Source: Haladaptatus pallidirubidus (GTDB lineage: Archaea; Halobacteriota; Halobacteria; Halobacteriales; Haladaptataceae). From it: a stretch of DNA of 64,000 nucleotides. The translations under genes were made by a program, and so were the position numbers. Within the stretch, counting starts at the first letter, position 1. Every line of letters begins with the position of its first letter. The notes beneath the pieces are model-generated. The model did no database searches and had not been told where the DNA came from. It worked only from the letters and a program-made list of their open reading frames with translations. Shown piece by piece: positions 1-64,000 of the stretch. The stretch is from assembly GCF_020700235.1 (NCBI RefSeq), contig NZ_CP085301.1:1364001-1428000 (forward strand), in the 5' to 3' direction.

Positions 1-110
1 TCCGAGGCGACGACGCGCTCGACTTCGAATGTGGCTCCGGGAACCCGTTCGAGCGTCGCCTGCAGTGCGAACCCGTCGGCGGGGAGTCGCATGATGGCGA
101 TTGTACTCAT
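1..110 (-). CDS. Bacterio-opsin activator-type HTH-10 regulator, N-terminal fragment
   Basis: Only the first 36 codons lie in the window; the gene runs off the left edge. The translation begins MSTIAIMRLPADGFALQ and continues with ERVPGATFEVERVVAS. This pattern (MSTIAxxRLPADxFAL, ERVPxAxxEVERV) opens many haloarchaeal Bat/HTH-10 regulators, whose first domain is sensory and whose C-terminal helix-turn-helix binds DNA. The ATG is at 108-110 and is followed by a spacer divergent from the DUF502 gene. The target genes cannot be inferred. The family call rests on a short stretch and on recalled family features. Confidence 0.6.
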   Translation of the reverse strand, partial: MSTIAIMRLPADGFALQATLERVPGATFEVERVVAS

Positions 111-237
111 ACACCGTCTTAGGGCCTTCTCACGGATGACTCTGCTGGCGAATCTGATTGACATCTCGGGAGGCTGGCACCTCTGCTGGCGTAAGCAGGC
201 GATACGCTCTTTATGTAGCGTCCGAGTTCCCTGAACG

Positions 238-939
238 ATGGATGACTCCGAGAATCTCTCTCCACTCGCTGTACTTCGGGAGGCGGCGCTGACCGGCATC
301 ACCGTCGTCGTTCCATTGCTTATCACGGTGTACGTGCTCGTCGTGTTGCTCGATTTCGTCGCAACGGTACTCCGACCGCTGCTTTCGTACGTCTCTATCG
401 ATTCGATATACGTTTTGGGTGGGGTCACCATGGCGACCGTTTCGGCGCTGATTCTCGTCGTCGGGTTCATCGCCCACTCGCCGATGGGCGAACAAGCGAT
501 CGACGGCTTCGACCAAGCTATCAGCCAGCTTCCCGGACTCGGAACCATCTACCGGAGTTTCCGGCGAATGGGTGACGCCATGGTCGAGAGTGACGCCGAC
601 CATTTCCGCGACGTGAAACTGCTCGAATTTCCGACTGACGGAACCTACACCTTCGCGTTCGTGACGGCGGACACGCCGGACGGCATCCAAAGCGCGCTCG
701 ACGAGGGCCCCATGACGACTGTTTTCCTTCCGATGGCTCCGAATCCCGTCATGGGTGGATTCGTCGTCAACGTCCACGAGGACGACCTCGTGGACGTTGA
801 CCTCACGCTGGAAGAAGCGTTCCGCGGAATCGTGACGAGCGGCGTCGGACTCGACGAGATGAACGCGGATGCGGACGGTCTCACCGAAGACGAACTCCGG
901 CAGTTGACGGGCTACGACGCCGTCAAGCGGAAGAATTGA
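238..939 (+). CDS. DUF502 family membrane protein
   Basis: This 233-residue protein has a hydrophobic segment at about residues 17-42 and a second at about 57-83, followed by a soluble C-terminal region. The order (TM1, short loop, TM2, then GxGTIYRSFRRM and a beta-rich domain with FLPMAPNPVMGGFVVNV) is that of DUF502 proteins, which are widespread in bacteria and haloarchaea and have no established biochemical role. The phrase FLPxxPNPxxGxxxxV is the most recognisable motif. The gene stands alone, divergent from the regulator fragment to its left and convergent with the amidohydrolase to its right. The acidic C-terminus is typical of haloarchaeal proteins. Confidence 0.85.
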   Translation: MDDSENLSPLAVLREAALTGITVVVPLLITVYVLVVLLDFVATVLRPLLSYVSIDSIYVLGGVTMATVSALILVVGFIAHSPMGEQAIDGFDQAISQLPGLGTIYRSFRRMGDAMVESDADHFRDVKLLEFPTDGTYTFAFVTADTPDGIQSALDEGPMTTVFLPMAPNPVMGGFVVNVHEDDLVDVDLTLEEAFRGIVTSGVGLDEMNADADGLTEDELRQLTGYDAVKRKN

Positions 940-959
940 AACTTAAACCAAATCGGAAT

Positions 960-2189
960 TCACCGTGCCAACGACGCGAGCGCGCCAGCTAACACCTGGG
1001 TCGCGGCGGCGCAGTCTTCCCACGTTGTCCATTCTTCCGGATTGTGTGAAATGCCATCCCTCGACCGCGCGAAAAGCATCGCCGCGTCGGTCACATCCGC
1101 GACGTGCATCGTGTCGTGAGCCGCTCCCGAGTGCATTTCGAGGAGTTCGATATTCGCCGCGTCTCCGGCGTCGTGAACCGCTCGCCGACAGCGGTCGCTC
1201 ATCTCCGTCGGCTCGAGGTCGAACTCGCGGGCGAAACTCGTCTCCACGCCGCGCTCCGATTCGAGGCGGGAAAGAGAGTCTCGCGCCAGCGAGACGAGTT
1301 CATCCATCGCATCGTAGGACACATCACGAATATCGACGCCCATCTCGACCGTTCCCGGAACGACGTTCGTCGCGTTGGGACGAACGTTGAGTTTGCCGAC
1401 TGTGCCGACGGTGGTTTCGCCAACTTCGTTCGCCCCCTCCTCGACATCCCGTACGAACTCGCTCGCGGCCACCAGCGCGTCGGTTCGTTCCGGCATCGGG
1501 GTCGCTCCCGCGTGGTTCGCCTCGCCTAACACTTCGACAGCGCAGTGCGTTATTCCGGTAATCGTGGTCACGGTGCCGACCGGGAGGTCGGTGCGTTCGA
1601 GTCGCTTGCCCTGTTCGACGTGGAGTTCGAGCCACGAATCCCACTCGCTCGCGTCGAGTCTTCCCTCGCCATCGAATCCCATCGTTTCCAGCGCGTCCGC
1701 GAGCGTTGTCCGGCCGTCAGTCAGCGCGAGCGTCTCTTCGACTGACCGTTCTCCGACAGCGACGGACGACCCGAGGAGTCCGTCGGCAAATCGCTGGCCT
1801 TCCTCCTCCGTGAACGAAACGACCTCTATCGGGCGACTCGGTTCGACGCCGGAGCCTCGCATCGCCCGAACCGCTTCGAGCGCCGAGTAGACGCCGAGCG
1901 GACCGTCGAAAATTCCGCCCTCCGGCACCGAATCGAGGTGGCTCCCGGCGGCCACTGGCTTCGCATCGCGGGGCGCGCTCTCGGGCGTCCAGCGCCCCGC
2001 GATGTTGCCGACCGCATCCACGCGAACGTCGAGTCCGGCGTCTTCCAATCGCTCTACGAAATACTCGCGCGCCTTTCGGTTCGCTTCCGTTCCGGTGATG
2101 ACGGTTCGTCCGTTCCCCTCCACGTCGAGCGCCCCAAACTCAGCGTTCGCTTCGATGTCCTCCCGCAGCCGTTCGCCGTTGATTTCCAT
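960..2189 (-). CDS. M20-family Zn amidohydrolase (hydantoinase/carbamoylase type)
   Basis: The protein is a zinc-dependent amidase of the N-carbamoyl-L-amino-acid hydrolase/allantoate amidohydrolase group. Visible landmarks are GSHLDSVPEGGIFDGPLGV (metal-binding His and Asp), FTEEEGQRFADGLLGS (Glu pair), ELHVEQGKRLE (metal His), a central dimerisation part with NHAGATPMPERTDAL, and the C-terminal HSGAAHDTMHVA and GISHNPEEWT. The ATG at 2187-2189 (MEINGERLREDIEANAEFGA) matches where family members begin; the open frame continues nine codons further upstream. Substrate cannot be chosen between carbamoyl amino acids, ureidoglycolate/allantoate or beta-ureidopropionate. No hydantoinase or allantoinase gene is adjacent, so pathway context is absent. 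Confidence 0.85.
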   Translation of the reverse strand: MEINGERLREDIEANAEFGALDVEGNGRTVITGTEANRKAREYFVERLEDAGLDVRVDAVGNIAGRWTPESAPRDAKPVAAGSHLDSVPEGGIFDGPLGVYSALEAVRAMRGSGVEPSRPIEVVSFTEEEGQRFADGLLGSSVAVGERSVEETLALTDGRTTLADALETMGFDGEGRLDASEWDSWLELHVEQGKRLERTDLPVGTVTTITGITHCAVEVLGEANHAGATPMPERTDALVAASEFVRDVEEGANEVGETTVGTVGKLNVRPNATNVVPGTVEMGVDIRDVSYDAMDELVSLARDSLSRLESERGVETSFAREFDLEPTEMSDRCRRAVHDAGDAANIELLEMHSGAAHDTMHVADVTDAAMLFARSRDGISHNPEEWTTWEDCAAATQVLAGALASLAR

Positions 2190-2376
2190 GCGTGAATGGT
2201 GGTCTGCCGAGGGCAAGAAGTTCGGGGTGGCGGTTCCGGATTGCCAATGGCCACGAACTCCCGATTGCCGCCTGTTGATTGCCGCGCGTTACCGCTCTCC
2301 CTTTCGGCTTATTTTCCGACGTCCGACGGTCGTGCTATGGGGCAGGGTTTAGGCGATTCACGTGGTACCTGTGGGT

Positions 2377-3123
2377 ATGGCCGCCAGTCACTCGGTGACG
2401 AAGTCCGACGAGGGGCCGGGGGACGCCGTGACACTGACCAACGTTCGGAAGACGTACCATCTTGGAGAGCCGGTACATGCGCTGGACGGCGTGACGCTGT
2501 CGATTCCACGAGGGTCGTACTCCGCTGTCATGGGACCGAGCGGGTCGGGAAAGAGCACCCTACTCAACCTCATCGGCTGTCTCGACACGCCGACCGAGGG
2601 AACAGTTCACGTCAACGGACGGAAGGTGACCGGACTTTCGGAGAGCGAGCGAACGTCGGTTCGCGGTGAGGAAATCGGATTCATCTTCCAGACGTTCAAT
2701 CTCATGCCGCGACTGACCGCCCGGGAAAATATCTCCCTCCCGCTCGTCTTTCAGGGGATTTCCCGCTCGGAGCGACAGGAGCGGGCCGACGACCTTCTTT
2801 ATAAAGTCGGCCTTCGAGGCCGAGGAGACCACCGCCCGAACGAACTATCGGGCGGCCAACGCCAGCGCGTCGCCATCGCGCGAGCGCTGGCGAACGACCC
2901 TGCCATCCTTCTGGCCGACGAACCGACGGGCAACCTCGACAGCGAAACCGGCCAACAAATCATGGGCCTGTTCGAGGAACTCAACGACGATGGCCACACC
3001 GTGTTGATGGTGACTCACGAGCGCGACATCGCGGAACACGCGGAGCGAATCGTCCACATCCTCGACGGTACCATCGAGAGCGTGGAGGAAATCGAGGCTC
3101 CGCGTCGGGTCGAAGAAGCGTGA
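2377..3123 (+). CDS. ABC transporter ATP-binding protein, LolD/MacB type
   Basis: This is a complete nucleotide-binding domain. The Walker A is GPSGSGKST, the Q-loop lies in [18 protein letters not shown], the signature is [15 protein letters not shown], and the Walker B is [12 protein letters not shown] followed by the H-loop MVTHERDIA. The phrase [12 protein letters not shown] and the length (248 aa from the ATG) are those of LolD/FtsE/MacB-type ATPases that pair with FtsX-like permeases for lipoprotein, peptide or envelope functions. No permease is adjacent: the next gene is a DJ-1 protein and the upstream gene is on the other strand. Its partner must be elsewhere or lost. A GTG lies 15 bases upstream in frame; the ATG is preferred. 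Confidence 0.85.
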
Positions 3124-3183
3124 TAAGCAGTTTTGAGGATTCCGACGCCAACAGTCAAGCAGTCCCCTTACGAACGCTTCTTC

Positions 3184-3735
3184 ATGGACATCGCGTTCGT
3201 CGCGTACGACGGCATGACCGCGCTCGATTTCGTCGGTATTTACGACCCGCTGACCAGACTCGATACGATGGGGTTCCGCGACGACATGACGTGGGATGTG
3301 TGCGCCCGATCCGAGCGCGTCACCGCGAACGCGGGACTCGAAATCGTTCCCGATGTGGTGGACGAGTCCCTTTCCAACTACGACATGTTGGTCGTGCCGG
3401 GCGGGTTCGTTGCCCGTGAACTCGCCGAGGACGACGAGTTTATGCCGTGGTTGGCAACGGCGGATGCGGAATGGACTGCCTCGGTCTGTACCGGGTCGCT
3501 CCTGCTCGGTTCGGCAGGATTTTTGGACGGCAAGCGGGCGACGACGCATCCCGGCGCCTACGAGCGACTGGCGGAATACTGCGACGTGGTCGAGGAGCGA
3601 ATCGTCGTCGATAGACGGGTGGCGACAGCGGGCGGCGTCACGTCGGGCATCGACCTCGGTTTGTGGCTCTGTTCAGAACTGGAAGACGAGGAAACTCGCG
3701 AAGCTATCAAAAATCAGATGGACTACCCCTACTAG
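3184..3735 (+). CDS. DJ-1/PfpI family protein (isonitrile hydratase-like)
   Basis: This 183-residue protein has the class I glutamine-amidotransferase-like fold. It opens with MDIAFVAYDGMTALDFVG, has MLVVPGGF in the middle, and carries the nucleophile elbow ASVCTGSLLLGSAGFLDG with a candidate catalytic Cys, followed by ATTHPGAYERL. The order matches the AraC-less PfpI subgroup that includes isonitrile hydratase. Members range from glyoxalase III or protein deglycase to isonitrile hydratase, so the substrate is open. The ATG at 3184 is chosen because the family starts immediately before this first beta strand; an in-frame TTG at 3133 would add an unsupported tail. It starts about 60 bases after the ABC ATPase and may be co-transcribed with it. 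Confidence 0.8.
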   Translation: MDIAFVAYDGMTALDFVGIYDPLTRLDTMGFRDDMTWDVCARSERVTANAGLEIVPDVVDESLSNYDMLVVPGGFVARELAEDDEFMPWLATADAEWTASVCTGSLLLGSAGFLDGKRATTHPGAYERLAEYCDVVEERIVVDRRVATAGGVTSGIDLGLWLCSELEDEETREAIKNQMDYPY

Positions 3736-3830
3736 CGATGGCCAATTCCGCCCCCTAACGCCCGGAATCGCTCGTTTTCCACCGACGTTATCTCAGCAGG
3801 GTTAAGAGCGACGCCGTCGCGTTGGTGGAT

Positions 3831-5162
3831 ATGCGAGCCTATCGGGCGAAAGTCGTCGAACCGATTCACCTTCCCGACCGAGACGAACGCGAGGCCAACC
3901 TCGAATCCGCGGGATACAACGTGTTCAACCTCGACTCGGAGGACGTTTTCATCGACTTGCTGACCGACAGCGGGACGGGGACCATGAGCGACGAGCAGTG
4001 GGCCGCGATGATGCGCGGCGACGAGGCGTACGCTGGCAGTGATAGCTTCAAACGCCTCCAAGACAGCGTTAGTGACGTGATGGGTTTCGAAAAAATCGTC
4101 CCGGCTCACCAGGGCCGCGGTGCCGAAAACGTCCTCTACGGCGTCCTCATCTCCGAAGGCGACTACGTCCCGAACAACACGCATTTCGACACGACCCGAG
4201 CGCACATCGTGAACAACGGCGGGACACCCGTCGATTGTCCGATAGACGTTGCCGACGACGACCCGTTCAAAGGTAACCTCGACCCCGACAAAGTTCGGGA
4301 CTTGGCGGGCGACGTCGGCGCTGAAAATATCCCCGTGCTCGTCGTCACCGTCACGAACAACTCGATGGCTGGCCAACCCGTGAGCGTCGAGAACATCCGC
4401 GAGGCGCGCGACGTTGCCGACGAAATCGACGCCACGTTCGTCATCGACGCCTGTCGATTCGCCGAGAACGCGTACTTCGTCCAACAGCGAGAGGACGAGT
4501 TTTCGGACGCGAGCGTCGCCGACATCGCCCGCGAGGAACTCTCTTTCGCCGACGCAATCGTCATGAGCGGCAAGAAAGACGCCCTGTCGAACATCGGCGG
4601 ATTCGTCGGCGTGCGCGACGACTCCTTGTTCGAGGCCACCAAACAGCGCGGCATCCTCTACGAAGGGTTCACGACCTACGGTGGACTCGCCGGGCGCGAC
4701 TTGGAAGCCATGGCTGTCGGTCTTCGGGAAGCCGTCACCGAGAGCTACATTGAATCCCGCGTCGAACAGGTCGCGGAACTCGGCAATCTGCTTCAGGAGG
4801 CGGACGTGCCGATTTTCGCCCCGACGGGCGGCCACGCGGTGTACGTGGATGCCGAGGAGTTCCTCCCCGAAATCCCCCGCGAGCAGTTCCCCGGGCAGGT
4901 TCTGACCTGCGAACTCTATCGAGAAGGCGGCGTTCGCGGCGTCGAACTCGGCGAGTTCGCCTTCCCCGGCGAAGACCGCCCACAACTCGTTCGTCTGTGT
5001 CTCCCGCGTCGGTCGTACTTCCGCGATCATCTGGAGCACATCGCGGAATCGTTCGAGAAGGTCGCCGAGCGACGCGACGAACTCAGGGGGCTAACAGTCG
5101 TTTCCGAACCGGAAATGGAGGAACTTCGCCACTTCAGTGCGGAACTCGAACCGGTCGAGTAA
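3831..5162 (+). CDS. tnaA: Tryptophanase (tryptophan indole-lyase)
   Basis: This PLP-dependent beta-eliminating lyase of about 443 residues would cleave tryptophan to indole, pyruvate and ammonia. Family landmarks are LLTDSGTGTMSDEQWA, MRGDEAYAGS, the PLP-phosphate loop HQGRGAEN, IDACRFAENAYF (PLP Asp and Arg) and the Schiff-base lysine in MSGKKDALSNIGGF. Tyrosine phenol-lyase is the alternative. In that enzyme an Arg late in the chain, within SMERG, binds the phenol ring. Here the equivalent stretch is GVRGVELGEF, with Leu in place of Arg as in E. coli tryptophanase (VEIGS), so tryptophanase is preferred. The ATG at 3831 is used; an in-frame TTG sits nine bases upstream. No tryptophan permease or leader peptide was seen next to it. 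Confidence 0.85.
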   Translation: MRAYRAKVVEPIHLPDRDEREANLESAGYNVFNLDSEDVFIDLLTDSGTGTMSDEQWAAMMRGDEAYAGSDSFKRLQDSVSDVMGFEKIVPAHQGRGAENVLYGVLISEGDYVPNNTHFDTTRAHIVNNGGTPVDCPIDVADDDPFKGNLDPDKVRDLAGDVGAENIPVLVVTVTNNSMAGQPVSVENIREARDVADEIDATFVIDACRFAENAYFVQQREDEFSDASVADIAREELSFADAIVMSGKKDALSNIGGFVGVRDDSLFEATKQRGILYEGFTTYGGLAGRDLEAMAVGLREAVTESYIESRVEQVAELGNLLQEADVPIFAPTGGHAVYVDAEEFLPEIPREQFPGQVLTCELYREGGVRGVELGEFAFPGEDRPQLVRLCLPRRSYFRDHLEHIAESFEKVAERRDELRGLTVVSEPEMEELRHFSAELEPVE

Positions 5163-5218
5163 AAACTAACAGAGGCGGAGAAACGATTATACGTTCCGGA
5201 CGTGTTTTCTTCTAGAGA

Positions 5219-5553
5219 ATGATGGACGAGGTCGATAATCTGGGATTCGTTGCGATGAGCGTCCTAGGGGTTCTCATCGTTTCTGAACTCGTCAGTATCG
5301 AGGTTACACTCGGTTTGTTCTTGCCGTCAGCCTCGCTACCGGATTCGTTCGCTATCCATGCGGTCGAAAGTGGTGGGCGTCCGGATGGCTGTTGTTTTCA
5401 CTTTTCGTTTCCTCGCTTCCGTTCGTTAACAGCAGATCGGTCGCCCTCGGCGTGTTTTTCGGCGTAGTTGTTTCGGTGGTGACACTCCTGTTTGGCCAAT
5501 TGGGACTCATCGAGCGGTTTTCGCTGCCGCCGATTCGTAGTAAAAGCAGTTGA
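5219..5553 (+). pseudogene. Small membrane protein, frameshifted
   Basis: The ATG frame at 5219 codes for a hydrophobic start (MMDEVDNLGFVAMSVLGVLI and then VSELVSIEVTLGLF) and then turns into low-quality sequence. From about 5287 the next frame reads a coherent membrane protein, with RYPCGRKWWASGWLLFSLFV, SVALGVFFGVVVSVVTLLFG and a C-terminal IRSKSS before a TGA at 5551-5553. The two halves join into one protein of about 110 residues with three hydrophobic segments if one base has been lost between 5287 and 5340. I do not recognise the family. A sequencing error is possible, as is a pair of separate short ORFs. Confidence 0.5.
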
Positions 5554-5686
5554 AAACGCTCTATTTTAGAGCATTGCGGAATACAGCGTCCTATTGAATC
5601 TCCTTCGATAATATTGATCGTTTGCGCAAAAAGTATTTCACCCTCGTGACGAATTTTCGAGTAGCGGAGTCATCGTGTCCGACAGA

Positions 5687-7171
5687 ATGAGCGTAAACGA
5701 CACATCCGTGACAGTGCTGTTCACCGTCGATTCACTCCGAGCAGACGCTTTCACGTCCGACGGTGTCATCGCTACTCTCGGTGAACGGGGAACCGTCTTC
5801 GAAAACGCATTCGCTCATGGAAACTGGACGCCGTTCTCGTTTCCGTCGATTCTCGGTGCGAAACCGGTGTTCACCGATTCGCAGAACATCGGTGTCGCCG
5901 ATGCCCCGACGCTGGCCGAAACGCTCTCTGATGCGGGCGTTTCGACCGCTGGTTTCAACGGTGCAAACGGATTTTTAACCGAACATTGGGGCTACGACCG
6001 GGGATTCGACGAGTTCGAGACGTTCACCTCCGGAACGGGCGACAGCCTCTACAGTAAATATCTCACCGCCCATCCAACCGTGCAGGCGTGGCTTCAAGTC
6101 GCGGCGTCGCCGGTTCGGCGACTCCTCGGGAAGGAGGGCGGCGCGCAAAACGTCTCACGAATGCTCGATCTGGAACGCAAAGCCATCGACTTCGTGGAAC
6201 GGGCGGAACCGCCGTTTTTCCTCTGGGTTCACTACATGGACGTTCACACACCTTATGTCCCCGCCCCGAAGTTCGTCCGCGACGAAACTGGCGCGAACGT
6301 CGGGTCGTTGAAGATGCTTCGCGCCCACCTCCGGGCCGGATTGGGGCGCGAAGTCGGCGACGACACGCTCTCCGACCTCGAATCGCTGTACCGGGCCGCG
6401 GTTCGGCAGGTGGACGCCAGCGTCGGTCGAGTGCTGTCAGCACTCGACCGACGCGGATTTCGCGACGATGCTTGCGTCGTCCTCGCGGGCGACCACGGCG
6501 AAGAGTTCATGGAACATGGCCATCTGGCGCATTACCCGAAACTGTACGAGGAACTGACCCACGTCCCGCTTATGGTTCAGCACACAGACGATGAGACAGA
6601 GCGCGACGACACCGACACGAAGCAAACCTCCGATGAGAACGGGGTAAAGCAGGCGGTCGGTCTGGCGTCGATCCCGGCGACCATCTGCGACGCAATGGGC
6701 GTCGAGCACGACTTTTCCGCCCCTAGTTTGCTCGACACCGCCGTCGAATCGAAATCCGAGTCGGAAATCGAATCCGAACCCGAGTGCGAAACCGAACTAC
6801 AACTCGACATCGAATCCGAGTTCGATTTCGCCTCTGCGCCGGTCACCTCGGTTGCGGTTCGCGGTGAGCACGTCACCCGCCAACCGATTCCGCGCCGCCT
6901 GGACGACGGTGAACTTCTCGTGAGCGCCCGAACCGCCGACTGGTCGTACATCTACCACACCGAATCCGAAAATCGAGAACTGTACGATAGACGCCGCGAC
7001 CCGACCGAACAGGAGAACCAATGGGACGACCATGAAGGATCCGAACTCGCAAGCCGCCTTCACGATTCGGTCGAAACGCGAATCGAACGAATCGAAACCG
7101 ACGAGGGCGACGAATCGGGCGAAGTACCGTCCGACGTGACGAACCAGTTGAAGGCGCTCGGCTATCAGTGA
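5687..7171 (+). CDS. Sulfatase/alkaline-phosphatase-fold hydrolase
   Basis: This is a 494-residue member of the sulfatase-type alkaline phosphatase superfamily, without a signal peptide. Metal-binding landmarks are TVDSLRADAF near the N-terminus and LAGDHGEEFMEHGH further on, with HYMDVHTPYVP in between. At the place where true sulfatases have the formylglycine Cys/Ser (CxPxR) this protein has HGNWTPFSFPSILG. A Thr after Trp occupies the nucleophile position, as in phosphotransferase-like members, so sulfatase activity should not be assumed. Residues about 360-385 form an acidic Ser/Glu run (repeats of SESE, ESEPE, ESEF). A GTG start lies 12 bases upstream. The gene is monocistronic. Confidence 0.75.
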   Translation: MSVNDTSVTVLFTVDSLRADAFTSDGVIATLGERGTVFENAFAHGNWTPFSFPSILGAKPVFTDSQNIGVADAPTLAETLSDAGVSTAGFNGANGFLTEHWGYDRGFDEFETFTSGTGDSLYSKYLTAHPTVQAWLQVAASPVRRLLGKEGGAQNVSRMLDLERKAIDFVERAEPPFFLWVHYMDVHTPYVPAPKFVRDETGANVGSLKMLRAHLRAGLGREVGDDTLSDLESLYRAAVRQVDASVGRVLSALDRRGFRDDACVVLAGDHGEEFMEHGHLAHYPKLYEELTHVPLMVQHTDDETERDDTDTKQTSDENGVKQAVGLASIPATICDAMGVEHDFSAPSLLDTAVESKSESEIESEPECETELQLDIESEFDFASAPVTSVAVRGEHVTRQPIPRRLDDGELLVSARTADWSYIYHTESENRELYDRRRDPTEQENQWDDHEGSELASRLHDSVETRIERIETDEGDESGEVPSDVTNQLKALGYQ

Positions 7172-7321
7172 TTTCTCGGTTTTGAATCGTTTTCACAACT
7201 CACGGCGATTCGACTGCCGGACGTTTTAGTCGATAGCCGACGATGCTGATTCGGGGTGGAACGATGGTAGCACACGATACCCAGCCACGTCGAAATCGGT
7301 GGCTATGGCGCGGTTCGAATC

Positions 7322-7834
7322 GTGAACGTCTCGGGGGTTACGACTGATGGCGCGGTGCTCGTACTCTACGGTTCGACCGAGGGCTAAACCGCGACCATCG
7401 CGGAGCGAATCACCGAGATGCTGGACTCCGCGGGTCACGCCCCGACACTGATTCACGGCAAGCGCGTTCCCGATGGATTCCGGCTGTCGAAGTACGACGC
7501 CGTCGTCGGTGCGTCGGTTCACAGGGGAACCCATCAGCAGTTCGTCACTCAGTTCGTTCGAAACCACGCAGAGGCGTTGAATCGACTGCCGTCGGCCTTC
7601 ATCTCGGTGAGTTTGACCGCCGCGGAGGATACCGACGCGGTGCAGGCGACGGCCAAAAATCTGGTCGCGGAGGTTCTCGCGGATACTGGCTGGCATCCCG
7701 ATAGCACGGCGGTCGTTCCGGGCGCGCTCAAATACAGCCAATACGGGACGCTCACGAAACTCGTGATGAAGTACGTCGCAATGAAGATGGGCGGTGGAAC
7801 GGACTCCTCGCGCGATTATGAGTACACGGACTGA
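7322..7834 (+). pseudogene. Flavodoxin/HemG-type flavoprotein with in-frame stop
   Basis: The frame reads GAVLVLYGSTEG, then TAA at 7385-7387, then TATIAERITEMLDSAGHAP and a well-preserved flavodoxin-like body (YDAVVGASVHRGTHQ, FISVSLTAAE, GALKYSQYGTLTKLVMK, KMGGGTD). The phrase LVLYGSTEGQTATIAxxI is the FMN-phosphate loop of this family, so the TAA most simply replaces a Gln codon (CAA). The body resembles menaquinone-dependent protoporphyrinogen oxidase (HemG) flavodoxins. A start at the internal ATG 7418 would give 138 residues lacking the FMN phosphate loop and would probably not bind flavin. No convincing ATG start is in frame upstream; GTG 7322 is the earliest candidate. Readthrough or an assembly error cannot be excluded. 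Confidence 0.65.
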
Positions 7835-7949
7835 GATGATATCGAGGAGTTCGCAACAGCCTTTGCTCGTTCCCTCGATTGACAAGCGTGTGAAAAATAG
7901 ACGATAAACGGATGGAAAATCGTTTTCTATCCGTTCTCCGTCCCTCGTT

Positions 7950-8429
7950 TTAGTTTGGGCTTCGAACCGTAGTACTCAGCAGATTGAGTTCGCTACTGAA
8001 GACGGTTGCATCCCCCGAGAACCGCCGTCGGTCGCCCTGACTGAAACTCGCGTCCCGCGAGAACATTATCGCCGTGATTGCGGCGACCGATCCACCGAGG
8101 TCGTAGCGGATGACCCATCCGCTGTAGTCGTCCGGTTGGCTGATTTCGTCCACGCTGCCGCCACCGGGGCGTTCAAGCAGTCGCACCGTGGTCGACTGAT
8201 CGAGCGCGTTGGTGACGCGGAACGGCACGTTGGGGTGGTAAGCGTACGTGTAGACGAGTACGCTATCCGTATCCTGCGCGGCAGCGGTGCCAGCACTCCC
8301 GAGACCGAGCGCGAGCGCACCTGTTGCGAGCGCGCCCTTTTTCATGAACGTTCGGCGTGACTCGTCTGCAAAGACGCCCCCTGCGTCCTCTCCCGAGTCG
8401 TCTGTGTCTATTTTTTCACTCTCTTCCAT
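7950..8429 (-). CDS. Tat-exported hypothetical protein
   Basis: The first 50 residues carry a twin-arginine signal: an acidic N-terminal stretch, SRRTFMKKG, a hydrophobic region ALATGALALGLGSAG and an Ala-rich cleavage region (TAAAQD). The mature part, about 110 residues, is beta-rich, with FRVTNALDQSTTVRLLERPG and GWVIRYDLGG, and suggests a small folded extracellular domain. I do not recognise the domain. The ATG at 8427-8429 is preferred to an in-frame GTG 12 bases upstream. It is isolated and on the same strand as the DUF302 gene upstream of it. Confidence 0.65.
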   Translation of the reverse strand: MEESEKIDTDDSGEDAGGVFADESRRTFMKKGALATGALALGLGSAGTAAAQDTDSVLVYTYAYHPNVPFRVTNALDQSTTVRLLERPGGGSVDEISQPDDYSGWVIRYDLGGSVAAITAIMFSRDASFSQGDRRRFSGDATVFSSELNLLSTTVRSPN

Positions 8430-8555
8430 ATTCGACCGCACTTTGGAGATTGGTCACTCATATACATAAGGACATAGTATTGTTGTGCTTTTAGACAAAT
8501 CCTCCCTCCTCCTCTTCCCTCGTGCTCTCTCCAGCGAACCGCGCCGAGCGAATGG

Positions 8556-8951
8556 CTAGCTCGCAGAAAGCGTATCGAGGACGCGGTCGAAACGCGCCCG
8601 AACGTCCCCCGCGATATCGTCCAACTCGGGGTTGTCCACGACCGAGAGCATCGTTTCCGGATCGACCATGCTGACGACGACGCCGTCGTCGGTTTCGTAG
8701 ACCACGACGTTACAGGGTAAGAGCACGCCGAGGTCGTTTTCGGCGTCCAATCCCTCCTTCGCTAGCAGCGGGTTACACGCGCCGAGAATCCGGTATTCGG
8801 GATACGATTCGATATCAAGCTTTTCCTCGAACGCTTCGCTCACGTCGATGTCGCTTAGGATGCCGAATCCCTCGTCGCTGAGGGCGTCCGTGGTTTTTTC
8901 GACGACTTCCTCGAACTCGCCATCGACGTGTCGCTTGTCGTAGTAGGCCAT
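8556..8951 (-). CDS. DUF302 domain protein
   Basis: This 131-residue cytoplasmic protein shows the DUF302 signature: YRILGACNPLLAKEG followed by DLGVLLPCNVVVYE. The two conserved cysteines, in GACNP and LPCN, are suited to binding a metal or a sulfur species, and DUF302 proteins often occur with metal or sulfur metabolism genes, though no reaction is established. The next gene upstream on the same strand, about 300 bases away, is a permease with a YHS metal-binding domain, which supports a heavy-metal theme. ATG at 8949-8951 is used; a GTG lies two codons upstream. Confidence 0.85.
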   Translation of the reverse strand: MAYYDKRHVDGEFEEVVEKTTDALSDEGFGILSDIDVSEAFEEKLDIESYPEYRILGACNPLLAKEGLDAENDLGVLLPCNVVVYETDDGVVVSMVDPETMLSVVDNPELDDIAGDVRARFDRVLDTLSAS

Positions 8952-9251
8952 CGCCACGAACTACACGGTGGGAGTAGTTAGTAGTTGAGGTCGTTTCATG
9001 CAAACATCCATCGGGCGCTGAAACCGACACTGCAACTGGAAGCGGTGCATCCGTAATTACACTTGGGATTGTATTGCTCATCTCACACAATACATATGGA
9101 TAAAAATCGACTAGCTGTTTGTGAACGAATCCGACGACACGTGTGACAGGAACGAGGAGCCCGACAGTCACTCCTCGTCGGTCGAGAGGTACTCGGTTGA
9201 CTAAACGAGGTGGACGCAAACGGAATGATTTGGTGAGCGACTACCCCTCGC

Positions 9252-10484
9252 TTAGTCCGCGTGGGCGGTCGCTTCCTCCTGCTCACCGCTCGACTCGAAG
9301 TAGGTCACATACACCTGTGCGACGAAAACGGCAGTGAAAACGACGTTGAGAACCGTCGTGTAGGCGTTTGGTACGGTTCCACCGGCTTGTCCCTGGTTCG
9401 GAATCAGGTTAACCGCGCTCCACGCGAAGTGGGTGGCGATTCCGGTCAACGTCGCCACGGCGAAGATGGAGCAAAACAACGCCGCCGCCAGTCGCTTGCC
9501 GTAGTATTTGCGGTACATATCTACGATGTGCGGAACGATGAGGTCAGCGTAGATGAACGACATGACACCGCCAAACGGGATTCCGGCGTTCCACAACACG
9601 AGTGCGAAGGGGACGTTTGCCACCGAGCAAACGAAGGTGATGACGCCGACGAACACGCCGATTGCGGAGCCGAGGACGACCCACGCGACGGTTCCCTCTG
9701 GCGCGAGTGTGAACAGTTGTGCCCACCACGACCGGGGCACGAACGCGGCGAGGAGCGAGGCGACGATAAATCCCGCGACGAGGTCGTCCCAGAGCATTTC
9801 CCACTCGCTGATTGCGTTTCGGAAGGCGTTTTTCCACCCCGAAGTAGTGAACAGTTTGTCTTTCCACGTCCGATTCTTTTGTTGATTTAGGTAGGTCTCC
9901 TTGCACGATTCCGAGCAGAAATGCTCGGTTCCACCATTCGTCTCGACGCTCAGAGTGTCCGAGGAATCAGGGTCAACTTCCATTCCGCAGATAGGGTCTC
10001 GAACTGCGTCGTTCCCCTCGTCCGATTGCACGTGCTCGCGGGCCGCCTCGAACCACGTGTCGGGAATCGCATACTTCGTGATGCCTGCAAGCAAGAGAAT
10101 CATTAAGACTCCCCCGAACACGTCGGCGGCGACAAACTGCCATCCGAGGAGAATCCACATCACCAGACCGATTTCGATGACGAGGTTCGTGCTGGCGAAC
10201 TGGAATCCAGCGAACGAGGATTCCGGCGATGCTCCTTTTTTGAACAACGATTTCGTCGTCGCAACCGCCCCGAACGAACAGCTGGACGAAAGAAAGCCGA
10301 AAACACTGCCGAGTCCGACTTCCTTCAATCCCCTTCCGCCGAGCAAGTTCGTCATCCGTTCTTCGCTGACGAACGCCTGTACTGCTCCCGCGATGGTAAA
10401 TCCTAGCACCAACGCCCACCACGTCTTCCACGTCATCTCGCCGAGAAAGGTTCCAGCATCCACGAGATTTTGGACGACGTTCAT
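9252..10484 (-). CDS. Permease (ArsP/DUF318-like) with internal YHS domain
   Basis: This 410-residue membrane protein has two similar hydrophobic halves joined by a hydrophilic linker. Each half carries a Cys-Ser pair inside a membrane segment: FLSSSCSFGAVA in the first and TFVCSVANVPFA in the second, like the paired cysteines of DUF318/ArsP-type organoarsenical or metal permeases. The linker, at about residues 155-200, is a YHS domain: DPICGMEVDP, then GTEHFCSESCKETY. YHS domains bind metals in copper and mercury ATPases and reductases. The likely job is export of a metal or metalloid, with the YHS unit delivering or sensing it. The substrate is not determined. The gene is divergent from the S9 peptidase. 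Confidence 0.8.
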   Translation of the reverse strand: MNVVQNLVDAGTFLGEMTWKTWWALVLGFTIAGAVQAFVSEERMTNLLGGRGLKEVGLGSVFGFLSSSCSFGAVATTKSLFKKGASPESSFAGFQFASTNLVIEIGLVMWILLGWQFVAADVFGGVLMILLLAGITKYAIPDTWFEAAREHVQSDEGNDAVRDPICGMEVDPDSSDTLSVETNGGTEHFCSESCKETYLNQQKNRTWKDKLFTTSGWKNAFRNAISEWEMLWDDLVAGFIVASLLAAFVPRSWWAQLFTLAPEGTVAWVVLGSAIGVFVGVITFVCSVANVPFALVLWNAGIPFGGVMSFIYADLIVPHIVDMYRKYYGKRLAAALFCSIFAVATLTGIATHFAWSAVNLIPNQGQAGGTVPNAYTTVLNVVFTAVFVAQVYVTYFESSGEQEEATAHAD

Positions 10485-10857
10485 GGAGGACGCTAAGGGA
10501 ACGATGCTTTCGGTCGTTGTGGTTAAGAAAACGAAACTCGGAAAGTGGGTTTAACACCGATTACAGCCCATGTGTTGCCTATCCCGTAATTCGGACTATC
10601 ACCAGACGCGAAAGTGGCCAAATCGAGCTAAACTGAGCCGAGTAGAGAATAATATTCAAAGCCGAGATGGATGAGTTTCTTGAGAAAAATTCGAGCGTCG
10701 ATCCCAACGCTGTGCCGATGGAAATAGTCTCAACGTGAACGACATTCCGTCATCACGATATCCGCGCTAATCACGTTCCCTTCTTCCGTCGGATGAGTAC
10801 CGGGGAAACACGCACCCCAGCCGAATCCTTTTGCCGTCCCCGTTCTTCGACCACAGC
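10485..10857. other. Divergent intergenic region, no gene seen
   Basis: This 373-base spacer separates the minus-strand permease and the plus-strand peptidase. AT-rich stretches such as gagaataatattcaaag near 10645 could hold promoter elements. No open frame with coding character and no tRNA-like fold was seen. Short open frames that overlap the peptidase start are shadows. Confidence 0.5.
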
Positions 10858-12681
10858 ATGTCCGAACCACGGTATTCAGTCGCACGCTATTTGAGTATCG
10901 ACAGCACCGAGTCGCCGACGATTTCGGTCGATGGCGACCTCGTCTTTCTTTCTGACACGACCGGTACGCCGCAGGTCTGGTCACTCGACGCGCCGGGCGC
11001 CTATCCGTCTCAGCTCACCGCATACGACGAACGGATTTCGTTCGTCTCGGCCTCGCCGACCCGTCCGGAGGTCATTTTCGGTATGGACGAGGGGAGCAAC
11101 GAACACGACCAACTGTTCCGGTACGACCTGCACGATGGTGCCGAAATCCCGCTCACGGACGACCTCAGTTCGATTCACCTCTGGGGCGGATGGAGTCCCG
11201 ACGGCGACCGGTTCGCTTTCACAGCGAATCGCCGCCAATCGGACACCTTCGACGTGTACGTGCAAGGTCGAAACGACGCGAAGGCGACGCTCGTCCACGA
11301 GGGGGAAAGTGGTTTCCTCAGCATCGAAACGTGGGGTGAACCCGGTATCGTCCTCTCGAAAGCGCACGCCAGTTTCGACTACGATCTGTTTTTGCTGAAG
11401 CCGGAAACGGGAGAGCACCGCCGATTGAGCGACGGCACTGAAACACGCTACGGAAACGTCCGGTTCGGATTTGACGATCGACTGTACTGCGTGACGAACC
11501 ACGACTCGGACACGGCCGGTATCGCTCGAATCGACCTCGAAGACGGAACGCACGAAACGATTCAGGCGGGCGGCGACTGGAACGTCGAAGGGTTTGCGCT
11601 CCACGGGGAAACGGGACGAATCGTGTGGAGTCGCAATGTTGACGGCTACTCCGAGGTTCACGCCGGGCGCCTCGTAGACGGCGAAATCGAACCACTCGAA
11701 GACCCCGCTGACCCGGGCGACCCGTCCGACTCCGACAACCTCGACCTTCCGAAGGGTGTGGCTTATGACCTGACCTTCGGCCCGGACGGCCAGCAGTGTA
11801 CGCTTTCGCTCAGCCGAAGCGACGACCCGAGAAGCGTGTTCGTCCTTGACGCCGAAACTGGCGAATCGGAGCGCTGGACGAATCCCGGAACGCTCGGTGT
11901 CCCCAAAGAGAGCCTTCTCGAACCGGAGACGATTCGATACGAGACGTTCGACAGACGGGAAATTCCCGCCTACTGGACGCTTCCCGAGAACGCATCTCCC
12001 GGCGACACACCCGTTATCGTGGATATTCATGGCGGGCCGGAACACCAGCGCAGACCGTGGTTCTTCCCGACGAAGCAGTACTTCCTCCAGCAGGGGTACG
12101 CAATTTTCGAGCCGAACGTCCGCGGGTCGTCGGGCTACGGCACGGAATACACGCATTTGGACGACGTAGAAAAACGGATGGATTCGGTCGCCGACATCGA
12201 ATCCGCGGTCGAGTGGCTCCACGACCACGAGGCGGTGGATTCCGATCGAATCGTCGCGTATGGTCGCTCTTACGGCGGATTCATGGTTCTCGCGGCGATT
12301 ACGGAGTATCCCGACCTGTGGGCCGCCGCGGTCGATTTCGTCGGCATCGCGGACTTCAAAACCTTCCTCGAAAATACAGGAGAGTGGCGGCGTTCGCACC
12401 GCGCACAGGAGTACGGTTCGTTAGACGACCCGGAACTCCTCGAACGAATCAGCCCGATTCACAAAGCCGACCGGATTTCCTGCCCGCTGTTCATCCAACA
12501 CGGCGCGAACGACCCCCGAGTTCCGGTCGGGGAGGCCGAACAAATCGCCGAAAAGGTTCGAGAACGCGGCGTTCCGGTCGAGATCTGTATTTTCGATGAC
12601 GAAGGCCATCACACGACCTCGCGGGAGAACCTAATCGAGGAGTTCGAACGCATCGGGAAATTTTTGGAAACGCACGTCTGA
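10858..12681 (+). CDS. S9 family prolyl oligopeptidase-type peptidase
   Basis: This 607-residue serine peptidase has an N-terminal beta-propeller (about 1-340) and a C-terminal alpha/beta-hydrolase domain. The catalytic triad is visible as the Ser in GRSYGGFM, the Asp in HGANDPRVPVGE and the His in DEGHHTTS. The oxyanion and entry region reads VDIHGGPEHQRRPWF, followed by NVRGSSGYG. These features match the acylaminoacyl-peptidase/dipeptidyl-peptidase-like S9C group, which cleaves short peptides in the cytoplasm. No signal peptide is present. The ATG at 10858 (MSEPRYSVARYL) is preferred to an upstream TTG, which adds a non-conserved tail. It is monocistronic. Confidence 0.9.
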   Translation: MSEPRYSVARYLSIDSTESPTISVDGDLVFLSDTTGTPQVWSLDAPGAYPSQLTAYDERISFVSASPTRPEVIFGMDEGSNEHDQLFRYDLHDGAEIPLTDDLSSIHLWGGWSPDGDRFAFTANRRQSDTFDVYVQGRNDAKATLVHEGESGFLSIETWGEPGIVLSKAHASFDYDLFLLKPETGEHRRLSDGTETRYGNVRFGFDDRLYCVTNHDSDTAGIARIDLEDGTHETIQAGGDWNVEGFALHGETGRIVWSRNVDGYSEVHAGRLVDGEIEPLEDPADPGDPSDSDNLDLPKGVAYDLTFGPDGQQCTLSLSRSDDPRSVFVLDAETGESERWTNPGTLGVPKESLLEPETIRYETFDRREIPAYWTLPENASPGDTPVIVDIHGGPEHQRRPWFFPTKQYFLQQGYAIFEPNVRGSSGYGTEYTHLDDVEKRMDSVADIESAVEWLHDHEAVDSDRIVAYGRSYGGFMVLAAITEYPDLWAAAVDFVGIADFKTFLENTGEWRRSHRAQEYGSLDDPELLERISPIHKADRISCPLFIQHGANDPRVPVGEAEQIAEKVRERGVPVEICIFDDEGHHTTSRENLIEEFERIGKFLETHV

Positions 12682-13065
12682 AACGAGGTCAGCGGTTGGT
12701 TTCGGATTGTACGGTTTTGTCGTGTAATTCGAACTGAATCTCGTATCTATTCGGTGCAGACGATGTACTGCATGAATGGGATTGTTTGTGTTGACAAGAC
12801 TATTACAGACGCCGACTGTAAGCCACGGACGAAGCGTGGGGGCGAGCGACTGCAAGGAGCGAATGACGAGCGAGGTCCGGAGAAAATCTTTGATTATTAC
12901 GGGTGAACAAACGCTTTGCGTCTGCGATCGACGAAAAGCCGCTGGTTTTCCGGTACCGCGAAAGACGGAGTCTCTCACAGGCGTGGCCTATTGCTAGCAT
13001 TTGTGGTTCTCGTATTAGAATCATCTTTCAACTAAAATACGAAACGAAATCTTTTGACTCCAACC
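12682..13065. other. Convergent intergenic region, no gene seen
   Basis: This 384-base gap lies between two convergent genes, the peptidase and the HAD protein. It contains patches with a coding-like GC level around 12810-12960 but no frame that reads as a recognisable protein. Either it carries decayed sequence or simply 3' regions. No inverted terminal repeats of an insertion sequence were found. Confidence 0.4.
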
Positions 13066-13749
13066 TTACACTCCCAACTCGTCTGCCAGTTCGTAAAACG
13101 ATCGAATCGACAAATCCGGCTCCTCACCGAATGGCTCCCACGGCGCGGCTTTCCGGTTCACCCACACGCCCTGCATTCCGGCGTGTTTCGCGCCCTGTAC
13201 GTCGAACCACCCGGCGGTGACGTGCGCGATTTCTTCGATTGGGGTTCCGGTTCGCCCCGCGGCGTGGCGGTAGAGTTCGGCGTCGGGTTTGAACGTCTCA
13301 ATCTCGTCCGCGCTGATGGTGTCCGCGAGGAGGTCGCCGATGTCGGCGTGTTCGACCATCGAGTCCAGCATTTCGGGATTGCCGTTCGAAAGGACGTAGC
13401 AGTCGTAGCCGCCGTCCCGGAGTCGTTCGATGCCGTCGCGCACGTCGTCGAACACGTCGAGTTCGTGGTAGACGGCGAGGATTTCGTCACGCTCGTCCTC
13501 CGAAATATCAGCGTCGTGGGCCGACAGCGCGTACTGGAGGGCGTCGCGGTTCATCTCGTAAAACGGCTGATAGGAATCGGTGTGATTGGCGACGAAGGTG
13601 TATTCGAGCGACCGGGCCCGCCAGAGTTTCGAGACGGGCTCCGGATTTTCCACGCGCTCCGCGAGGGCGTTTTCGGCGGCGTCAACGTCAACCAGCGTGC
13701 TGTAGGAGTCGAACGTGAGGGTCGTCACGCGGTCGGAATCGAAGGCCAT
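13066..13749 (-). CDS. HAD hydrolase, haloacid dehalogenase type II-like
   Basis: This 227-residue protein belongs to the HAD superfamily. Motif I is TLTFDSYSTLVDVDAAE with the nucleophilic Asp of the FDxYxTL form that marks L-2-haloacid dehalogenases. Motif II is YVLSNGNPEML, and the loop-3 Lys is in IETFKPDAELYRHA. Motif III carries HVTAGWFDVQGAKHAGM. In true dehalogenases this last region contains VSSNxWDxxGA; the match (TAGWFDVQGA) is close. The activity could be dehalogenation or a phosphatase on a small substrate, and context does not decide. The ATG is at 13747-13749. Confidence 0.8.
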   Translation of the reverse strand: MAFDSDRVTTLTFDSYSTLVDVDAAENALAERVENPEPVSKLWRARSLEYTFVANHTDSYQPFYEMNRDALQYALSAHDADISEDERDEILAVYHELDVFDDVRDGIERLRDGGYDCYVLSNGNPEMLDSMVEHADIGDLLADTISADEIETFKPDAELYRHAAGRTGTPIEEIAHVTAGWFDVQGAKHAGMQGVWVNRKAAPWEPFGEEPDLSIRSFYELADELGV

Positions 13750-13855
13750 GATATGCGGAGTTGGTTCGGAACGAAGTTAGTCGTACGGGCGAACGCAACG
13801 GCTTTCGGTTCGGTGCTGAACAACGGTTATCCTACTGCAAGTAGGAGTTCTCAGT

Positions 13856-14188
13856 ATGGCCACGACAGACAACAACAGCTCCCTGACACGAATCGTGTTG
13901 ATCGTACTCGTCGTGTTGTTGGCGGTTCCGATGCTGATGATGGCCTTCGCGTTCCCGATGATGGGCGGATGGATGACGGGTGGATACGCCGGAGGAGTCC
14001 CCGTCTGGGGATGGTTCATGATGCTCATTCCTCTCGTCGTCATCGTCGCGCTTGGCTACCTCGCGTACCGGGAGCTCGCTGGCGACGAATTTGGTGGCGA
14101 CCCGGCGCTTTCCGAACTGCGGGTGGCGTACGCTCGCGGCGATATCTCGGACGAGGAGTTCGAAACCCGGCGAGAGCGTTTGCAGTAA
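13856..14188 (+). CDS. SHOCT-domain small membrane protein
   Basis: This 110-residue protein has two hydrophobic segments, at about residues 11-35 and 48-67, separated by a Gly/Met/Trp-rich loop (MMGGWMTGGYAGG). The C-terminus is a SHOCT motif: ALSELRVAYARGDISDEEFETRRERL. SHOCT units are short helical hairpins found at the ends of many membrane proteins and are thought to mediate oligomerisation or protein contacts. No enzymatic role is implied. It sits between two minus-strand genes in a transcription unit of its own. Confidence 0.8.
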   Translation: MATTDNNSSLTRIVLIVLVVLLAVPMLMMAFAFPMMGGWMTGGYAGGVPVWGWFMMLIPLVVIVALGYLAYRELAGDEFGGDPALSELRVAYARGDISDEEFETRRERLQ

Positions 14189-14238
14189 TTCCTCGATACT
14201 CACGCCGTGGGTCGCTCTCGCTGGGAAATGGCAGAGCG

Positions 14239-14874
14239 CTAGCCGTTCTGGGATGCGCCCTGCAACCGTATCGTGTGCCGCTTCGCTCCGCTCGGTTCGT
14301 CCACATCGGAAAGCGGACTTCCACACGAACTCCGTGTTTCGGACGGTGTAAAGTACACCTCGAAGCGCGAACTGCATCCCATCCGTCCCCACGATTCGAC
14401 GACCGTCGCTCCGTCCGCCGATTCCGGCTTTTCTTTCAGCGTGTAGAGCAACTCGCCCTGCTCAGGCGTCCCCTCCAGCAGAAACGAGTGTGCGGAACCG
14501 GGCCGAATGGTGTACTCGCGGTCGAAAATCACGTTGCTCCCCGGTTTGATTTGGCTTGCCTCGGCTTGCACGAGTACCGAAAACGGGAAGTCAGAACCTC
14601 CTTCCTCGTCTCCGAGTTCTACCGTCTCCGTTTCTCCGTCTCGGTTCGTTATCCGATACGTCGAAATCGGGCGGCTAGACACCGAGAGCGAGAATAGGTG
14701 CGGTTGTTCCGTCGGATTCTCCACGAGAAGCCGGTTTCCGGTCGAAGACTGCGAGCCGTTTCCCGTCGAACTCGTCGTTCGCTGTGCAACTCCCGATGCG
14801 ATTGCTCCCGTGAAAAGGACTGTCCCCCCCGCGAGCAGCTGTCGTCGTGATACGTGGTCTGTCAGGTGACCCAT
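14239..14874 (-). CDS. Tat-exported hypothetical protein
   Basis: The N-terminus is a twin-arginine signal (HVSRRQLLAGGTVLFTGAIA) followed by a Ser/Thr-rich linker at about residues 38-52. The mature domain, about 150 residues, is predicted beta-rich, with PHLFSLSVSSRPISTYRI, FPFSVLVQAEASQI and two cysteines (GCSSR, SCGS) that could form a disulfide outside the cell. I do not recognise the family. The ATG at 14872-14874 gives the best Tat signal; an in-frame ATG six codons upstream is possible. A cell-surface role is inference from export alone. Confidence 0.65.
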   Translation of the reverse strand: MGHLTDHVSRRQLLAGGTVLFTGAIASGVAQRTTSSTGNGSQSSTGNRLLVENPTEQPHLFSLSVSSRPISTYRITNRDGETETVELGDEEGGSDFPFSVLVQAEASQIKPGSNVIFDREYTIRPGSAHSFLLEGTPEQGELLYTLKEKPESADGATVVESWGRMGCSSRFEVYFTPSETRSSCGSPLSDVDEPSGAKRHTIRLQGASQNG

Positions 14875-14992
14875 GATACCCCCATAGAACACTGTCGTTC
14901 CTCAGCACTTTCAAGGCTATGGTCTATTTGAAATATATCGGGGTAATCTGGCAGCGTTCGATTCTGTTCAGAACGTTTGTTTCGGAACGCCG

Positions 14993-15967
14993 TTACTGGT
15001 GTCCCGAAACGTGAACTGGTTCGTAGGGTTCTTCGAGATACGCCATGTCACCCGACGAGAGGTCGATATCCAGCGCTTCGACGGCAGCCTCCAGATGTTC
15101 GATGCTGGTCGTGCCGACGATTGGCGCGTCCACCCGCTCCTTGTGGAACAGCCACGCCAACGATATTTGCGCCATCGTCACGCCCTTTTCGGCGGCGAGT
15201 TCCTGCACGCGCTCGTTGATTTCCGCGCCTCCGTTGTCGGCGTAGGGATGCTCGTGGGCGTAATCGTCCGTTTTACCACGAGTCGTATCCTCGAACTCTA
15301 CGTTCGGTCGGGTGAGATAACCTCGCGCGAGCGGACTCCACGGGATGACGCCGATTCCCTCTTTTTCACAGAGCGGGAGCATTTCGCGTTCTTCCTCGCG
15401 GTAGACCAAGTTGTAGTGATTCTGCATCGTCGCGAACCGGTCGAGTCCGAGGCGTTCGCTCGCGTGAAGTGACTCGGTGAACTGGTGTGCCCACATCGAA
15501 CTTGCGCCGAAATATCGCACTTTCTCGCGTCGAATCGCGTCGTCCAACGCTCGCAGAGTTACCTCGATCGGCGTCTCCTCGTCCCAGCGATGGGTCTGAT
15601 ACAGGTCTACGGTGTCCATCCCAAGTCGAGAGAGTGATTTATCGAGTTCCTGCTCGATTGCCTTCCGCGAGAGACCGCCCGAGTTGGGGTCGTTTTCGTC
15701 CATCTGGAAGTACCCCTTCGTGGCGACGACCATCTCGCCTCGCCGACCGTCCAACGCTTTTCCGAGGATTCGCTCGCTCTCGCCGCGCGAATACATGTTT
15801 GCGGTGTCGAAGAAGTTGATGCCGAGGTCGATTGCCCGTTCGAGTATCGGCATACTTTCGTCCTCGTCTAACACCCACTCGCGCCAGTCGCTCGACCCGA
15901 AACTCATGCAACCGAGACAGATGCGACTAACCTCCATTCCCGTGTCTCCGAGCGTCGTGTACTCCAT
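14993..15967 (-). CDS. Aldo/keto reductase
   Basis: This 324-residue TIM-barrel NADPH oxidoreductase belongs to the Tas/YajO-like group. It starts MEYTTLGDTGMEVSRICLG and continues with FFDTANMYSRGESE (catalytic Asp and Tyr), VVATKGYF (catalytic Lys), DLYQTHRWDEETPIE (catalytic His) and a C-terminal cofactor region APIVGTTSIEHLEAAV. Substrates are likely carbonyl compounds, not further defined. The ATG at 15965-15967 matches the family start; the open frame extends 35 codons upstream into sequence overlapping the sensor-kinase remnant and was rejected. The gene is divergent from that remnant, only about 70 bases away. Confidence 0.9.
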   Translation of the reverse strand: MEYTTLGDTGMEVSRICLGCMSFGSSDWREWVLDEDESMPILERAIDLGINFFDTANMYSRGESERILGKALDGRRGEMVVATKGYFQMDENDPNSGGLSRKAIEQELDKSLSRLGMDTVDLYQTHRWDEETPIEVTLRALDDAIRREKVRYFGASSMWAHQFTESLHASERLGLDRFATMQNHYNLVYREEEREMLPLCEKEGIGVIPWSPLARGYLTRPNVEFEDTTRGKTDDYAHEHPYADNGGAEINERVQELAAEKGVTMAQISLAWLFHKERVDAPIVGTTSIEHLEAAVEALDIDLSSGDMAYLEEPYEPVHVSGHQ

Positions 15968-16034
15968 ACCTCGGTTCTCGCGTGCTGAGGGCAAAAAGCT
16001 ACGGCAGGAGACCGTTTCTGTTTTTACCTGTGGG

Positions 16035-18176
16035 ATGGGTCGCGACCCTCGACTTCGGAATCTCCACACCATGGGAAGATTCGCGGACTGCGGTTCAGCG
16101 CGCTACAGAGATGGAATCGCGCTGTCGGAACGAGTGCGCAACCGATTCCCGGACATTCCGTTCGTTCTCTGTACCACGTCCGGAGCCGAGAAAATAGCGG
16201 GTACCGCCTTCGAAACGGGTATCGACGGCTATGTTCCGACTGAAACGGACGAATCGCGCGCCACCGAACTTTCCGAGACGATTACGCGCGTCACCACCGA
16301 CGCTCGCCGTCCCCCCGAGCGATTCAACCATTATCAGTCCATCGTACAGGCGATGGGCGACGGCGTCTACACGCTGGACACCGAGGGCTACGTCACTGCC
16401 GTCAACGATACTCTGCTGGATATGTCTCGGTACGACCGTACCGAACTCGTCGGCGAACACATATCGCTCCTCTTAGACGGCGTGGACGTTTCGCGGGGTA
16501 ACCGATTTATCAAACGACTGCTTCAGGGTGACGAGGACGTTGGTAAACTTCGATCGAAACTCAAAACCGCGGACGGGAAGGGAATTCTATGCGAAGCCAG
16601 AATCGGTCTGCTGACACATCGCAACGAATTTCGTGGCACCGTCGGCGTCCTCCGGAGCATCGAAGACCACGAACGAATCAAAACGGCGCTCCGCGAGCAG
16701 AAGGGAAAAATCGAGGATCTTCACGAAATCGCCTCGGAGATGATGGCGTGTCAAACCGCAGATGAAATCTGTGAACTAACTGTCGATGCTGCCGAGAGCA
16801 TTCTCAAATTCGACATCTGCGGTGTCGACCTCGCGGAAGACGGCTACTTCATTCCGAAGGCCATCTCGACGGGGATGACCGACGACGGCTACACCAAACT
16901 CCGAACCGACCAGGGCGTTGCGGGGCGCTCATACCAGAACCACGAAACGTGCGTGTTGGACGACGTGCGTGAGGAGGCCGACGCGGCCCCGGTACAGGCC
17001 GAATATCGGTCGCTGTTGAGCGCCTCGATAGGCGAGGAAGGGATATTTCAGGCAGGATCACGGGACGTCGGCGCGTTCGACCGCGACGATGCGGAACTGG
17101 TCGAATTGCTTCTTTCACACACCACGGAGGCGCTCCGTCGAATCCACTCGCAAACCGCGCTCCGCGAGAGCGAGGAAAAGTACCGAACGTTGGTCGAACA
17201 GAGTCACGACGCGATTTACATCTACCGCGACGACAAGTTCGCCTTCGTCAACCGGCGGGTTTGTGAACTCATCGGTTACGACCGAACCGAACTCACCGAA
17301 ATGAATCTCTGGGAGTTGATACACCCCGACGAGCGCGAACGGGTCAAACGCATCGCAAGGGAACGCAGTCGCGGCAACCATCCGCCGCATTACGACGCGC
17401 GCGTCGTGACGAAAGACGGCGACGTTCGATACGCGGAGTTCAACGTGCGCGAGATCTCGTACGAGGGGGAGGCGGCGCAACTCGGTTCGGCCCGCGACGT
17501 GACGGAGCGGAAACAGCGAAAGCAGGAACTCAAACGCCAGAACGAACGGTTGGAGGAGTTCGCGAGCGTCGTCTCGCACGACCTCAGAAACCCGCTGAAC
17601 GTCGCGCAGGGCCATCTCGAACTCGCCAGAGAGCGCGGCGACGAAACCCACTTCGAGAAGGCGGGAAGTGCCCTCGACCGAATGGGCAGTCTCATCGCCG
17701 ATCTGCTGGCGCTGGCCCGACAAGGATTGGTCGTTAGCGACACCGAACCGGTCGAGTTGGAAACCGTCGTCCGACAGGCGTGGGCGAACGTCGAAACGGA
17801 AGAAAGCACGCTCGTCGTCGACACCTCCGCCGAAATCGAGGCCGACAGAGGGTGACTTCAAGAACTGTTCGAGAACCTGTTTCGCAACGCCATCGAACAC
17901 GCAGGGAGTGAAACGACGGTTCGCGTCGGCGAGACGCCCGGTGGGTCGGCGGACGCTGAAGACGACGATTTTTCGGGGTTCTACGTTGAAGTCGACGGCG
18001 ACGGAATCCCTCCCGTCGAGCGCGAAGCGGTGTTCGAGCACGGCCACACGATCGCGGACAGCGGATCGGGGTTGGGACTGTCAATCGTGAAAGGCATCGC
18101 CGAAGCGCACGGCTGGTCGGTTTCGGCAGTCGAAGGGAACGACGGCGGTGCGCGGTTTCACATTCGGTCGGAGTGA
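16035..18176 (+). pseudogene. REC-PAS-GAF-PAS histidine kinase, truncated and interrupted by TGA
   Basis: The frame reads, in order, the second half of a receiver domain (DGIALSERVRNRFPDIPFVL), a PAS domain (DGVYTLDTEGYVTAVNDTLL), a GAF domain (about residues 228-370), a second PAS domain (DAIYIYRDDKFAFVNRRV), and the HisKA phosphoacceptor box ASVVSHDLRNPLNVAQGHLE. The TGA at 17853-17855 then cuts the frame after IEADRG. Beyond it the same frame continues as LQELFENLFRNAIEHAG through the ATPase region GSGLGLSIVKGIAEAHG to a TGA at 18174-18176. The TGA most simply replaces CGA (Arg). The first half of the receiver, including its phosphoacceptor Asp, is missing. The ATPase G1 box reads VDGDGIP in place of the usual DDGPGIP. 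Together these suggest a decaying gene. Confidence 0.75.
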
Positions 18177-18184
18177 CTCTATTT

Positions 18185-19219
18185 CTACCGAAACCCTTCG
18201 ACGCTCGGCGCGTCCAGTGGACTCGATGGAAGGCCTTCGGTCGGTTCTGGGTCGTTGTAGCCGCGCGGAGCCACGTCGTTCGGAGAATCCGGGTAAAACA
18301 GGGATGCGAGCAGTTGAATCTGCTCACGGCCGATGCTCAGCTCGAACTGGCCGCCGCCGTACATTCGAATCCCGCGGCGGTCACAGTGTTCGAGCGTGTC
18401 GAACAGCGATTTCACGCTTCCGAACCGCGAGGGTTTGATGTTCAACCAGTTCGGTTCGAACGGAAGCGACTCCACGCTCTCGACGCCAGTAATCGGAACG
18501 TCCCACGAAATTCGCTGCCGAGCGGCGTCGAGAATCGGCGCGGTTTCGTCGGTGTACACCGGGTCTTCGATAATCGCGCCCGGGATCCCGTCCCGAACGC
18601 GACGGTAGAGGTCCGGGTCCGCCGACTGGCCGACTTCGGCGTCCTCGTACTGGGATTTTAAATCCACGATTCGGACTGTTTCGGTGTCGGCGAGCTCCGA
18701 AATCAGGTCGGCGGTCCACTCCGGCGTCGGATCGAGTTTGAAGGTCAGAGACGGGTCGATGTCGAGCCATCGCGTCACGCGCTCCGCGCTCGGCGGGTCG
18801 CCCAGCCGCGTGCTCATCACGAACGATACCGGAGACGGCTTGCGACCCAGTGCGGTCGGCAGGTCGGTGTCGGTCTGTCGAAGTGCCAAGTCTAGTGCCG
18901 CGCTCTCGAAACCCCACTGCCGGTAGTGGCGGAAATCCTCGCGCGATGGCGCTTTGGGAAACAAATCGAGGTCGGCGACTGTCGCGGAAAACTCGGCGAA
19001 CGTGTGCTCGCCGGACAGGTCGAACTCCGCTTCGGCCAGCGCGTATTGGTCGTCGGCGTCGTAGGTTACGTCCTCGCCTCTGCCGGTTTCGCCGGCACCC
19101 CGCAGGACGATTTCGGTCGTGACGCGCGTGAACTCGCTCGACGTTTCGCGTTCGTGAGTTTCGTACTCGCAGGATTCGATGGAGAGCGGGAGGTCCGCGA
19201 CTTCGTCGTAGAGCGCCAT
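18185..19219 (-). CDS. Enolase-superfamily protein of unknown specificity
   Basis: This 344-residue protein has an N-terminal capping domain and a barrel with enolase-superfamily landmarks: VRIVDLKSQYED, AIIEDPVYTDE (likely metal Glu) and NWLNIKPSRFGSVKSL (possible general-base Lys). The C-terminal RMYGGGQFELSIGREQIQ and the region around NDVAP are distinctive. It belongs near the muconate cycloisomerase/o-succinylbenzoate synthase branch, but no substrate can be read off. It lies 68 bases downstream of mct on the same strand, so it may be co-transcribed with a methylaspartate-cycle gene. The neighbouring operon also contains an enolase-superfamily enzyme, Mal. Confidence 0.65.
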   Translation of the reverse strand: MALYDEVADLPLSIESCEYETHERETSSEFTRVTTEIVLRGAGETGRGEDVTYDADDQYALAEAEFDLSGEHTFAEFSATVADLDLFPKAPSREDFRHYRQWGFESAALDLALRQTDTDLPTALGRKPSPVSFVMSTRLGDPPSAERVTRWLDIDPSLTFKLDPTPEWTADLISELADTETVRIVDLKSQYEDAEVGQSADPDLYRRVRDGIPGAIIEDPVYTDETAPILDAARQRISWDVPITGVESVESLPFEPNWLNIKPSRFGSVKSLFDTLEHCDRRGIRMYGGGQFELSIGREQIQLLASLFYPDSPNDVAPRGYNDPEPTEGLPSSPLDAPSVEGFR

Positions 19220-19287
19220 AGGCGGAAAACGGTGGCACGAGGGATAACTGTCGGGGCCTTCTCACCCTGCGACCGTCGCTTCCGACT

Positions 19288-20442
19288 TCAGACGGATTTT
19301 TCCTCGCCGAGCAGTTCATCGCGGTGTTCGTCTAGCAATGGTGCGCGCGTACCGGGTTCAGGCGGTGTTTCGCTCATCTTGATGGGCGACCCCGCGATGG
19401 TCACCGACTCGTCCGTTCCCGGTTGCTCGACGTCCACGAGCATTTCGCGGGCATCGACGTGGTCGTCTTCGAACACGTCTGCCACGTCCTGCACCGGGGC
19501 ACAGGGAACCGAGCCTTCGAGGACGGCACACACCTCGTCGTCGGTTCGCTCGCGCGTCCATGCGCCGAGTTCCTCGCGAAGCAACTCGCGGTTTCGCAGT
19601 CGATCGGCTGTCGTGGGATAGTCCGCGGCGAGGTCGGGGCGTCCCATCGCTTCGCAGAGCGCAGTCCAGTGATTGTCGCCGAATGCGGCGATGACAACGT
19701 GGCCGTCTGCGGTTTCGAAGGCGTTGTAGGGAAACAGCGTCGGATGGGAGTTTCCGCGTCGATTCGGAACCTCGCCCGTGTAGGAGTACTGATAGACGGT
19801 TCGCTCGCACAGCGAAACCATCGAATCGTACATTGCGGTATCGACGTACTGTCCCTCGCCGGTTCGGTCGCGGTGGTGGAGCGCGGCGAGGATGCCGATA
19901 GCGTTCAAAGTGGCGGTGAACACGTCGCCGATTCCGGGGCCGACCTTCGTCGGCGGGCCGTCTTCGTCGCCGGTAATCTGCATCACGCCGCCGAGGGCTT
20001 GGGCGATGAGGTCGAAGGACGGTTGCCCTTGTCGGTTCGTTTCGCCCGTACGCGGGTCGCCGAACCCACGGATGGACGCGTAGACGAGTTCGGGGTTACG
20101 TTCACGGAGGGTTTCGTATTCGAGGTCGAACTTCTCCATCGTCCCTGCGCGGAAGTTTTCGACGACTACGTCGGCATCGTCGGCCAACCGGAGGAAGTCC
20201 GCGCGGTCATTCTCGTCGGTCAGGTCGAGTTCGAGGCTTCGCTTGCCACGATTGATGCTCTGGAAGTAGCCGCCGTAGGCGTCGCCCTCGCCGACGAACG
20301 GCGGATTCGGTCTGATGAGGTCGCCGCCGGGACGTTCGATTTTCACGACGTCGGCCCCTAAGTCTGCGAGGAGCATCGTGCAGTACGGTCCGGCGAGCAC
20401 CTGTGTGAGGTCGAGAACGCGCAGGTCATCGAGCGCTGGCAT
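19288..20442 (-). CDS. mct: Succinyl-CoA:mesaconate CoA-transferase (CaiB/BaiF family)
   Basis: This 384-residue class III CoA-transferase has the landmarks LRVLDLTQVLAGPYCTM, LGADVVKIERPGGD, SINRGKRSLELDL, ADVVVENFRAGTMEKF and YASIRGFGDPRTG. The catalytic Asp is expected in the region GQYVDTAMYDSMVSL. The family alone allows many acids. The specific call comes from position: it is divergent from a complete glutamate mutase, methylaspartate ammonia-lyase, mesaconyl-CoA hydratase and methylmalyl-CoA lyase set, where the missing step is CoA transfer from succinyl-CoA to mesaconate. ATG 20440-20442 (MPALDDLRVLDL) is chosen over an upstream TTG. Confidence 0.85.
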   Translation of the reverse strand: MPALDDLRVLDLTQVLAGPYCTMLLADLGADVVKIERPGGDLIRPNPPFVGEGDAYGGYFQSINRGKRSLELDLTDENDRADFLRLADDADVVVENFRAGTMEKFDLEYETLRERNPELVYASIRGFGDPRTGETNRQGQPSFDLIAQALGGVMQITGDEDGPPTKVGPGIGDVFTATLNAIGILAALHHRDRTGEGQYVDTAMYDSMVSLCERTVYQYSYTGEVPNRRGNSHPTLFPYNAFETADGHVVIAAFGDNHWTALCEAMGRPDLAADYPTTADRLRNRELLREELGAWTRERTDDEVCAVLEGSVPCAPVQDVADVFEDDHVDAREMLVDVEQPGTDESVTIAGSPIKMSETPPEPGTRAPLLDEHRDELLGEEKSV

Positions 20443-20559
20443 CGCTCCACTCGTCGCCAACCCGAAACAAAAACCTTCGCAATTAATAATGTGGTTTGTG
20501 AATTAGGCACACACTAGTCCCCTAAATGGCCTTAACGGCATTAATCATGAAAGAACATT

Positions 20560-20568
20560 ATCTTTAAG
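20560..20568 (+). promoter_or_regulatory. Candidate TATA box for glmS operon
   Basis: The sequence atctttaag lies about 27-35 bases before the glmS ATG at 20595, the expected distance for an archaeal TATA box of a nearly leaderless transcript. An imperfect palindrome, aatggccttaacggcatt at about 20525-20542, sits just upstream and could be an operator in the space shared with mct. Both assignments are from sequence only. Confidence 0.45.
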
Positions 20569-20594
20569 TTCTGTCCATTGTATGTACCAGTGCG

Positions 20595-21035
20595 ATGTCT
20601 GCTACAATAATCCTCGGTGTTATCGGGTCCGACGCGCACGCCGTCGGCATCACGATACTCGACCAAGCGCTTTCGACGGCTGGTTTCGATGTCGTCAACA
20701 TCGGCGTCCAGTCCAGCCAAGAAGACTTCATCAGCGCGGTGGAAGCACACGAGGGTGATGCGGTACTCATCTCCTCGCTGTACGGCCACGCCGAACAGGA
20801 TTGTCGTGGCTTTCACGAGGCCATCGAGGCCGCCGGTCTCGACCTCATAACTTACATCGGCGGCAACCTCGCTGTCGGTCAGGACGACTTCGAGCAGACG
20901 AGAGCTCGTTTCCGCGCGATGGGGTTCGACCGCGTTTTCGACTCCGAAACGGAGCCGATGGAGGCCATCGCCGCCCTCAAAGCGGACATGAATATCACCG
21001 AGTCCGAAGCCGAACGAACGAGGCTCACGTCCTGA
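20595..21035 (+). CDS. glmS: Glutamate mutase, sigma (B12-binding) subunit
   Basis: This 146-residue cobalamin-binding subunit helps rearrange L-glutamate to (2S,3S)-3-methylaspartate. The B12 motif is GVIGSDAHAVG (DxHxxG, with the His that replaces dimethylbenzimidazole), followed by VVNIGVQSSQEDF, VLISSLYGHAEQD and TYIGGNLAVG. Length and order match clostridial MutS/GlmS. It is the first gene of the operon, with glmE starting 15 bases after its stop. In haloarchaea the reaction feeds the methylaspartate cycle, which converts acetyl-CoA to glyoxylate when growth is on C2 units. Confidence 0.95.
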   Translation: MSATIILGVIGSDAHAVGITILDQALSTAGFDVVNIGVQSSQEDFISAVEAHEGDAVLISSLYGHAEQDCRGFHEAIEAAGLDLITYIGGNLAVGQDDFEQTRARFRAMGFDRVFDSETEPMEAIAALKADMNITESEAERTRLTS

Positions 21036-21050
21036 GTTTTCCTCTTCCAC

Positions 21051-22514
21051 ATGTTACGTGATACACGACTTTCCGCGGAGAACCTGTCGCGAATCGACGA
21101 CCAGATACGGGAGGATTGGCCGACCGAAGCGGTCGATTTCGAGGAAGCGGTCGCCTACCACGACTCGCTCCCCGAGGAAAAACGGTTCGCGAGCGTCCTC
21201 CAGAGCGCCGACCGACCGCTCCTCCAACCTCGCGCTGGCGTCCCGAGACTGGACGACCAAATCGCCCTCCTTCGCCATCTCGAAGGCGCGGGGGGCGCGG
21301 ATTTGCTCCCGACGACCATCGACTCGTACACGAGGGACAACGAGTACGAGAAAGCCCAACAGGGCCTCGAAAACGCCCGCGAAAGCGACACCGACACCCT
21401 CAACGGCTTTCCAGCCGTCAACCACGGCGTCGAAGGCTGTCGCAAACTCATCGAGGGGGTGGATGCTCCAATCGAAGTGCGCCACGGGACTCCCGACGCT
21501 CGCCTCCTCGCGGCCGTCACCTTCGCCGGCGGCTTCCAGAGCTTCGAGGGCGGCCCCATCTCGTACAACATCCCGTACACGAAAGAACGAGACCTCGCAC
21601 AGACCATCGAACACTGGCAGTATGTTGACCGCCTTGCCGGTGCCTACACCGCACGCGGCGTCGAAATCAACCGCGAACCGTTCGGGCCGCTAACCGGCAC
21701 GCTCGTTCCGCCGTGCATCGCCATCGCCATCGGCGTGGTCGAAGGGCTGCTCGCCGCCACACAGGGCGTTCGAAGCATCACGCTCGGCTACGGACAGGTC
21801 GGCAATCTCGTGCAGGACATCGCCGCCCTGCGAGCGCTCCGCGAACTCGGCGAGGAGTACCTTCCCGACGACGTGACCGTCACCACCGTTTTCCACGAGT
21901 GGATGGGCGGATTTCCGCCCGACGAGGCCCGCGCAAACGGCGTCATCGCACTCGGCGCGGCCACCGCAGCGATTGCGAAACCGGACAAGGTCATCACCAA
22001 ATCACCGCAGGAGTTCGGCGGGGTTCCGACCAAGGAGGCCAACGCCGCGGGTCTCCGAACTACGAGGCAGATAATCGATATGATGTGCGAGCAGGACATC
22101 GACGTGGACGGCATCGAAGAGGAACGGGAGTTCATCGAAGCCTCAGTGCGGTCGCTGATGGAGACGGTTCTCGAACTCGGTGACGAAGACGTTGCGCGAG
22201 GAATCGTCGCGGCCTTCGAGACGGGCAACATCGACGTTCCGTTCGCCCCGAGCGAGAGCGCACAGAGCGCGGTGTTACCTGCCCGCGACGACGACGGTCG
22301 GGTTCGTATCCTCGAATTCGGCGACCTCGCGCTCGAATCGGAACTCATGTCGGTTCACACTAACCGACTCGACCGCCGCGCACGGGCGGAGAACCGAACC
22401 ACCTCGTTTCAGATGGTCGCCGACGACGTGGACGCCATCAGCGACGGCCGACTCATCGGCCGTCGCGGGGAGACCGGGAGCAAAAGCAACCAGCGCGGAG
22501 GTGACCGAGCGTGA
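21051..22514 (+). CDS. glmE: Glutamate mutase, epsilon (catalytic) subunit
   Basis: This 487-residue catalytic TIM-barrel partner of GlmS forms the active glutamate mutase with adenosylcobalamin. Visible features are LLQPRAGVPRLDDQI (substrate-binding Arg region), NGFPAVNHGVEGCRKL, IEVRHGTPDARLLA, GGFQSFEGGPISYNIPYTK and GYGQVGNLVQDIAALRA. These are well kept relative to clostridial MutE. The stop overlaps the GTG start of mal by four bases (GTGA), so the two are translationally coupled. The C-terminus ends in a Gly/Arg-rich tail of little conservation. Confidence 0.95.
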   Translation: MLRDTRLSAENLSRIDDQIREDWPTEAVDFEEAVAYHDSLPEEKRFASVLQSADRPLLQPRAGVPRLDDQIALLRHLEGAGGADLLPTTIDSYTRDNEYEKAQQGLENARESDTDTLNGFPAVNHGVEGCRKLIEGVDAPIEVRHGTPDARLLAAVTFAGGFQSFEGGPISYNIPYTKERDLAQTIEHWQYVDRLAGAYTARGVEINREPFGPLTGTLVPPCIAIAIGVVEGLLAATQGVRSITLGYGQVGNLVQDIAALRALRELGEEYLPDDVTVTTVFHEWMGGFPPDEARANGVIALGAATAAIAKPDKVITKSPQEFGGVPTKEANAAGLRTTRQIIDMMCEQDIDVDGIEEEREFIEASVRSLMETVLELGDEDVARGIVAAFETGNIDVPFAPSESAQSAVLPARDDDGRVRILEFGDLALESELMSVHTNRLDRRARAENRTTSFQMVADDVDAISDGRLIGRRGETGSKSNQRGGDRA

Positions 22515-23818
22515 CGTCCGTCGAATCAGGCCGCACGAAAATCATCGAATCGGTTCGCGCGGTGCCCGCCGTCTCCGGATTCTTCTTCGACGACCAACGG
22601 GCCATCAAAGCGGGCGCGGAACAGGACGGATTCGCCTATCGCGGCGACCCGGTGACGCCCGGATTCGACCGCGTTCGACAGGCCGGAGAGGCGGTCAGCG
22701 TCCTGCTTGAACTCTCCGACGGCACGGTCGCTCGCGGCGACTGTGCCGCGGTTCAGTATTCGGGCGCGGGCGGCCGCGATTCGCTGTTCCGCGCCGAGGA
22801 GTTCGCGCCGGTGGTCGAAGGAACCGTCGCGGACGCGCTCGTCGGACGCTCCGCGGAACGGTTCCGCGACAACACGGACGTCCTCGAAGGACTCACCACC
22901 GACGGCGAACGGCTTCACACCGCGCTCCGGTACGGCGTCTCACAGGCACTGCTCGACGCCGCCGCGAGCGCCCGCCGCGGTACTAAAACCGACGTACTCG
23001 CCGACGCGTACGGAACCGTTCCCGCAACCGACCCGGTTCCCGTCTTCGGACAGTCGGGCGACGATAGGCGCGGCAACGCCGAAAAAATGCTGTTGAAGGG
23101 CGTGCCGGTTCTCCCGCACGGTCTGTTCAACAGCGTCGAGAAGGTCGGTTCGGACGGTGGACGGTTGGTCGCCTACCTGGACTGGCTTTCGAAGCGGGCG
23201 GTCGAACTCGGCCCGGAGGGTTACACCCCGCGATTCCACGTTGACGTGTACGGCGTCCTCGGCGAGGTCTTTGGGCCCCCATACGACCGTGCGGAATTTA
23301 CGGACTACTTCGCCGACCTTCGGGAGGCCGCGGCCCCGTTCCCGCTACAGGTCGAGGGGCCGATGGACGAAGGCGGTCGGGAAGAACAGATTTACGCCAT
23401 GGTCGAACTCCGCGACGGACTCGCCGACGCGGGCGTCGGCGTGGACATCGTGGCCGATGAGTGGTGCAACACGTTCGCGGACGTGCGGGCGTTCGTGGAT
23501 ACGGGCGCGGCCGATCTCGTCCAAATCAAGACGCCCGACCTCGGCGGTATCGGGCGGAGCGCCGAAGCGGTGCTGTATTGTGACGGCACCGACACCCGTG
23601 CGTACCTCGGCGGGACGTGCAACGAAACGGTCACGTCAGCGCGAGCGTGCGCGCACGTCGCGCTCGCCACCGACGCGGCCCAGACGCTCGCCAAACCCGG
23701 TATGGGTTTCGACGAGGGGTACATGGTGATGGAAAACGAGATGCGGCGGGCGATTTCGCGCCTCGAATCACGAACGACGGTGAGAGAAAATGAAAGACGG
23801 CGACAGGAACAACGGTAA
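22511..23818 (+). CDS. mal: Methylaspartate ammonia-lyase
   Basis: This 435-residue enolase-superfamily lyase would convert 3-methylaspartate to mesaconate and ammonia. The metal-binding Asp and Glu residues are expected in FHVDVYGVLG, QVEGPMDEG and IVADEWCNTF, and the catalytic Lys in VQIKTPDLGGIG. The C-terminus holds YLGGTCNETVTSARACAH. It starts with GTG overlapping glmE. The next gene, mch, begins six bases after its stop. Ammonia released here can be re-fixed into glutamate, so nitrogen cycles catalytically in the pathway. Confidence 0.95.
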   Translation: MTSVESGRTKIIESVRAVPAVSGFFFDDQRAIKAGAEQDGFAYRGDPVTPGFDRVRQAGEAVSVLLELSDGTVARGDCAAVQYSGAGGRDSLFRAEEFAPVVEGTVADALVGRSAERFRDNTDVLEGLTTDGERLHTALRYGVSQALLDAAASARRGTKTDVLADAYGTVPATDPVPVFGQSGDDRRGNAEKMLLKGVPVLPHGLFNSVEKVGSDGGRLVAYLDWLSKRAVELGPEGYTPRFHVDVYGVLGEVFGPPYDRAEFTDYFADLREAAAPFPLQVEGPMDEGGREEQIYAMVELRDGLADAGVGVDIVADEWCNTFADVRAFVDTGAADLVQIKTPDLGGIGRSAEAVLYCDGTDTRAYLGGTCNETVTSARACAHVALATDAAQTLAKPGMGFDEGYMVMENEMRRAISRLESRTTVRENERRRQEQR

Positions 23819-23824
23819 CCAACA

Positions 23825-24895
23825 ATGACCGACTGGACAGACTCAAGGACGTTTTCGAACGCGCTGGAGCGAGCGGTGACGCTGGAAAAGGGGAACTGCT
23901 TCGAAGACTTCAGCGATGGACAGACTATCGAACACGCGCCGGGACTCACGCTCTCGGCGCACGCGAACGAACTGTGGATGAGTCAGACGCTCAATCACGA
24001 CCCGGCGTACTGGCGGTCTGACGCCGCGCAAGCGGTCGGATACGACGACTGTCCCGTTCATCCCGATTACCTGCTCGCCTGCGTGATGGGACCGAGTGTT
24101 GAGGATTTGAGCGAGAAAGGCGGCTACTTCCTGGGCAGGGACGCCGTGTCGCTTCACGACCCGGCGGTCGCGCCGGGTACCGAGGTTCGCGTCGAATCGA
24201 CGGTCGAAGCCAAACGCGAATCGAGTTCTCGGCCCGACTACGGCATCGTGACGTGGGAGACGGCCGGATTCGACGCCAAGACGGGCGACCGCCTCCTGTC
24301 GTACACCCGGACGAACATGATTCCGCGTCGGGAACCCATGGCCGCGGACGGCGGTTCCGCGAGTCCGGGGGAATCTCGTCCGTCCGCGGAAACGGACGGT
24401 TCGGGCCTTCCGAGCGAATTCGTCGCTCCCGACGGCCCCTACTTCGAGGATTTCCGCGACGCTCACGAGCGGACGGCGAACCGCGATGCGGCGGTCGCCT
24501 ATCGCCACGAACGCGGGCGGACGATGGACGACGTGATGGTAGCGACGCTTCCACTCGTGACGCTCAACACCGCGAAACAGCACCACAACGACGATTACAT
24601 GGCCGACTCGCCCTCCGGCGAAATCGTCGCCTACGGCGACGTGACCCGGTCGGTCGCCCTCGGCCACGCTCGCTCGGACGAGCGAACGTATCGCGAAATC
24701 GAGTACGGTGACGAACGGTTCCACGACTTCGTAACCGTCGGCGACACTGTGTACGGATTCACGCGCGTCCTCGATATCGAAGAGACGGACGACCCGGAGG
24801 CGGGTACAGTCACGTTCGAGCACTACGCGTTCAACCAGTGCGACGAACCGGTGTACTCCGGCACCCGAACCGCATTGATTCAGAAACGAACTTAG
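23825..24895 (+). CDS. mch: Mesaconyl-CoA hydratase (MaoC-like)
   Basis: This 356-residue protein has two hotdog-fold halves, the arrangement of mesaconyl-CoA C1 hydratases. The first half has NCFEDFSDGQTIEHAPG and WMSQTLNHDPAYW. The second has GPYFEDFRDAHERTA and NTAKQHHNDDYMADS, with the active-site His/Asp pair expected there. It would hydrate mesaconyl-CoA to beta-methylmalyl-CoA. The residues between about 165 and 190 form a Ser/Gly/Glu-rich linker. Spacing to citE1 is nine bases, so the two are one transcription unit. Confidence 0.93.
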   Translation: MTDWTDSRTFSNALERAVTLEKGNCFEDFSDGQTIEHAPGLTLSAHANELWMSQTLNHDPAYWRSDAAQAVGYDDCPVHPDYLLACVMGPSVEDLSEKGGYFLGRDAVSLHDPAVAPGTEVRVESTVEAKRESSSRPDYGIVTWETAGFDAKTGDRLLSYTRTNMIPRREPMAADGGSASPGESRPSAETDGSGLPSEFVAPDGPYFEDFRDAHERTANRDAAVAYRHERGRTMDDVMVATLPLVTLNTAKQHHNDDYMADSPSGEIVAYGDVTRSVALGHARSDERTYREIEYGDERFHDFVTVGDTVYGFTRVLDIEETDDPEAGTVTFEHYAFNQCDEPVYSGTRTALIQKRT

Positions 24896-24904
24896 ATCTT
24901 ACCA

Positions 24905-25927
24905 ATGACGAAAACGAGACTCTGCCGAACGTTCCAGACCGCGCCCGCTGCCGTCCCCCGGGACGACAGCGCGAAATACCTCCGCTCCGGCCTCACCGCC
25001 GAGGGCTTTGCAGCACCGGACTGGTTGGTGCCCGACCTCGAAGACGGCACCGCGCCGGACATGAAGGACGAGGCGCTCGAAAACGTCCGGGAGTTGCTTC
25101 CGGAGTACGCACCCGAATTCCCCGGCGAAATCTGGCCGCGCGTCGAGTGGGGGTACGACAGCGAATCGCTCCGCGAGCGCGGCGTCGAGCAGATCGAGAC
25201 GCTCTCCGAAACCGTCGGCGAACACGTTGACGGATTCGTCGTTCCGAAGGTCGGGCGGCTCGAAGATGTAAGAGCCGCCGAATCGGCGGTCGCCGCCGCG
25301 GCGCGCGAAACTGGCGCAGATATCGAACTGGCCGTCATCGTCGAATCCGCACGAGCCCGTTCCGACCTCCGCGAAATTTCTGGGTTTGGGCACGAATCGC
25401 TCCTCACCGCGCTCGTGTTCGGGCCGGTCGATTACACCGCGGAACTCGGCGGGCGCGAAGTCGGCCAGCGCCCTCAGTGGTCGGGACTCTACGAAGCCCT
25501 GTCGAACGAAGCGAGTGCGAACGGCCTGCTCTCGATTGGCGGGCCGTTCGACCGCCTGTTTCGCGAGCGCGCAGGGGTTACGTTCTACAACGGCGACGGC
25601 TACGCAGACCACGTCGAGCGCGAAGCGCGGGTCGGTCTCGACGGCAGTTGGTCGCTCCACCCCAACCAGACCGCGCAGGCGAATCGCATCCACCTGCCGA
25701 CTGACGACGAACTCCGTACTGCGGTGTCGAAAATCGAGACGTTCGTCGAAGCGAAAGGAACCGGTACGGGTGCGGTTGCAATCGACGGACAGATGGTGGA
25801 CGAAGCGACGTTAAAGAACTTCGAAAACACGGTCGAGACGGTTAGTATCGTCCACGAAACGAACGACGAGCAGACGACGGAACGCTACGATGAGGAGCTG
25901 CTCGACCGGGCGCTCGCACTCCGGTAA
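24905..25927 (+). CDS. citE1: Beta-methylmalyl-CoA/malyl-CoA lyase (CitE-like)
   Basis: This 340-residue HpcH/HpaI-type aldolase is expected to split beta-methylmalyl-CoA to propionyl-CoA and glyoxylate. Landmarks are YLRSGLTAEGFAAPDWLVPD with DLEDGTAPDMK (acidic residues of the CitE family), WPRVEWGYDSE, GFVVPKVGRLEDVRAAE, VIVESARARSDL and SLHPNQTAQANR. Glyoxylate would then be condensed with acetyl-CoA by a malate synthase, which is not in this window. It is the last gene of the operon. T-rich stretches at 25955-25975 after the stop could terminate it. Confidence 0.9.
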   Translation: MTKTRLCRTFQTAPAAVPRDDSAKYLRSGLTAEGFAAPDWLVPDLEDGTAPDMKDEALENVRELLPEYAPEFPGEIWPRVEWGYDSESLRERGVEQIETLSETVGEHVDGFVVPKVGRLEDVRAAESAVAAAARETGADIELAVIVESARARSDLREISGFGHESLLTALVFGPVDYTAELGGREVGQRPQWSGLYEALSNEASANGLLSIGGPFDRLFRERAGVTFYNGDGYADHVEREARVGLDGSWSLHPNQTAQANRIHLPTDDELRTAVSKIETFVEAKGTGTGAVAIDGQMVDEATLKNFENTVETVSIVHETNDEQTTERYDEELLDRALALR

Positions 25928-26034
25928 CCCGAACCGACGGAAACGCGATTATTCTTCCATTTTTTCACTTTTCACGCCCGCCGACCCCCGAGTAGGCGAA
26001 CGATTTTTGTCTTTTTGCACGAACCTCGAAACGA

Positions 26035-27969
26035 ATGGTTCACGGCAGTAGAAAGGAGACGCCCCGCGAACGTAGATGGAAAACGCCGCCTCCGCCGTTC
26101 GTCAGCGGGGCGAACGTCACCACAGCCGACCGCAACGCACTTCGCGACGCAGGCTGGCCGACGTGTTGGTCGGGTGCCGCCGAACTACTGGATTGGTGTC
26201 GTCCGTTCGACGCGGTGCTCGATACCGACGGCACGACGCGCTGGTTCCCCGGCGGTCGGTTGAACGCCTCGTACAACTGCATCGACCGCCACGTCGAAGG
26301 CGGTCGCGGCGACGAAGCTGCCATTATTTGGGAAGGGAAACTCGGGGAGACGCGAGCCTACACCTACCGACAGCTCGAAGACGAGGTAAACGCGTTCGCG
26401 GCGGCCCTCCGCGACCTCGGCGTTGGCGAGGACGACGTCGTCACCCTCTACATGCCGATGGTGCCGGAACTTCCCATCGCCATGTTGGCCTGCGCACGCA
26501 TCGGCGCACCGCACAGCGTCGTCTTCGCCGGATTCTCCGCAGATGCGCTCGCCACCCGACTGACTGGCGCGAATTCGGAGTACCTCGTCACCTGCGACGG
26601 CTACTATCGACGTGGTACCGCGCTCCACCTCAAGAGCATGGCCGATAACGCCTGTCTCTCCGTCGAACAGGACGTCGAACAGATAGTCGTCAATCGTCTC
26701 GACGACGGTCGTTCGACCGGCGACCACCACTCCTACGCAGACCTCGTTTCCGACCACGATGGAGCCGAAATCGACCCCGTCGAGCGCGATTCCGACGATT
26801 TACTCTTTCTCATCTACACCTCGGGAACGACCGGGGAACCGACGCTGGTCGGCCACACGACCGGTGGATATCTCGCACACGTCGCGTGGACGAGTTACGC
26901 GGTGTTCGACCTCGGACCGGACGACACGCACTGGTGTTCCGCCGACGTCGGCTGGATCACCGGCCATTCGTACGCCGTCTACGGCCCTCTCGCGCTCGGG
27001 GCAGCGACCGTCCTGTACGAAGGGACGCCCGACCACCCCGAAAAGAACCGTCTCTGGGAGGTTATCGAGCGCAACGAGGTCGATGTCTTTTACACCGCGC
27101 CGACATCCATCCGGGCGTTCATGAAGTGGGGAAGCGAGTATCCGGAGCAACACGACCTCTCCAGCCTTCGACTGCTTGGTACCGTCGGCGAACCCATCGA
27201 CGAAACGGCGTGGCGCTGGTACCGCGAACACGTCGGCGGGGGCGAGTGTCCAATCGTGGACACGTGGTGGCAGACCGAAACCGGCGGCGTCGTTCTTTCG
27301 ACGCTCCCCGGTGCGGACCGAATGCGCCCCGGTGCCGTCGGTCGGGAGCTCCCCGGAATCGATGCGGCAGTCGTCAACGAAGTCGGTGAAGAGGTCGCCC
27401 CCGGTGAATCGGGGCGCTTGGTTCTCACCCGTCCGTGGCCGGGAATGGCCCGGTCGCTCTGCGACGGCTCCGGCTGGGGCGCCCGTCGAACGAGCACCGT
27501 CAGGAATCAGTGGCAGTACGACACCGGCGACAACGCCGTCCGCGACGTGGACGGCTATCTTCACCTTCTCGGCCGGGCCGACGACGTGCTCAACGTTTCG
27601 GGTCGTCGGTTGAGTACGGCGGAAATCGAATCGGCCATCGTCGGTGTCGAAGGCGTCGCGGAAGCCGCCGTCGTCGGCGGGACGGACACGATGAAAGGGT
27701 CGAAAGTCCACGCGTTCGTCAGCCCCGAGTCGAACGTTGCGGGCGACGAGGCGCTTCGAACGCGCGTCCGGTCGGCCGTCGAATCGGCCATCGGGTCGAT
27801 TGCGGCACCCGATTCCGTTACGTTCACGCCGTCCTTACCGAAAACGCGGTCGGGCAAAGTCGTCCGGCGATACCTGAAAGCCATCGCGAACGGAGAGACC
27901 CTCGGCGACACGAGCGCGCTCCGAAATCCGGAGGTCGTCGGCGAACTCGAATCGCTCCTCGACGAGTAG
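26035..27969 (+). CDS. Acetyl-CoA synthetase paralogue, divergent ATP-binding loop
   Basis: This 644-residue AMP-forming acyl-CoA synthetase is colinear with the canonical acs at 30113. Most motifs are kept: WITGHSYAVYGPLALGA, DTWWQTETGG, YDTGDNAVRDVDGYLHLLGR and the C-terminal Lys in LPKTRSGKVVRR. The P-loop reads YTSGTTGEPTLVGHTTGG, where the canonical protein has YTSGTTGQPKGVKHTT, so the P-loop Lys and the following Gly-Val are replaced. The protein may be a weaker or altered synthetase acting on acetate or another short acid. Stretches of DNA identical to the paralogue suggest gene conversion. T-runs upstream (ttttt twice) may belong to a terminator or AT-rich promoter. Confidence 0.8.
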   Translation: MVHGSRKETPRERRWKTPPPPFVSGANVTTADRNALRDAGWPTCWSGAAELLDWCRPFDAVLDTDGTTRWFPGGRLNASYNCIDRHVEGGRGDEAAIIWEGKLGETRAYTYRQLEDEVNAFAAALRDLGVGEDDVVTLYMPMVPELPIAMLACARIGAPHSVVFAGFSADALATRLTGANSEYLVTCDGYYRRGTALHLKSMADNACLSVEQDVEQIVVNRLDDGRSTGDHHSYADLVSDHDGAEIDPVERDSDDLLFLIYTSGTTGEPTLVGHTTGGYLAHVAWTSYAVFDLGPDDTHWCSADVGWITGHSYAVYGPLALGAATVLYEGTPDHPEKNRLWEVIERNEVDVFYTAPTSIRAFMKWGSEYPEQHDLSSLRLLGTVGEPIDETAWRWYREHVGGGECPIVDTWWQTETGGVVLSTLPGADRMRPGAVGRELPGIDAAVVNEVGEEVAPGESGRLVLTRPWPGMARSLCDGSGWGARRTSTVRNQWQYDTGDNAVRDVDGYLHLLGRADDVLNVSGRRLSTAEIESAIVGVEGVAEAAVVGGTDTMKGSKVHAFVSPESNVAGDEALRTRVRSAVESAIGSIAAPDSVTFTPSLPKTRSGKVVRRYLKAIANGETLGDTSALRNPEVVGELESLLDE

Positions 27970-28105
27970 ATTTCACCTTTTCGTGCAAAGACGAAATCGC
28001 GACCACCCGATTTCACGCGGTGATATTCACCTTCATCGAATAGCGAGGCGATAGACCCCCCGCTGCTCCCGAAGATTTATTCGTCTTTCCATAGAAATAC
28101 GAAAT

Positions 28106-29953
28106 ATGCGCGGCGAGGAAACGACGGAACACTTGACGACGACGGAGTACGAGCACCTCCGTCGTGGGACCGAAACCTACCGCGAAGACCTCGTCGTGGC
28201 GCTGGCTGGACGGGTTGGACTCCGACCCTCGGAACTAACTCGAATTTGCCCCGCCGACCTGCGGGAGCGCGAACGCGACGGGAAACGGTTCTATTTCCTC
28301 TCCGTTCCCGACGGAGACGGCGAAACGAGGGAGGCATACGTTCCGCCCGACGTCGCCCACGACCTCCGCAAATTCGCCAAAGCGAACGACGTCTCCCGCC
28401 ACGACCAGTTTATCGCGGTGTCGCCCCGCCGGGTTCAAATGATGGTTAGCGACGTGGCAGACCGGGTTGACGGTCTTCGTGACGTGACTTGCCGCGACCT
28501 TCGAAAATATTTCGCGTGGCGGTGCCTCGTCGAGGAAGAAATCGACCCGCGGGTGGTGCAGACCGTCGGCGGGTGGAAAAGTCTCGAAAGCCTCGCCCCG
28601 TATCTCGACGCGCCGACCACGAACGCAATCATCGACGCCTTCGAAAGTCGAAATCAGCAGTCGAGACGTGACGGCGGTCGATCCGACCGCCGCCACGGTC
28701 ACAGGAGAGACGACGGCTGCGCGGGTTCCCGCCGTCCCGAACTTCTTCGATGCATGAACGAGTTGGGGGAAACGCTCGCGGAGGCGTCCACGACGGAAGA
28801 TGTAGAACGCATCGTTTGCGACCATCTCTCCGGCATCTACCGCGCCGTTTGGATTTGTGATGCGGACGGTTCCTCACGGACGAGCGCCGTGCCCGCGGGA
28901 ATCGATAGCGACGGCGATGTTCCCGGTGTCGTCCTCGATGGTGTCGATGTGTTCGATGAAGAGATACCCGACGTGACGATAGTCGGCGGAGGGCTAACCG
29001 ACGACCCGTCGATCGACGGGTCGTCGGTCAGTAGGTCTGTCGATGCGCCGGTCGGTGGGTCGATTGATAGCCCGCTCATCGGGCCGCTGTCCCGGTGCTC
29101 GTTCGCCGTCGCGCCGCTCCAGTCGAACGAAACCGTCCACGGATTGCTCTGCGTCGCTACTGACTCCTTTCGGCCGACGGATCGGACGCTGCTCGCGGAT
29201 ATCGGCCGACGAGTCGGTCGAACTCTCACGTCGATTGCGCGCAAACGCCTGTTGTTGGCAGATACCGGTGTGGTGCTCTCCCTGCGGAGTACCGACAGCG
29301 ACGTTTTTCTCGTCTCGGCCTCCGAGGAACTCGGCTGTCAGTTCGCGCTCGAAGGGGTGGTACCGACGGCGAACCATTCGTTGCTCTACTTCGTCACGGC
29401 CAGCGGGGCCACCGTCGGCGATGTCCTCGATAGGGTAACCGCCGCGGACGCCGTGCAGGATGCCCGTCTCATCCGCGACTACGAGGACGACGCGCTTTTC
29501 GAGTTCGTCGTTTCCGGCGACTCGCTCGCGACGACTCTCGTCGAACGCGGCGGCACCGTCCGCGAACTGTCGGTCGAATCCGGCGTCCTCGACGTTTCCG
29601 GCGTTTTCTCGGAACACGTCGATATCCGCCGCGTCGTGGAGACCGTAGAAAAGTCGTTTCCGGCGACGGACTTGCGCTCGAAGCGCAAAGTTTCCGAACC
29701 CGCGCGGAGTACGGTCGATGTCCAACGGACGGTACACGACCGGCTGACCGAACGCCAGCAAACGGTTCTCCGGGCCGCCTATCTCGCGGGATACTTCGAG
29801 TGGCCTCGCGGGAGTACCGCCGAGGAGCTTGCGGCCTCGATGGACGTCTCGTCGCCGACGCTCCACAACCACCTCCGAAAAGCCCAGCAAAAGGTGTTCG
29901 ATACGGTGTTCGAGGACGTAGACCGTCAGGAAACCGACGCCAGCGGACACTAA
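28106..29953 (+). CDS. Bat/HTH-10 regulator with integrase-like N-terminal domain
   Basis: This 615-residue regulator has four parts. Residues 1-175 resemble the catalytic half of tyrosine recombinases (ALAGRVGLRPSELTRI, DVTCRDLRKYFAWRC, VQTVGGWKSLESLAPYL). The Arg residues and final Tyr remain, but the catalytic His positions are Cys and Gly, so it is probably a DNA- or protein-binding relic. A GAF-like domain follows (about 210-350), then the bacterio-opsin-activator domain (about 360-535), then an HTH-10 (LTERQQTVLRAAYLAGYFEW and LAASMDVSSPTLHNHLRKAQ). It sits between two acetyl-CoA synthetase genes on the same strand, so control of acetate assimilation is a reasonable inference. TATA-like attta lies before the ATG. 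Confidence 0.8.
   Translation: MRGEETTEHLTTTEYEHLRRGTETYREDLVVALAGRVGLRPSELTRICPADLRERERDGKRFYFLSVPDGDGETREAYVPPDVAHDLRKFAKANDVSRHDQFIAVSPRRVQMMVSDVADRVDGLRDVTCRDLRKYFAWRCLVEEEIDPRVVQTVGGWKSLESLAPYLDAPTTNAIIDAFESRNQQSRRDGGRSDRRHGHRRDDGCAGSRRPELLRCMNELGETLAEASTTEDVERIVCDHLSGIYRAVWICDADGSSRTSAVPAGIDSDGDVPGVVLDGVDVFDEEIPDVTIVGGGLTDDPSIDGSSVSRSVDAPVGGSIDSPLIGPLSRCSFAVAPLQSNETVHGLLCVATDSFRPTDRTLLADIGRRVGRTLTSIARKRLLLADTGVVLSLRSTDSDVFLVSASEELGCQFALEGVVPTANHSLLYFVTASGATVGDVLDRVTAADAVQDARLIRDYEDDALFEFVVSGDSLATTLVERGGTVRELSVESGVLDVSGVFSEHVDIRRVVETVEKSFPATDLRSKRKVSEPARSTVDVQRTVHDRLTERQQTVLRAAYLAGYFEWPRGSTAEELAASMDVSSPTLHNHLRKAQQKVFDTVFEDVDRQETDASGH
28997..29028. repeat. 32-base perfect palindrome inside the regulator gene
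   Basis: The half-site accgacgacccgtcga (28997-29012) is followed directly by its exact reverse complement (29013-29028), with no spacer. It codes for a Ser/Asp-rich segment between GAF strands, a part with low constraint. As RNA it would form a 16-base-pair stem with almost no loop; as DNA it is a strong dyad. It could be a binding site, a replication-slippage product or chance in a low-complexity linker. Confidence 0.7.
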
Positions 29954-30077
29954 CTGTTTAATTCCGTCCGCGCGCTGGTGTCGGAGGAACATTTCCTCGC
30001 CGGTTGCGAATTCTTGTACACCCCAAGGAACGCCTCTGTGTTGGAAAATCGACCGTTTTGTATAGTTAGCTCCACCA

Positions 30078-30086
30078 CTTATATAA
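30078..30086 (+). promoter_or_regulatory. Candidate TATA box of the acs operon
   Basis: The sequence cttatataa ends about 27 bases before the ATG at 30113, the spacing of a haloarchaeal TATA box for a leaderless or nearly leaderless transcript. Few other AT-rich elements are seen in the 159-base spacer after the regulator, so this is the most likely promoter of acs and the symporter genes behind it. Confidence 0.55.
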
Positions 30087-30112
30087 TATCGTGAGTCTTG
30101 TGAACCTGGCCC

Positions 30113-32104
30113 ATGACGGAAGATAACGATGTCGAACTCGAAGCGCGTCTCGAAAACCGAGAGCGGTTCGAACCCCCTCAGTCGTTCGTTGCGCAGGCGA
30201 ACCTCGTGGACGACACCATCTACGATGAGTTCGAGCGGAACTGGCCGGAGTGTTGGAAACAAGCGGCCGATTTGCTCGATTGGGAAAACGAGTACGAAAC
30301 GGTTCTCGATGATTCGGATCCACCGTTTTACGAGTGGTTCACGGGCGGTTCGCTGAACGCGTCGGCGAACTGCCTCGACCGCCATCTCGACGACCGGGGC
30401 GACGAGGTCGCAATCGAGTGGGTTGGGGAACCCACCGACGAGGACGACCGGGCGTACACCTACGAAGCTCTCCACCGCGAGGTCAACGAGTTCGCGGCGG
30501 CCCTCCGCGAGCAGGGTGTCAAGGAGGACGACGTCGTCACCCTCTACATGCCGATGGTGCCGGAACTTCCCATCGCGATGCTAGCGTGTGCGCGCATCGG
30601 CGCACCGCACAGCGTCGTCTTCGCCGGATTCTCCGCTGACGCGCTCGCCACCCGTATGAACAGCGCGGACTCCGAACATCTCGTCACCTGTGATGGCTAC
30701 TACCGCCGGGGCGACCCGCTTCAGCACAAAGAGAAGGCCGACGAGGGGCTCTCGGGGGTAGACCACGACGTAGAGAGCGTCGTCGTGGTAGACCGACTTG
30801 GCGATGAGTACGACCACCCGATGGAGAACGGGGAGTTGGATTACGCCGACCTCGTGGCCGAGCAGGAAGGTGCGGAGGTCGAACCGGTGTCGCGGGACGC
30901 CGAGGATATGCTCTTTTTGATGTACACGTCCGGAACGACCGGACAACCCAAGGGCGTCAAACACACTACGGCGGGCTACCTGTCCTATGCGGCGTGGACG
31001 ACGCAGTCGGTGCTGGACGTCAAGCCGGAGGACACGTACTGGTGTTCGGCCGATATCGGCTGGATTACGGGCCATTCCTACATCGTCTATGGCCCGCTCG
31101 CGCTGGGAACGACGAGTGTGATGTACGAGGGGACGCCGGATTATCCCGACCGCGACCGCCTTTGGGAAATCGTCGAAGAATACGCGGTAGACCAACTGTA
31201 CACCGCGCCGACGGCGATTCGCGCGTTCATGAAGTGGGGGAGTCGATATCCGGAGCGACACGATCTCTCCTCACTCCGATTGCTCGGGACGGTCGGCGAA
31301 CCCATCAACCCGCGCGCGTGGAAGTGGTACTATAAACACATCGGGCAGGAAGAGTGTCCAATCGTGGATACGTGGTGGCAGACCGAAACCGGCGGCATGA
31401 TGGTCACCACCCTACCCGGAATCGGGACGATGAAGCCCGGCAGTGCTGGCCCACCACTCCCCGGCATCGACATTCGGGTTGTCGATACGCGCGGCGAGGA
31501 AGTCGAACCCGGAAAGGCCGGATACCTCACCGTCGACAAGCCGTGGCCGGGGATGCTGAGAACGCTCTACAACAACGACGAGCGCTTCGTCGCAGAGTAC
31601 TGGGCCGAATACTCGGACACCGAGAGCGACGACCCGGACGACTGGGTGTACTTCCCCGAAGACGGTGCAAAGCTCGACGAGGACGGCTACATCACCGTCC
31701 TCGGACGTGTAGACGACGTGCTCAACGTTTCGGGCCATCGCCTCGGAACGATGGAAATCGAATCGGCCATCGTCGGTGTCGAAGGCGTCGCCGAGTCCGC
31801 AGTCGTCGGTGGTCACCACGATATCAAAGGTGAAGCAGTGTACGCCTACGTCATCACCGAGGAGGATTCCGAGGGAGACGAAGACCTGCACGACCGAATC
31901 GTCGAAGGCGTCGAGGACGCTATCGGTCCGATTGCGCGCCCCGAAGAAATCGTGTTCACGCCGGAACTGCCGAAGACGCGCTCCGGGAAAATCATGCGTC
32001 GGTTATTGGAGGATATCGCCAACGACGAGGAGTTGGGCGACACTTCGACCCTGCGCAATCCGGAGGTCGTTGAGGATATCGCTCAAACGGTCGGAGACGC
32101 CTGA
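30113..32104 (+). CDS. acs: Acetyl-CoA synthetase, AMP-forming
   Basis: This 663-residue enzyme activates acetate to acetyl-CoA through acetyl-AMP. All family motifs are present: P-loop YTSGTTGQPKGVKHTTAG, WITGHSYIVYGPLALG, DTWWQTETGGMM, the hinge and ribose-binding region DEDGYITVLGRVDDVLNVSG, and the acetylatable catalytic Lys in LPKTRSGKIMRR. Length is typical. It is followed 47 bases later by the two-part sodium:solute symporter, which would bring in acetate. The divergent paralogue lies 2.1 kb upstream with the Bat regulator in between. Confidence 0.95.
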   Translation: MTEDNDVELEARLENRERFEPPQSFVAQANLVDDTIYDEFERNWPECWKQAADLLDWENEYETVLDDSDPPFYEWFTGGSLNASANCLDRHLDDRGDEVAIEWVGEPTDEDDRAYTYEALHREVNEFAAALREQGVKEDDVVTLYMPMVPELPIAMLACARIGAPHSVVFAGFSADALATRMNSADSEHLVTCDGYYRRGDPLQHKEKADEGLSGVDHDVESVVVVDRLGDEYDHPMENGELDYADLVAEQEGAEVEPVSRDAEDMLFLMYTSGTTGQPKGVKHTTAGYLSYAAWTTQSVLDVKPEDTYWCSADIGWITGHSYIVYGPLALGTTSVMYEGTPDYPDRDRLWEIVEEYAVDQLYTAPTAIRAFMKWGSRYPERHDLSSLRLLGTVGEPINPRAWKWYYKHIGQEECPIVDTWWQTETGGMMVTTLPGIGTMKPGSAGPPLPGIDIRVVDTRGEEVEPGKAGYLTVDKPWPGMLRTLYNNDERFVAEYWAEYSDTESDDPDDWVYFPEDGAKLDEDGYITVLGRVDDVLNVSGHRLGTMEIESAIVGVEGVAESAVVGGHHDIKGEAVYAYVITEEDSEGDEDLHDRIVEGVEDAIGPIARPEEIVFTPELPKTRSGKIMRRLLEDIANDEELGDTSTLRNPEVVEDIAQTVGDA

Positions 32105-32151
32105 ACGCCGCTCGAATCGGGACGACCACAACTCATCGAAATTAGTCAACA

Positions 32152-32580
32152 ATGACAGACAATAACGCACAATCAGACGGAACAGCTCCCGACATCGAGA
32201 CGGACGGCGGCGTCCAGACCGGTCGGCGGAACGTCAACTATCTCGATGCGCAAATCAACATCTTCAAACCGGCGACTCCGTTCATGCGCGACCACCTCAA
32301 AATCGTCTGGACGATGTTCGTCGCGTGGGCCGTCATCGTTTTCGGGCCGGTAACGGCGACGTTTCTCGCACCCGACGTCATGACGAGCATCACCGTCCTT
32401 GGCTTCCCACTGCACTATCTTCTGACCGCGATGGGCGCGCCGAGTGGTGCCCTCATCCTCTCGTTCATCTACGCGCGCAAGCGAGACCAACTGGACGAGA
32501 AGTACGGCATCGACCACTCCACCAAACAAGCCGCGCCGGATACCGACACCGTGGCACCTGACGGAGGCGTCGAGCAATGA
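32152..32580 (+). CDS. DUF4212 small subunit of sodium:solute symporter
   Basis: This 142-residue protein has a polar N-terminus, then VNYLDAQINIFKPATPFMRD, and two hydrophobic segments at about 60-85 and 88-112, before RKRDQLDEKYGID. This arrangement is DUF4212, a small membrane partner that always precedes a large SSS-family symporter. Its stop overlaps the ATG of that symporter by four bases (ATGA), supporting a two-component carrier made in equal amounts. Its exact function is unknown. Confidence 0.9.
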   Translation: MTDNNAQSDGTAPDIETDGGVQTGRRNVNYLDAQINIFKPATPFMRDHLKIVWTMFVAWAVIVFGPVTATFLAPDVMTSITVLGFPLHYLLTAMGAPSGALILSFIYARKRDQLDEKYGIDHSTKQAAPDTDTVAPDGGVEQ

Positions 32581-34220
32581 TTCTCACGCCCCTTCAACTG
32601 CTGCCGGACGCGCTCAACGCTTCGTTCAAAATTATTCCGGCTGCTATCGTTTCGGCAATGCTGTTGCTCTTTTTGGGCATCGGATACGCGTTCCGCGTGG
32701 CCGATACAGAGGACCTGTGGGTCGCCGGTCGTTCGATCGGTAACGTCGAAAACGGGATGGCAATCGGCTCCAACTGGATGTCGGCGGCATCGTACCTCGG
32801 CATGGCAGCGCTCATCGCGCTGTCTGGCTACTACGGACTCGCATTCGTGGTCGGCTGGTCGACCGGCTACTTCGTCCTGCTCATCTTCATGGCCGCGCAG
32901 ATGCGCCGGTTCGGAAAGTACACCGCGCCCGACTTCGTCGGCGACCGGTTTAATTCGGACACCGCGCGAGCAATCGGCGCACTGACAACGATTCTCATCG
33001 GGTTCGTCTACTCGGTCGGACAGGCACGCGGCATGGGACTGGTCGGCATCTACGTGTTCGGCGGCGACTACGCAACCATGGTGATTCTCATGATGGGAAT
33101 CACCGTCGGCTACCTCGCGCTGTCGGGGATGCTCGGCGCGACGAAAAACATGGCCGTCCAATACGTCATCCTCATCGTGGCGTTTCTGGCGGGCTTGTAC
33201 GCCGTCGGCTACACTCAGGGCTATTCGACCTTCCTGCCGCAAATCGAGTACGGCGCGCTGTTGGGGTCGCTCAACGCCGAGTTCACCGAACCGTTCAGCG
33301 GAACCAGCTACTTCCTGTGGATCGCGACGGCGTTCTCGCTCATCGTCGGCACCTGCGGGCTTCCGCACGTGTTAGTTCGATTCTACACGGTCGAGAGTGA
33401 GCGAACCGCCCGCTGGTCGACCGTCTGGGGTCTGTTTTTCATCTGCTTGCTGTACCTGAGCGCCCCCGCGTTCGCGGCGTTCGGAACCGATTTGTACGCA
33501 AACGAGGTCGGTCCCGTGTACGGAGCCAACGGAATGAGCGGCGCGGAAGGTGACGTTATCGTCGTCCTCGCGTCGCAACTCGCGAATCTCCCGACGTGGT
33601 TCGTGGGCCTCGTCGCGGCGGGCGGTATCGCCGCGGCAATCGCGACGACCGCGGGACTGTTCATCGCCGCCTCGTCGGCCGCAGCGCACGACATCTACAC
33701 GAACATCATCAATCCCGACGCGACACAGCGCCAACAGCTGCTCATCGGTCGCACCACCATCATCGTGCTGGGTGCCATCGTGACGGTTACCGCACTCGAC
33801 CCGCCGGCGTTGGTCGGCGAACTCGTCGCGCTCGCCTTCTCGCTGGCCGGACTCGTGCTGTTCCCGATGTTCTTCCTCGGCTTGTGGTGGGAGAACGCCA
33901 ACCGACAGGGTGCCCTCGCCGGGATGACGACTGGACTCCTCATCTGGACCGCCGCGGTGTTCAACGAACTCATCCTCGCCACCGAATCCGGGCCACTCGT
34001 GCCTGCCTATGCCGAGGTGTTCCCCGCAGTCGGGGCCGCACTCGTCGGAACGCCCATCGTGTTCGCCGTCACCATCGGCGTCTCGATGGCGACCAGCGAA
34101 CCGCCGGAACGCATCAAACGAATCGTTCGGCAGTGCCACAGCCCTGAACCGATGGGGCAACAGCAGAGCGCAGAGGACATCGTCGATGCGAAGGGCGGAC
34201 ACCGCCCGGCGGACGATTGA
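32577..34220 (+). CDS. Sodium:solute symporter, acetate-type (VC_2705/ActP-like)
   Basis: This 547-residue membrane carrier has about 13 transmembrane segments. SSS-family features include DLWVAGRSIGNVENGMAIGS, NWMSAASYLGMAALIAL, a TAPDFVGDRF loop and LPHVLVRFYTV. Long insertions or cytoplasmic domains are absent except for a short C-terminal tail ending in a Gln-rich stretch. DUF4212-partnered members of this group are annotated as cation:acetate symporters. Placement directly after acs makes acetate or a related short monocarboxylate the best substrate. The direct experimental substrate is not known from sequence. Confidence 0.85.
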   Translation: MILTPLQLLPDALNASFKIIPAAIVSAMLLLFLGIGYAFRVADTEDLWVAGRSIGNVENGMAIGSNWMSAASYLGMAALIALSGYYGLAFVVGWSTGYFVLLIFMAAQMRRFGKYTAPDFVGDRFNSDTARAIGALTTILIGFVYSVGQARGMGLVGIYVFGGDYATMVILMMGITVGYLALSGMLGATKNMAVQYVILIVAFLAGLYAVGYTQGYSTFLPQIEYGALLGSLNAEFTEPFSGTSYFLWIATAFSLIVGTCGLPHVLVRFYTVESERTARWSTVWGLFFICLLYLSAPAFAAFGTDLYANEVGPVYGANGMSGAEGDVIVVLASQLANLPTWFVGLVAAGGIAAAIATTAGLFIAASSAAAHDIYTNIINPDATQRQQLLIGRTTIIVLGAIVTVTALDPPALVGELVALAFSLAGLVLFPMFFLGLWWENANRQGALAGMTTGLLIWTAAVFNELILATESGPLVPAYAEVFPAVGAALVGTPIVFAVTIGVSMATSEPPERIKRIVRQCHSPEPMGQQQSAEDIVDAKGGHRPADD

Positions 34221-34248
34221 CCACCAACGAATCCCAAACTATCAACCA

Positions 34249-34722
34249 ATGTACGAACGCATCCTCATTCCCACGGACGGGAGCAAAACTGCGGAACTGG
34301 CGGTCGAATCGGCGCTCGAGATTGCCGAAAAGTTCGATACCGACGTTTACACGCTCTACGTCGTCGATACCGACGCCATGGACGTGAGCCTCGGCACTGA
34401 GCAAATCGACCGCATTCGAGCCGGTCGGTTCGGCGAAATGGACGACCTCGAAGACCGAGCGGGAGAGGCAACTCGGTACGTCGTCGAGCAGGGTCGACGC
34501 CGAAATATCTCCGTCGAAGAGCATTTCCGCGCCGGACAACCCCATCGAGTTATCGCCGACTTCGCCGACGATTACGACATCGACCTCATCGTGATGGGAA
34601 GCCACGGTCGGAGCGGCGTCCGACGGATGCTCCTCGGAAGCGTCACCGAGCGCGTCCTCCGCTCGACCCATCGGTCGGTGTTGGTCGTGGACGAACGGGA
34701 AAAAGTGGAGGAAGGTGAGTAA
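34249..34722 (+). CDS. Universal stress protein (UspA family)
   Basis: This 157-residue protein begins MYERILIPTDGSKTAELAV and contains the ATP-binding signature IVMGSHGRSGVRRMLLGS followed by SVTERVLRSTHRSVLVVD. These are the nucleotide-binding Usp landmarks (G-2x-G-9x-G-S/T). It starts 28 bases after the symporter and its stop overlaps the next GTG, so it belongs to the acetate operon. Usp proteins with carriers are often taken to modulate transport or energy state; here that is inference. The start ATG 34249 is clear because the long upstream frame is a shadow of the symporter. Confidence 0.9.
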   Translation: MYERILIPTDGSKTAELAVESALEIAEKFDTDVYTLYVVDTDAMDVSLGTEQIDRIRAGRFGEMDDLEDRAGEATRYVVEQGRRRNISVEEHFRAGQPHRVIADFADDYDIDLIVMGSHGRSGVRRMLLGSVTERVLRSTHRSVLVVDEREKVEEGE

Positions 34723-34942
34723 CGTGCAGTTCGCCGGAACCGTCCTCGACCACGTCAAAGAACACCGGTCGGGTATGGTCGCGGATCTCGCCTTTGCCGT
34801 GATTTGGGTCGCGGTCGTCACCGCCCTGTTCGACGTGCTTCAGGGGCCAACCTGGGCGTACCACCTGACACTGTTCGCCGGCGTCGTCGGTTACTTCGCC
34901 TTCTTCATGTCGCTGGAGTCCGCGCTCGACGCCGAATCGTAG
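34715..34942 (+). CDS. Small two-TM membrane protein
   Basis: This 75-residue protein starts at GTG 34715, overlapping the UspA stop by eight bases. It has two hydrophobic segments, VADLAFAVIWVAVVTALF and TLFAGVVGYFAFFMSLE, joined by a short loop with WAYH, and an N-terminal amphipathic stretch. It is the last gene of the acetate operon. Small membrane proteins at this place are common near haloarchaeal symporters, but no function is established. I do not recognise a named family. Confidence 0.65.
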   Translation: MSNVQFAGTVLDHVKEHRSGMVADLAFAVIWVAVVTALFDVLQGPTWAYHLTLFAGVVGYFAFFMSLESALDAES

Positions 34943-34989
34943 CCTGCGGTCGGTATCTCTTCGGTTGCTATTCTCTCGGTCAATACCTA

Positions 34990-35607
34990 TCAGAGCGCCC
35001 GGAAGACGCGAACCGTATCGCGACTACCCGGTTCGCAGACGAGTTGGGCGAGGCCGAGGTCGGAGAACACTCGCTTCCAATCGCGGTGATAGAGCGGGAA
35101 ATCGTCGTGAACGTAGCTTACTTCGAACCCGTCCCGGCCGCGATGTGGGCTGTTCCCTTCGTTTTCGGCGGTTATTAGCAGGTCGCTCGTGACGCGAATC
35201 AACTCCTCGAACACCCACTCGTTTTCGGGATGGATGTGTTGGAGCGTTTCCACGGAGTAGACCACGTCGAAGGCATCGTCGGGGTATTCTGGAAGTACAT
35301 CCTCTATCGCGCCGGTTCGGAACGTCCCCGTCTCCGCGAGTCGCGGATACCGGTCGTCCATCACGTCGAACGACTCGTCGTTGATGTCGATTCCGGTGAG
35401 GTTCGTAAAGCCGTCGTCGCGGAGGTGGGCGAGGTGGCGGCCGGAGCTACAGCCGACTTCGAGGATTTCTGCGTCTTCTTCCACGTAGTACTCGAACACG
35501 TTGGTGAGAGTTTCGCTCACCTCGTTCGAACCGATTTGGGCGTAGTACGCGGGCGAAAACTCCCCCGAACGTTCGGCCCAACTGCGATGGTTGTCGTCCG
35601 GTTCCAT
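34990..35607 (-). CDS. Class I SAM-dependent methyltransferase
   Basis: This 205-residue Rossmann-fold methyltransferase carries motif I ILEVGCSSGRHLAHL, the acidic residue of motif II in NLTGIDINDESFDVM, and motif III/IV FDVVYSVETLQHIHPENEW. It belongs to the broad methyltransferase-11/25 group with unknown acceptor. The C-terminal part contains GRDGFEVSYVHDDFPLYHRD, which may close the acceptor site. It is convergent with the acetate operon and divergent from no close gene; its own promoter is in the space after 35607. Confidence 0.85.
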   Translation of the reverse strand: MEPDDNHRSWAERSGEFSPAYYAQIGSNEVSETLTNVFEYYVEEDAEILEVGCSSGRHLAHLRDDGFTNLTGIDINDESFDVMDDRYPRLAETGTFRTGAIEDVLPEYPDDAFDVVYSVETLQHIHPENEWVFEELIRVTSDLLITAENEGNSPHRGRDGFEVSYVHDDFPLYHRDWKRVFSDLGLAQLVCEPGSRDTVRVFRAL

Positions 35608-35847
35608 ACCGTCCGTCTCGTGGCCGGAAAGTTAAGAGTCACCGTCTCGTGTGTCGCAGGACTCCTCCCGACTTTGGAGGGCGATTGGCATCGAGGACGT
35701 ATTGATTTCAGCCGCTTTGTCGCTCTGCGAAATCATGGTTGATACACCCGCGAAGAAGGTGGTGGGCGTATTTCAACCGGACGGGAAACTTCGTTCTCCG
35801 GTCCCTCCTTATCCAAATTTGAACCCAAAACCGGAAAACCGCGACGG

Positions 35848-38043
35848 TTAGAAGACGAGGCGGTCAATCAGCCGACGCACGAGTCCGGGACGACGGGACT
35901 CGTTCGGATAAACCGTCACCTCGGTGCAGTCAACCGTGGTGCGCTGCTGTGAATCCCTTCCCCCCCAGATTCGGGTGGTGGCGCCGCGACGAATGACGAC
36001 ATCCGGATTCGGTAGGGAGTCGCCGCCGTCGAACCGGACGACGTTCGCGGACACCGAGGCAGAGAGCAGTTCGGCGAGTTCGGTTTGGTACTCCTCTATC
36101 GTTCGCCGTCGCTGATTCGATTGTCCGTCCGCCATGTTGAACTGGAGGGTGACCTGACCGCCGGTCTCACGGGCGATGGCGTCGGCCACCGCGACCGTCG
36201 TCGGGTCGTACGGCCCGCCCTCGCTGGCGAGAACGACCTGCTGTGGTCGGTCGTAGCCGCGGTTTTCGACCAACAACACGTCGCACGGGGCGTGTCGGAC
36301 GACCCAATCGATTGGGTCGGCCAGTAGCCGCGACCGAAGACGCAGTCGTTCGTGTTCGGCGACGACTGCGGACACGTCGCGCTGGGTCGCGAAATTGACG
36401 ATTGCGCGCTTCGTGTCGTGACTGACGATTTCACCGTAATCGACGTCCACGTCTAGTTCGTCAACGAGCGTGTCGGTTTGCTCCTCGAATCGGACGTCCG
36501 CCGGTGATTGGACTTCCGCCGCGTGGTTGAGCGGCGCTTGGTCGGGAACCTCGTCGAATCGAACGACGACCAAACGACCGTTGTTCGGTCTGGCGAGGTC
36601 GGCGGCGAGTCGCAGGAGTGCCCGCTCGCGGTCCAAACTCACGTCGCGCGTGAGCGCGACCAGCACTTCGTTTCCGTTCCGTTCAGTGACTGATTCCGCC
36701 GTCATCAGCGTCTCGGTCTCCGCGAGTACGTTTTTGCCGACTCGGCGGCGGACAACGTCGGTGGCGACTCCCTCGCGCTGGATGCGCGGGCGTGCGTAGA
36801 CGACGTACCAGACGATACTTCCGACGATGATGACGACCGCCCCCGCGAGGGCGATTGTCCCCATCTGCGTGAGCAATAGGAGACCGCTGAGTACGCCGAA
36901 GCCCTGCATCCACGGATAGAGCGGTGACTCGAACACCGGTTCGTAATCGGCGGCCCCCTGACGGAAAGCGAAGACTGCGAGGTTCACCAGTACGAACACG
37001 AGAATCTGGAACGCGCTCGCCAGTTTGGCGATCTCGAGGATTGGAACGAAGGCGATGAGCAGGAGTACGACGACTCCCGTCAGCGTGATTGACGAAGTCG
37101 GGGTGCCGAACCGGTCGCTTATCGTCGCAAACGAGGGTGGGACGAGTTTGTCGCGACTCATCGCAAACGGGTAACGCGACGAGGAAAGGATACCAGCGTT
37201 CGCGGTCGAGACGAGCGCGAGAATCGCTGCGCCGATGACCGCCCACACGCCGGTCCGTCCAAGCGTCGCTTCCGCGGCGACTGCCACCGGCGTGAGTGAA
37301 CCTGCGATACTGCCTGCCTCGGTTACGCCGACCATCACCGCGACGATTGCGACGTACAGCAACGTCGTGAACGCCAGCGACCCGAGAATCCCCAACGGAA
37401 TGTTCTTCCCCGGATTTTCGACTTCCTCCGCGACGCTAGCGACTTTCGTGACCCCGGCGTACGAGACGAACACGAGTCCGGTTGCGGCCAGCAGACCACT
37501 CCAGCCTCCGACGAAAAACGGCTCGTAGTTCACCGTCTGAGTGCTTCCGACACTTCCCGCGACGAACCAGCCGAGCGCCGCGAGCATGACAACGACGATG
37601 CCGACTTGGAGTCGCCCGGTCTGTTTCGCGCCGAGCATATTCACGACAATGAGAAACGCGGCCAATCCGATGGCGACCGGTTTCACCGGCAGATCGAACA
37701 GCAGTACGAGATACGGTACTCCGCCGACGAGTGCGAGCGCACTTTTGAACGAGAGGGAAAACCACGTTCCGACACCCGCAATCGTCCCTAAAATAGGGCC
37801 CATTCCGCGTTCGATGTAGATGTACGTGCCGCCCGCTTCGGGCATTGCAGTCGCCATCTCGGATTTTGAGAGGGCGGCCGGAACGACCAACACCCCTGCG
37901 AGCAAGTACGCGAGAATCACCGCGGGACCTGCTATTTTGAGTGCGAGTGCGGGAAGGATGAAGATACCGCTCCCGATCATCGCGCCGATACTGATAGCGA
38001 ACACCGCACCGATTCCGAGGTCTCGTTCGAGTGTTTTCACCAT
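35848..38043 (-). CDS. APC-type amino acid permease with C-terminal Usp-like domain
   Basis: This 731-residue protein has an N-terminal APC carrier of about 12 transmembrane segments, with GIGAVFAISIGAMIGSGIF and PAGLxx-like helix-1 features, ending at about residue 420. After that comes a linker and a soluble tail (about 455-730) with two Usp-like halves (EVLVALTRDVSLDRERALL, then CDVLLVENRGYDRPQQVVLA). Such fusions are typical of haloarchaeal cationic or neutral amino acid carriers. Substrate is open. The next gene upstream on the same strand is a TrkA-N protein, and then an Lrp regulator, which suggests amino acid-linked control. Confidence 0.85.
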   Translation of the reverse strand: MVKTLERDLGIGAVFAISIGAMIGSGIFILPALALKIAGPAVILAYLLAGVLVVPAALSKSEMATAMPEAGGTYIYIERGMGPILGTIAGVGTWFSLSFKSALALVGGVPYLVLLFDLPVKPVAIGLAAFLIVVNMLGAKQTGRLQVGIVVVMLAALGWFVAGSVGSTQTVNYEPFFVGGWSGLLAATGLVFVSYAGVTKVASVAEEVENPGKNIPLGILGSLAFTTLLYVAIVAVMVGVTEAGSIAGSLTPVAVAAEATLGRTGVWAVIGAAILALVSTANAGILSSSRYPFAMSRDKLVPPSFATISDRFGTPTSSITLTGVVVLLLIAFVPILEIAKLASAFQILVFVLVNLAVFAFRQGAADYEPVFESPLYPWMQGFGVLSGLLLLTQMGTIALAGAVVIIVGSIVWYVVYARPRIQREGVATDVVRRRVGKNVLAETETLMTAESVTERNGNEVLVALTRDVSLDRERALLRLAADLARPNNGRLVVVRFDEVPDQAPLNHAAEVQSPADVRFEEQTDTLVDELDVDVDYGEIVSHDTKRAIVNFATQRDVSAVVAEHERLRLRSRLLADPIDWVVRHAPCDVLLVENRGYDRPQQVVLASEGGPYDPTTVAVADAIARETGGQVTLQFNMADGQSNQRRRTIEEYQTELAELLSASVSANVVRFDGGDSLPNPDVVIRRGATTRIWGGRDSQQRTTVDCTEVTVYPNESRRPGLVRRLIDRLVF

Positions 38044-38113
38044 TGTGTCTAAAACCTATTAATATATTCAAAAGTGACAACGTACGGTGGCACCTGCACG
38101 GCATTTCGAGCCA

Positions 38114-38545
38114 TTACCATCGCTCCGTAATCAGACGGCCGAGGGCGGCCGCGGCGTCAACTGTCTCGATATTGAGGTCTTTGAATGCGGTCACACGGCG
38201 CGGGTCGTTCACCCGTGCGATAACACGGTCTACGCCGAACTGTGTCCGGGCTAATTGTGCCATCAACAAATTTACGCCATCTTCCGGACAGACCGACAGA
38301 ATCGTCGTCCCTTCGTGGATATTCACGCGACGTAGTTCGGTTAAACCGAGCGATGCGCCGCAGTGAACCGTCAGTTCAGGGGGCGGGTCGCTCGGAGGCA
38401 TCGTATCGACGAGCGCAACTGACACCCCCTTGTTGACGAGTCTATTTGCAATCTCGTGACCGACGTAATCTCCCCCGATGATGCATGTGTCGGGATTTCC
38501 GGTCTGCCGTGCGTCGTTTATCGTGTCCTTCCATGGTTGACTCAT
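38114..38545 (-). CDS. Stand-alone TrkA-N (NAD-binding) protein
   Basis: This protein of 143 residues carries an RCK-like Rossmann fold: DTCIIGGDYVGHEIANRL (the glycine-rich loop, GGDYVG), ALVDTMPPSD (end of strand 2) and a later VIARVNDPRRVTAF. The pocket binds NAD(H) or another nucleotide. No membrane segment or TrkA-C domain is present, so it must act on a partner, and the APC permease 70 bases downstream on the same strand is the obvious candidate. The ATG at 38543-38545 is used; an alternative ATG is three codons upstream. Confidence 0.75.
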   Translation of the reverse strand: MSQPWKDTINDARQTGNPDTCIIGGDYVGHEIANRLVNKGVSVALVDTMPPSDPPPELTVHCGASLGLTELRRVNIHEGTTILSVCPEDGVNLLMAQLARTQFGVDRVIARVNDPRRVTAFKDLNIETVDAAAALGRLITERW

Positions 38546-38685
38546 AGGTATCATACTCCGATGCTTCTCGCTTGCTTGGCTACGAGAAGCACCTTAGACT
38601 GTTTTGAGAGATGGATGAATATAAAGTTAGCTTATTTTCTGCGTCTATCGGAAAAATACGGGGAAAATTTACTATTATGTCCTCG

Positions 38686-39147
38686 TCAGCATCTGAAATC
38701 AGCGGACGGGCTGGTATATTCGTTCCTGATGAGGTCTTCGTCCACCACCTCCAATCCGAGTTCGTCGAGCTCGCGACCGATGCGACTCAAATCGTCGCTA
38801 TCGTTCCCTACGACGCTGACGTGAACGTTATTCTCCCCGGTCATCACTTCCGTGACCCGAACGACGCCGGGAACGTCGAGCGCGGCTTCGGCGAGTTCTT
38901 CGCGATTACGGACGGACGCGCTACAGATGATGAGCGTGTAAAGCTGATAGCCAGCCTGTTCGTAGTTGACGTCGGCGTCGTACCCCTGCAGAATCCCGTT
39001 TTCCTCCAGTCGTTCGATGCGGTTCCGAACTGTGCTCGCAGAAACGCCCGCGGCTTCGGCGATGTCGTTAGAGGTAGTTTTCCGTGCGTCGCACTGGAGC
39101 ATATAAAGAATCGTTTGATCCAGTTCGTCGATGCCTTCGAGTGTCAT
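38686..39147 (-). CDS. Lrp/AsnC family transcriptional regulator
   Basis: This 153-residue regulator has an N-terminal winged helix-turn-helix (LDQTILYMLQCDARKTTSND and IAEAAGVSASTVRNRIERLE) and a C-terminal RAM-like ligand domain (VRVTEVMTGENNVHVSVVG). Lrp proteins sense amino acids and control their transport and metabolism. It lies upstream of the TrkA-N protein and APC permease on the same strand and faces the Mnh operon across a 304-base divergent space, so it could regulate either. A ligand is not predictable. Confidence 0.9.
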   Translation of the reverse strand: MTLEGIDELDQTILYMLQCDARKTTSNDIAEAAGVSASTVRNRIERLEENGILQGYDADVNYEQAGYQLYTLIICSASVRNREELAEAALDVPGVVRVTEVMTGENNVHVSVVGNDSDDLSRIGRELDELGLEVVDEDLIRNEYTSPSADFRC

Positions 39148-39451
39148 GTACCTGTTCTCGAATCCGCGGAATATATGCCTGTTGAATGCGTGAATAGGTG
39201 TAGACAGCGATGTGCCGACTTCGTCTGCGAGTCGGCGCGTCGTTCACCGCACTGACGAAAGTAGGAATTAATTCTCCATTTCACCGCGGTCTCGTCGAAG
39301 AATGTGGTAATTATTTGACTAGCCCGCAGATTATTCCGCGAGAATTGGCGAAATCAACTCGATAAAGAAACCCTTTAAACTGTGTGGTCAAATTGTTACG
39401 CGAAGCATCGATGACACCTACTCTCGTTCGGACGACAACCTCTCCTGCGGG
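39148..39451. other. Divergent lrp/mnh spacer with candidate TATA box
   Basis: This 304-base AT-richer spacer contains ccctttaaac at 39371-39380, a good TATA box for the mnh side. If transcription starts 25-30 bases later, a 17-codon frame opens at ATG 39411 and ends inside the first codons of mnhE (39464); it could be a leader peptide or nothing. Several AT stretches near 39260-39310 may serve lrp. No other gene or repeat was recognised. Confidence 0.45.
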
Positions 39452-40501
39452 GTGGTCACGCTGACCAGCTCGCGGCTGCTGGTTCCGGTTTCGGAATCGT
39501 TTTCCCTCCGGAATACGGTTGCGTATGTCGTTCAGCAGGCTCTCGAACGTGCCAGAGAAACCGGTTCATCGGCGACTATCCACTTCGTCTACCCGCTTTC
39601 GGAGCGTCTCACATTCGACACGGAGACGAAAGAGACTAAGACGGCTCACACGCTTCTCGACCGAGTGGCCGTTTGGGCTGAAGAAGACCTTGGTGACGAC
39701 GCTGACGCCGTGACGATAGAAACCACGATGGTCGGCACTCGCGAATATTTGTTCAGCCCCGCAGATTACGCCGATGTTTTCGTCCGGTACGCTCGCGATC
39801 ACGACCTCGAACGTGCGGTGTTCGATCCCGGATTCAACCCGCTCGGAACGACGCCGCTACTACCGCCGCTGGAGGCCGAAGTTCGTAGAGCCGGTCTCGA
39901 CCTTACCGAAGCGCCTGTCCAGCGAGAACGGCGGAGTCCGCTGCTAGTGAAACGCGGGACGGTCGCTCAGTTCTTTTCCCTGTTCAGCGTCTCGTACTTC
40001 TTTTACCTCCTGCTCGCGGGCTCCGTCGCTCCGTTCGAACTCGCTACGGGCGCAATCACCGCGAGTATCGTCGCGGTGTCGCTGTGGGGAGTGTCGCTTA
40101 CGACCCCGGTTCACCCCATCCGGACGACCAAACACCTCGGACGGTTCGCGCTGTACGTGCCGTATCTGCTGTGGCAAATCGCGAAAGCGAACGTCGAAAT
40201 CGCTCGCGTCGTTCTCCATCCGGATCTCCCGATTGACCCGAAGATGGTGGAGTTCGACGCCGCCGTGTGGTCGGCGCTGCCAGTTACGACGCTCGCGAAC
40301 AGTATCACTCTCACCCCCGGTACTCTTACCGTAGACGTTTCTCGACGACATTTTACCGTTCACACGCTCACCGGTAGTTCGCGCGACGATTTGTTCGATG
40401 GCTCCCTCGAACGAGCAGTCCGATTCGTTTTTTACGGACTGGCAGCCGCACGAATTCCCAGTCCAATTGAGCGCAGGAAGAAGGAGGAGGATAGTTCGTG
40501 A
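39452..40501 (+). CDS. mnhE: Mnh/Mrp antiporter subunit E with Usp-like N-terminal domain
   Basis: This 349-residue protein starts at GTG. Residues 1-160 are soluble and Usp-like (SSRLLVPVSESFSLRNTVAY, IHFVYPLSERL, LERAVFDPGFNPLG). Residues about 165-349 are the MnhE membrane domain, with LLAGSVAPFELATGAITASI, FALYVPYLLWQIAKANVEIA, TTLANSITLTPGTLTVDV and DLFDGSLERAVR. The subunit is needed for assembly of the multisubunit cation/proton antiporter. The fusion form is a haloarchaeal feature. It is the first gene in the operon and overlaps mnhF by four bases. Confidence 0.9.
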   Translation: MVTLTSSRLLVPVSESFSLRNTVAYVVQQALERARETGSSATIHFVYPLSERLTFDTETKETKTAHTLLDRVAVWAEEDLGDDADAVTIETTMVGTREYLFSPADYADVFVRYARDHDLERAVFDPGFNPLGTTPLLPPLEAEVRRAGLDLTEAPVQRERRSPLLVKRGTVAQFFSLFSVSYFFYLLLAGSVAPFELATGAITASIVAVSLWGVSLTTPVHPIRTTKHLGRFALYVPYLLWQIAKANVEIARVVLHPDLPIDPKMVEFDAAVWSALPVTTLANSITLTPGTLTVDVSRRHFTVHTLTGSSRDDLFDGSLERAVRFVFYGLAAARIPSPIERRKKEEDSS

Positions 40502-40773
40502 CGCTCGTCAACGATATCCTGATGGCGGCCGCCGCGGGATTCGTGTTTACCTCACTGGTCGGCGTCTACCGCATCGTCAGCGGTCCGACGATGCCCGACC
40601 GCGTCATCGCCATCAACGTTATCGGTTCGAACGTCGTCATCGTCATCGCACTGTTGGCGGCGGCTATCGGTGAACCCGGCGCGCTCGACATCGCACTCGT
40701 GTACGCGCTGTTGAACTTCCTGTTGAGCATCGCCATCTCGAAGTTCACCGTCGAACGCGGGGGTGTTCTGTGA
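40498..40773 (+). CDS. mnhF: Mnh/Mrp antiporter subunit F
   Basis: This 91-residue protein has three transmembrane segments. It starts at GTG overlapping mnhE (GTGA). Family landmarks are VYRIVSGPTMPDRVIAINVI (the DRV/DRI motif of MrpF) and DIALVYALLNFLLSIAISKF. MrpF is a small membrane subunit, essential for antiport in characterised Mrp complexes, possibly lining the cation path. It overlaps the next start, so translation is coupled along the operon. Confidence 0.93.
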   Translation: MTLVNDILMAAAAGFVFTSLVGVYRIVSGPTMPDRVIAINVIGSNVVIVIALLAAAIGEPGALDIALVYALLNFLLSIAISKFTVERGGVL

Positions 40774-41087
40774 TGACGCCACGAGAAATTGCGGTTCTCG
40801 TACTGGCCGCTGGCGGTGTCTTTTTCGCCGTCGTCGCCGTCGTCGGACTCGTTCGTCTTCCGGACCTCTACACGCGCGCGCATAGTACCTCAAAGAGCGA
40901 GACGCTCGGTGCGATTCTGACGCTCTCTGCAGTCGCAATCTCGTTCGGCATCGACCTCTCGACGCTGAAAGTCGTCCTGCTCCTGTTGTTCATGTTCATC
41001 ACGAACCCAACCGCTGCACACGCCATCACCCGTGCCGCAACCGAACAGGGTATCGAACCGTGGACCGTGGACGAGGAGGAATCATGA
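40773..41087 (+). CDS. mnhG: Mnh/Mrp antiporter subunit G
   Basis: This protein of 104 residues has three transmembrane segments. It contains VVGLVRLPDLYTRAHSTSKS and ETLGAILTLSAVAIS, the hallmark of MrpG (GxxRLPDxYxRxHAxTKxxTLG). Its ATG is one base into the mnhF stop (TGATG). The C-terminus is short and acidic. It serves with the other small subunits as part of the antiporter's central membrane unit. Confidence 0.93.
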   Translation: MTPREIAVLVLAAGGVFFAVVAVVGLVRLPDLYTRAHSTSKSETLGAILTLSAVAISFGIDLSTLKVVLLLLFMFITNPTAAHAITRAATEQGIEPWTVDEEES

Positions 41088-41617
41088 GTGCGATAGAAAT
41101 CGGGCTACTGGTGTTCGTCCTCTCCTGCGCGCTCGCGACGGCACTCCTTCGGGACGTTCTCGGTTCGATTATCGCGTTCAGCGCGTACAGCCTCGGCATC
41201 GCAATCGTCTGGGTGTTCCTTCGGGCACCCGACGTGGGTCTCACGGAGGCCGCAGTCGGTGCCGGTGTCATGACGGTGTTGTTCTTGTTGACCATTGCGA
41301 AAACCGTCCGTCCGTCCGACGAACGGGCCCTCGAAAACGTCGATTTCCGCGCGTTGGGGGTCGCGGTCGCGCTCGTCGCGGTGCTTTCGACGACGCTATT
41401 CGCGCTCCCGCCGGTCGGTGCCGCCGATTCGGCGGTCGCCACCGACGACGTGACGAAGTATTATCTCGACAACGCCTACGAGGAAACGGAGGTAAAAAAC
41501 AGCGTAACCGCCGTCCTCGCGGCCTACCGTGGGTTTGACACCCTCGGCGAGGCCGTCGTCGTCTATTCGGCGGGCGTCGGTCTCTTGTTGGTACTTCATA
41601 AGGAGGCGTTCGAATGA
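41084..41617 (+). CDS. DUF4040 (MbhD/E-like) antiporter subunit
   Basis: This 177-residue membrane protein starts at ATG in an ATGA overlap with mnhG. It contains LLRDVLGSIIAFSAYSLGIA and FLRAPDVGLTEAAVGAGVMT, the DUF4040 signature (APDVALTEA), which in other Mrp systems forms the C-terminal part of MrpA or the MbhD subunit. The C-terminal half, with FDTLGEAVVVYSAGVGLLLVL, resembles the MbhE-like end. So the MrpA tail functions that are fused in bacteria are here an independent subunit. The acidic residues in the membrane region may belong to the proton path. Confidence 0.88.
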   Translation: MSAIEIGLLVFVLSCALATALLRDVLGSIIAFSAYSLGIAIVWVFLRAPDVGLTEAAVGAGVMTVLFLLTIAKTVRPSDERALENVDFRALGVAVALVAVLSTTLFALPPVGAADSAVATDDVTKYYLDNAYEETEVKNSVTAVLAAYRGFDTLGEAVVVYSAGVGLLLVLHKEAFE

Positions 41618-42093
41618 ACGACGATACGAACGAGGTCACGACGAACGAGTCACAAACGCCGTACGTCGAAAGTCCCATCATCATGGCGACTGTCCGGATC
41701 ATCACGCCGTTCGTGTTCACGTTCGGGCTGTTCATTATGTTCCACGGTGCGGACACATCGGGTGGCGGCTTCCAAGGCGGCGTCATCGTCGGTACGGTCG
41801 TCCTCATGCTTGGCATCGCGTTCGGCATCGGGACGACGCGCGACTGGGTCGGCCCGAAGCTTCCCGTCGCACTCATCAGTATCGGCGTGCTCGCGTTCTT
41901 GTTGACCGGCGTCGGTTCGGTGATACTCGGCGGTGGATTTTTGGAATATTCCGCCTACGGCATCCACCACGCCACCAAATACGGCATCGAGTTTGTCGAG
42001 TTAGCCATCGGTCTCATCGTGTCCGGAATCGTCACCGGCCTCTTTTTCGTCATCGCGGCCGGGATGCGGAACAGCGGAGGTGAGACGGTATGA
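41614..42093 (+). CDS. mnhB: Mnh/Mrp antiporter subunit B
   Basis: This 159-residue protein has four transmembrane segments after a polar N-terminus of about 20 residues. Landmarks are SPIIMATVRIITPFVFTFGL, FHGADTSGGGFQGGVIVGTV (the GHxxPGGGFQGG-like motif) and FVELAIGLIVSGIVTGLFF. This is the MnhB domain. It overlaps its neighbours by four bases on both sides. In Mrp complexes, MrpB belongs to the module linked with the cation channel part. Confidence 0.93.
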   Translation: MNDDTNEVTTNESQTPYVESPIIMATVRIITPFVFTFGLFIMFHGADTSGGGFQGGVIVGTVVLMLGIAFGIGTTRDWVGPKLPVALISIGVLAFLLTGVGSVILGGGFLEYSAYGIHHATKYGIEFVELAIGLIVSGIVTGLFFVIAAGMRNSGGETV

Positions 42094-42446
42094 TAGAGCT
42101 ACTTGCGTCTCGAATCTACTACCTCGTCGCGTTCTCCCTGTTAGGTGTTGGAACGTACATGATGATCGGAAATCAGAACCTCGTGAAGAAAGTTATCGGC
42201 ATGAACATCTTCCAGACAGGGATTTTCCTCTTCTTCATCGTCACCGCGTTCGTCAAGGGAGGAAGCCCCCCGCTGCTGACCGCCGCGGAACCGCACGTCA
42301 GCCCGCTCCCGCACGTGCTGATACTCACCGCCATCGTCGTCGGCGTGAGCCTCACGGCCGTCGCGCTCGGACTCATCGTTCGCATCTACAACGAGTACGG
42401 GACTCTGAATGAGGAGGCCATCCGGAAGGTGACCGCCGATGAATGA
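42090..42446 (+). CDS. mnhC: Mnh/Mrp antiporter subunit C (NuoK-like)
   Basis: This 118-residue protein has three transmembrane segments and is homologous to complex I NuoK. Landmarks are LVAFSLLGVGTYMMIGNQNL, VKKVIGMNIFQTGIFLFFI and PHVLILTAIVVGVSLTAVAL. The Glu/Lys-type proton residues of NuoK are not all evident. An acidic C-terminal tail follows. The next ATG lies eight bases before its stop, so mnhD is coupled to it. Confidence 0.93.
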   Translation: MIELLASRIYYLVAFSLLGVGTYMMIGNQNLVKKVIGMNIFQTGIFLFFIVTAFVKGGSPPLLTAAEPHVSPLPHVLILTAIVVGVSLTAVALGLIVRIYNEYGTLNEEAIRKVTADE

Positions 42447-43962
42447 CCTCGCTCCGCTGTTGGTTTCGATTCCAATCTTCGGATCCATCATGGTGTTTCT
42501 CGCCGGACTCGTCCGGTCGAAATCCGGCTGGTCGATTGCCGCGCTCGCATCGCTCGTCCAAGTCGGTGCCGCGGTGGCGCTCGCGGTTCGAGCGTTCGGC
42601 GAACAGCCAGTCCGGTACGTCGTCGGCGGATTCACCGCCCCGTACGGCATCGAACTCGTCATCGACGGCCTCTCCGCGACGATGGCGGTTCTCGTCGCGG
42701 TGGTCGCGCTCGGCGTCCTTGGCTACGCGCGAGTTGCGGGGCCGCGTTCGAATTCGTTTTACGCGACGTACCTGCTCCTCGTCGCCGGTCTGACCGGAAT
42801 GAGTATCACCGGCGACGTGTTCAACATGTACGTTTTCCTCGAAATTACGGGGCTGGCGGCGTACGCACTGGTCGCGAGCGGCAGAGGCGGAAAGTCCGCT
42901 CTCGCGGCGCTGAAATATCTCCTCGTCGGCACCGTCGGCGCGTCGCTGTTCCTGTTGGGAATCGGCTACGCGTACGTCGCAACGGGGACGCTGAACATGG
43001 TCGATCTCTCCAATCAGCTCGCGGCGGTCGGTTACACGTCGCCGCTCGTGCAGGCGTCCTTCGGCCTCCTCGTAGCTGGCCTCTTCGTCAAGGTCGCCGT
43101 CTTCCCGGTTCACACGTGGCAACCGGCCGCGTACGCTGGTGCACCGGATTCGGTGAGCGCGCTCATCTCCGCGCTCGTCTCGACAGTCGCGGCCTACGCG
43201 CTGATGCGAATCGTCTTCACGGTTTTCACCGTGGATTTCTTGCTCGAAAACTCGCTCGCTCGCACCGTCCTCGTAGCCGGTGCGGTGGTGAGCATCATCC
43301 TCGGGAGTGTTCTCGCGGTCACGCAGACCGACATCAAACGGATGCTCGCGTACTCGTCGGTTTCGCAGTTCGGCCTCGTCGTCGGTGCCATCGCGGTGGC
43401 AAACGTCTCCGCGCTAACCGGTGCGATGATTCATCTCGTCGGGCACGCCATCATGAAAGGCGGCCTGTTCCTGACAACCGGATTGGTTGCGAACTCGACC
43501 GGCGACCGAACCATCGACAGTTACGAAGGACTCGCCGAGCGCTCGCCCGTGGGCGCGGGGGTGTTCGGCGTTCTCGCGCTCGCGATGGTCGGCGTTCCCC
43601 CGGCGGTCGGATTCGTCGGGAAGTGGTACATCGCGGTGGGTGCGGTCGAGGCGGAGGCGTGGCCGCTCGCGGTGGTTATCCTCGCGAGCACGCTCCTGAC
43701 GCTGGCCTACTTCGTCCGGATTATCGAGCGGATGTACTTCCGCGAACCCGCAAAGCCGTCCTCACCCGTCGAAACGGCGGAAACCGAATCGGCCGCCAGC
43801 ATCGTCGCGGACGGAAACGGAACCGATGCCGAACTAGCACCGGTCTCGATGGGGATGCGGGCGACGGTTCTGACGGCGGCGGTGCTGGCCATCGCTCTCG
43901 GTCTCGCCGCTTTCGGGTATGGAGAGCTCCTCGAACCAACGATTGAACGCCTTCTCGCATGA
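42439..43962 (+). CDS. mnhD: Mnh/Mrp antiporter subunit D (NuoM/N-like)
   Basis: This 507-residue protein has about 14 transmembrane segments and is homologous to the proton-pumping subunits of complex I. Landmarks are ISITGDVFNMYVFLEITGLA-type helix 5 features, with the conserved Glu in MYVFLEITGLAAYALVA, then VFPVHTWQPAAYAGAPDSVS, TDIKRMLAYSSVSQFGLVVG and HLVGHAIMKGGLFLTTG. A charged loop near residues 430-475 precedes the last segments. It is the first of three large subunits in this operon and most likely the MrpD counterpart. Confidence 0.92.
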   Translation: MNDLAPLLVSIPIFGSIMVFLAGLVRSKSGWSIAALASLVQVGAAVALAVRAFGEQPVRYVVGGFTAPYGIELVIDGLSATMAVLVAVVALGVLGYARVAGPRSNSFYATYLLLVAGLTGMSITGDVFNMYVFLEITGLAAYALVASGRGGKSALAALKYLLVGTVGASLFLLGIGYAYVATGTLNMVDLSNQLAAVGYTSPLVQASFGLLVAGLFVKVAVFPVHTWQPAAYAGAPDSVSALISALVSTVAAYALMRIVFTVFTVDFLLENSLARTVLVAGAVVSIILGSVLAVTQTDIKRMLAYSSVSQFGLVVGAIAVANVSALTGAMIHLVGHAIMKGGLFLTTGLVANSTGDRTIDSYEGLAERSPVGAGVFGVLALAMVGVPPAVGFVGKWYIAVGAVEAEAWPLAVVILASTLLTLAYFVRIIERMYFREPAKPSSPVETAETESAASIVADGNGTDAELAPVSMGMRATVLTAAVLAIALGLAAFGYGELLEPTIERLLA

Positions 43963-45677
43963 TAGAAATACCATCTTACAGACCGGTCGCGGCAGTGCTC
44001 GTATCGGCAGTCGTTATCGTCCCGATTCTCGCATCGCGAGGACGGCCAAACGTTCGGGAGTTTTGGACCATCCTCGCGGCCGTCGCGAACCTCGGGATCG
44101 TGGCGAGCATGGTTCCGGGCGTCCTCGACGGGAACGTGTACGTTACCGACTTCGGGACGTTCGTTCCCGGCGTGCAATTTTCCCTTCAGGCCGACGCCCT
44201 CGGCATCCTCTTCGGCCTGTTGGCGAGTTTGTTGTGGTTGGTGACGAGCTTTTACAGCATCGGCTATATGCGCGGGTTGGACGAGCACAACCAGACGCGG
44301 TACTTCGCGGCGTTCGCGGCCAGCGTTTCGGCGGCGATGGGAATCGCGTTCGCCTCCAACATCCTCGTCCTGTTCGTCTTCTACGAACTGCTCACGGTGG
44401 CGACCTATCCCCTCGTCGCGCACGACGAAACCGAAGAGGCGCGCGCCGCCGGGAGAAAGTATCTCGCATACACCTTTAGCGGCGGCGTCGCGGTGCTCTC
44501 CGGCGCGATTCTTGTGTTCTGGATGACCGGAACGACGACGTTTACCCCCGGTGGAATCGCCGATTTGGCGACCGCCGACCCGATGTTCGCCCGCGCTGCG
44601 TTCGCGCTGTTGATGACCGGATTCGGCGTCAAGGCTGCGCTCATGCCACTTCATTCGTGGCTTCCCGACGCGATGGTCGCCCCGACGCCGGTGTCCGGAC
44701 TCCTGCACGCCGTCGCGGTCGTCAAATCCGGCGTCTTCGGAATCGCACGCGTCATCCTCGACGTGTACGGACCCGATTTGGTCGCAGACCTCGGCCTCGG
44801 TCTGCTGCTGGCGAGCGTCGCGGCATTCACGCTCGTCACCGCGAGCATCATCGCGCTCAGACAGGACAACTTAAAACGCCGACTCGCGTTTTCTACGGTG
44901 AGCCAGCTTTCGTACATCGTCCTCGGACTGGCGGTGCTCAACCCGATGTCGCTCGTCGGCGGTCTCCTTCACATCCCCGCGCACGCGTTCATGAAACTCA
45001 CGCTGTTCTTCTGCGCCGGTGCAATCCACGTCGAGACGCACACCGACGACATCAGCAACATGGCGGGTATCGGCAGGCGAATGCCGCTGACGATGTCTGC
45101 CTTCGCGATTGCGTCGTTGGGTATGGCCGGGATTCCGCTGGTTGCGGGCTTCGTCAGCAAATACTACCTGCTTATCGGAACCGTTACCGCCGGAGACGTC
45201 GTGTTCACCGGCGCACTGCTCGTTTCGGGCGTTCTCAACATCGCGTACTTCTGGCCGGTCGTCTACACCGCATTCTTCGAATCACCCGGAAAAGCCGACC
45301 CGAAACCGGTCGTCGAGAACGTTTTGGGCGGTCGGTACGGCGAACGCGACGCAACCACCGACACGGCCACCGACGGCGGTCGTTCCCCCGACGACGACGT
45401 TGAGAGAGACGACCATGGATACGCCCCCGACCACGAGGGGCAAGGAGCGATCGACCGTAGCGAGGCCGCAGTACACATTCGGCCGGAACACGGCCACGAC
45501 GATAGCCTCGCGTGGGAACATCGCAGATGGAACGGCGACGAATCCACGTGGTTCATGCTGGGACCGATTCTCTTCGCGGCGGCGGGGTCTATCGTTCTCG
45601 GTATCGTTCCCGACGCCGCCGTCTTCCTTCGAATTGTTAGGCTCGTCGTTTCCGGCGTGACGGGGGTGACCGTCTAA
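43959..45677 (+). CDS. Second NuoL/M-type antiporter subunit
   Basis: This protein of 572 residues has about 14 transmembrane segments. Landmarks are FVFYELLTVATYPLVAHDET (conserved Glu), LMPLHSWLPDAMVAPTPVSG, LLHAVAVVKSGVFGIARVI (conserved Lys), LRQDNLKRRLAFSTVSQLSY and HIPAHAFMKLTLFFCAG. This is the closest of the three to canonical NuoL/M proton channels. A hydrophilic loop of about 80 residues, rich in Asp, Glu and His, lies near residues 445-530 before the last helix. It overlaps mnhD by four bases. Confidence 0.9.
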   Translation: MIEIPSYRPVAAVLVSAVVIVPILASRGRPNVREFWTILAAVANLGIVASMVPGVLDGNVYVTDFGTFVPGVQFSLQADALGILFGLLASLLWLVTSFYSIGYMRGLDEHNQTRYFAAFAASVSAAMGIAFASNILVLFVFYELLTVATYPLVAHDETEEARAAGRKYLAYTFSGGVAVLSGAILVFWMTGTTTFTPGGIADLATADPMFARAAFALLMTGFGVKAALMPLHSWLPDAMVAPTPVSGLLHAVAVVKSGVFGIARVILDVYGPDLVADLGLGLLLASVAAFTLVTASIIALRQDNLKRRLAFSTVSQLSYIVLGLAVLNPMSLVGGLLHIPAHAFMKLTLFFCAGAIHVETHTDDISNMAGIGRRMPLTMSAFAIASLGMAGIPLVAGFVSKYYLLIGTVTAGDVVFTGALLVSGVLNIAYFWPVVYTAFFESPGKADPKPVVENVLGGRYGERDATTDTATDGGRSPDDDVERDDHGYAPDHEGQGAIDRSEAAVHIRPEHGHDDSLAWEHRRWNGDESTWFMLGPILFAAAGSIVLGIVPDAAVFLRIVRLVVSGVTGVTV

Positions 45678-47389
45678 TGGTCGATCCCGTCGTTCCGCCG
45701 TTCTTGCCCGTCCTGCTCGCGGCCGTACTGCTACCGTTCGTCGGTCGGAAAATTGGCCACGCGCTTGGTATCCTCGCCACGGCCGCCGTCGTTCCGTACG
45801 TCTGGCTGTCGCCGGAGGGCCAACATCTCCCCGTGTCGCTGTTCGGGTTCGACGCGGTTCTCTACAACGTGGATGGGTTTTCCACGTTGATGGGCCTCAT
45901 CTTCGGCTTTATCGGCGCGGTCGCCGTCCTCTACTCGTTGTACTCGAACGCGGATTCGATTCAGACCGCGTTCGCGCTCTCCTACGTCGGCACGAGCCTC
46001 GGAGCGGTGTTCGGCGGAGACTGGCTCACGCTCATCGTCTTCTGGGAGCTGATGGCGGTTACGAGCACCCTGCTCGTCTGGTACTACGGCGGTCGCGCGG
46101 TGCGCGCCGGATTCCGGTACGCGCTGTTGCACGGCGTCGGCGGAACGCTACTGCTCGGCGCCGTGGTGTGGCATTACGTCGAGGCCGGGTCGTTCCTATT
46201 CTCGGCGACCAGCGGCGGAATGGCGGGCGAAATCGCACCCATCCTCGCCGCCATCGGTATCGGCGTCAACGTCGGATTCGTTGGCCTCCACGCGTGGCTT
46301 CCGGACACGTACCCCCGACCGCACATCGCCGCGAGCGTTTTCCTCTGCGTCTACACGACCAAAACCGGCGTGTACGGGATGTATCGGGTGTTCCCGGACG
46401 GTGAACTCGCCATCGCGTACATGGGTGCGCTCATGGCCGTCTTCGGCGCGAGCATGGCGCTGCTGCAGAGCGATATGCGCCGACTGCTCTCCTACCACAT
46501 CCAGTCGCAGGTCGGATACATGGTCGCCGGCGTCGGTATCGGCGGTGCGCTCGCGACCGGCGGTGCGTTCGGCCACGTTTTCAACCACATCCTCTACAAA
46601 AGTCTGCTGTTCATGACCGTCGGCGTGATTATTTTCCGGACAGGTGAAGAGAATCTCAAAAAGGTCGGCGGCCTCGCACGGGAGATGCCGATTACCACCA
46701 TCACGTTCACCATCGCGGCGCTCTCCATCGCCGGATTCCCCGGATTCAACGGCTTCGTTTCGAAAGGAATGGTTCTCAGCGCAGCGCACAAGAAACATCT
46801 CGATGTTCTCTGGTATCTCCTGCTGGCGGGCGGTGTTGGGACGTTCCTCTCGTTCATCAAGTTGGGCTACGGCGCGTTCGTCGAGGGCGAGTACGACAGT
46901 TCGGTAAAAGACGCAAATCGGGGGCAGTCGGTCGGAATGATTCTCGTCGCCGGTCTGTGCGTGTTCTACGGACTGTTCCCATCGGCGCTGTTCGCCATTC
47001 TTCCTACCGAAGGGTTCCATTACACGACCTACACCCTCGGCCACATCGAAGAAGGACTTGCGCTGGCGGCTATCGCCGCCGTCGGTTACGTGTTCTTAAA
47101 GAAGCCGCTCAAGAAAGTCGGCCGCGTTCCGGACATCGACAGCCTGTACAATCCGGTCGCGTTGTACGGAACTCGCGCGGTAGTCGTCGGCACCACGAAT
47201 CTGTACGCTGGCGTTGACCGCGCAGTGGTGAAGGTGTCGCGCGTCTCGACCGACGTCGTCACACACCCAGACTCCGCGCTCGGGCGGCTCACCGGCCACG
47301 ACCACGTTCGGCTCAGCGCGGGTATCGGAATGAGCGTCGTCCTCGTGGTGCTCGTTCTGGTAAGTATACTGACTCTGATGCTGGTTTAA
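45677..47389 (+). CDS. Third NuoL/M-type antiporter subunit
   Basis: This 570-residue membrane protein shares its first base with the stop of the preceding gene. It has LIVFWELMAVTSTLLVWYYG (conserved Glu), VGLHAWLPDTYPRPHIAAS, VFLCVYTTKTGVYGMYRVF (Lys) and MRRLLSYHIQSQVGYMVAGV. It resembles the stand-alone NuoL-like subunit found in haloarchaeal and Mbh/Mrp-type clusters. A C-terminal extension with KVSRVSTDVVTHPDSALG precedes the last membrane helix, as in NuoL. With it the operon codes for three channel-like subunits and no fused MrpA tail. Confidence 0.9.
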   Translation: MVDPVVPPFLPVLLAAVLLPFVGRKIGHALGILATAAVVPYVWLSPEGQHLPVSLFGFDAVLYNVDGFSTLMGLIFGFIGAVAVLYSLYSNADSIQTAFALSYVGTSLGAVFGGDWLTLIVFWELMAVTSTLLVWYYGGRAVRAGFRYALLHGVGGTLLLGAVVWHYVEAGSFLFSATSGGMAGEIAPILAAIGIGVNVGFVGLHAWLPDTYPRPHIAASVFLCVYTTKTGVYGMYRVFPDGELAIAYMGALMAVFGASMALLQSDMRRLLSYHIQSQVGYMVAGVGIGGALATGGAFGHVFNHILYKSLLFMTVGVIIFRTGEENLKKVGGLAREMPITTITFTIAALSIAGFPGFNGFVSKGMVLSAAHKKHLDVLWYLLLAGGVGTFLSFIKLGYGAFVEGEYDSSVKDANRGQSVGMILVAGLCVFYGLFPSALFAILPTEGFHYTTYTLGHIEEGLALAAIAAVGYVFLKKPLKKVGRVPDIDSLYNPVALYGTRAVVVGTTNLYAGVDRAVVKVSRVSTDVVTHPDSALGRLTGHDHVRLSAGIGMSVVLVVLVLVSILTLMLV

Positions 47390-47442
47390 CCACTGTTCGG
47401 ACCGATTTTGGATATCCGTTTTTGGCGTTCGTATCAAGACGT

Positions 47443-48228
47443 TCAGTTCTCGAGCAGTTCACCAATCTCCCCGATAGTATCGAGGATATAATCCGGCTGA
47501 ATCGGCGATTCTTCGAGTATATCCGGTGTTGTCACTCTTGACCGGACGAGTACCGTCGTCGCCCCGATGTGCTCTCCGAGCGCGATGTCGGTGTCCAATC
47601 GGTCGCCGATGACGAGACAATCCTCAGCCGGGACGCTGAGGCGTTCGAGCGCCGCCGCCCCCGCCTGAGGTGCCGGCTTTCCGAGTATGTGCGCTGGTTC
47701 CCTTCCCGCGACGCCCGCGATGGCGTTGATGATGGCCCCCGACCCGGGGACGAGGCGTTCCGGGGCCGGTATCGTCACGTCCGGGTCGGTGCCGATAAAC
47801 GGGGAACCGTCTTCGAGCGCCCAGAGAGCGCGCGCGAGTTCGTCGTAATCGAACTCGCGGTCTATGGAACCGACGACCAGTTCCGCCGAATCTGGGTCGT
47901 TCCGCACCGTAAATCCTCGTTCGCGCAGCAGGTCGCGGAGATACGTTTCACCGACGACGAACGCGTCGCGTTCGTCGTACTCGGCCTCGAGGAACTCGGC
48001 GGTGACGAGCGCCGACGTAAGCACTCGCTCCTCGTCGATACTGATGCCATGTGCGCCGAGTCGCTCGACGTAGCGCTCGGGTGGCTGTGTCGGGTTGTTC
48101 GAAAAGAGGAGAAGGCTTATCCCGTTCTCTCGGAGCGCCCGCACACCCGCTTCCGTACCGGAAAGGAGTTCGTCGCCTCGAACTAACGTTCCGTCCATAT
48201 CCACGATTGCACCACGATAGGTCGCCAT
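47443..48228 (-). CDS. HAD-IIA (NagD-like) phosphatase
   Basis: This 261-residue phosphatase of the HAD superfamily has motif I GAIVDMDGTLVRGDEL with the two catalytic Asp, motif II LFSNNPTQPPERY, a C2-type cap domain (about 75-175), the motif III Lys in ILGKPAPQAGAAAL, and motif IV VIGDRLDTDIALGEHIGATT. This is the NagD/4-nitrophenylphosphatase/phosphoglycolate phosphatase group. A role on sugar phosphates or phosphoglycolate is likely but not proven. It lies convergent to the mnh operon and next to an unrelated solute-binding protein. Confidence 0.9.
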   Translation of the reverse strand: MATYRGAIVDMDGTLVRGDELLSGTEAGVRALRENGISLLLFSNNPTQPPERYVERLGAHGISIDEERVLTSALVTAEFLEAEYDERDAFVVGETYLRDLLRERGFTVRNDPDSAELVVGSIDREFDYDELARALWALEDGSPFIGTDPDVTIPAPERLVPGSGAIINAIAGVAGREPAHILGKPAPQAGAAALERLSVPAEDCLVIGDRLDTDIALGEHIGATTVLVRSRVTTPDILEESPIQPDYILDTIGEIGELLEN

Positions 48229-48421
48229 TGCACCGAAAAACGTCCCGAGGGGAGTTTAGTAGTCCGCATGTGCGCGAGCTAAAACGCATCCCGGTTGCGT
48301 TTCCGTCCGTTCTCCCGTCCGGGACGGAATGTTGAGGTGATCGCGAGCAGTCTTCGGATAACGAGTCGGCGATGCGGAAAATCGCCCTCTTATTGATATT
48401 CGTTCGGGAGTATTCGGTATT

Positions 48422-48429
48422 GGGGGGAG
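48422..48429 (+). promoter_or_regulatory. Strong ribosome binding site
   Basis: The run ggggggag lies four bases before the ATG at 48434. Most genes here begin leaderless or with weak sites, so this pronounced G-rich site suggests a leadered mRNA for the solute-binding protein. AT-rich tattgatattc at about 48391-48401 may be part of the promoter. Confidence 0.5.
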
Positions 48430-48433
48430 AAAA

Positions 48434-49900
48434 ATGAGTTCATACGACTCGAACAGTGACAACAGTTCAGCACGCGCCGTAACGCGACGAGAATTTGCAC
48501 GATGGACGGGCGCGCTGGGCGGACTCGGGGTCGCCGGTAGTTCTGTATCGGTCAGTAGCGCTCAGGGGAGAACGACGATACAGTGGGCGTCGAATCGAGA
48601 TTTCTGGGAGCTGACGGATACGTTTCAGAACGCACTTTGGGAGGCGGGATTGGACAAAAACATCTCGCTCGAAATCATCCCGGGACCGGCCGAAACCGAC
48701 GAAGTACAACAACAGTACACACGATGGCTCTCGGCCGATTTGAACGAACCCGACCTCCTCATGACGGATAGCGGGTGGACGCTCGACCTCGTCATCCAAA
48801 GACAGTTGCTCAATTTGAGCGAACACCTCCCGAACGAACTGCTACGACGAATCGAATCCGACTACTTTCAAACGAGTCTCTCGACGGCTAAAGGGCCAAA
48901 CGATGACCTCTACGCGGTGCCGCTCTACCCCGACTTTCCGTCGATGCTGTATCGGAAGGACTTGGTCGAGGAGGCCGGATACGACCCCGACGGCGAAAAT
49001 TGGGCGACGGATTCCATCGAGTGGAGACAGTTCTCCCGAGTGACGCGAGACGTACTCGACCGCAACGGAGACATTCAGTACGGATTCACGTTCCAGGGCA
49101 GTCAGTACGAGGGCCTTCCGTGTTGTACCTTCAACGAGTTCATGTCCAGTTGGGGTGGTGCGTACTTCGGCGGACGGGAACATCTCTTCGGACCTGTCGG
49201 AAAGCGACCGATAACCGTGAACACGCGAGCAACGATAGATTCGATTCGGATGATTCGGGCGTTCATGTACGGACAGGGGGACGAGTCTGCACTCGAGGGA
49301 TACGCGGGTGAAATCGTTCCCCGTGCGGTCTTATCTTGGATAGAGGATACGTCGCTCGCACCGTTTCTCAACGGCGACGCCGTGATGCATCGGAATTGGC
49401 CGTACGCGATTCTCAGCGCCGGTGACGAAGGTGCGTTCGGCACCGACCTCGGGGTGATGCCGATTCCGTACGCGGTGACCAAGCAACAGGCGAAATATCC
49501 CGGGACGGGGGGACCGACTGCTTCGCTCGGCGGGTGGCACGTCGCCGTCAATCCGAACACTAACAAATTAAATGAAACGTTACAAGTGATCGAAGCGATG
49601 ACGCAGGAACGCTTTCAGCTCACGCTTCTTCGAAACCTCGGTCTGTTGCCGCCGGACAGAACCCTCTTCGATTCGGAACGGGCAAAGCAGGTGCCGGTGA
49701 TGGGTCGGTATCTGGATTCGCTTCGCGTTGCGGGCGAAAACGCGCTTCCGCGCCCCGTCACCATCGCGTGGGTACAGGAATCGCAGAAAACCGCCCAAAA
49801 CGTCTTTTCCGCGTATTCGAGGGTATCGACACCGGAGCAGGCGATGGCCGAGTTGGAATCACAGTTTCGGCTCATCGAAAATTACAACGAAGTCGAGTAG
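48434..49900 (+). CDS. ABC solute-binding protein, Tat-exported
   Basis: This 488-residue protein has a twin-arginine signal with VTRREFARWTGALGGLGVAG, cleaved near SSVSVSSAQG. It has no lipobox Cys directly after the signal. The mature part has the family-1 solute-binding shape: IQWASNRDFWELTD, YAVPLYPDFPSMLYRKDLVEE, FLNGDAVMHRNWPYAIL and GGWHVAVNPNTNKLNETLQV. Such proteins usually deliver sugars or related carbohydrates to an ABC importer. No permease or ATPase is adjacent. Whether this protein serves a carrier encoded elsewhere or has another role is unknown. Confidence 0.88.
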   Translation: MSSYDSNSDNSSARAVTRREFARWTGALGGLGVAGSSVSVSSAQGRTTIQWASNRDFWELTDTFQNALWEAGLDKNISLEIIPGPAETDEVQQQYTRWLSADLNEPDLLMTDSGWTLDLVIQRQLLNLSEHLPNELLRRIESDYFQTSLSTAKGPNDDLYAVPLYPDFPSMLYRKDLVEEAGYDPDGENWATDSIEWRQFSRVTRDVLDRNGDIQYGFTFQGSQYEGLPCCTFNEFMSSWGGAYFGGREHLFGPVGKRPITVNTRATIDSIRMIRAFMYGQGDESALEGYAGEIVPRAVLSWIEDTSLAPFLNGDAVMHRNWPYAILSAGDEGAFGTDLGVMPIPYAVTKQQAKYPGTGGPTASLGGWHVAVNPNTNKLNETLQVIEAMTQERFQLTLLRNLGLLPPDRTLFDSERAKQVPVMGRYLDSLRVAGENALPRPVTIAWVQESQKTAQNVFSAYSRVSTPEQAMAELESQFRLIENYNEVE

Positions 49901-50013
49901 CGACCGACTATTTTTATAGTAATTTTCGATGAATTGAAAATCGATTGTGTTCAACTGAGTACGTACCACTCGCTTTCGGAACCGATCTCTGTCGGCAGGA
50001 TAAAGACGCCAGG

Positions 50014-51669
50014 ATGACAGCACAAAAAATGAGGATGAAACGACAACGGCGACGAGCGCTACTCTACATTAGTGCATTCATCACGGTTCTCGTCGCGTAC
50101 ACATTTGCTTACTCGTGGGCGATGGCGACCTTCGAAGGTATTGATAAAAGTCTCCTTAAATCGTTCGCCATCGTCATTGAGACGTTCACGACGACCGGAT
50201 TCGGGACGGACGCCGGACAGTGGGACTCGCCGCAGATGATCGTGCTGATAATCGTGATGCAGATGACGGGGGTAGTGCTTATCTTCATGGCCCTCCCGTT
50301 GTTCGTCGCGCCGTGGATTCAGGAAATGATACGCACGAGTCCACCGACCTCGATAGACGAAATCGACGACCACATCGTCATCTGTGGCTACTCACCGCGC
50401 GCGGAGACGCTCATCGACGAACTCCAGTCGTGGAACCGCGACTATGTTATCGTCGTCAGCGACCGCGAGGAAGCCCTCGACTTGTACGAACGAAACGTCA
50501 ACGTCGTCCACGGCGACCCCGAATCTGCCGAGACGCTAGAATTGGTTCACGTCCAACGGGCGGATACGGTCATCGCGGATGCAACCGATGAACAAAACGC
50601 CAGCATCGCGTTGGCAGTTCGGGAAGTCTCCTCCGACGTGCAGGTTATCACCCTCGTAGAGGAGGCGAACTTGACCAGCTATCTCCAATACGCGGGGGCA
50701 GACCAAGTGTTTTCGCCGCGTCATCTGCTTGGACACAGCCTCGCGGAGAAAGTGACCGCATCTGTCTCCACCGACCTCGGCGAAACAGTCACCATCGGTG
50801 AGGATTTCGAAATCGTCGAGATATCGATTCAGGGCGGCAGTGAGGTCTCGAAAACGAAACTTGCGGAGAGCGGTATCCGTGAACGAACTGGGGCGAACAT
50901 TATCGGCCTCTGGCGGCGCGGCGAGTTTCAGAGCTCCCCATCTCCCGATACCCCGTTGGACGAAAGCACGATTTTGCTTGCGGCAGGTCGAGAAGCCCAA
51001 CTCGAACGGCTGAAGGAGATGACCCTTTCCGATAAATTCGACACGGAACGCAGGTCAGTCATCGTCGCGGGATATGGAGAAGTCGGTTTGACGGTGGAAA
51101 ACGAACTACAATCGACGGCCATGCGACTCGTCGTGGTCGACATCGAGGACAAACCAGGCGTCGATGTGGTTGGGGATGTATCAGAGGAAAACATTCTACG
51201 CGATGCTGGCGTCGAACGTGCAAACGCACTCATTCTTTCGCTTGGCGACGATACGATGACGATTTTTACTACCCTCGTTGCGCGTGAACTCGCTCCCGGC
51301 ATCGAAATCGTCGCCCGGGCGAACGAGACTGATAACATCGGGAAACTGTACAGCGCGGGTGCGGACTACGTACTCGCGCTCGAAACGGTCAGCGGTCGGA
51401 TGCTCGCCTCGACGATTCTCGATGAAGAGGAGATAATGTCTCCGAACAAACAAGTGGAAGTCGTCCGAACGACTGCGCCGCGCCTCGCGGGACGGAACCT
51501 CAGGGACGCCGCAATTCGTTCTCGAACGGGATGTACCGTCATCGCCGTCCAACGAAACGGCAAGGTTATCACCGACCTCGGCCCGACGTTTACTGTTCGG
51601 TCGGACGACCAACTCATCATCGCCGGAACCGACGAGGATACGAACCGGTTCGCCGAACTCGCGCAATGA
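50014..51669 (+). CDS. Two-TM potassium channel with two RCK (TrkA-N/C) units
   Basis: This 551-residue protein begins with a basic N-terminus, then TM1 (ALLYISAFITVLVAYTFAYS), a pore loop with filter-like ETFTTTGFGTD, and TM2 (IVLIIVMQMTGVVLIFMALP). The filter TTGFGTD departs from the canonical TVGYGD but is of the two-TM channel type. The cytoplasmic part has a first RCK (HIVICGYSPRAETLIDEL), a TrkA-C region, a second RCK (RSVIVAGYGEVGLTVENEL) and a second TrkA-C region ending in DQLIIAGTDED. The start ATG is chosen because an upstream extension has no conserved character. Potassium accumulation is central to salt-in haloarchaea; here the protein may sense nucleotide or ion state. Confidence 0.88.
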   Translation: MTAQKMRMKRQRRRALLYISAFITVLVAYTFAYSWAMATFEGIDKSLLKSFAIVIETFTTTGFGTDAGQWDSPQMIVLIIVMQMTGVVLIFMALPLFVAPWIQEMIRTSPPTSIDEIDDHIVICGYSPRAETLIDELQSWNRDYVIVVSDREEALDLYERNVNVVHGDPESAETLELVHVQRADTVIADATDEQNASIALAVREVSSDVQVITLVEEANLTSYLQYAGADQVFSPRHLLGHSLAEKVTASVSTDLGETVTIGEDFEIVEISIQGGSEVSKTKLAESGIRERTGANIIGLWRRGEFQSSPSPDTPLDESTILLAAGREAQLERLKEMTLSDKFDTERRSVIVAGYGEVGLTVENELQSTAMRLVVVDIEDKPGVDVVGDVSEENILRDAGVERANALILSLGDDTMTIFTTLVARELAPGIEIVARANETDNIGKLYSAGADYVLALETVSGRMLASTILDEEEIMSPNKQVEVVRTTAPRLAGRNLRDAAIRSRTGCTVIAVQRNGKVITDLGPTFTVRSDDQLIIAGTDEDTNRFAELAQ

Positions 51670-51733
51670 AACAGTACGCCGACGAGTGAGATTCTTGAGT
51701 AGTCGTTTCGACAGTTGAACCGAAACTAGCCGT

Positions 51734-53206
51734 TTACGTGAGGGCAGCGGCGAACCACCACGTCACGAACGCTTCGATGAACGCCGCGACAATGAACACC
51801 GGGAGGAGTCCGAGCAGGATGTAGTACGCCCGGCTGAGTTCGCCTGCAAGGTCGGTTGCAGTCGCGGAACTGCGGATGTACGACCACGCGGTACCGCCGA
51901 GATGGAGACCGAGCGCGCCTGCAATCGACAGTGCGGGAATTTCTATTATGCCGTGCGGTGCGATGAGAGCGACGGCGATCGACGTGTCCGGGAGGAGTCC
52001 GACGACAGCGCCGACGATGAGCCCATTGAACAGGAGCGCGACGACCGTCGGCGCGCCGAACGCGAGGCCGGAAAACGCGGCGGAGATGGAGACAAGCCAG
52101 TTGTTCGCCGTCAGCATGACGAATGTATCGACGGGGATGGCACCGAACACGTTCTGGGACACGTCCGTCTGGAGGCTTTCGAGCGCGAACTGGCTGGTTG
52201 CGAACCAGCCGCCAGCGGTTCCGGCGGCGAACAGGGCAGTTGAAGCAATGACGAGTTCGAAGCGACCAAAGACGAACGATTTGAGTTCGCCGAGTCCGCG
52301 TCTGAATGCGCCGCGAACCGACCCGCGCGCTCCGTGTTCGAGGGGCTGTTCGTCGAGATAGAGCGCCGTCTTCAACAGGCCGAGCGTCGGTATTAGGAAA
52401 AAGGCGACGGCAATTCCGAGGAGCTGACCGACGCCGAGGAGTTGGAAGAAGAACGAGACGAAGCCGAGTACTCCGACGAGACCGATTACGATGACGAGGT
52501 AGGCTCCGACCCGGGCTTTGTTGTTCCACACGAAACTTCCGCTCCGGCGGATTCCGGTGCGAACGCCGACGTCGTCGATGACGATGGCCTGCGGAACGAA
52601 CATGAAGAGAAGGTAAACGACGAACCCGACCGGGATCAACAGGAAACCGCCGAGGAAGACCAGCAAGATAAGCATTGAGTTGACTGTTGTGGCAAAGTAC
52701 GCCAACAGTCCGATGGGAGACAGCAGTAGGAGGAAAGTGAGTGCACGAACGACTGAGAGTTTGATAAACGTCCACCAGTCGTTGTTCGCACCGGCGACTC
52801 CCGACGGGAGTGCCGGTTCGTTTCGAAGCGCCGCCGTCGTCGTGTGAACTTGCGCCGCTTCCGCGATGGCGCGGGCGATGAGTCCGACGACGAGTGCGCC
52901 GATAACGGAGAGAACGAGAATGGCGATTGTTTTGGGCGTGAACAACTGCATAAGCGCTTCTGCGATTCGTTCGGTCTCCGCCTCGGTCGGGTTCGATTGG
53001 CTGAAATCGACGCCTTGAATCGCGGCGAAAACCGATTCTATTCGATCGGTTCCGAGAAGGAGCAGGTAGGCCAACACGACGCCGACGATCGGGACCGACT
53101 GTGCGACCATGCTGGCGCTTGTCCCGGCTAGAAATACCGGGAGTATCGTTGCAGGTCGGGAGAGGAGGATTGCCCGAACCGAAGAACTCGCGTCACTGAA
53201 CTTCAT
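51734..53206 (-). CDS. SpoIIM-type multi-pass membrane protein
   Basis: This 490-residue membrane protein has a first membrane part (about 1-290) with repeated long hydrophobic segments, and a C-terminal domain with the SpoIIM signature ALIAPHGIIEIPALSIAGAL preceded by NNWLVSISAAFSGLAFGAP. The same PHGxxExPA motif marks bacterial stage II sporulation protein M and archaeal relatives, thought to be membrane proteins affecting envelope or cell-shape processes. Archaea do not sporulate, so the role is unknown. It is convergent with the potassium channel gene. Confidence 0.85.
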   Translation of the reverse strand: MKFSDASSSVRAILLSRPATILPVFLAGTSASMVAQSVPIVGVVLAYLLLLGTDRIESVFAAIQGVDFSQSNPTEAETERIAEALMQLFTPKTIAILVLSVIGALVVGLIARAIAEAAQVHTTTAALRNEPALPSGVAGANNDWWTFIKLSVVRALTFLLLLSPIGLLAYFATTVNSMLILLVFLGGFLLIPVGFVVYLLFMFVPQAIVIDDVGVRTGIRRSGSFVWNNKARVGAYLVIVIGLVGVLGFVSFFFQLLGVGQLLGIAVAFFLIPTLGLLKTALYLDEQPLEHGARGSVRGAFRRGLGELKSFVFGRFELVIASTALFAAGTAGGWFATSQFALESLQTDVSQNVFGAIPVDTFVMLTANNWLVSISAAFSGLAFGAPTVVALLFNGLIVGAVVGLLPDTSIAVALIAPHGIIEIPALSIAGALGLHLGGTAWSYIRSSATATDLAGELSRAYYILLGLLPVFIVAAFIEAFVTWWFAAALT

Positions 53207-54192
53207 ACTGTTTACATTTCACTCGGGCAAGATATGTGTGGTGATGTTCAATCCGGTGAAACCGCCGACCTTCCGGGTAAATTTCGTCAGCGTCGAAATC
53301 GCTCCGGGCATCGTTCGCCACGGCGTCCATCCCGTTGGAGTGAGGTTCATCGGTGGAGATGCTGCGGCGCTGAAAATAGTCCGCACCTACTCGTCGCCCC
53401 GCGACGAGCGACCCGATGATGAGCCTTCGAAATCATCCCATTGGAACGTTCGTATTAACCGATTAGTCGGCTCGGTATCTCAATTCATACGCACCCTGTC
53501 GGTGGTTATTCTACTCATAATAAAGTACGATGAGATGTTTTGTACACGTGATGATAGACACGGAAAAGAAAACGGCTGAGACGAAACCGACCGAGGTGAC
53601 TCGCGACGAGGCGGGCGAAAAATCCCGTCGTCGGTCGTTTTCGCTCCGCGCCCTGCTTCCCGGTCCGTACGTCCGGTACCCGAAATAACCACTGAAGCGT
53701 CCCCTCGATTTTCTATCTTCTCTCTCGTATTGCCCGACTACGAACGTCGCGCAGGTGATTCGGCGCGACGCCATCCCAAGCGTAGCTATCCCGAATTCGG
53801 GTTCGAATAGGACGCCGTCGAATTCGACGGCAAAGCGGTCGGATTCATTCTTCCGCCAGCGACTTGGACTCGCGGAATCGTCACGACGGTCAGCGCAATG
53901 GACGGTCATTGTTTCGGAATCGAGGATTCACGTCTACGAGAACCTGAATACAATTTCAAACGCGAGAGGAACCGTACGTTTCCGCCGACGGAACGCGACG
54001 GTACGGCGCGGCGGGAAAATAGAGGACGGACCAAACTGACGCGACTTCCGGCCCGCAAACCGTTCACTTTCGCGTGGCAGGGCGACCACGGTGAGAACAG
54101 TTTCTGGCCACTCCGGTAACGGCGACTTTCCGCCGCGAACCGCGCTGAACACCCGCGGGTGCTTTTGGTCGTCCCGGTTGCAGGGGTGTCGT
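53207..54192. other. Long gene-poor stretch with possible remnants
   Basis: Nearly 1 kb separates the SpoIIM gene from the MmgE/PrpD gene. It holds one short candidate gene (53551-53688, listed separately). From about 53809 to 54119 one frame stays open for 103 codons after a TAG and reads DAVEFDGKAVGFILPPATW, RGIVTTVSAMDGHCFGIED and, near its end, FTFAWQGDHGENSFWPLR. The composition looks protein-like and may be the end of a decayed gene that I cannot name. No repeat or RNA gene was recognised. Confidence 0.4.
53551..53688 (+). CDS. Small charged protein candidate (45 aa)
   Basis: ATG 53551 opens a 45-codon frame to TAA 53686-53688. The peptide begins MIDTEKKTAETKPTEVTRDE, has a basic middle (KSRRRSFSLRALL) and ends PGPYVRYPK. 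AT-rich sequence (ctcataataaag) lies about 30-40 bases upstream, placed like a TATA box. Charge and composition are plausible for a haloarchaeal small protein, but there is no family match that I know. It could be a chance frame. Confidence 0.35.
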   Translation: MIDTEKKTAETKPTEVTRDEAGEKSRRRSFSLRALLPGPYVRYPK

Positions 54193-55536
54193 ATGACGAC
54201 GACAGCAGAAATAGCGGCGTTTGTCGCTGAAATGGAGTTCGACGACCTCTCGGGGGAGTCCGTCGATGAACTGAAAAAGCGCGTTCTCGATTCGATTGGC
54301 ATCGCGGTGGGCGCGATGGGAGAAGAACCGGTTGAAGCAGTTCGGGCGACGGTCGAGGAGATGAACGGCGAGGGGTGTACGCTCTGGGGCGGTGGAACGG
54401 CGTCGCCACCGGATGCGGCCATGCTGAACGCCGCGTACGTACGGTATCTCGATTACATGGATTCGTTTCTCGCGCCGGGGGAAACGCCGCATCCGAGCGA
54501 CAACATCGCGGGGATAATCGCCGCCGGAGAGTACGAAGGACGTTCGGGGAAAGACCTGCTCACCGCGGTTGGAATCGCCTACGAAGTACAGGCCGAACTC
54601 GCGTGGAACGCGCCGGTTCGTGACCGAGGGTGGGACCACGTCACCCACACCGTCATTTCGGCGACCGCGGGGGCGGCGAAACTGCTGGGACTCACCCACG
54701 ACGAAATCCAGTCCGCAATCGGTATCGCGGGAACCGCACACAACGCCCTTCGGGTGACGCGAACTGAGGGAATTTCGGAGTGGAAAGGGCTCGCTTCCGC
54801 GAACGCCGCCAGAAACGGCGTCTACTCGGCCATGTTGGCGAAAAACGGCGTCGAAGGACCGACGAACCTGTTTGAAGGCCGGAAAGGGTGGAAACAAATC
54901 GTCTCCGGCGATTTCGAGGTTGATTTTTCGCCGGGGGAGCACGTCCACGACGTGATGACGAAACAGTACGTTGCCGAGACATACGCTCAATCCGCCGTCG
55001 AGGGAATCATCGAGTTGGCTGAAGCTGAGGAGATCGACCCCGAGGACGTAGATTCGATTCACCTGGACACCTTCGCTGGCGCGAAACTCATCATCGGCGG
55101 GGGCGAGGGAAGTCGGTACGAAGTGGAGACGAAGGCGCAAGCCGACCACTCACTACCGTACATGCTGGCCGCGGCGCTCATCGACCGAGAGATGACGAAC
55201 GCGCAGTACGACCCCGAGCGAATCAAGCGAGACGACGTGCAAGAACTGCTTCGCACTGTAGGGGTGGCGGAGGACGACGAGCTGACCGACCGGTTCGAGG
55301 CGGGCGAGATGCCTGCAGTCATCGAGATAACGATGGCGGATGGGACGACGCACCGCGTCGAAAAGGATGATTTCGAGGGCCATCCGAACAACTCGATGTC
55401 GTGGGAGCAGGTAGAAGCGAAGTTCGGACGGATGGCCGAGGGGAGATACGACCACTCTCGACGGGAGCGAATCGTGGAAACCGTGCTCCAACTTGAACAT
55501 AACGATATTGCTGACCTCGTGGCGCTACTCGACTGA
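54193..55536 (+). CDS. MmgE/PrpD family protein
   Basis: This 447-residue protein belongs to the MmgE/PrpD family, which includes 2-methylcitrate dehydratase, cis-aconitate decarboxylase and iminodisuccinate epimerase. Landmarks are RVLDSIGIAVGAMGEEP, NAAYVRYLDYMDSFL, HPSDNIAGIIAAGEY, RGWDHVTHTVISATAGAAKL and the C-terminal MADGTTHRVEKDDFEGHPNN. The position of the active-site His/Asp is typical. No methylcitrate synthase or lyase is adjacent, so the substrate is open. Propionyl-CoA is produced by the methylaspartate cycle elsewhere in the window, and PrpD could handle its methylcitrate product, but this is speculative. The ATG at 54193 is preferred to an upstream start that adds 34 unconserved residues. 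Confidence 0.88.
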   Translation: MTTTAEIAAFVAEMEFDDLSGESVDELKKRVLDSIGIAVGAMGEEPVEAVRATVEEMNGEGCTLWGGGTASPPDAAMLNAAYVRYLDYMDSFLAPGETPHPSDNIAGIIAAGEYEGRSGKDLLTAVGIAYEVQAELAWNAPVRDRGWDHVTHTVISATAGAAKLLGLTHDEIQSAIGIAGTAHNALRVTRTEGISEWKGLASANAARNGVYSAMLAKNGVEGPTNLFEGRKGWKQIVSGDFEVDFSPGEHVHDVMTKQYVAETYAQSAVEGIIELAEAEEIDPEDVDSIHLDTFAGAKLIIGGGEGSRYEVETKAQADHSLPYMLAAALIDREMTNAQYDPERIKRDDVQELLRTVGVAEDDELTDRFEAGEMPAVIEITMADGTTHRVEKDDFEGHPNNSMSWEQVEAKFGRMAEGRYDHSRRERIVETVLQLEHNDIADLVALLD

Positions 55537-55570
55537 TTTCGTCGCCAATCTCTCGTTAACCCCGAATAGT

Positions 55571-55598
55571 CACTGTCATATGATATCAGATGACAGTG
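55571..55598. repeat. 28-base near-perfect palindrome after the prpD-like gene
   Basis: The arms cactgtcat (55571-55579) and atgacagtg (55590-55598) are exact reverse complements, and the middle is palindromic too, except for one mismatched pair. It sits 34 bases after the MmgE/PrpD stop in a 329-base spacer that otherwise has no gene. A related tgtcat element recurs at about 55630. A transcriptional operator, attenuator-like structure or terminator stem is possible; no strong T-run follows immediately. Confidence 0.55.
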
Positions 55599-55865
55599 CG
55601 GATGGGTTGACAATGCTGACATCTGAGTGTCATTACATCGGATAGTAGAACGACCATATTCGGTAAGCGTTTCCAAATCCTCCCCGTTTTATTCTCCGAA
55701 ATTGGTCGCTTTGAGCGTTTTGGTTGCTTATACGTGGTTAGCCCCACCCGTCACCGCTGACGGCTGAATTGAACGGTATTGTGGGTTGAAATACAGTCGC
55801 GGCAACACGAGTAATTGGCTGACGCAGGGCGCGAAGATGTCCCGGTGTCGGCCGAGGTTAGAACT

Positions 55866-56201
55866 ATGAAGAAAGCACTCAGGCTACTCATCGCACTGTC
55901 TATCGTCGGCGCGCTGTTCACCGCAGGATTCGCCGGCTCGGCCGCAGCAAACGACTACCACAAGGACAAACACGATAAGAAAGTTACTTATCAAAAAGCC
56001 GACGCTACGGTTTATCAGGGTCAGGACGTCGAACAGGCGAACGTGAACTATCAGGAGGACAACTACGCGATCTCGGCGGCCGTAGGATGGAATGATGGCG
56101 AAGCTGAATCCGGAGACGCCATCGCCGTCCAGTACAACGACCAGAACAACGACAACGTGCAGTACGGTGAAGCGGAAGCAGAAAACGAACACGAGCACTA
56201 A
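55866..56201 (+). CDS. Small secreted N/Q/E-rich protein
   Basis: This 111-residue protein has a Sec-type signal (MKKALRLLIALSIVGALFTA and GFAGSAAAND). After cleavage the mature chain is hydrophilic, about 83 residues, rich in Asn, Gln, Asp, Glu and Tyr, with short alternating strands such as QANVNYQEDNYAISAAVGW and GDAIAVQYNDQNNDNVQYG. The alternating hydrophobic/polar pattern with Gln and Asn suggests a beta-stacking surface protein, but I cannot assign it to a family. It ends in a His/Glu tail (ENEHEH). A hairpin terminator follows 36 bases after the stop. Confidence 0.7.
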   Translation: MKKALRLLIALSIVGALFTAGFAGSAAANDYHKDKHDKKVTYQKADATVYQGQDVEQANVNYQEDNYAISAAVGWNDGEAESGDAIAVQYNDQNNDNVQYGEAEAENEHEH

Positions 56202-56236
56202 CTGCAACTTCGGTGCGCGCTCGTCACCGAATTAGC

Positions 56237-56268
56237 GGGGGTAACTTCCCCCATCGCATCGCGTTTTT
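56237..56268 (+). terminator. Hairpin plus T-run terminator
   Basis: A five-base-pair stem (ggggg at 56237-56241 with ccccc at 56248-56252, loop taactt) is followed by tttttatt from 56264. It lies 36 bases after the small secreted protein gene and would end its transcript. The following sequence up to 56519 holds no gene that I can support. Confidence 0.5.
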
Positions 56269-56519
56269 ATTCGCGCCTTTCGCCGAAGAGCGACGGCTTT
56301 CCGTGTCGAAAGGTACGTAACTCGTTTCCGCGGTCACTTTCTCACGCATTCGGCTTCGTCAACGGTGTCCCCATCGAACACCCGTAATCAAGCGTACCGG
56401 TTTCGTGGTCGCCGAATAACAAAGGGCGAGTGCTGCTTCTATGCGCGTATGACCGACCGGGGGTCAGCGTCAGATAGTCAAACGATGCGTTCCGGGGCTA
56501 CGCGAGGAGGAACGGAGCG

Positions 56520-56816
56520 ATGAACTGGTTCGTCGGTGCAGGACTGCTAGTCGTGTTGGTGTTCGCCGTCGTGCTGGGTACGGCCGTGGGAACGACGGCC
56601 GAGAGTCCCCCGACGACAGAACCATCGATAGCCGTAACGGATAGAACGAATGTCGGTGGAGGCAACGCGAACCGCGCGATCGGCACTTCGGCAGTCGATA
56701 CGCCGAGCGAATCCGTGGATTCCTGTGTCCCCGAGACGGGTAACAGCCTCCGGTGGCATCTCGAGCGATACGGCACTGGGTGTTCAAGCGAGCGAAGCAG
56801 TAGACGTCCCGTCTAG
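56520..56816 (+). CDS. Small signal-anchored protein candidate
   Basis: This frame codes for 98 residues: a hydrophobic signal or anchor (FVGAGLLVVLVFAVVLGTAV), then a Thr/Ser/Pro-rich stretch (TTAESPPTTEPS) and a Gly/Asn/Ser-rich part with two Cys. Its ATG overlaps the stop of a 24-codon frame starting at 56449 (ATGA). The composition suits a secreted or membrane-tethered haloarchaeal protein, but the C-terminus is not convincing and no family is recognised. Confidence 0.35.
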   Translation: MNWFVGAGLLVVLVFAVVLGTAVGTTAESPPTTEPSIAVTDRTNVGGGNANRAIGTSAVDTPSESVDSCVPETGNSLRWHLERYGTGCSSERSSRRPV

Positions 56817-56998
56817 ACGAATTCGCGCTCACAGGGTTCGTGAGCTGGAGCCGATGACTTCGGTTCAATTCGGATAGTCCGTACTGCCGTCAGCAGTCAT
56901 CACCGCTTCTCGAGGATAAAAAACGGTCTGTACCGCGAGAATGAGCGTCCGCCCCAACTCCTTTTGTAGCTGTTCGTCGTACCGAAATCGGGGGTTCC

Positions 56999-57826
56999 AT
57001 GACCGACAGAGCATTCGACTTTCTGCACGTAAACGAGCGCGAATCGAAACCACGCGAAAAGGGAATCACGGAGATGCGCGGACCGTACTACGACCCGATG
57101 GGACCGCGAGAGTTGCAGGATATCCTCGACACGATGGGCGAGTACGTGGACATCTACAAGTTTTCGGGTGGGTCGTTCGCCTTGATGCCCGAAGACGTGG
57201 TAGAAGAACTCATCTCAGTGTGTCACGACTACGATGTCCAAGTCTCCACGGGCGGGTTCATCGAAAACGTCCTCGTGCGCGACAACGACAAAGTTGAACA
57301 GTACGTAGAGGAGGCCGGAAACCTCGGCTTCGACATTGTCGAAATCTCCTCGGGATTCATTGCCATCAACACCGACGACCTCGTGGCGCTGACTGAACTG
57401 GTGCAAGATCACGGCCTGAAGGCGAAACCCGAAATCAACGTCCAGTTCGGCGCTGGCGGAGCTTCGGCGGTGGAGGAGTTGGAAAGCGAGGAGGCGATCG
57501 ACCCGGCGAGCGCGATTCGGGAAGCCAATCGGCACCTCGACGCAGGGGCGTACAAAATCATGGTCGAATCGGAGGGCATCACTGAACAGGTGCGCGAGTG
57601 GCGCACCGACGTGGCCTTCGCAATCGCCAACGAGGTCGGCATCGAAAACTGCGTGTTCGAGGCCGCAGACCCCGAGGTGTTCGAGTGGTACATCAAGAAC
57701 TTCGGGCCGGATGTGAACCTGTTCGTGGATAATTCCCAAATCGTGGAGTTGGAGTGCATGCGCTCCGGTCTGTGGGGGAAGAAGAGTTCGTGGGGCCGAG
57801 TGGTGTCCTACGAGGACGGCGAGTAA
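56999..57826 (+). CDS. ComA-superfamily protein, HSA32-like
   Basis: This 275-residue TIM-barrel protein belongs to the phosphosulfolactate synthase (ComA) superfamily. The stretches REKGITEMRGPYYDPMG, DIYKFSGGSFALMP, VQVSTGGFIENVL, LGFDIVEISSGFIAI and DVNLFVDNSQIVELECMRSG follow that family. The detailed wording (TEMRxPxY, KFSGGSxxL, STGxxxE, GPxVNLFVDxSQ) is closest, from memory, to plant heat-stress-associated HSA32. In archaeal ComA the same positions read KGLTVVLDKG and KFGWGT. Key ComA catalytic residues may therefore be lost, and coenzyme M synthesis is not expected: no ComB or ComC gene is adjacent. Function unknown. The gene is monocistronic with its own ATG at 56999. Confidence 0.8.
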   Translation: MTDRAFDFLHVNERESKPREKGITEMRGPYYDPMGPRELQDILDTMGEYVDIYKFSGGSFALMPEDVVEELISVCHDYDVQVSTGGFIENVLVRDNDKVEQYVEEAGNLGFDIVEISSGFIAINTDDLVALTELVQDHGLKAKPEINVQFGAGGASAVEELESEEAIDPASAIREANRHLDAGAYKIMVESEGITEQVREWRTDVAFAIANEVGIENCVFEAADPEVFEWYIKNFGPDVNLFVDNSQIVELECMRSGLWGKKSSWGRVVSYEDGE

Positions 57827-57968
57827 AGTCACACGGGTAACATAAAGTGGATGCGTATCAGTCCCGGCTGACAATTTCCCACATTTCTAGAAATTAGTAG
57901 ATAATACACTATTCATCGTGGGAAAATAGTTTACGTAACGGACGCGAATTCTTATTACGACTGTTATA

Positions 57969-59122
57969 TTGCAATTCAGCTTTCAACGCGCGAACCCATC
58001 GAAAGGGGGCGGATCTACACTCCTGCGCTTCGACGACGACCGAACTGCCTGTATCCTCGTCGATTCGGGTAACGGCGTTAATCTCGATACGCTTCTCGGC
58101 GCGAACGATTATTTCGATGCAATCGTCCTCACGCACGCCCACGTCGCCCTCTATCTGTCACTCGGCGACACCCTCCGCGACGGCGTGCCGATATACGCGT
58201 CACCGGCGACCGCATCGACGCTCGAAAGCGTTCTGGGAGATGGGCAGAAAAACTACCGCCTCGGTGGAATCGAAGACGTTTTCGATGCGGTCACCGGAAT
58301 CGACAACTGGGTCGCCGTCACGAGCAAAATCGAACTTCCTCCGATTTCGGCGGGCCACGTTCTGGGTGCTGCTGGCTTCGCGATTCGATTTTCCGACGGC
58401 GACGCCCGGTCAACTCCTCGGCGGTGCGATTTCCCCGGTCGAAACCGCCTCCTGTACCGTGTACGACTATGAATTCCGAAATCACCCCGCCGAGGAAACC
58501 ATCGATGAATTGATCGACCAACTGAACCTGACGAACGTCATTCCGGTGCACGCCAGTCGTCGGAGACTCAAACGATATCGAGGAAAGTACGATTCGACGT
58601 TCGTCTGGGCAAACGATGATGCCGAGGAGTACACGCTGTACGAGGGCGGCCAATGGTCCGCTCCGCCGTGGTTGAGCAAAGGTGCGGTGAGGGCGGTTCG
58701 GGCACAAGAGTGGCAGGCGAACGGGGGGTAGTCTCTTCGAGAATTTCGGTGGGCACAATTTGGATGCCGTGTCGCTCGAACGCAACGATTACGTTAACCT
58801 CAGGGCGGAGGGTATCGATGTAGAGCGATTCGACCGACGGTTCGACTCACGGCCGGCGATTCGCGAGAGTAATGATGCGGAGAGAGACGGCGGTGGAGGA
58901 TGGGACGAATAGCGTCGAAACTGAGCTCTCACCCGAATCCACCGATGCCGATTTCCGATGGAACGTCATCGACCGACTCGACGACATCAAAGCGGCAGTT
59001 TCTAGCTCGCCGGTTCGCGCGGTTTCGTGAATGCTGGCGTGAGCGTGACGCTTCTCTGCCTCCCCGGAGACTCCGACCTCAAACACGGCGACGAAGTGGA
59101 ATTGCGACTAATCGACAAATAG
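57969..59122 (+). pseudogene. Decayed metallo-beta-lactamase-fold gene
   Basis: A TTG-started frame (57969) reads a MBL-like start (FSFQRANPSKGGGSTLLRFD, ACILVDSGNGVNLDTL) with the metal motif reduced to LTHAHVALYLSLG, where the family needs HxHxDH. Near 58400 the frame shifts by one base, and the second frame continues (PVETASCTVYDYEFRNHPAEE, LTNVIPVHASRRR, YTLYEGGQWSAPPWL) to a TAG at 58729-58731. Beyond it, other frames still read RNDYVNLRAEGIDVERFDRR, FRWNVIDRLDDIKAAVSSSP and finally VTLLCLPGDSDLKHGDEVEL, ending at TAG 59120-59122. The middle third of a normal MBL domain is missing. Loss of ligands, deletion and several frameshifts make a pseudogene certain in practice. Confidence 0.85.
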
Positions 59123-59215
59123 GGGTACCGATTCGTCGTTCAGCGCGCGAGAGTGACGGGCGGATTCGGATAGTCGTTCCGCCAGCGGATTCGTCGTTCT
59201 TCCCTTCTACCTCCT

Positions 59216-60790
59216 CTACATCGGGATTTCGACCAGCGTCATCTCGTCGCTTTCGACCGCTGAATTCAGGGTGTCGCCAATTTCGTCCCACGATTCCGCG
59301 CGAACCGCGTCGATACCGAAGCTTTCGGCGAATGCCACGAAATCCGGATTCGTCAGTTCAGTGCCGTAGTGTTCCTTGCGGTCTTCTTCCTGCTCTTCGG
59401 TGATGAGTCGGTATTCGGAGTCGTTGAACACGACTATCGTGTACCCACAGCCGAGTCGCGTCGCCGTCTCGATTTCCGCTGCGTTCATCAGAAATCCGCC
59501 GTCTCCAGTCGCGACCACGACGTTCGAATCGACCGCGAGGTCCGCCGAAATCCCGCCCGGAACCGCGATTCCCATACTGGCGAGTCCGTTCGAGATGATG
59601 ACCGAATTCGGCTCGTAGGTCGGGAACGCCTGTGCGATGGCCATCTTGTGACTTCCGACGTCGGAGATGAGCACGTCCTCGTCGGCCATCGCTTCACGGA
59701 GGACAGGCATGATGTTCCGAACCGTCACTGGGTCAGATTCGTCCGGCGTGCTCGTCGTCTGTTCGACCAATGCCTCGCGCTGGTCGCGGTACCACGCATC
59801 GGGACAGGAAAATTCGACTTCGCCGAGCAGTGCGTCGAGTCCAGCGGAAACGTCGCAGACAATTTCCACGTCCGGATTGTAATGCTCGTACACTTCGGCC
59901 GGTTCGTGGTCGAGGTGGATGATTTTCTTATCGAGGTTCGGATTCCATTTTTCCGGGTCGTGTTCCGCGATGTCGTAGCCGACGGCGAGGACGCAGTCTG
60001 CCCGCGAGAGTGCGTCCGCCGATTCGCCGTTTTCGCCCGAATCGAGCGTAAACAACGAGTGGTCGTTCTCGTCCGAGAGTGCCCCTTTCCCCATGTAGGT
60101 TCCCGCGACCGGAACCGCGGTTTCGGACACGAACTCGCGGAGGCTGTTCGCGGAGCGCGTTCGAACCGCGCCGTTGCCCGCGATGACGAGCGGATGCTCT
60201 GCGTTTTCCAACAGTTCAGTCGCGCGCTCGACGGATTTTTGGTCGGGAGCGGGACGCCGAACTTGCTCCCGCGGTTCGAGCGGTTGGGAGTCCGTTTCCT
60301 CGCCCGCCACGTTTTCCGGAAATTCGAGGTGGGTCGCCCCGGGTTTCTCGTATTCTGCGAGCTTGAAGGCTTTGCGAACCGATTCGTTGATGATTTCCGG
60401 GTCACTCAACTGCGCGTTCCACTTCGTCACCGACCGGTAGGTGTGGACGATGTCGAGCGTCTGATGACTCTCCTTGTGGAGCCGTTCGAGACCGGCCTGT
60501 CCCGTGATTGCGACGAGTGGGCTTTTATCGAGATGGGCGTCGGCAACCCCGGTGAGGAGGTTCGTCGCGCCCGGCCCGAGCGTCGAGAGACAGACCCCCG
60601 CACGACCGGTCACGCGCCCATGAACGTCGGCCATAAACGCCGCGCCCTGTTCGTGGCGCACGGGAATGAACTCGATGTCGGAGTCGCGAATCGAAAACAG
60701 CACGTCTTCGAGTTCCTCGCCGGGGATGCCGAACACGTACTCGACTCCCTCGTTTTCGAGACACTCGACGAGTAAATCGGATGCTTTCAT
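59216..60790 (-). CDS. Acetolactate synthase, AlsS-like (ThDP enzyme)
   Basis: This 524-residue thiamine-diphosphate enzyme has the catalytic Glu in PVRHEQGAAFMADVHGR, STLGPGATNLLTGVADAHLD, and the ThDP/Mg motif GDGGFLMNAAEIETATRLG followed by FNDSEY. The middle domain has CVLAVGYDIAEHDPEKWNP, a form close to catabolic AlsS proteins (GYDPIEYDPxxWN), which do not use FAD. The likely reaction is two pyruvate to 2-acetolactate and CO2. No acetolactate decarboxylase or ilvN is adjacent. Other ThDP-dependent decarboxylases are possible. The pseudogene lies downstream and sdhB is divergent. Confidence 0.85.
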   Translation of the reverse strand: MKASDLLVECLENEGVEYVFGIPGEELEDVLFSIRDSDIEFIPVRHEQGAAFMADVHGRVTGRAGVCLSTLGPGATNLLTGVADAHLDKSPLVAITGQAGLERLHKESHQTLDIVHTYRSVTKWNAQLSDPEIINESVRKAFKLAEYEKPGATHLEFPENVAGEETDSQPLEPREQVRRPAPDQKSVERATELLENAEHPLVIAGNGAVRTRSANSLREFVSETAVPVAGTYMGKGALSDENDHSLFTLDSGENGESADALSRADCVLAVGYDIAEHDPEKWNPNLDKKIIHLDHEPAEVYEHYNPDVEIVCDVSAGLDALLGEVEFSCPDAWYRDQREALVEQTTSTPDESDPVTVRNIMPVLREAMADEDVLISDVGSHKMAIAQAFPTYEPNSVIISNGLASMGIAVPGGISADLAVDSNVVVATGDGGFLMNAAEIETATRLGCGYTIVVFNDSEYRLITEEQEEDRKEHYGTELTNPDFVAFAESFGIDAVRAESWDEIGDTLNSAVESDEMTLVEIPM

Positions 60791-60988
60791 CGTCCGAAAT
60801 ACGTTGGAGGACGATTAGTTCTTGTTGGCACCTCGACCACGAGGCAGACTGTGATGGAGACCTAAGCAACTTGTTCGCGTCGTTTCCTCCCTTTGTACAG
60901 TTTCACGCTCGAAATTCGTCAAAAATGTGTATTACGGTGAAGATGTTTATTGCCGTCGAGCCCAAGATACACGCGGAAAGGGTTTCCA

Positions 60989-61903
60989 GTGAGTCACCAG
61001 GAACAGGAAACGGAGCAGTCCGAGGGACAGATGCGGGCGGAGGAACCGACGGAGGATGCGCAGGCAGAGGAGTTTCGGGCCAGTCAATCACCGCAGGAAC
61101 GCCGCATGGCCGAAAAACGGCAACGACGGCGGGAAGCGCGCGAAGCCGAAATTCGGACGGAAGAGGAGACGTCGGCCGATACGGTTCACCTCAAGGTGTT
61201 CCGGTACGACCCGGAAGTTCCCGAGAAGCAAAAGCCGCGATTCGACCACTTTCATGTCCCATACGAGCGCGGACTGACCGTTTTGGATGCGCTCATCTAC
61301 GCCCGCGACACGTTCGATTCGACGTTGACGGTGCGCCACTCCTGTCGGCAGGCCATCTGCGGGAGCGACGCCGTGTTCATCAACGGTCGACAGCAACTCG
61401 CTTGCAAAACGCAGGTTACCGAACTGGACGAACCGATACAGGTCGAACCGCTTCCGCATCAGGACGTCATCAAAGACCTCGTCGTGGATATGGAACACTT
61501 TTTTGACCAGATGCACGCGATAGAGCCGTTTTTCCAGACCGACTCGCTCCCTGACGATGAACTGAAAGAACAGCGCCAGTCGCGCGAAAATCGGGAGGAA
61601 ATCAAAATGGCTACGCGCTGTATCTGGTGCGGTGCTTGTATGTCCTCGTGTAATATCGCCGCGGGGGACAACCAGTACCTCGGTCCGGCGGCCATCAGCA
61701 CGGCCTACCGGTTCGCCATGGACGAGCGCGAGGACGAGGCGACGACCGAACACCGTATCAACCTCATGGACCAAGAACACGGCGTCTGGCGCTGTCAGAC
61801 CCAGTTTTCCTGTACCGAGGTGTGCCCGAAGGATATTCCCCTGACTCAGCACATTCAGGAACTCAAGCGCGAGGCGGTGAAGCGAAACCTCAAATTTTGG
61901 TAG
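60989..61903 (+). CDS. sdhB: Succinate dehydrogenase iron-sulfur subunit, isolated
   Basis: This 304-residue protein has a long polar N-terminus (about 1-65, Glu/Gln/Arg-rich) followed by the 2Fe-2S domain with VRHSCRQAICGSDAVFING and QQLACKTQV, and the C-terminal alpha-helical domain with RCIWCGACMSSCNIA and FSCTEVCPKDIPLTQHIQ. These hold the ligands of the three clusters. The GTG start at 60989 (VSHQEQETEQSE) is chosen since nothing upstream is conserved. Usually sdhB lies with sdhC, sdhD and sdhA; here none is adjacent. It may be a second copy, a fumarate reductase-like subunit, or part of a split operon. Confidence 0.9.
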   Translation: MSHQEQETEQSEGQMRAEEPTEDAQAEEFRASQSPQERRMAEKRQRRREAREAEIRTEEETSADTVHLKVFRYDPEVPEKQKPRFDHFHVPYERGLTVLDALIYARDTFDSTLTVRHSCRQAICGSDAVFINGRQQLACKTQVTELDEPIQVEPLPHQDVIKDLVVDMEHFFDQMHAIEPFFQTDSLPDDELKEQRQSRENREEIKMATRCIWCGACMSSCNIAAGDNQYLGPAAISTAYRFAMDEREDEATTEHRINLMDQEHGVWRCQTQFSCTEVCPKDIPLTQHIQELKREAVKRNLKFW

Positions 61904-61948
61904 TCCGACGAAGTGAGTTTATTACCTCTTAAATCGTAGCTAACTGAT

Positions 61949-62249
61949 ATGAACGTCGAATCTCGTGGATGGGACGAACATATCGCCCGAAACTCGAAAT
62001 TGTGGGCGATGGTGTTCGTCACTCTCTCGTCCGCACTGACGGGTCTTCTGTAGAGCGCCGAAGAGGCGGCATGGCTGGGAGTTCTTAGCGGGGCAGGCGT
62101 GACGCTGTATCTGTTCGCCGCCGCGAAGATGAACGAGTGGGCTTCCAGCGGAGACGACCACATCACTGCTTGTCCTGTTTATCGGCGCGAACATCACCAT
62201 TGGCCTGTTCCTTGTCGCCGCTGTGAATCAGGTACTTTTCTCGCGGTGA
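61949..62249 (+). pseudogene. Small membrane protein with stop and frameshift
   Basis: ATG 61949 opens MNVESRGWDEHIARNSKLWA, continues as a membrane segment (MVFVTLSSALTGLL) and hits TAG at 62051-62053. The same frame resumes as SAEEAAWLGVLSGAGVTLYL and FAAAKMNEWASSGDD. Near 62165 the frame shifts by one base and the next frame gives LLVLFIGANITIGLFLVAAV and ends VNQVLFSR before TGA 62247-62249. Joined, it is a three-helix protein of about 99 residues. The TAG most simply replaces CAG. I do not recognise the family. It lies right after sdhB and could once have been linked to it. Confidence 0.6.
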
Positions 62250-62282
62250 TTGGTTCAGTTTGTGTTCGTGGTGAGTGTAAAC

Positions 62283-62597
62283 TCACGGAGCGACTGTCGC
62301 CTCTCCATATAGGGGAATCGTGATCAGAAGCAGTGCGATTGTACCGAGGGAAACAGCTCCGACGACTCGCAATCGCACGTTCGAGGGATTCGAATGGATG
62401 CTGTAGCCAGCGAGAACGAGGAATGAAACTTGGAAGAGAAATTCGAGATAGGAAGCATTGAGCCCGAGAACACCCCGAAGCACCAGTATAATTGCCGAAA
62501 GAACGGTCAGAACCGTCGCTACGACCGTAGAGCGCGACGTGGGACTGCTGGACTTGACCACAATCGCCGTCAGTGCTATATTGAGAAAAACGCGCAC
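62283..62597 (-). CDS. Hypothetical membrane protein
   Basis: This 104-residue protein has about three hydrophobic segments: FLNIALTAIVV, VATVLTVLSAIILVLRGVLG and VVGAVSLGTIALLLITIPLY, with SYLEFLFQVSFLVLAGYSIH in between. The start is GTG 62595-62597. No domain is recognised. It is convergent with the broken membrane gene upstream of it in coordinates and faces the cox promoter region. Its reality rests on hydrophobicity and length only. Confidence 0.5.
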   Translation of the reverse strand: MRVFLNIALTAIVVKSSSPTSRSTVVATVLTVLSAIILVLRGVLGLNASYLEFLFQVSFLVLAGYSIHSNPSNVRLRVVGAVSLGTIALLLITIPLYGEATVAP

Positions 62598-63164
62598 CCC
62601 GACAAGCGCAGTCAGAAACGCAAGATGTGATCAATTCGGAAACTGCCATTCGAACATGATGAGTACTTTTTCTAACAATTTATTGCTACTTTCACATGCT
62701 AAATCTGTCGGAAGGTTGCGCCAGCGCGTTCGCACGAGGGGAGCGAAGCGAATACCGTTTGTGCAGTCCCACGCTGGCGGGGGAGGAGCAGGGAGACTGG
62801 CGGTGGGGAGTCGTGATTTGCTACAGCACGATATAATCAAACAGGAGTAAGCGGATCACGACTCCAATGAAACCGCCCCGCACCGCGACTGCAGGCCCCA
62901 CACATCCCCAACCGATTCGTTCATTCGTTGTCGCTCGTTCTCATCCCTCGCATGCTATCAGCACAGACCTTCGGAGGTGAACTCCTCAGGCCTGTATCAG
63001 CGCACGCCATCGTAGCTCGCTGGAATTCTGTAACTCGGCTCCCAGTCTGGATTTTGCACGCGTATTATCGCATTCAAGTCAGGTAATTGATTGGACGATA
63101 CTTGTCTCGAAACAAATGACAAATGACCGAAAGGAATTACCCTGTTCCACCCAACTACTGTACG
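62598..63164. other. Intergenic region before coxA with nested inverted repeats
   Basis: This 567-base spacer has no convincing gene. Between 62719 and 62779, cgccagcg (62719-62726) pairs with cgctggcg (62772-62779), and inside gcac (62732-62735) pairs with gtgc (62761-62764), with a small hairpin ttcgc/gcgaa nested further in. It could be a structured RNA, a leader element or the ends of a decayed mobile sequence. AT-rich segments near 63065-63110 could promote coxA. Confidence 0.35.
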
Positions 63165-64000
63165 ATGGCAGCGCTACCAATGGACTTGGTGCTTACCGTC
63201 CTGATGGGTGGGTTCTTACTCGCCGTTCTGTTCTTCGTCCTCCGGGTCGAAGACTGGCGGTCGTACACACCTGCGGGAGGGGGGCTGGGGCAAGTAGAAG
63301 AGCGACGCGTCGAATACGCGGAGAAACCGAGTGGAATCCTCCGCTGGCTAACGACGGTTGATCACAAGGACATCGGCATGCTGTACGGCCTGTACGCGCT
63401 CATCGCGTTCATCTGGGCCGGACTGGGCGTCGTCCTGATGCGCGTCGAGTTAGTCGCGCCCGACATTGACCTCATGCAGGCCGGATTCTATAACGCTCTT
63501 CTCACCACACACGGCCTCACGATGCTGTTTCTGTTCACGACGCCGATGATAGCCGCGTTCGCGAACTACTTCATCCCGCTCCTCATCGGCGCGGACGACA
63601 TGGCGTTCCCGCGCATCAACGCCATCGCGTTCTGGCTCCTCCCGCCCGCGGCGATTCTCATCTGGATCGGGTTTCCGCTCGCATCGATAGCGGACATCCC
63701 GGCACCGCAGACGGCGTGGACGATGTACACGCCACTCTCGGCGGAGCAGCCGAGTCCGGCGACCGACCTGATGCTCCTCGGCCTGCACCTCTCGGGCATC
63801 AGCACGACGATGGGGGCGATCAACTTCATCGCCACTATCTTCACCGAACGCGACATCGAATGGCCCGAACTCGACCTGTTTTCGTGGACGATGCTCACGC
63901 AGTCGGGGCTTATCCTGTTCGCGTTCCCGCTGCTCGGCAGTGCCCTCATCATGCTCCTGCTCGACCGCAACTTCGGCACCACCTTCTTCGCACCGGAAGG
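63165..64000 (+). CDS. coxA: Cytochrome c oxidase subunit I, 5' part
   Basis: The gene starts at ATG 63165 and runs off the right edge; 278 codons are visible. An extra N-terminal hydrophobic segment (LVLTVLMGGFLLAVLFFVLR) precedes LRWLTTVDHKDIGMLYGLYA, the usual subunit I opening. A heme-binding His lies in LLTTHGLTMLFLFTTPMIAA, followed by FANYFIPLLIGADDMAFPRI, GIxxTMGAINFIATI-type and FSWTMLTQSGLILFAFPLLG segments. The protein is the catalytic subunit of a heme-copper oxidase that reduces oxygen and pumps protons. The remainder, with the copper ligands, is outside the window. Confidence 0.93.
   Translation, partial: MAALPMDLVLTVLMGGFLLAVLFFVLRVEDWRSYTPAGGGLGQVEERRVEYAEKPSGILRWLTTVDHKDIGMLYGLYALIAFIWAGLGVVLMRVELVAPDIDLMQAGFYNALLTTHGLTMLFLFTTPMIAAFANYFIPLLIGADDMAFPRINAIAFWLLPPAAILIWIGFPLASIADIPAPQTAWTMYTPLSAEQPSPATDLMLLGLHLSGISTTMGAINFIATIFTERDIEWPELDLFSWTMLTQSGLILFAFPLLGSALIMLLLDRNFGTTFFAPE

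Follow-up and report, generated by a model that had tools for sequence, protein, structure and literature searches.

A microbial protein resembling plant HSA32, labelled as a coenzyme M-making enzyme, is steadily paired with a PrpD-like gene in bacteria and haloarchaea

Two described proteins are the closest points of reference for the gene analysed here. One is ComA, the (2R)-phospho-3-sulfolactate synthase (phosphosulfolactate synthase) of coenzyme M synthesis, with solved structures from Methanocaldococcus jannaschii (1qwg) and Bacillus subtilis (1u83). The other is plant HSA32, which is described as heat-induced and as having chaperone-like activity without homology to known chaperones (PMC5040591), and as stabilising HSP101 (PMC11840417). 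In the window, meaning the whole stretch of 64,000 bases of Haladaptatus pallidirubidus that was analysed, an ORF at 56999-57826 (+) starts with ATG and encodes a 275-aa product with a predicted TIM barrel, matching the Pfam family of ComA (PF02679) over its full length (267 bits, E 1.6e-79). HSA32-like proteins of this kind are publicly annotated as phosphosulfolactate synthase, as seen among the matches in plasmid records. The ORF, its Pfam and NCBIfam scores, a tree, residue comparisons and an AlphaFold2 model place the window product in a subfamily of PF02679 that is distinct from ComA, and this gene with a coenzyme M-making label is a microbial form of a protein resembling the plant heat-memory factor HSA32.

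Grouping of the window protein with true ComA was looked for in a tree of 61 rows taken from 132 sequences, with 45 HSA32-like rows (36 bacterial, 8 haloarchaeal and 1 provisional plant sequence) and 16 ComA-type rows (11, plus 5 that are plasmid-borne). The window protein stood apart from ComA, as the initial annotation had led us to expect, with HSA32-like and ComA-type rows split by a branch with 100/100 support and the haloarchaeal HSA32-like rows forming a single group (100/100). PF02679 was present in 33 of 242 haloarchaeal genomes, host included; one of these carries a ComA-type gene (G226, locus L003 / L039) and 32 carry HSA32-like genes, those of G073 and G172 being fragments by match length. 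In one scan of the genome collection 481 loci matched, and the best 80 of these were used for the bacterial neighbourhood work. These best 80 come from Chloroflexota, Acidobacteriota, Balneolota, Rhodothermota, Verrucomicrobiota, Planctomycetota, Chlamydiota and others, and the HSA32-like family is therefore mainly bacterial and widespread, with haloarchaea as one of its branches. Matches were also present in 34 plasmid records, where identity was 53-97% for haloarchaea, 58% for Salinibacter ruber, 55% for Methylosinus and for Methylocystis sp. MJC1, and 24-27% for a distant group. Viral contigs, when scanned, produced 38 pattern matches, none of them a relative. The window protein is an ordinary member of a large prokaryotic subfamily that is probably misnamed.

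The gene most steadily found beside HSA32-like genes encodes an MmgE/PrpD family protein, located in the window at 54193-55536 (+). Its start is probably Met35 of the ORF listed from 54091, since alignments with most homologues set in at that residue. Across whole haloarchaeal genomes other than that of the host, searched by tblastn, this partner lay upstream on the same strand at 28 of 29 full-length loci (L040-L068, the exception being L061), at distances of 58 to 3,820 bases, and it was also upstream at both loci with a shortened HSA32-like gene (L069 and L070). Similarly, it was upstream on the same strand, 1-702 bases away, at 65 of the best 80 bacterial loci, a set in which the pair spans at least 14 named phyla; because these loci are the best of 481, this adjacency rate is perhaps above that of the whole family. 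Among the 15 bacterial loci without an adjacent partner, four belong to genomes with a 58-68% identical copy elsewhere, and several others lie on short contigs. An adjacent partner was missing from six of seven Verrucomicrobia loci. The partner was also upstream on the same strand at all seven HSA32-like plasmid loci that were opened, from Salinibacter, Methylosinus, Methylocystis and four haloarchaea (four out of 17 haloarchaeal plasmid matches). It is immediately upstream in records of Salinibacter, Methylosinus, Methylocystis, Halopiger and Halomicrobium, and upstream with small genes in between in those of Haladaptatus and Halorussus. Within the window, about 1.46 kb and two small ORFs separate the pair, which speaks against taking co-transcription for granted there.

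Co-presence in whole genomes agrees with this adjacency. With the window MmgE/PrpD protein as query and a threshold of at least 50% identity, matches were detected in 36 of 242 haloarchaeal genomes; of the 32 genomes that carry an HSA32-like gene, 31 had a match, as against 5 of the remaining 210 (Fisher test 9e-33, a statistic that ignores kinship). The partner occurs without an HSA32-like gene in G230, G137, G216, G047 and G104, where we saw by eye no replacement gene beside MmgE/PrpD, and the HSA32-like gene occurs without the partner in G118. As a control, the partner type adjoined none of 17 ComA-type loci, with a distant MmgE/PrpD in Bradyrhizobium alone, although this control is imperfect because several of the ComA-type contigs or stretches are short. 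The haloarchaeal ComA-type locus L039 likewise had no such partner. No third gene was common to all bacterial loci beyond MmgE/PrpD (62 of 83 loci), the next neighbour clusters comprising 14, 11 and 10 loci; members of the cluster of 14 all lie on the minus strand and were taken as an antisense ORF. We found no earlier report of an HSA32-like/PrpD-like pairing in the open-licence literature, to which the search was confined, and as far as that literature reaches, the steady pairing across bacteria and haloarchaea is new.

The partner is identified as a PrpD-like dehydratase by its domains, its synteny and its clade. It has both the N- and C-terminal MmgE/PrpD domains (PF03972, 254 bits; PF19305, 150 bits; both over the cut-off of 32.1), and it resembles PrpD / MmgE proteins in its HPSDN motif and in the PrpD-type layout of its alignment. 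Among named families, the 2-methylcitrate dehydratases come closest to it, and the nearest solved structures are a 2-methylcitrate dehydratase and a cis-aconitate decarboxylase. However, it belongs to the same superfamily without being PrpD proper: its scores against PrpD equivalogs (176.8, 143.7 and 113.6 bits) reach none of their cut-offs (950, 575 and 458), and the scores obtained for the partner gene range over 92-177 bits in all, against cut-offs of 458-950. A quick tree placed the partners together with the unlinked copies and the five haloarchaeal singletons in a single clade (44 rows, SH-aLRT 99), separate from other MmgE/PrpD proteins.

Since the HSA32-like gene is near-constantly adjacent to a PrpD-like dehydratase gene, a metabolic enzyme acting on a putative substrate is suggested, and the gene context points to such an enzyme and not to a heat-shock role. 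The reading we favour, and consider fairly probable, is that the product of the window gene is not a phosphosulfolactate synthase but a TIM-barrel enzyme from a separate, HSA32-like subfamily of PF02679, which shares a short pathway with the upstream PrpD-like dehydratase as a two-gene cassette across bacteria and haloarchaea. Mechanistically, the HSA32-like enzyme would still form an enolate-type intermediate on a metal-bound carboxylate. Neither the phosphate nor the sulfonate group of phosphosulfolactate would be present on its putative substrate, which would probably be a di- or tricarboxylate that the PrpD-like dehydratase acts on in the following or the preceding step.

Other neighbours of the cassette, together with a plasmid operon of Bradyrhizobium, hint at di- or tricarboxylate chemistry on a putative substrate. 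Once haloarchaeal neighbour clusters read as frame-shifted or antisense ORFs of the cassette genes had been set aside, only an acetolactate-synthase-like (ALS-like) ThDP enzyme of the PRK08322 type stood out as an occasional third gene in haloarchaea (9 of 33 loci). It lies in the window at 59216-60790 (-) and scores 607 bits against NF006187 (cut-off 509); in a wider count, it is near the cassette at 11 haloarchaeal loci, the window's own among them, and at one of the 11 MmgE/PrpD is the sole cassette gene. A succinate-semialdehyde-dehydrogenase-like gene was found near the cassette at six loci, including that of the alphaproteobacterium Methylocystis, while a seventh match (L099) was only 35% identical. 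These genes could be combined into a larger 2-oxoacid route, in which PrpD-like dehydratase, HSA32-like lyase, ThDP decarboxylase and succinate-semialdehyde dehydrogenase would make up an iron-sulphur-free bypass of aconitase and 2-oxoglutarate dehydrogenase. ALS-like enzymes of cyanobacteria can be 2-oxoglutarate decarboxylases (KGD). Cyanobacterial KGD has the residues His385-Lys386 and Lys471 (PMC10418658), and the window ThDP enzyme, its motifs read by eye, has H-K at the place of His385-Lys386 but Glu at that of Lys471. Considering also that the ALS-like and dehydrogenase neighbours are missing from most loci, and that the NCBIfam name of the ThDP enzyme is acetolactate synthase, we regard this larger route as unlikely.

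The Bradyrhizobium plasmid operon (L184 3322-6750) has the gene order MmgE/PrpD, PrpF/oxalomesaconate tautomerase-like, ComA-like, and is near a gene for a tricarboxylate transporter protein. Its ComA-like gene is a diverged one, and seven Bradyrhizobium plasmid records carry a similar gene. It resembles the cassette in that a PF02679 protein shares an operon with an MmgE/PrpD protein, but it differs in that its PF02679 protein falls among ComA types in the tree, its MmgE/PrpD lies outside the partner clade, and PrpF stands in between. By analogy, its arrangement near the transporter may be taken as an independent hint of tricarboxylates.

The likeness of the window protein to ComA extends to the fold and to presumed active-site residues. 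The AlphaFold2 model, built with 30 sequences (mean pLDDT 85.4, pTM 0.86), had 1qwg as its best solved match (Z 28.8, rmsd 2.0 over 242 residues), followed by 1u83 (Z 26.7), with the next barrels, e.g., pyruvate carboxylase and PEP mutase, at Z near 15; the closest solved relative by sequence was likewise M. jannaschii ComA (E 3.9e-17). A fold search of viral predictions gave general barrel matches only. TIM-barrel active sites are located at the C-terminal ends of the strands, and the invariant polar residues of the window protein (R27, K54, E115, E145, E190, E221 and D244) stand at or just past the C-terminal ends of model strands 24-27, 52-54, 113-116, 141-146, 187-189, 218-221 and 240-243. 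Residues common to ComA and HSA32-like proteins, in M. jannaschii numbering, are D40, K43, G47, G74, G75, E79, E103, S105, G107, E133, E168, E205 and R240, and the acidic barrel residues of ComA are retained by all 112 prokaryotic HSA32-like sequences compared. Shared fold, nearest structure, acidic residues and public name would all suit a diverged but genuine phosphosulfolactate synthase that makes sulfolactate, for use as an osmolyte or as a precursor of sulfonates, in cells lacking the remaining steps of coenzyme M synthesis.

We nevertheless consider a phosphosulfolactate synthase quite improbable, on the basis of the residues that separate the two groups and of the genes that accompany them. 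Between 16 ComA-type sequences (L163, L184 and L186 being excluded from the ComA set) and the 112 prokaryotic HSA32-like sequences, four positions were replaced in 112/112 of the latter, namely K137 by Q, R170 by E, R244 by W and Q212 by F, so that the K137, R170 and R244 marking the ComA type are missing, and the ComA-invariant N227 falls in a gap of the HSA32-like alignment. Where ComA has DKG and K-x-GWGT, the window protein has T24-E-M-R-G-P-Y-Y31 and K54-F-S-G-G-S59. The D and G of the DKG motif (each 15/15 in ComA) became G and Y, respectively, in 112/112 HSA32-like sequences, and W/F46 became G in 110/112. The initial annotation had read TEMRGPYY and KFSGGS as standing in for the DKG and KFGWGT of ComA; this was borne out, and since the motif recurs across phyla, the change in the window protein is not due to chance. 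On TIGR03849, the equivalog model for archaeal ComA, the product reaches 103.1 bits, below the cut-off of 280, although this cut-off alone is not decisive because the ComA-type protein of L039 also falls under it (230 bits).

Regarding the rest of the coenzyme M pathway, ComB (PF04029) was absent from the host genome, in which sulfopyruvate decarboxylase also had no match over cut-off, and this supports the view in the initial annotation of a host lineage without coenzyme M synthesis. Among the 30 HSA32-like haloarchaea searched, ComB was absent from 26 and found in 4, whereas it was present in 4/4 methanogen-like genomes and in G226; of 35 genomes, only 3 methanogen-like ones scored over cut-off with the sulfopyruvate decarboxylase beta model (TIGR03846). 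ComA types are often beside ComB, while the HSA32-like gene has a PrpD-like neighbour instead. If the HSA32-like reading is true, many phosphosulfolactate synthase database entries would be corrected, as this label carries the mistaken implication that haloarchaea, and many microbes besides, make sulfolactate or coenzyme M.

Two loci illustrate the ComA-type arrangement. The haloarchaeal ComA-type gene of L039 (G226:C2 about 227646-229487) encodes KLGWGT and has ComB about 0.5 kb downstream, which suggests sulfolactate synthesis in a haloarchaeon. On a Legionella lytica plasmid (L185 3856-7484), a long ComA-type ORF is followed by ComB, next to an aminotransferase gene.

The plant sequence in our comparisons is a provisional one taken to be Arabidopsis HSA32 (At4g21320); it has the motif forms TEMRGP and KFSGGS, which plant HSA32 is presumed to carry. 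The initial annotation had proposed that the window protein resembles HSA32 and that it links the plant protein to a haloarchaeal clade. The likeness found tentative support, as the provisional plant sequence fell in the HSA32-like clade that excludes ComA and was 38.6% identical to the window protein, against about 22-26% to ComA types. The specifically haloarchaeal link was not supported in that form, given a mainly bacterial family and a provisional plant sequence closer to bacterial members (up to about 44-46% identity; 241 bits, versus 197 for the window protein). This row is a single sequence on a long branch (3.39) covered by the long-branch warning for the tree, and its placement next to Methylosinus (89/93) is not to be trusted. 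A prokaryotic stress or chaperone-like protein, with the PrpD-like neighbour incidental or itself a stress protein, would fit the chaperone-like activity and HSP101 stabilisation described for HSA32 and the position of the provisional plant sequence, but appears very doubtful in view of polar barrel residues invariant over many phyla, as expected of an enzyme, the tight pairing with one dehydratase clade, and the bacterial and haloarchaeal loci, at which no recurrent chaperone neighbour was recognised.

Under the favoured reading of a metabolic enzyme, plant HSA32 may descend from the prokaryotic HSA32-like family. The provisional plant sequence retains E79, E103 and E205, as in ComA and prokaryotic HSA32-like proteins, but has changes at E133 (to M), E168 (to D), S105 and G107 (both to N), G177 (to D) and G242 (to R); if this unverified sequence is right, the active site of a bacterial enzyme family would have been partly lost in plants. 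Tentatively, and with somewhat more doubt than confidence, we propose that HSA32 is an exapted metabolic enzyme, that the prokaryotic family acts in an undescribed carboxylate pathway, widespread and mobile, whose two genes encode a PrpD-like dehydratase and an HSA32-like lyase, and that plants preserved the barrel but not the whole active site. If the prokaryotic relatives are enzymes working with a PrpD-like dehydratase, the molecular role of HSA32 would become testable with two small proteins and metabolomics.

Several further observations concern the cassette region. Between the cassette genes, window positions 55815-56201 encode a small protein that is predicted to be secreted and has a high content of N, Q and Y; a hypothetical protein is annotated at a like position in Haladaptatus caseinilyticus (L032). 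In Halorussus caseinilyticus, a gene for a CGCGG family rSAM-modified RiPP protein (L038 11049-11393) is located between the MmgE/PrpD and HSA32-like genes. A second match in the host genome (G000), 551,849 bases downstream, was rejected as a true second gene copy. It is read as an assembly duplication because all three sampled stretches (20,000, 17,849 and 20,000 bases) were 100% identical, those of the copy region (G000:C1 about 1915850-1999849) matching window positions 1-64000 plus the right flank, and this probable duplication matches the 15% contamination value. Decaying copies of the cassette were also seen, with MmgE/PrpD in two frames at L044, an in-frame stop reported at L052 (G149), and the shortened HSA32-like genes adjoining MmgE/PrpD at L069 and L070.
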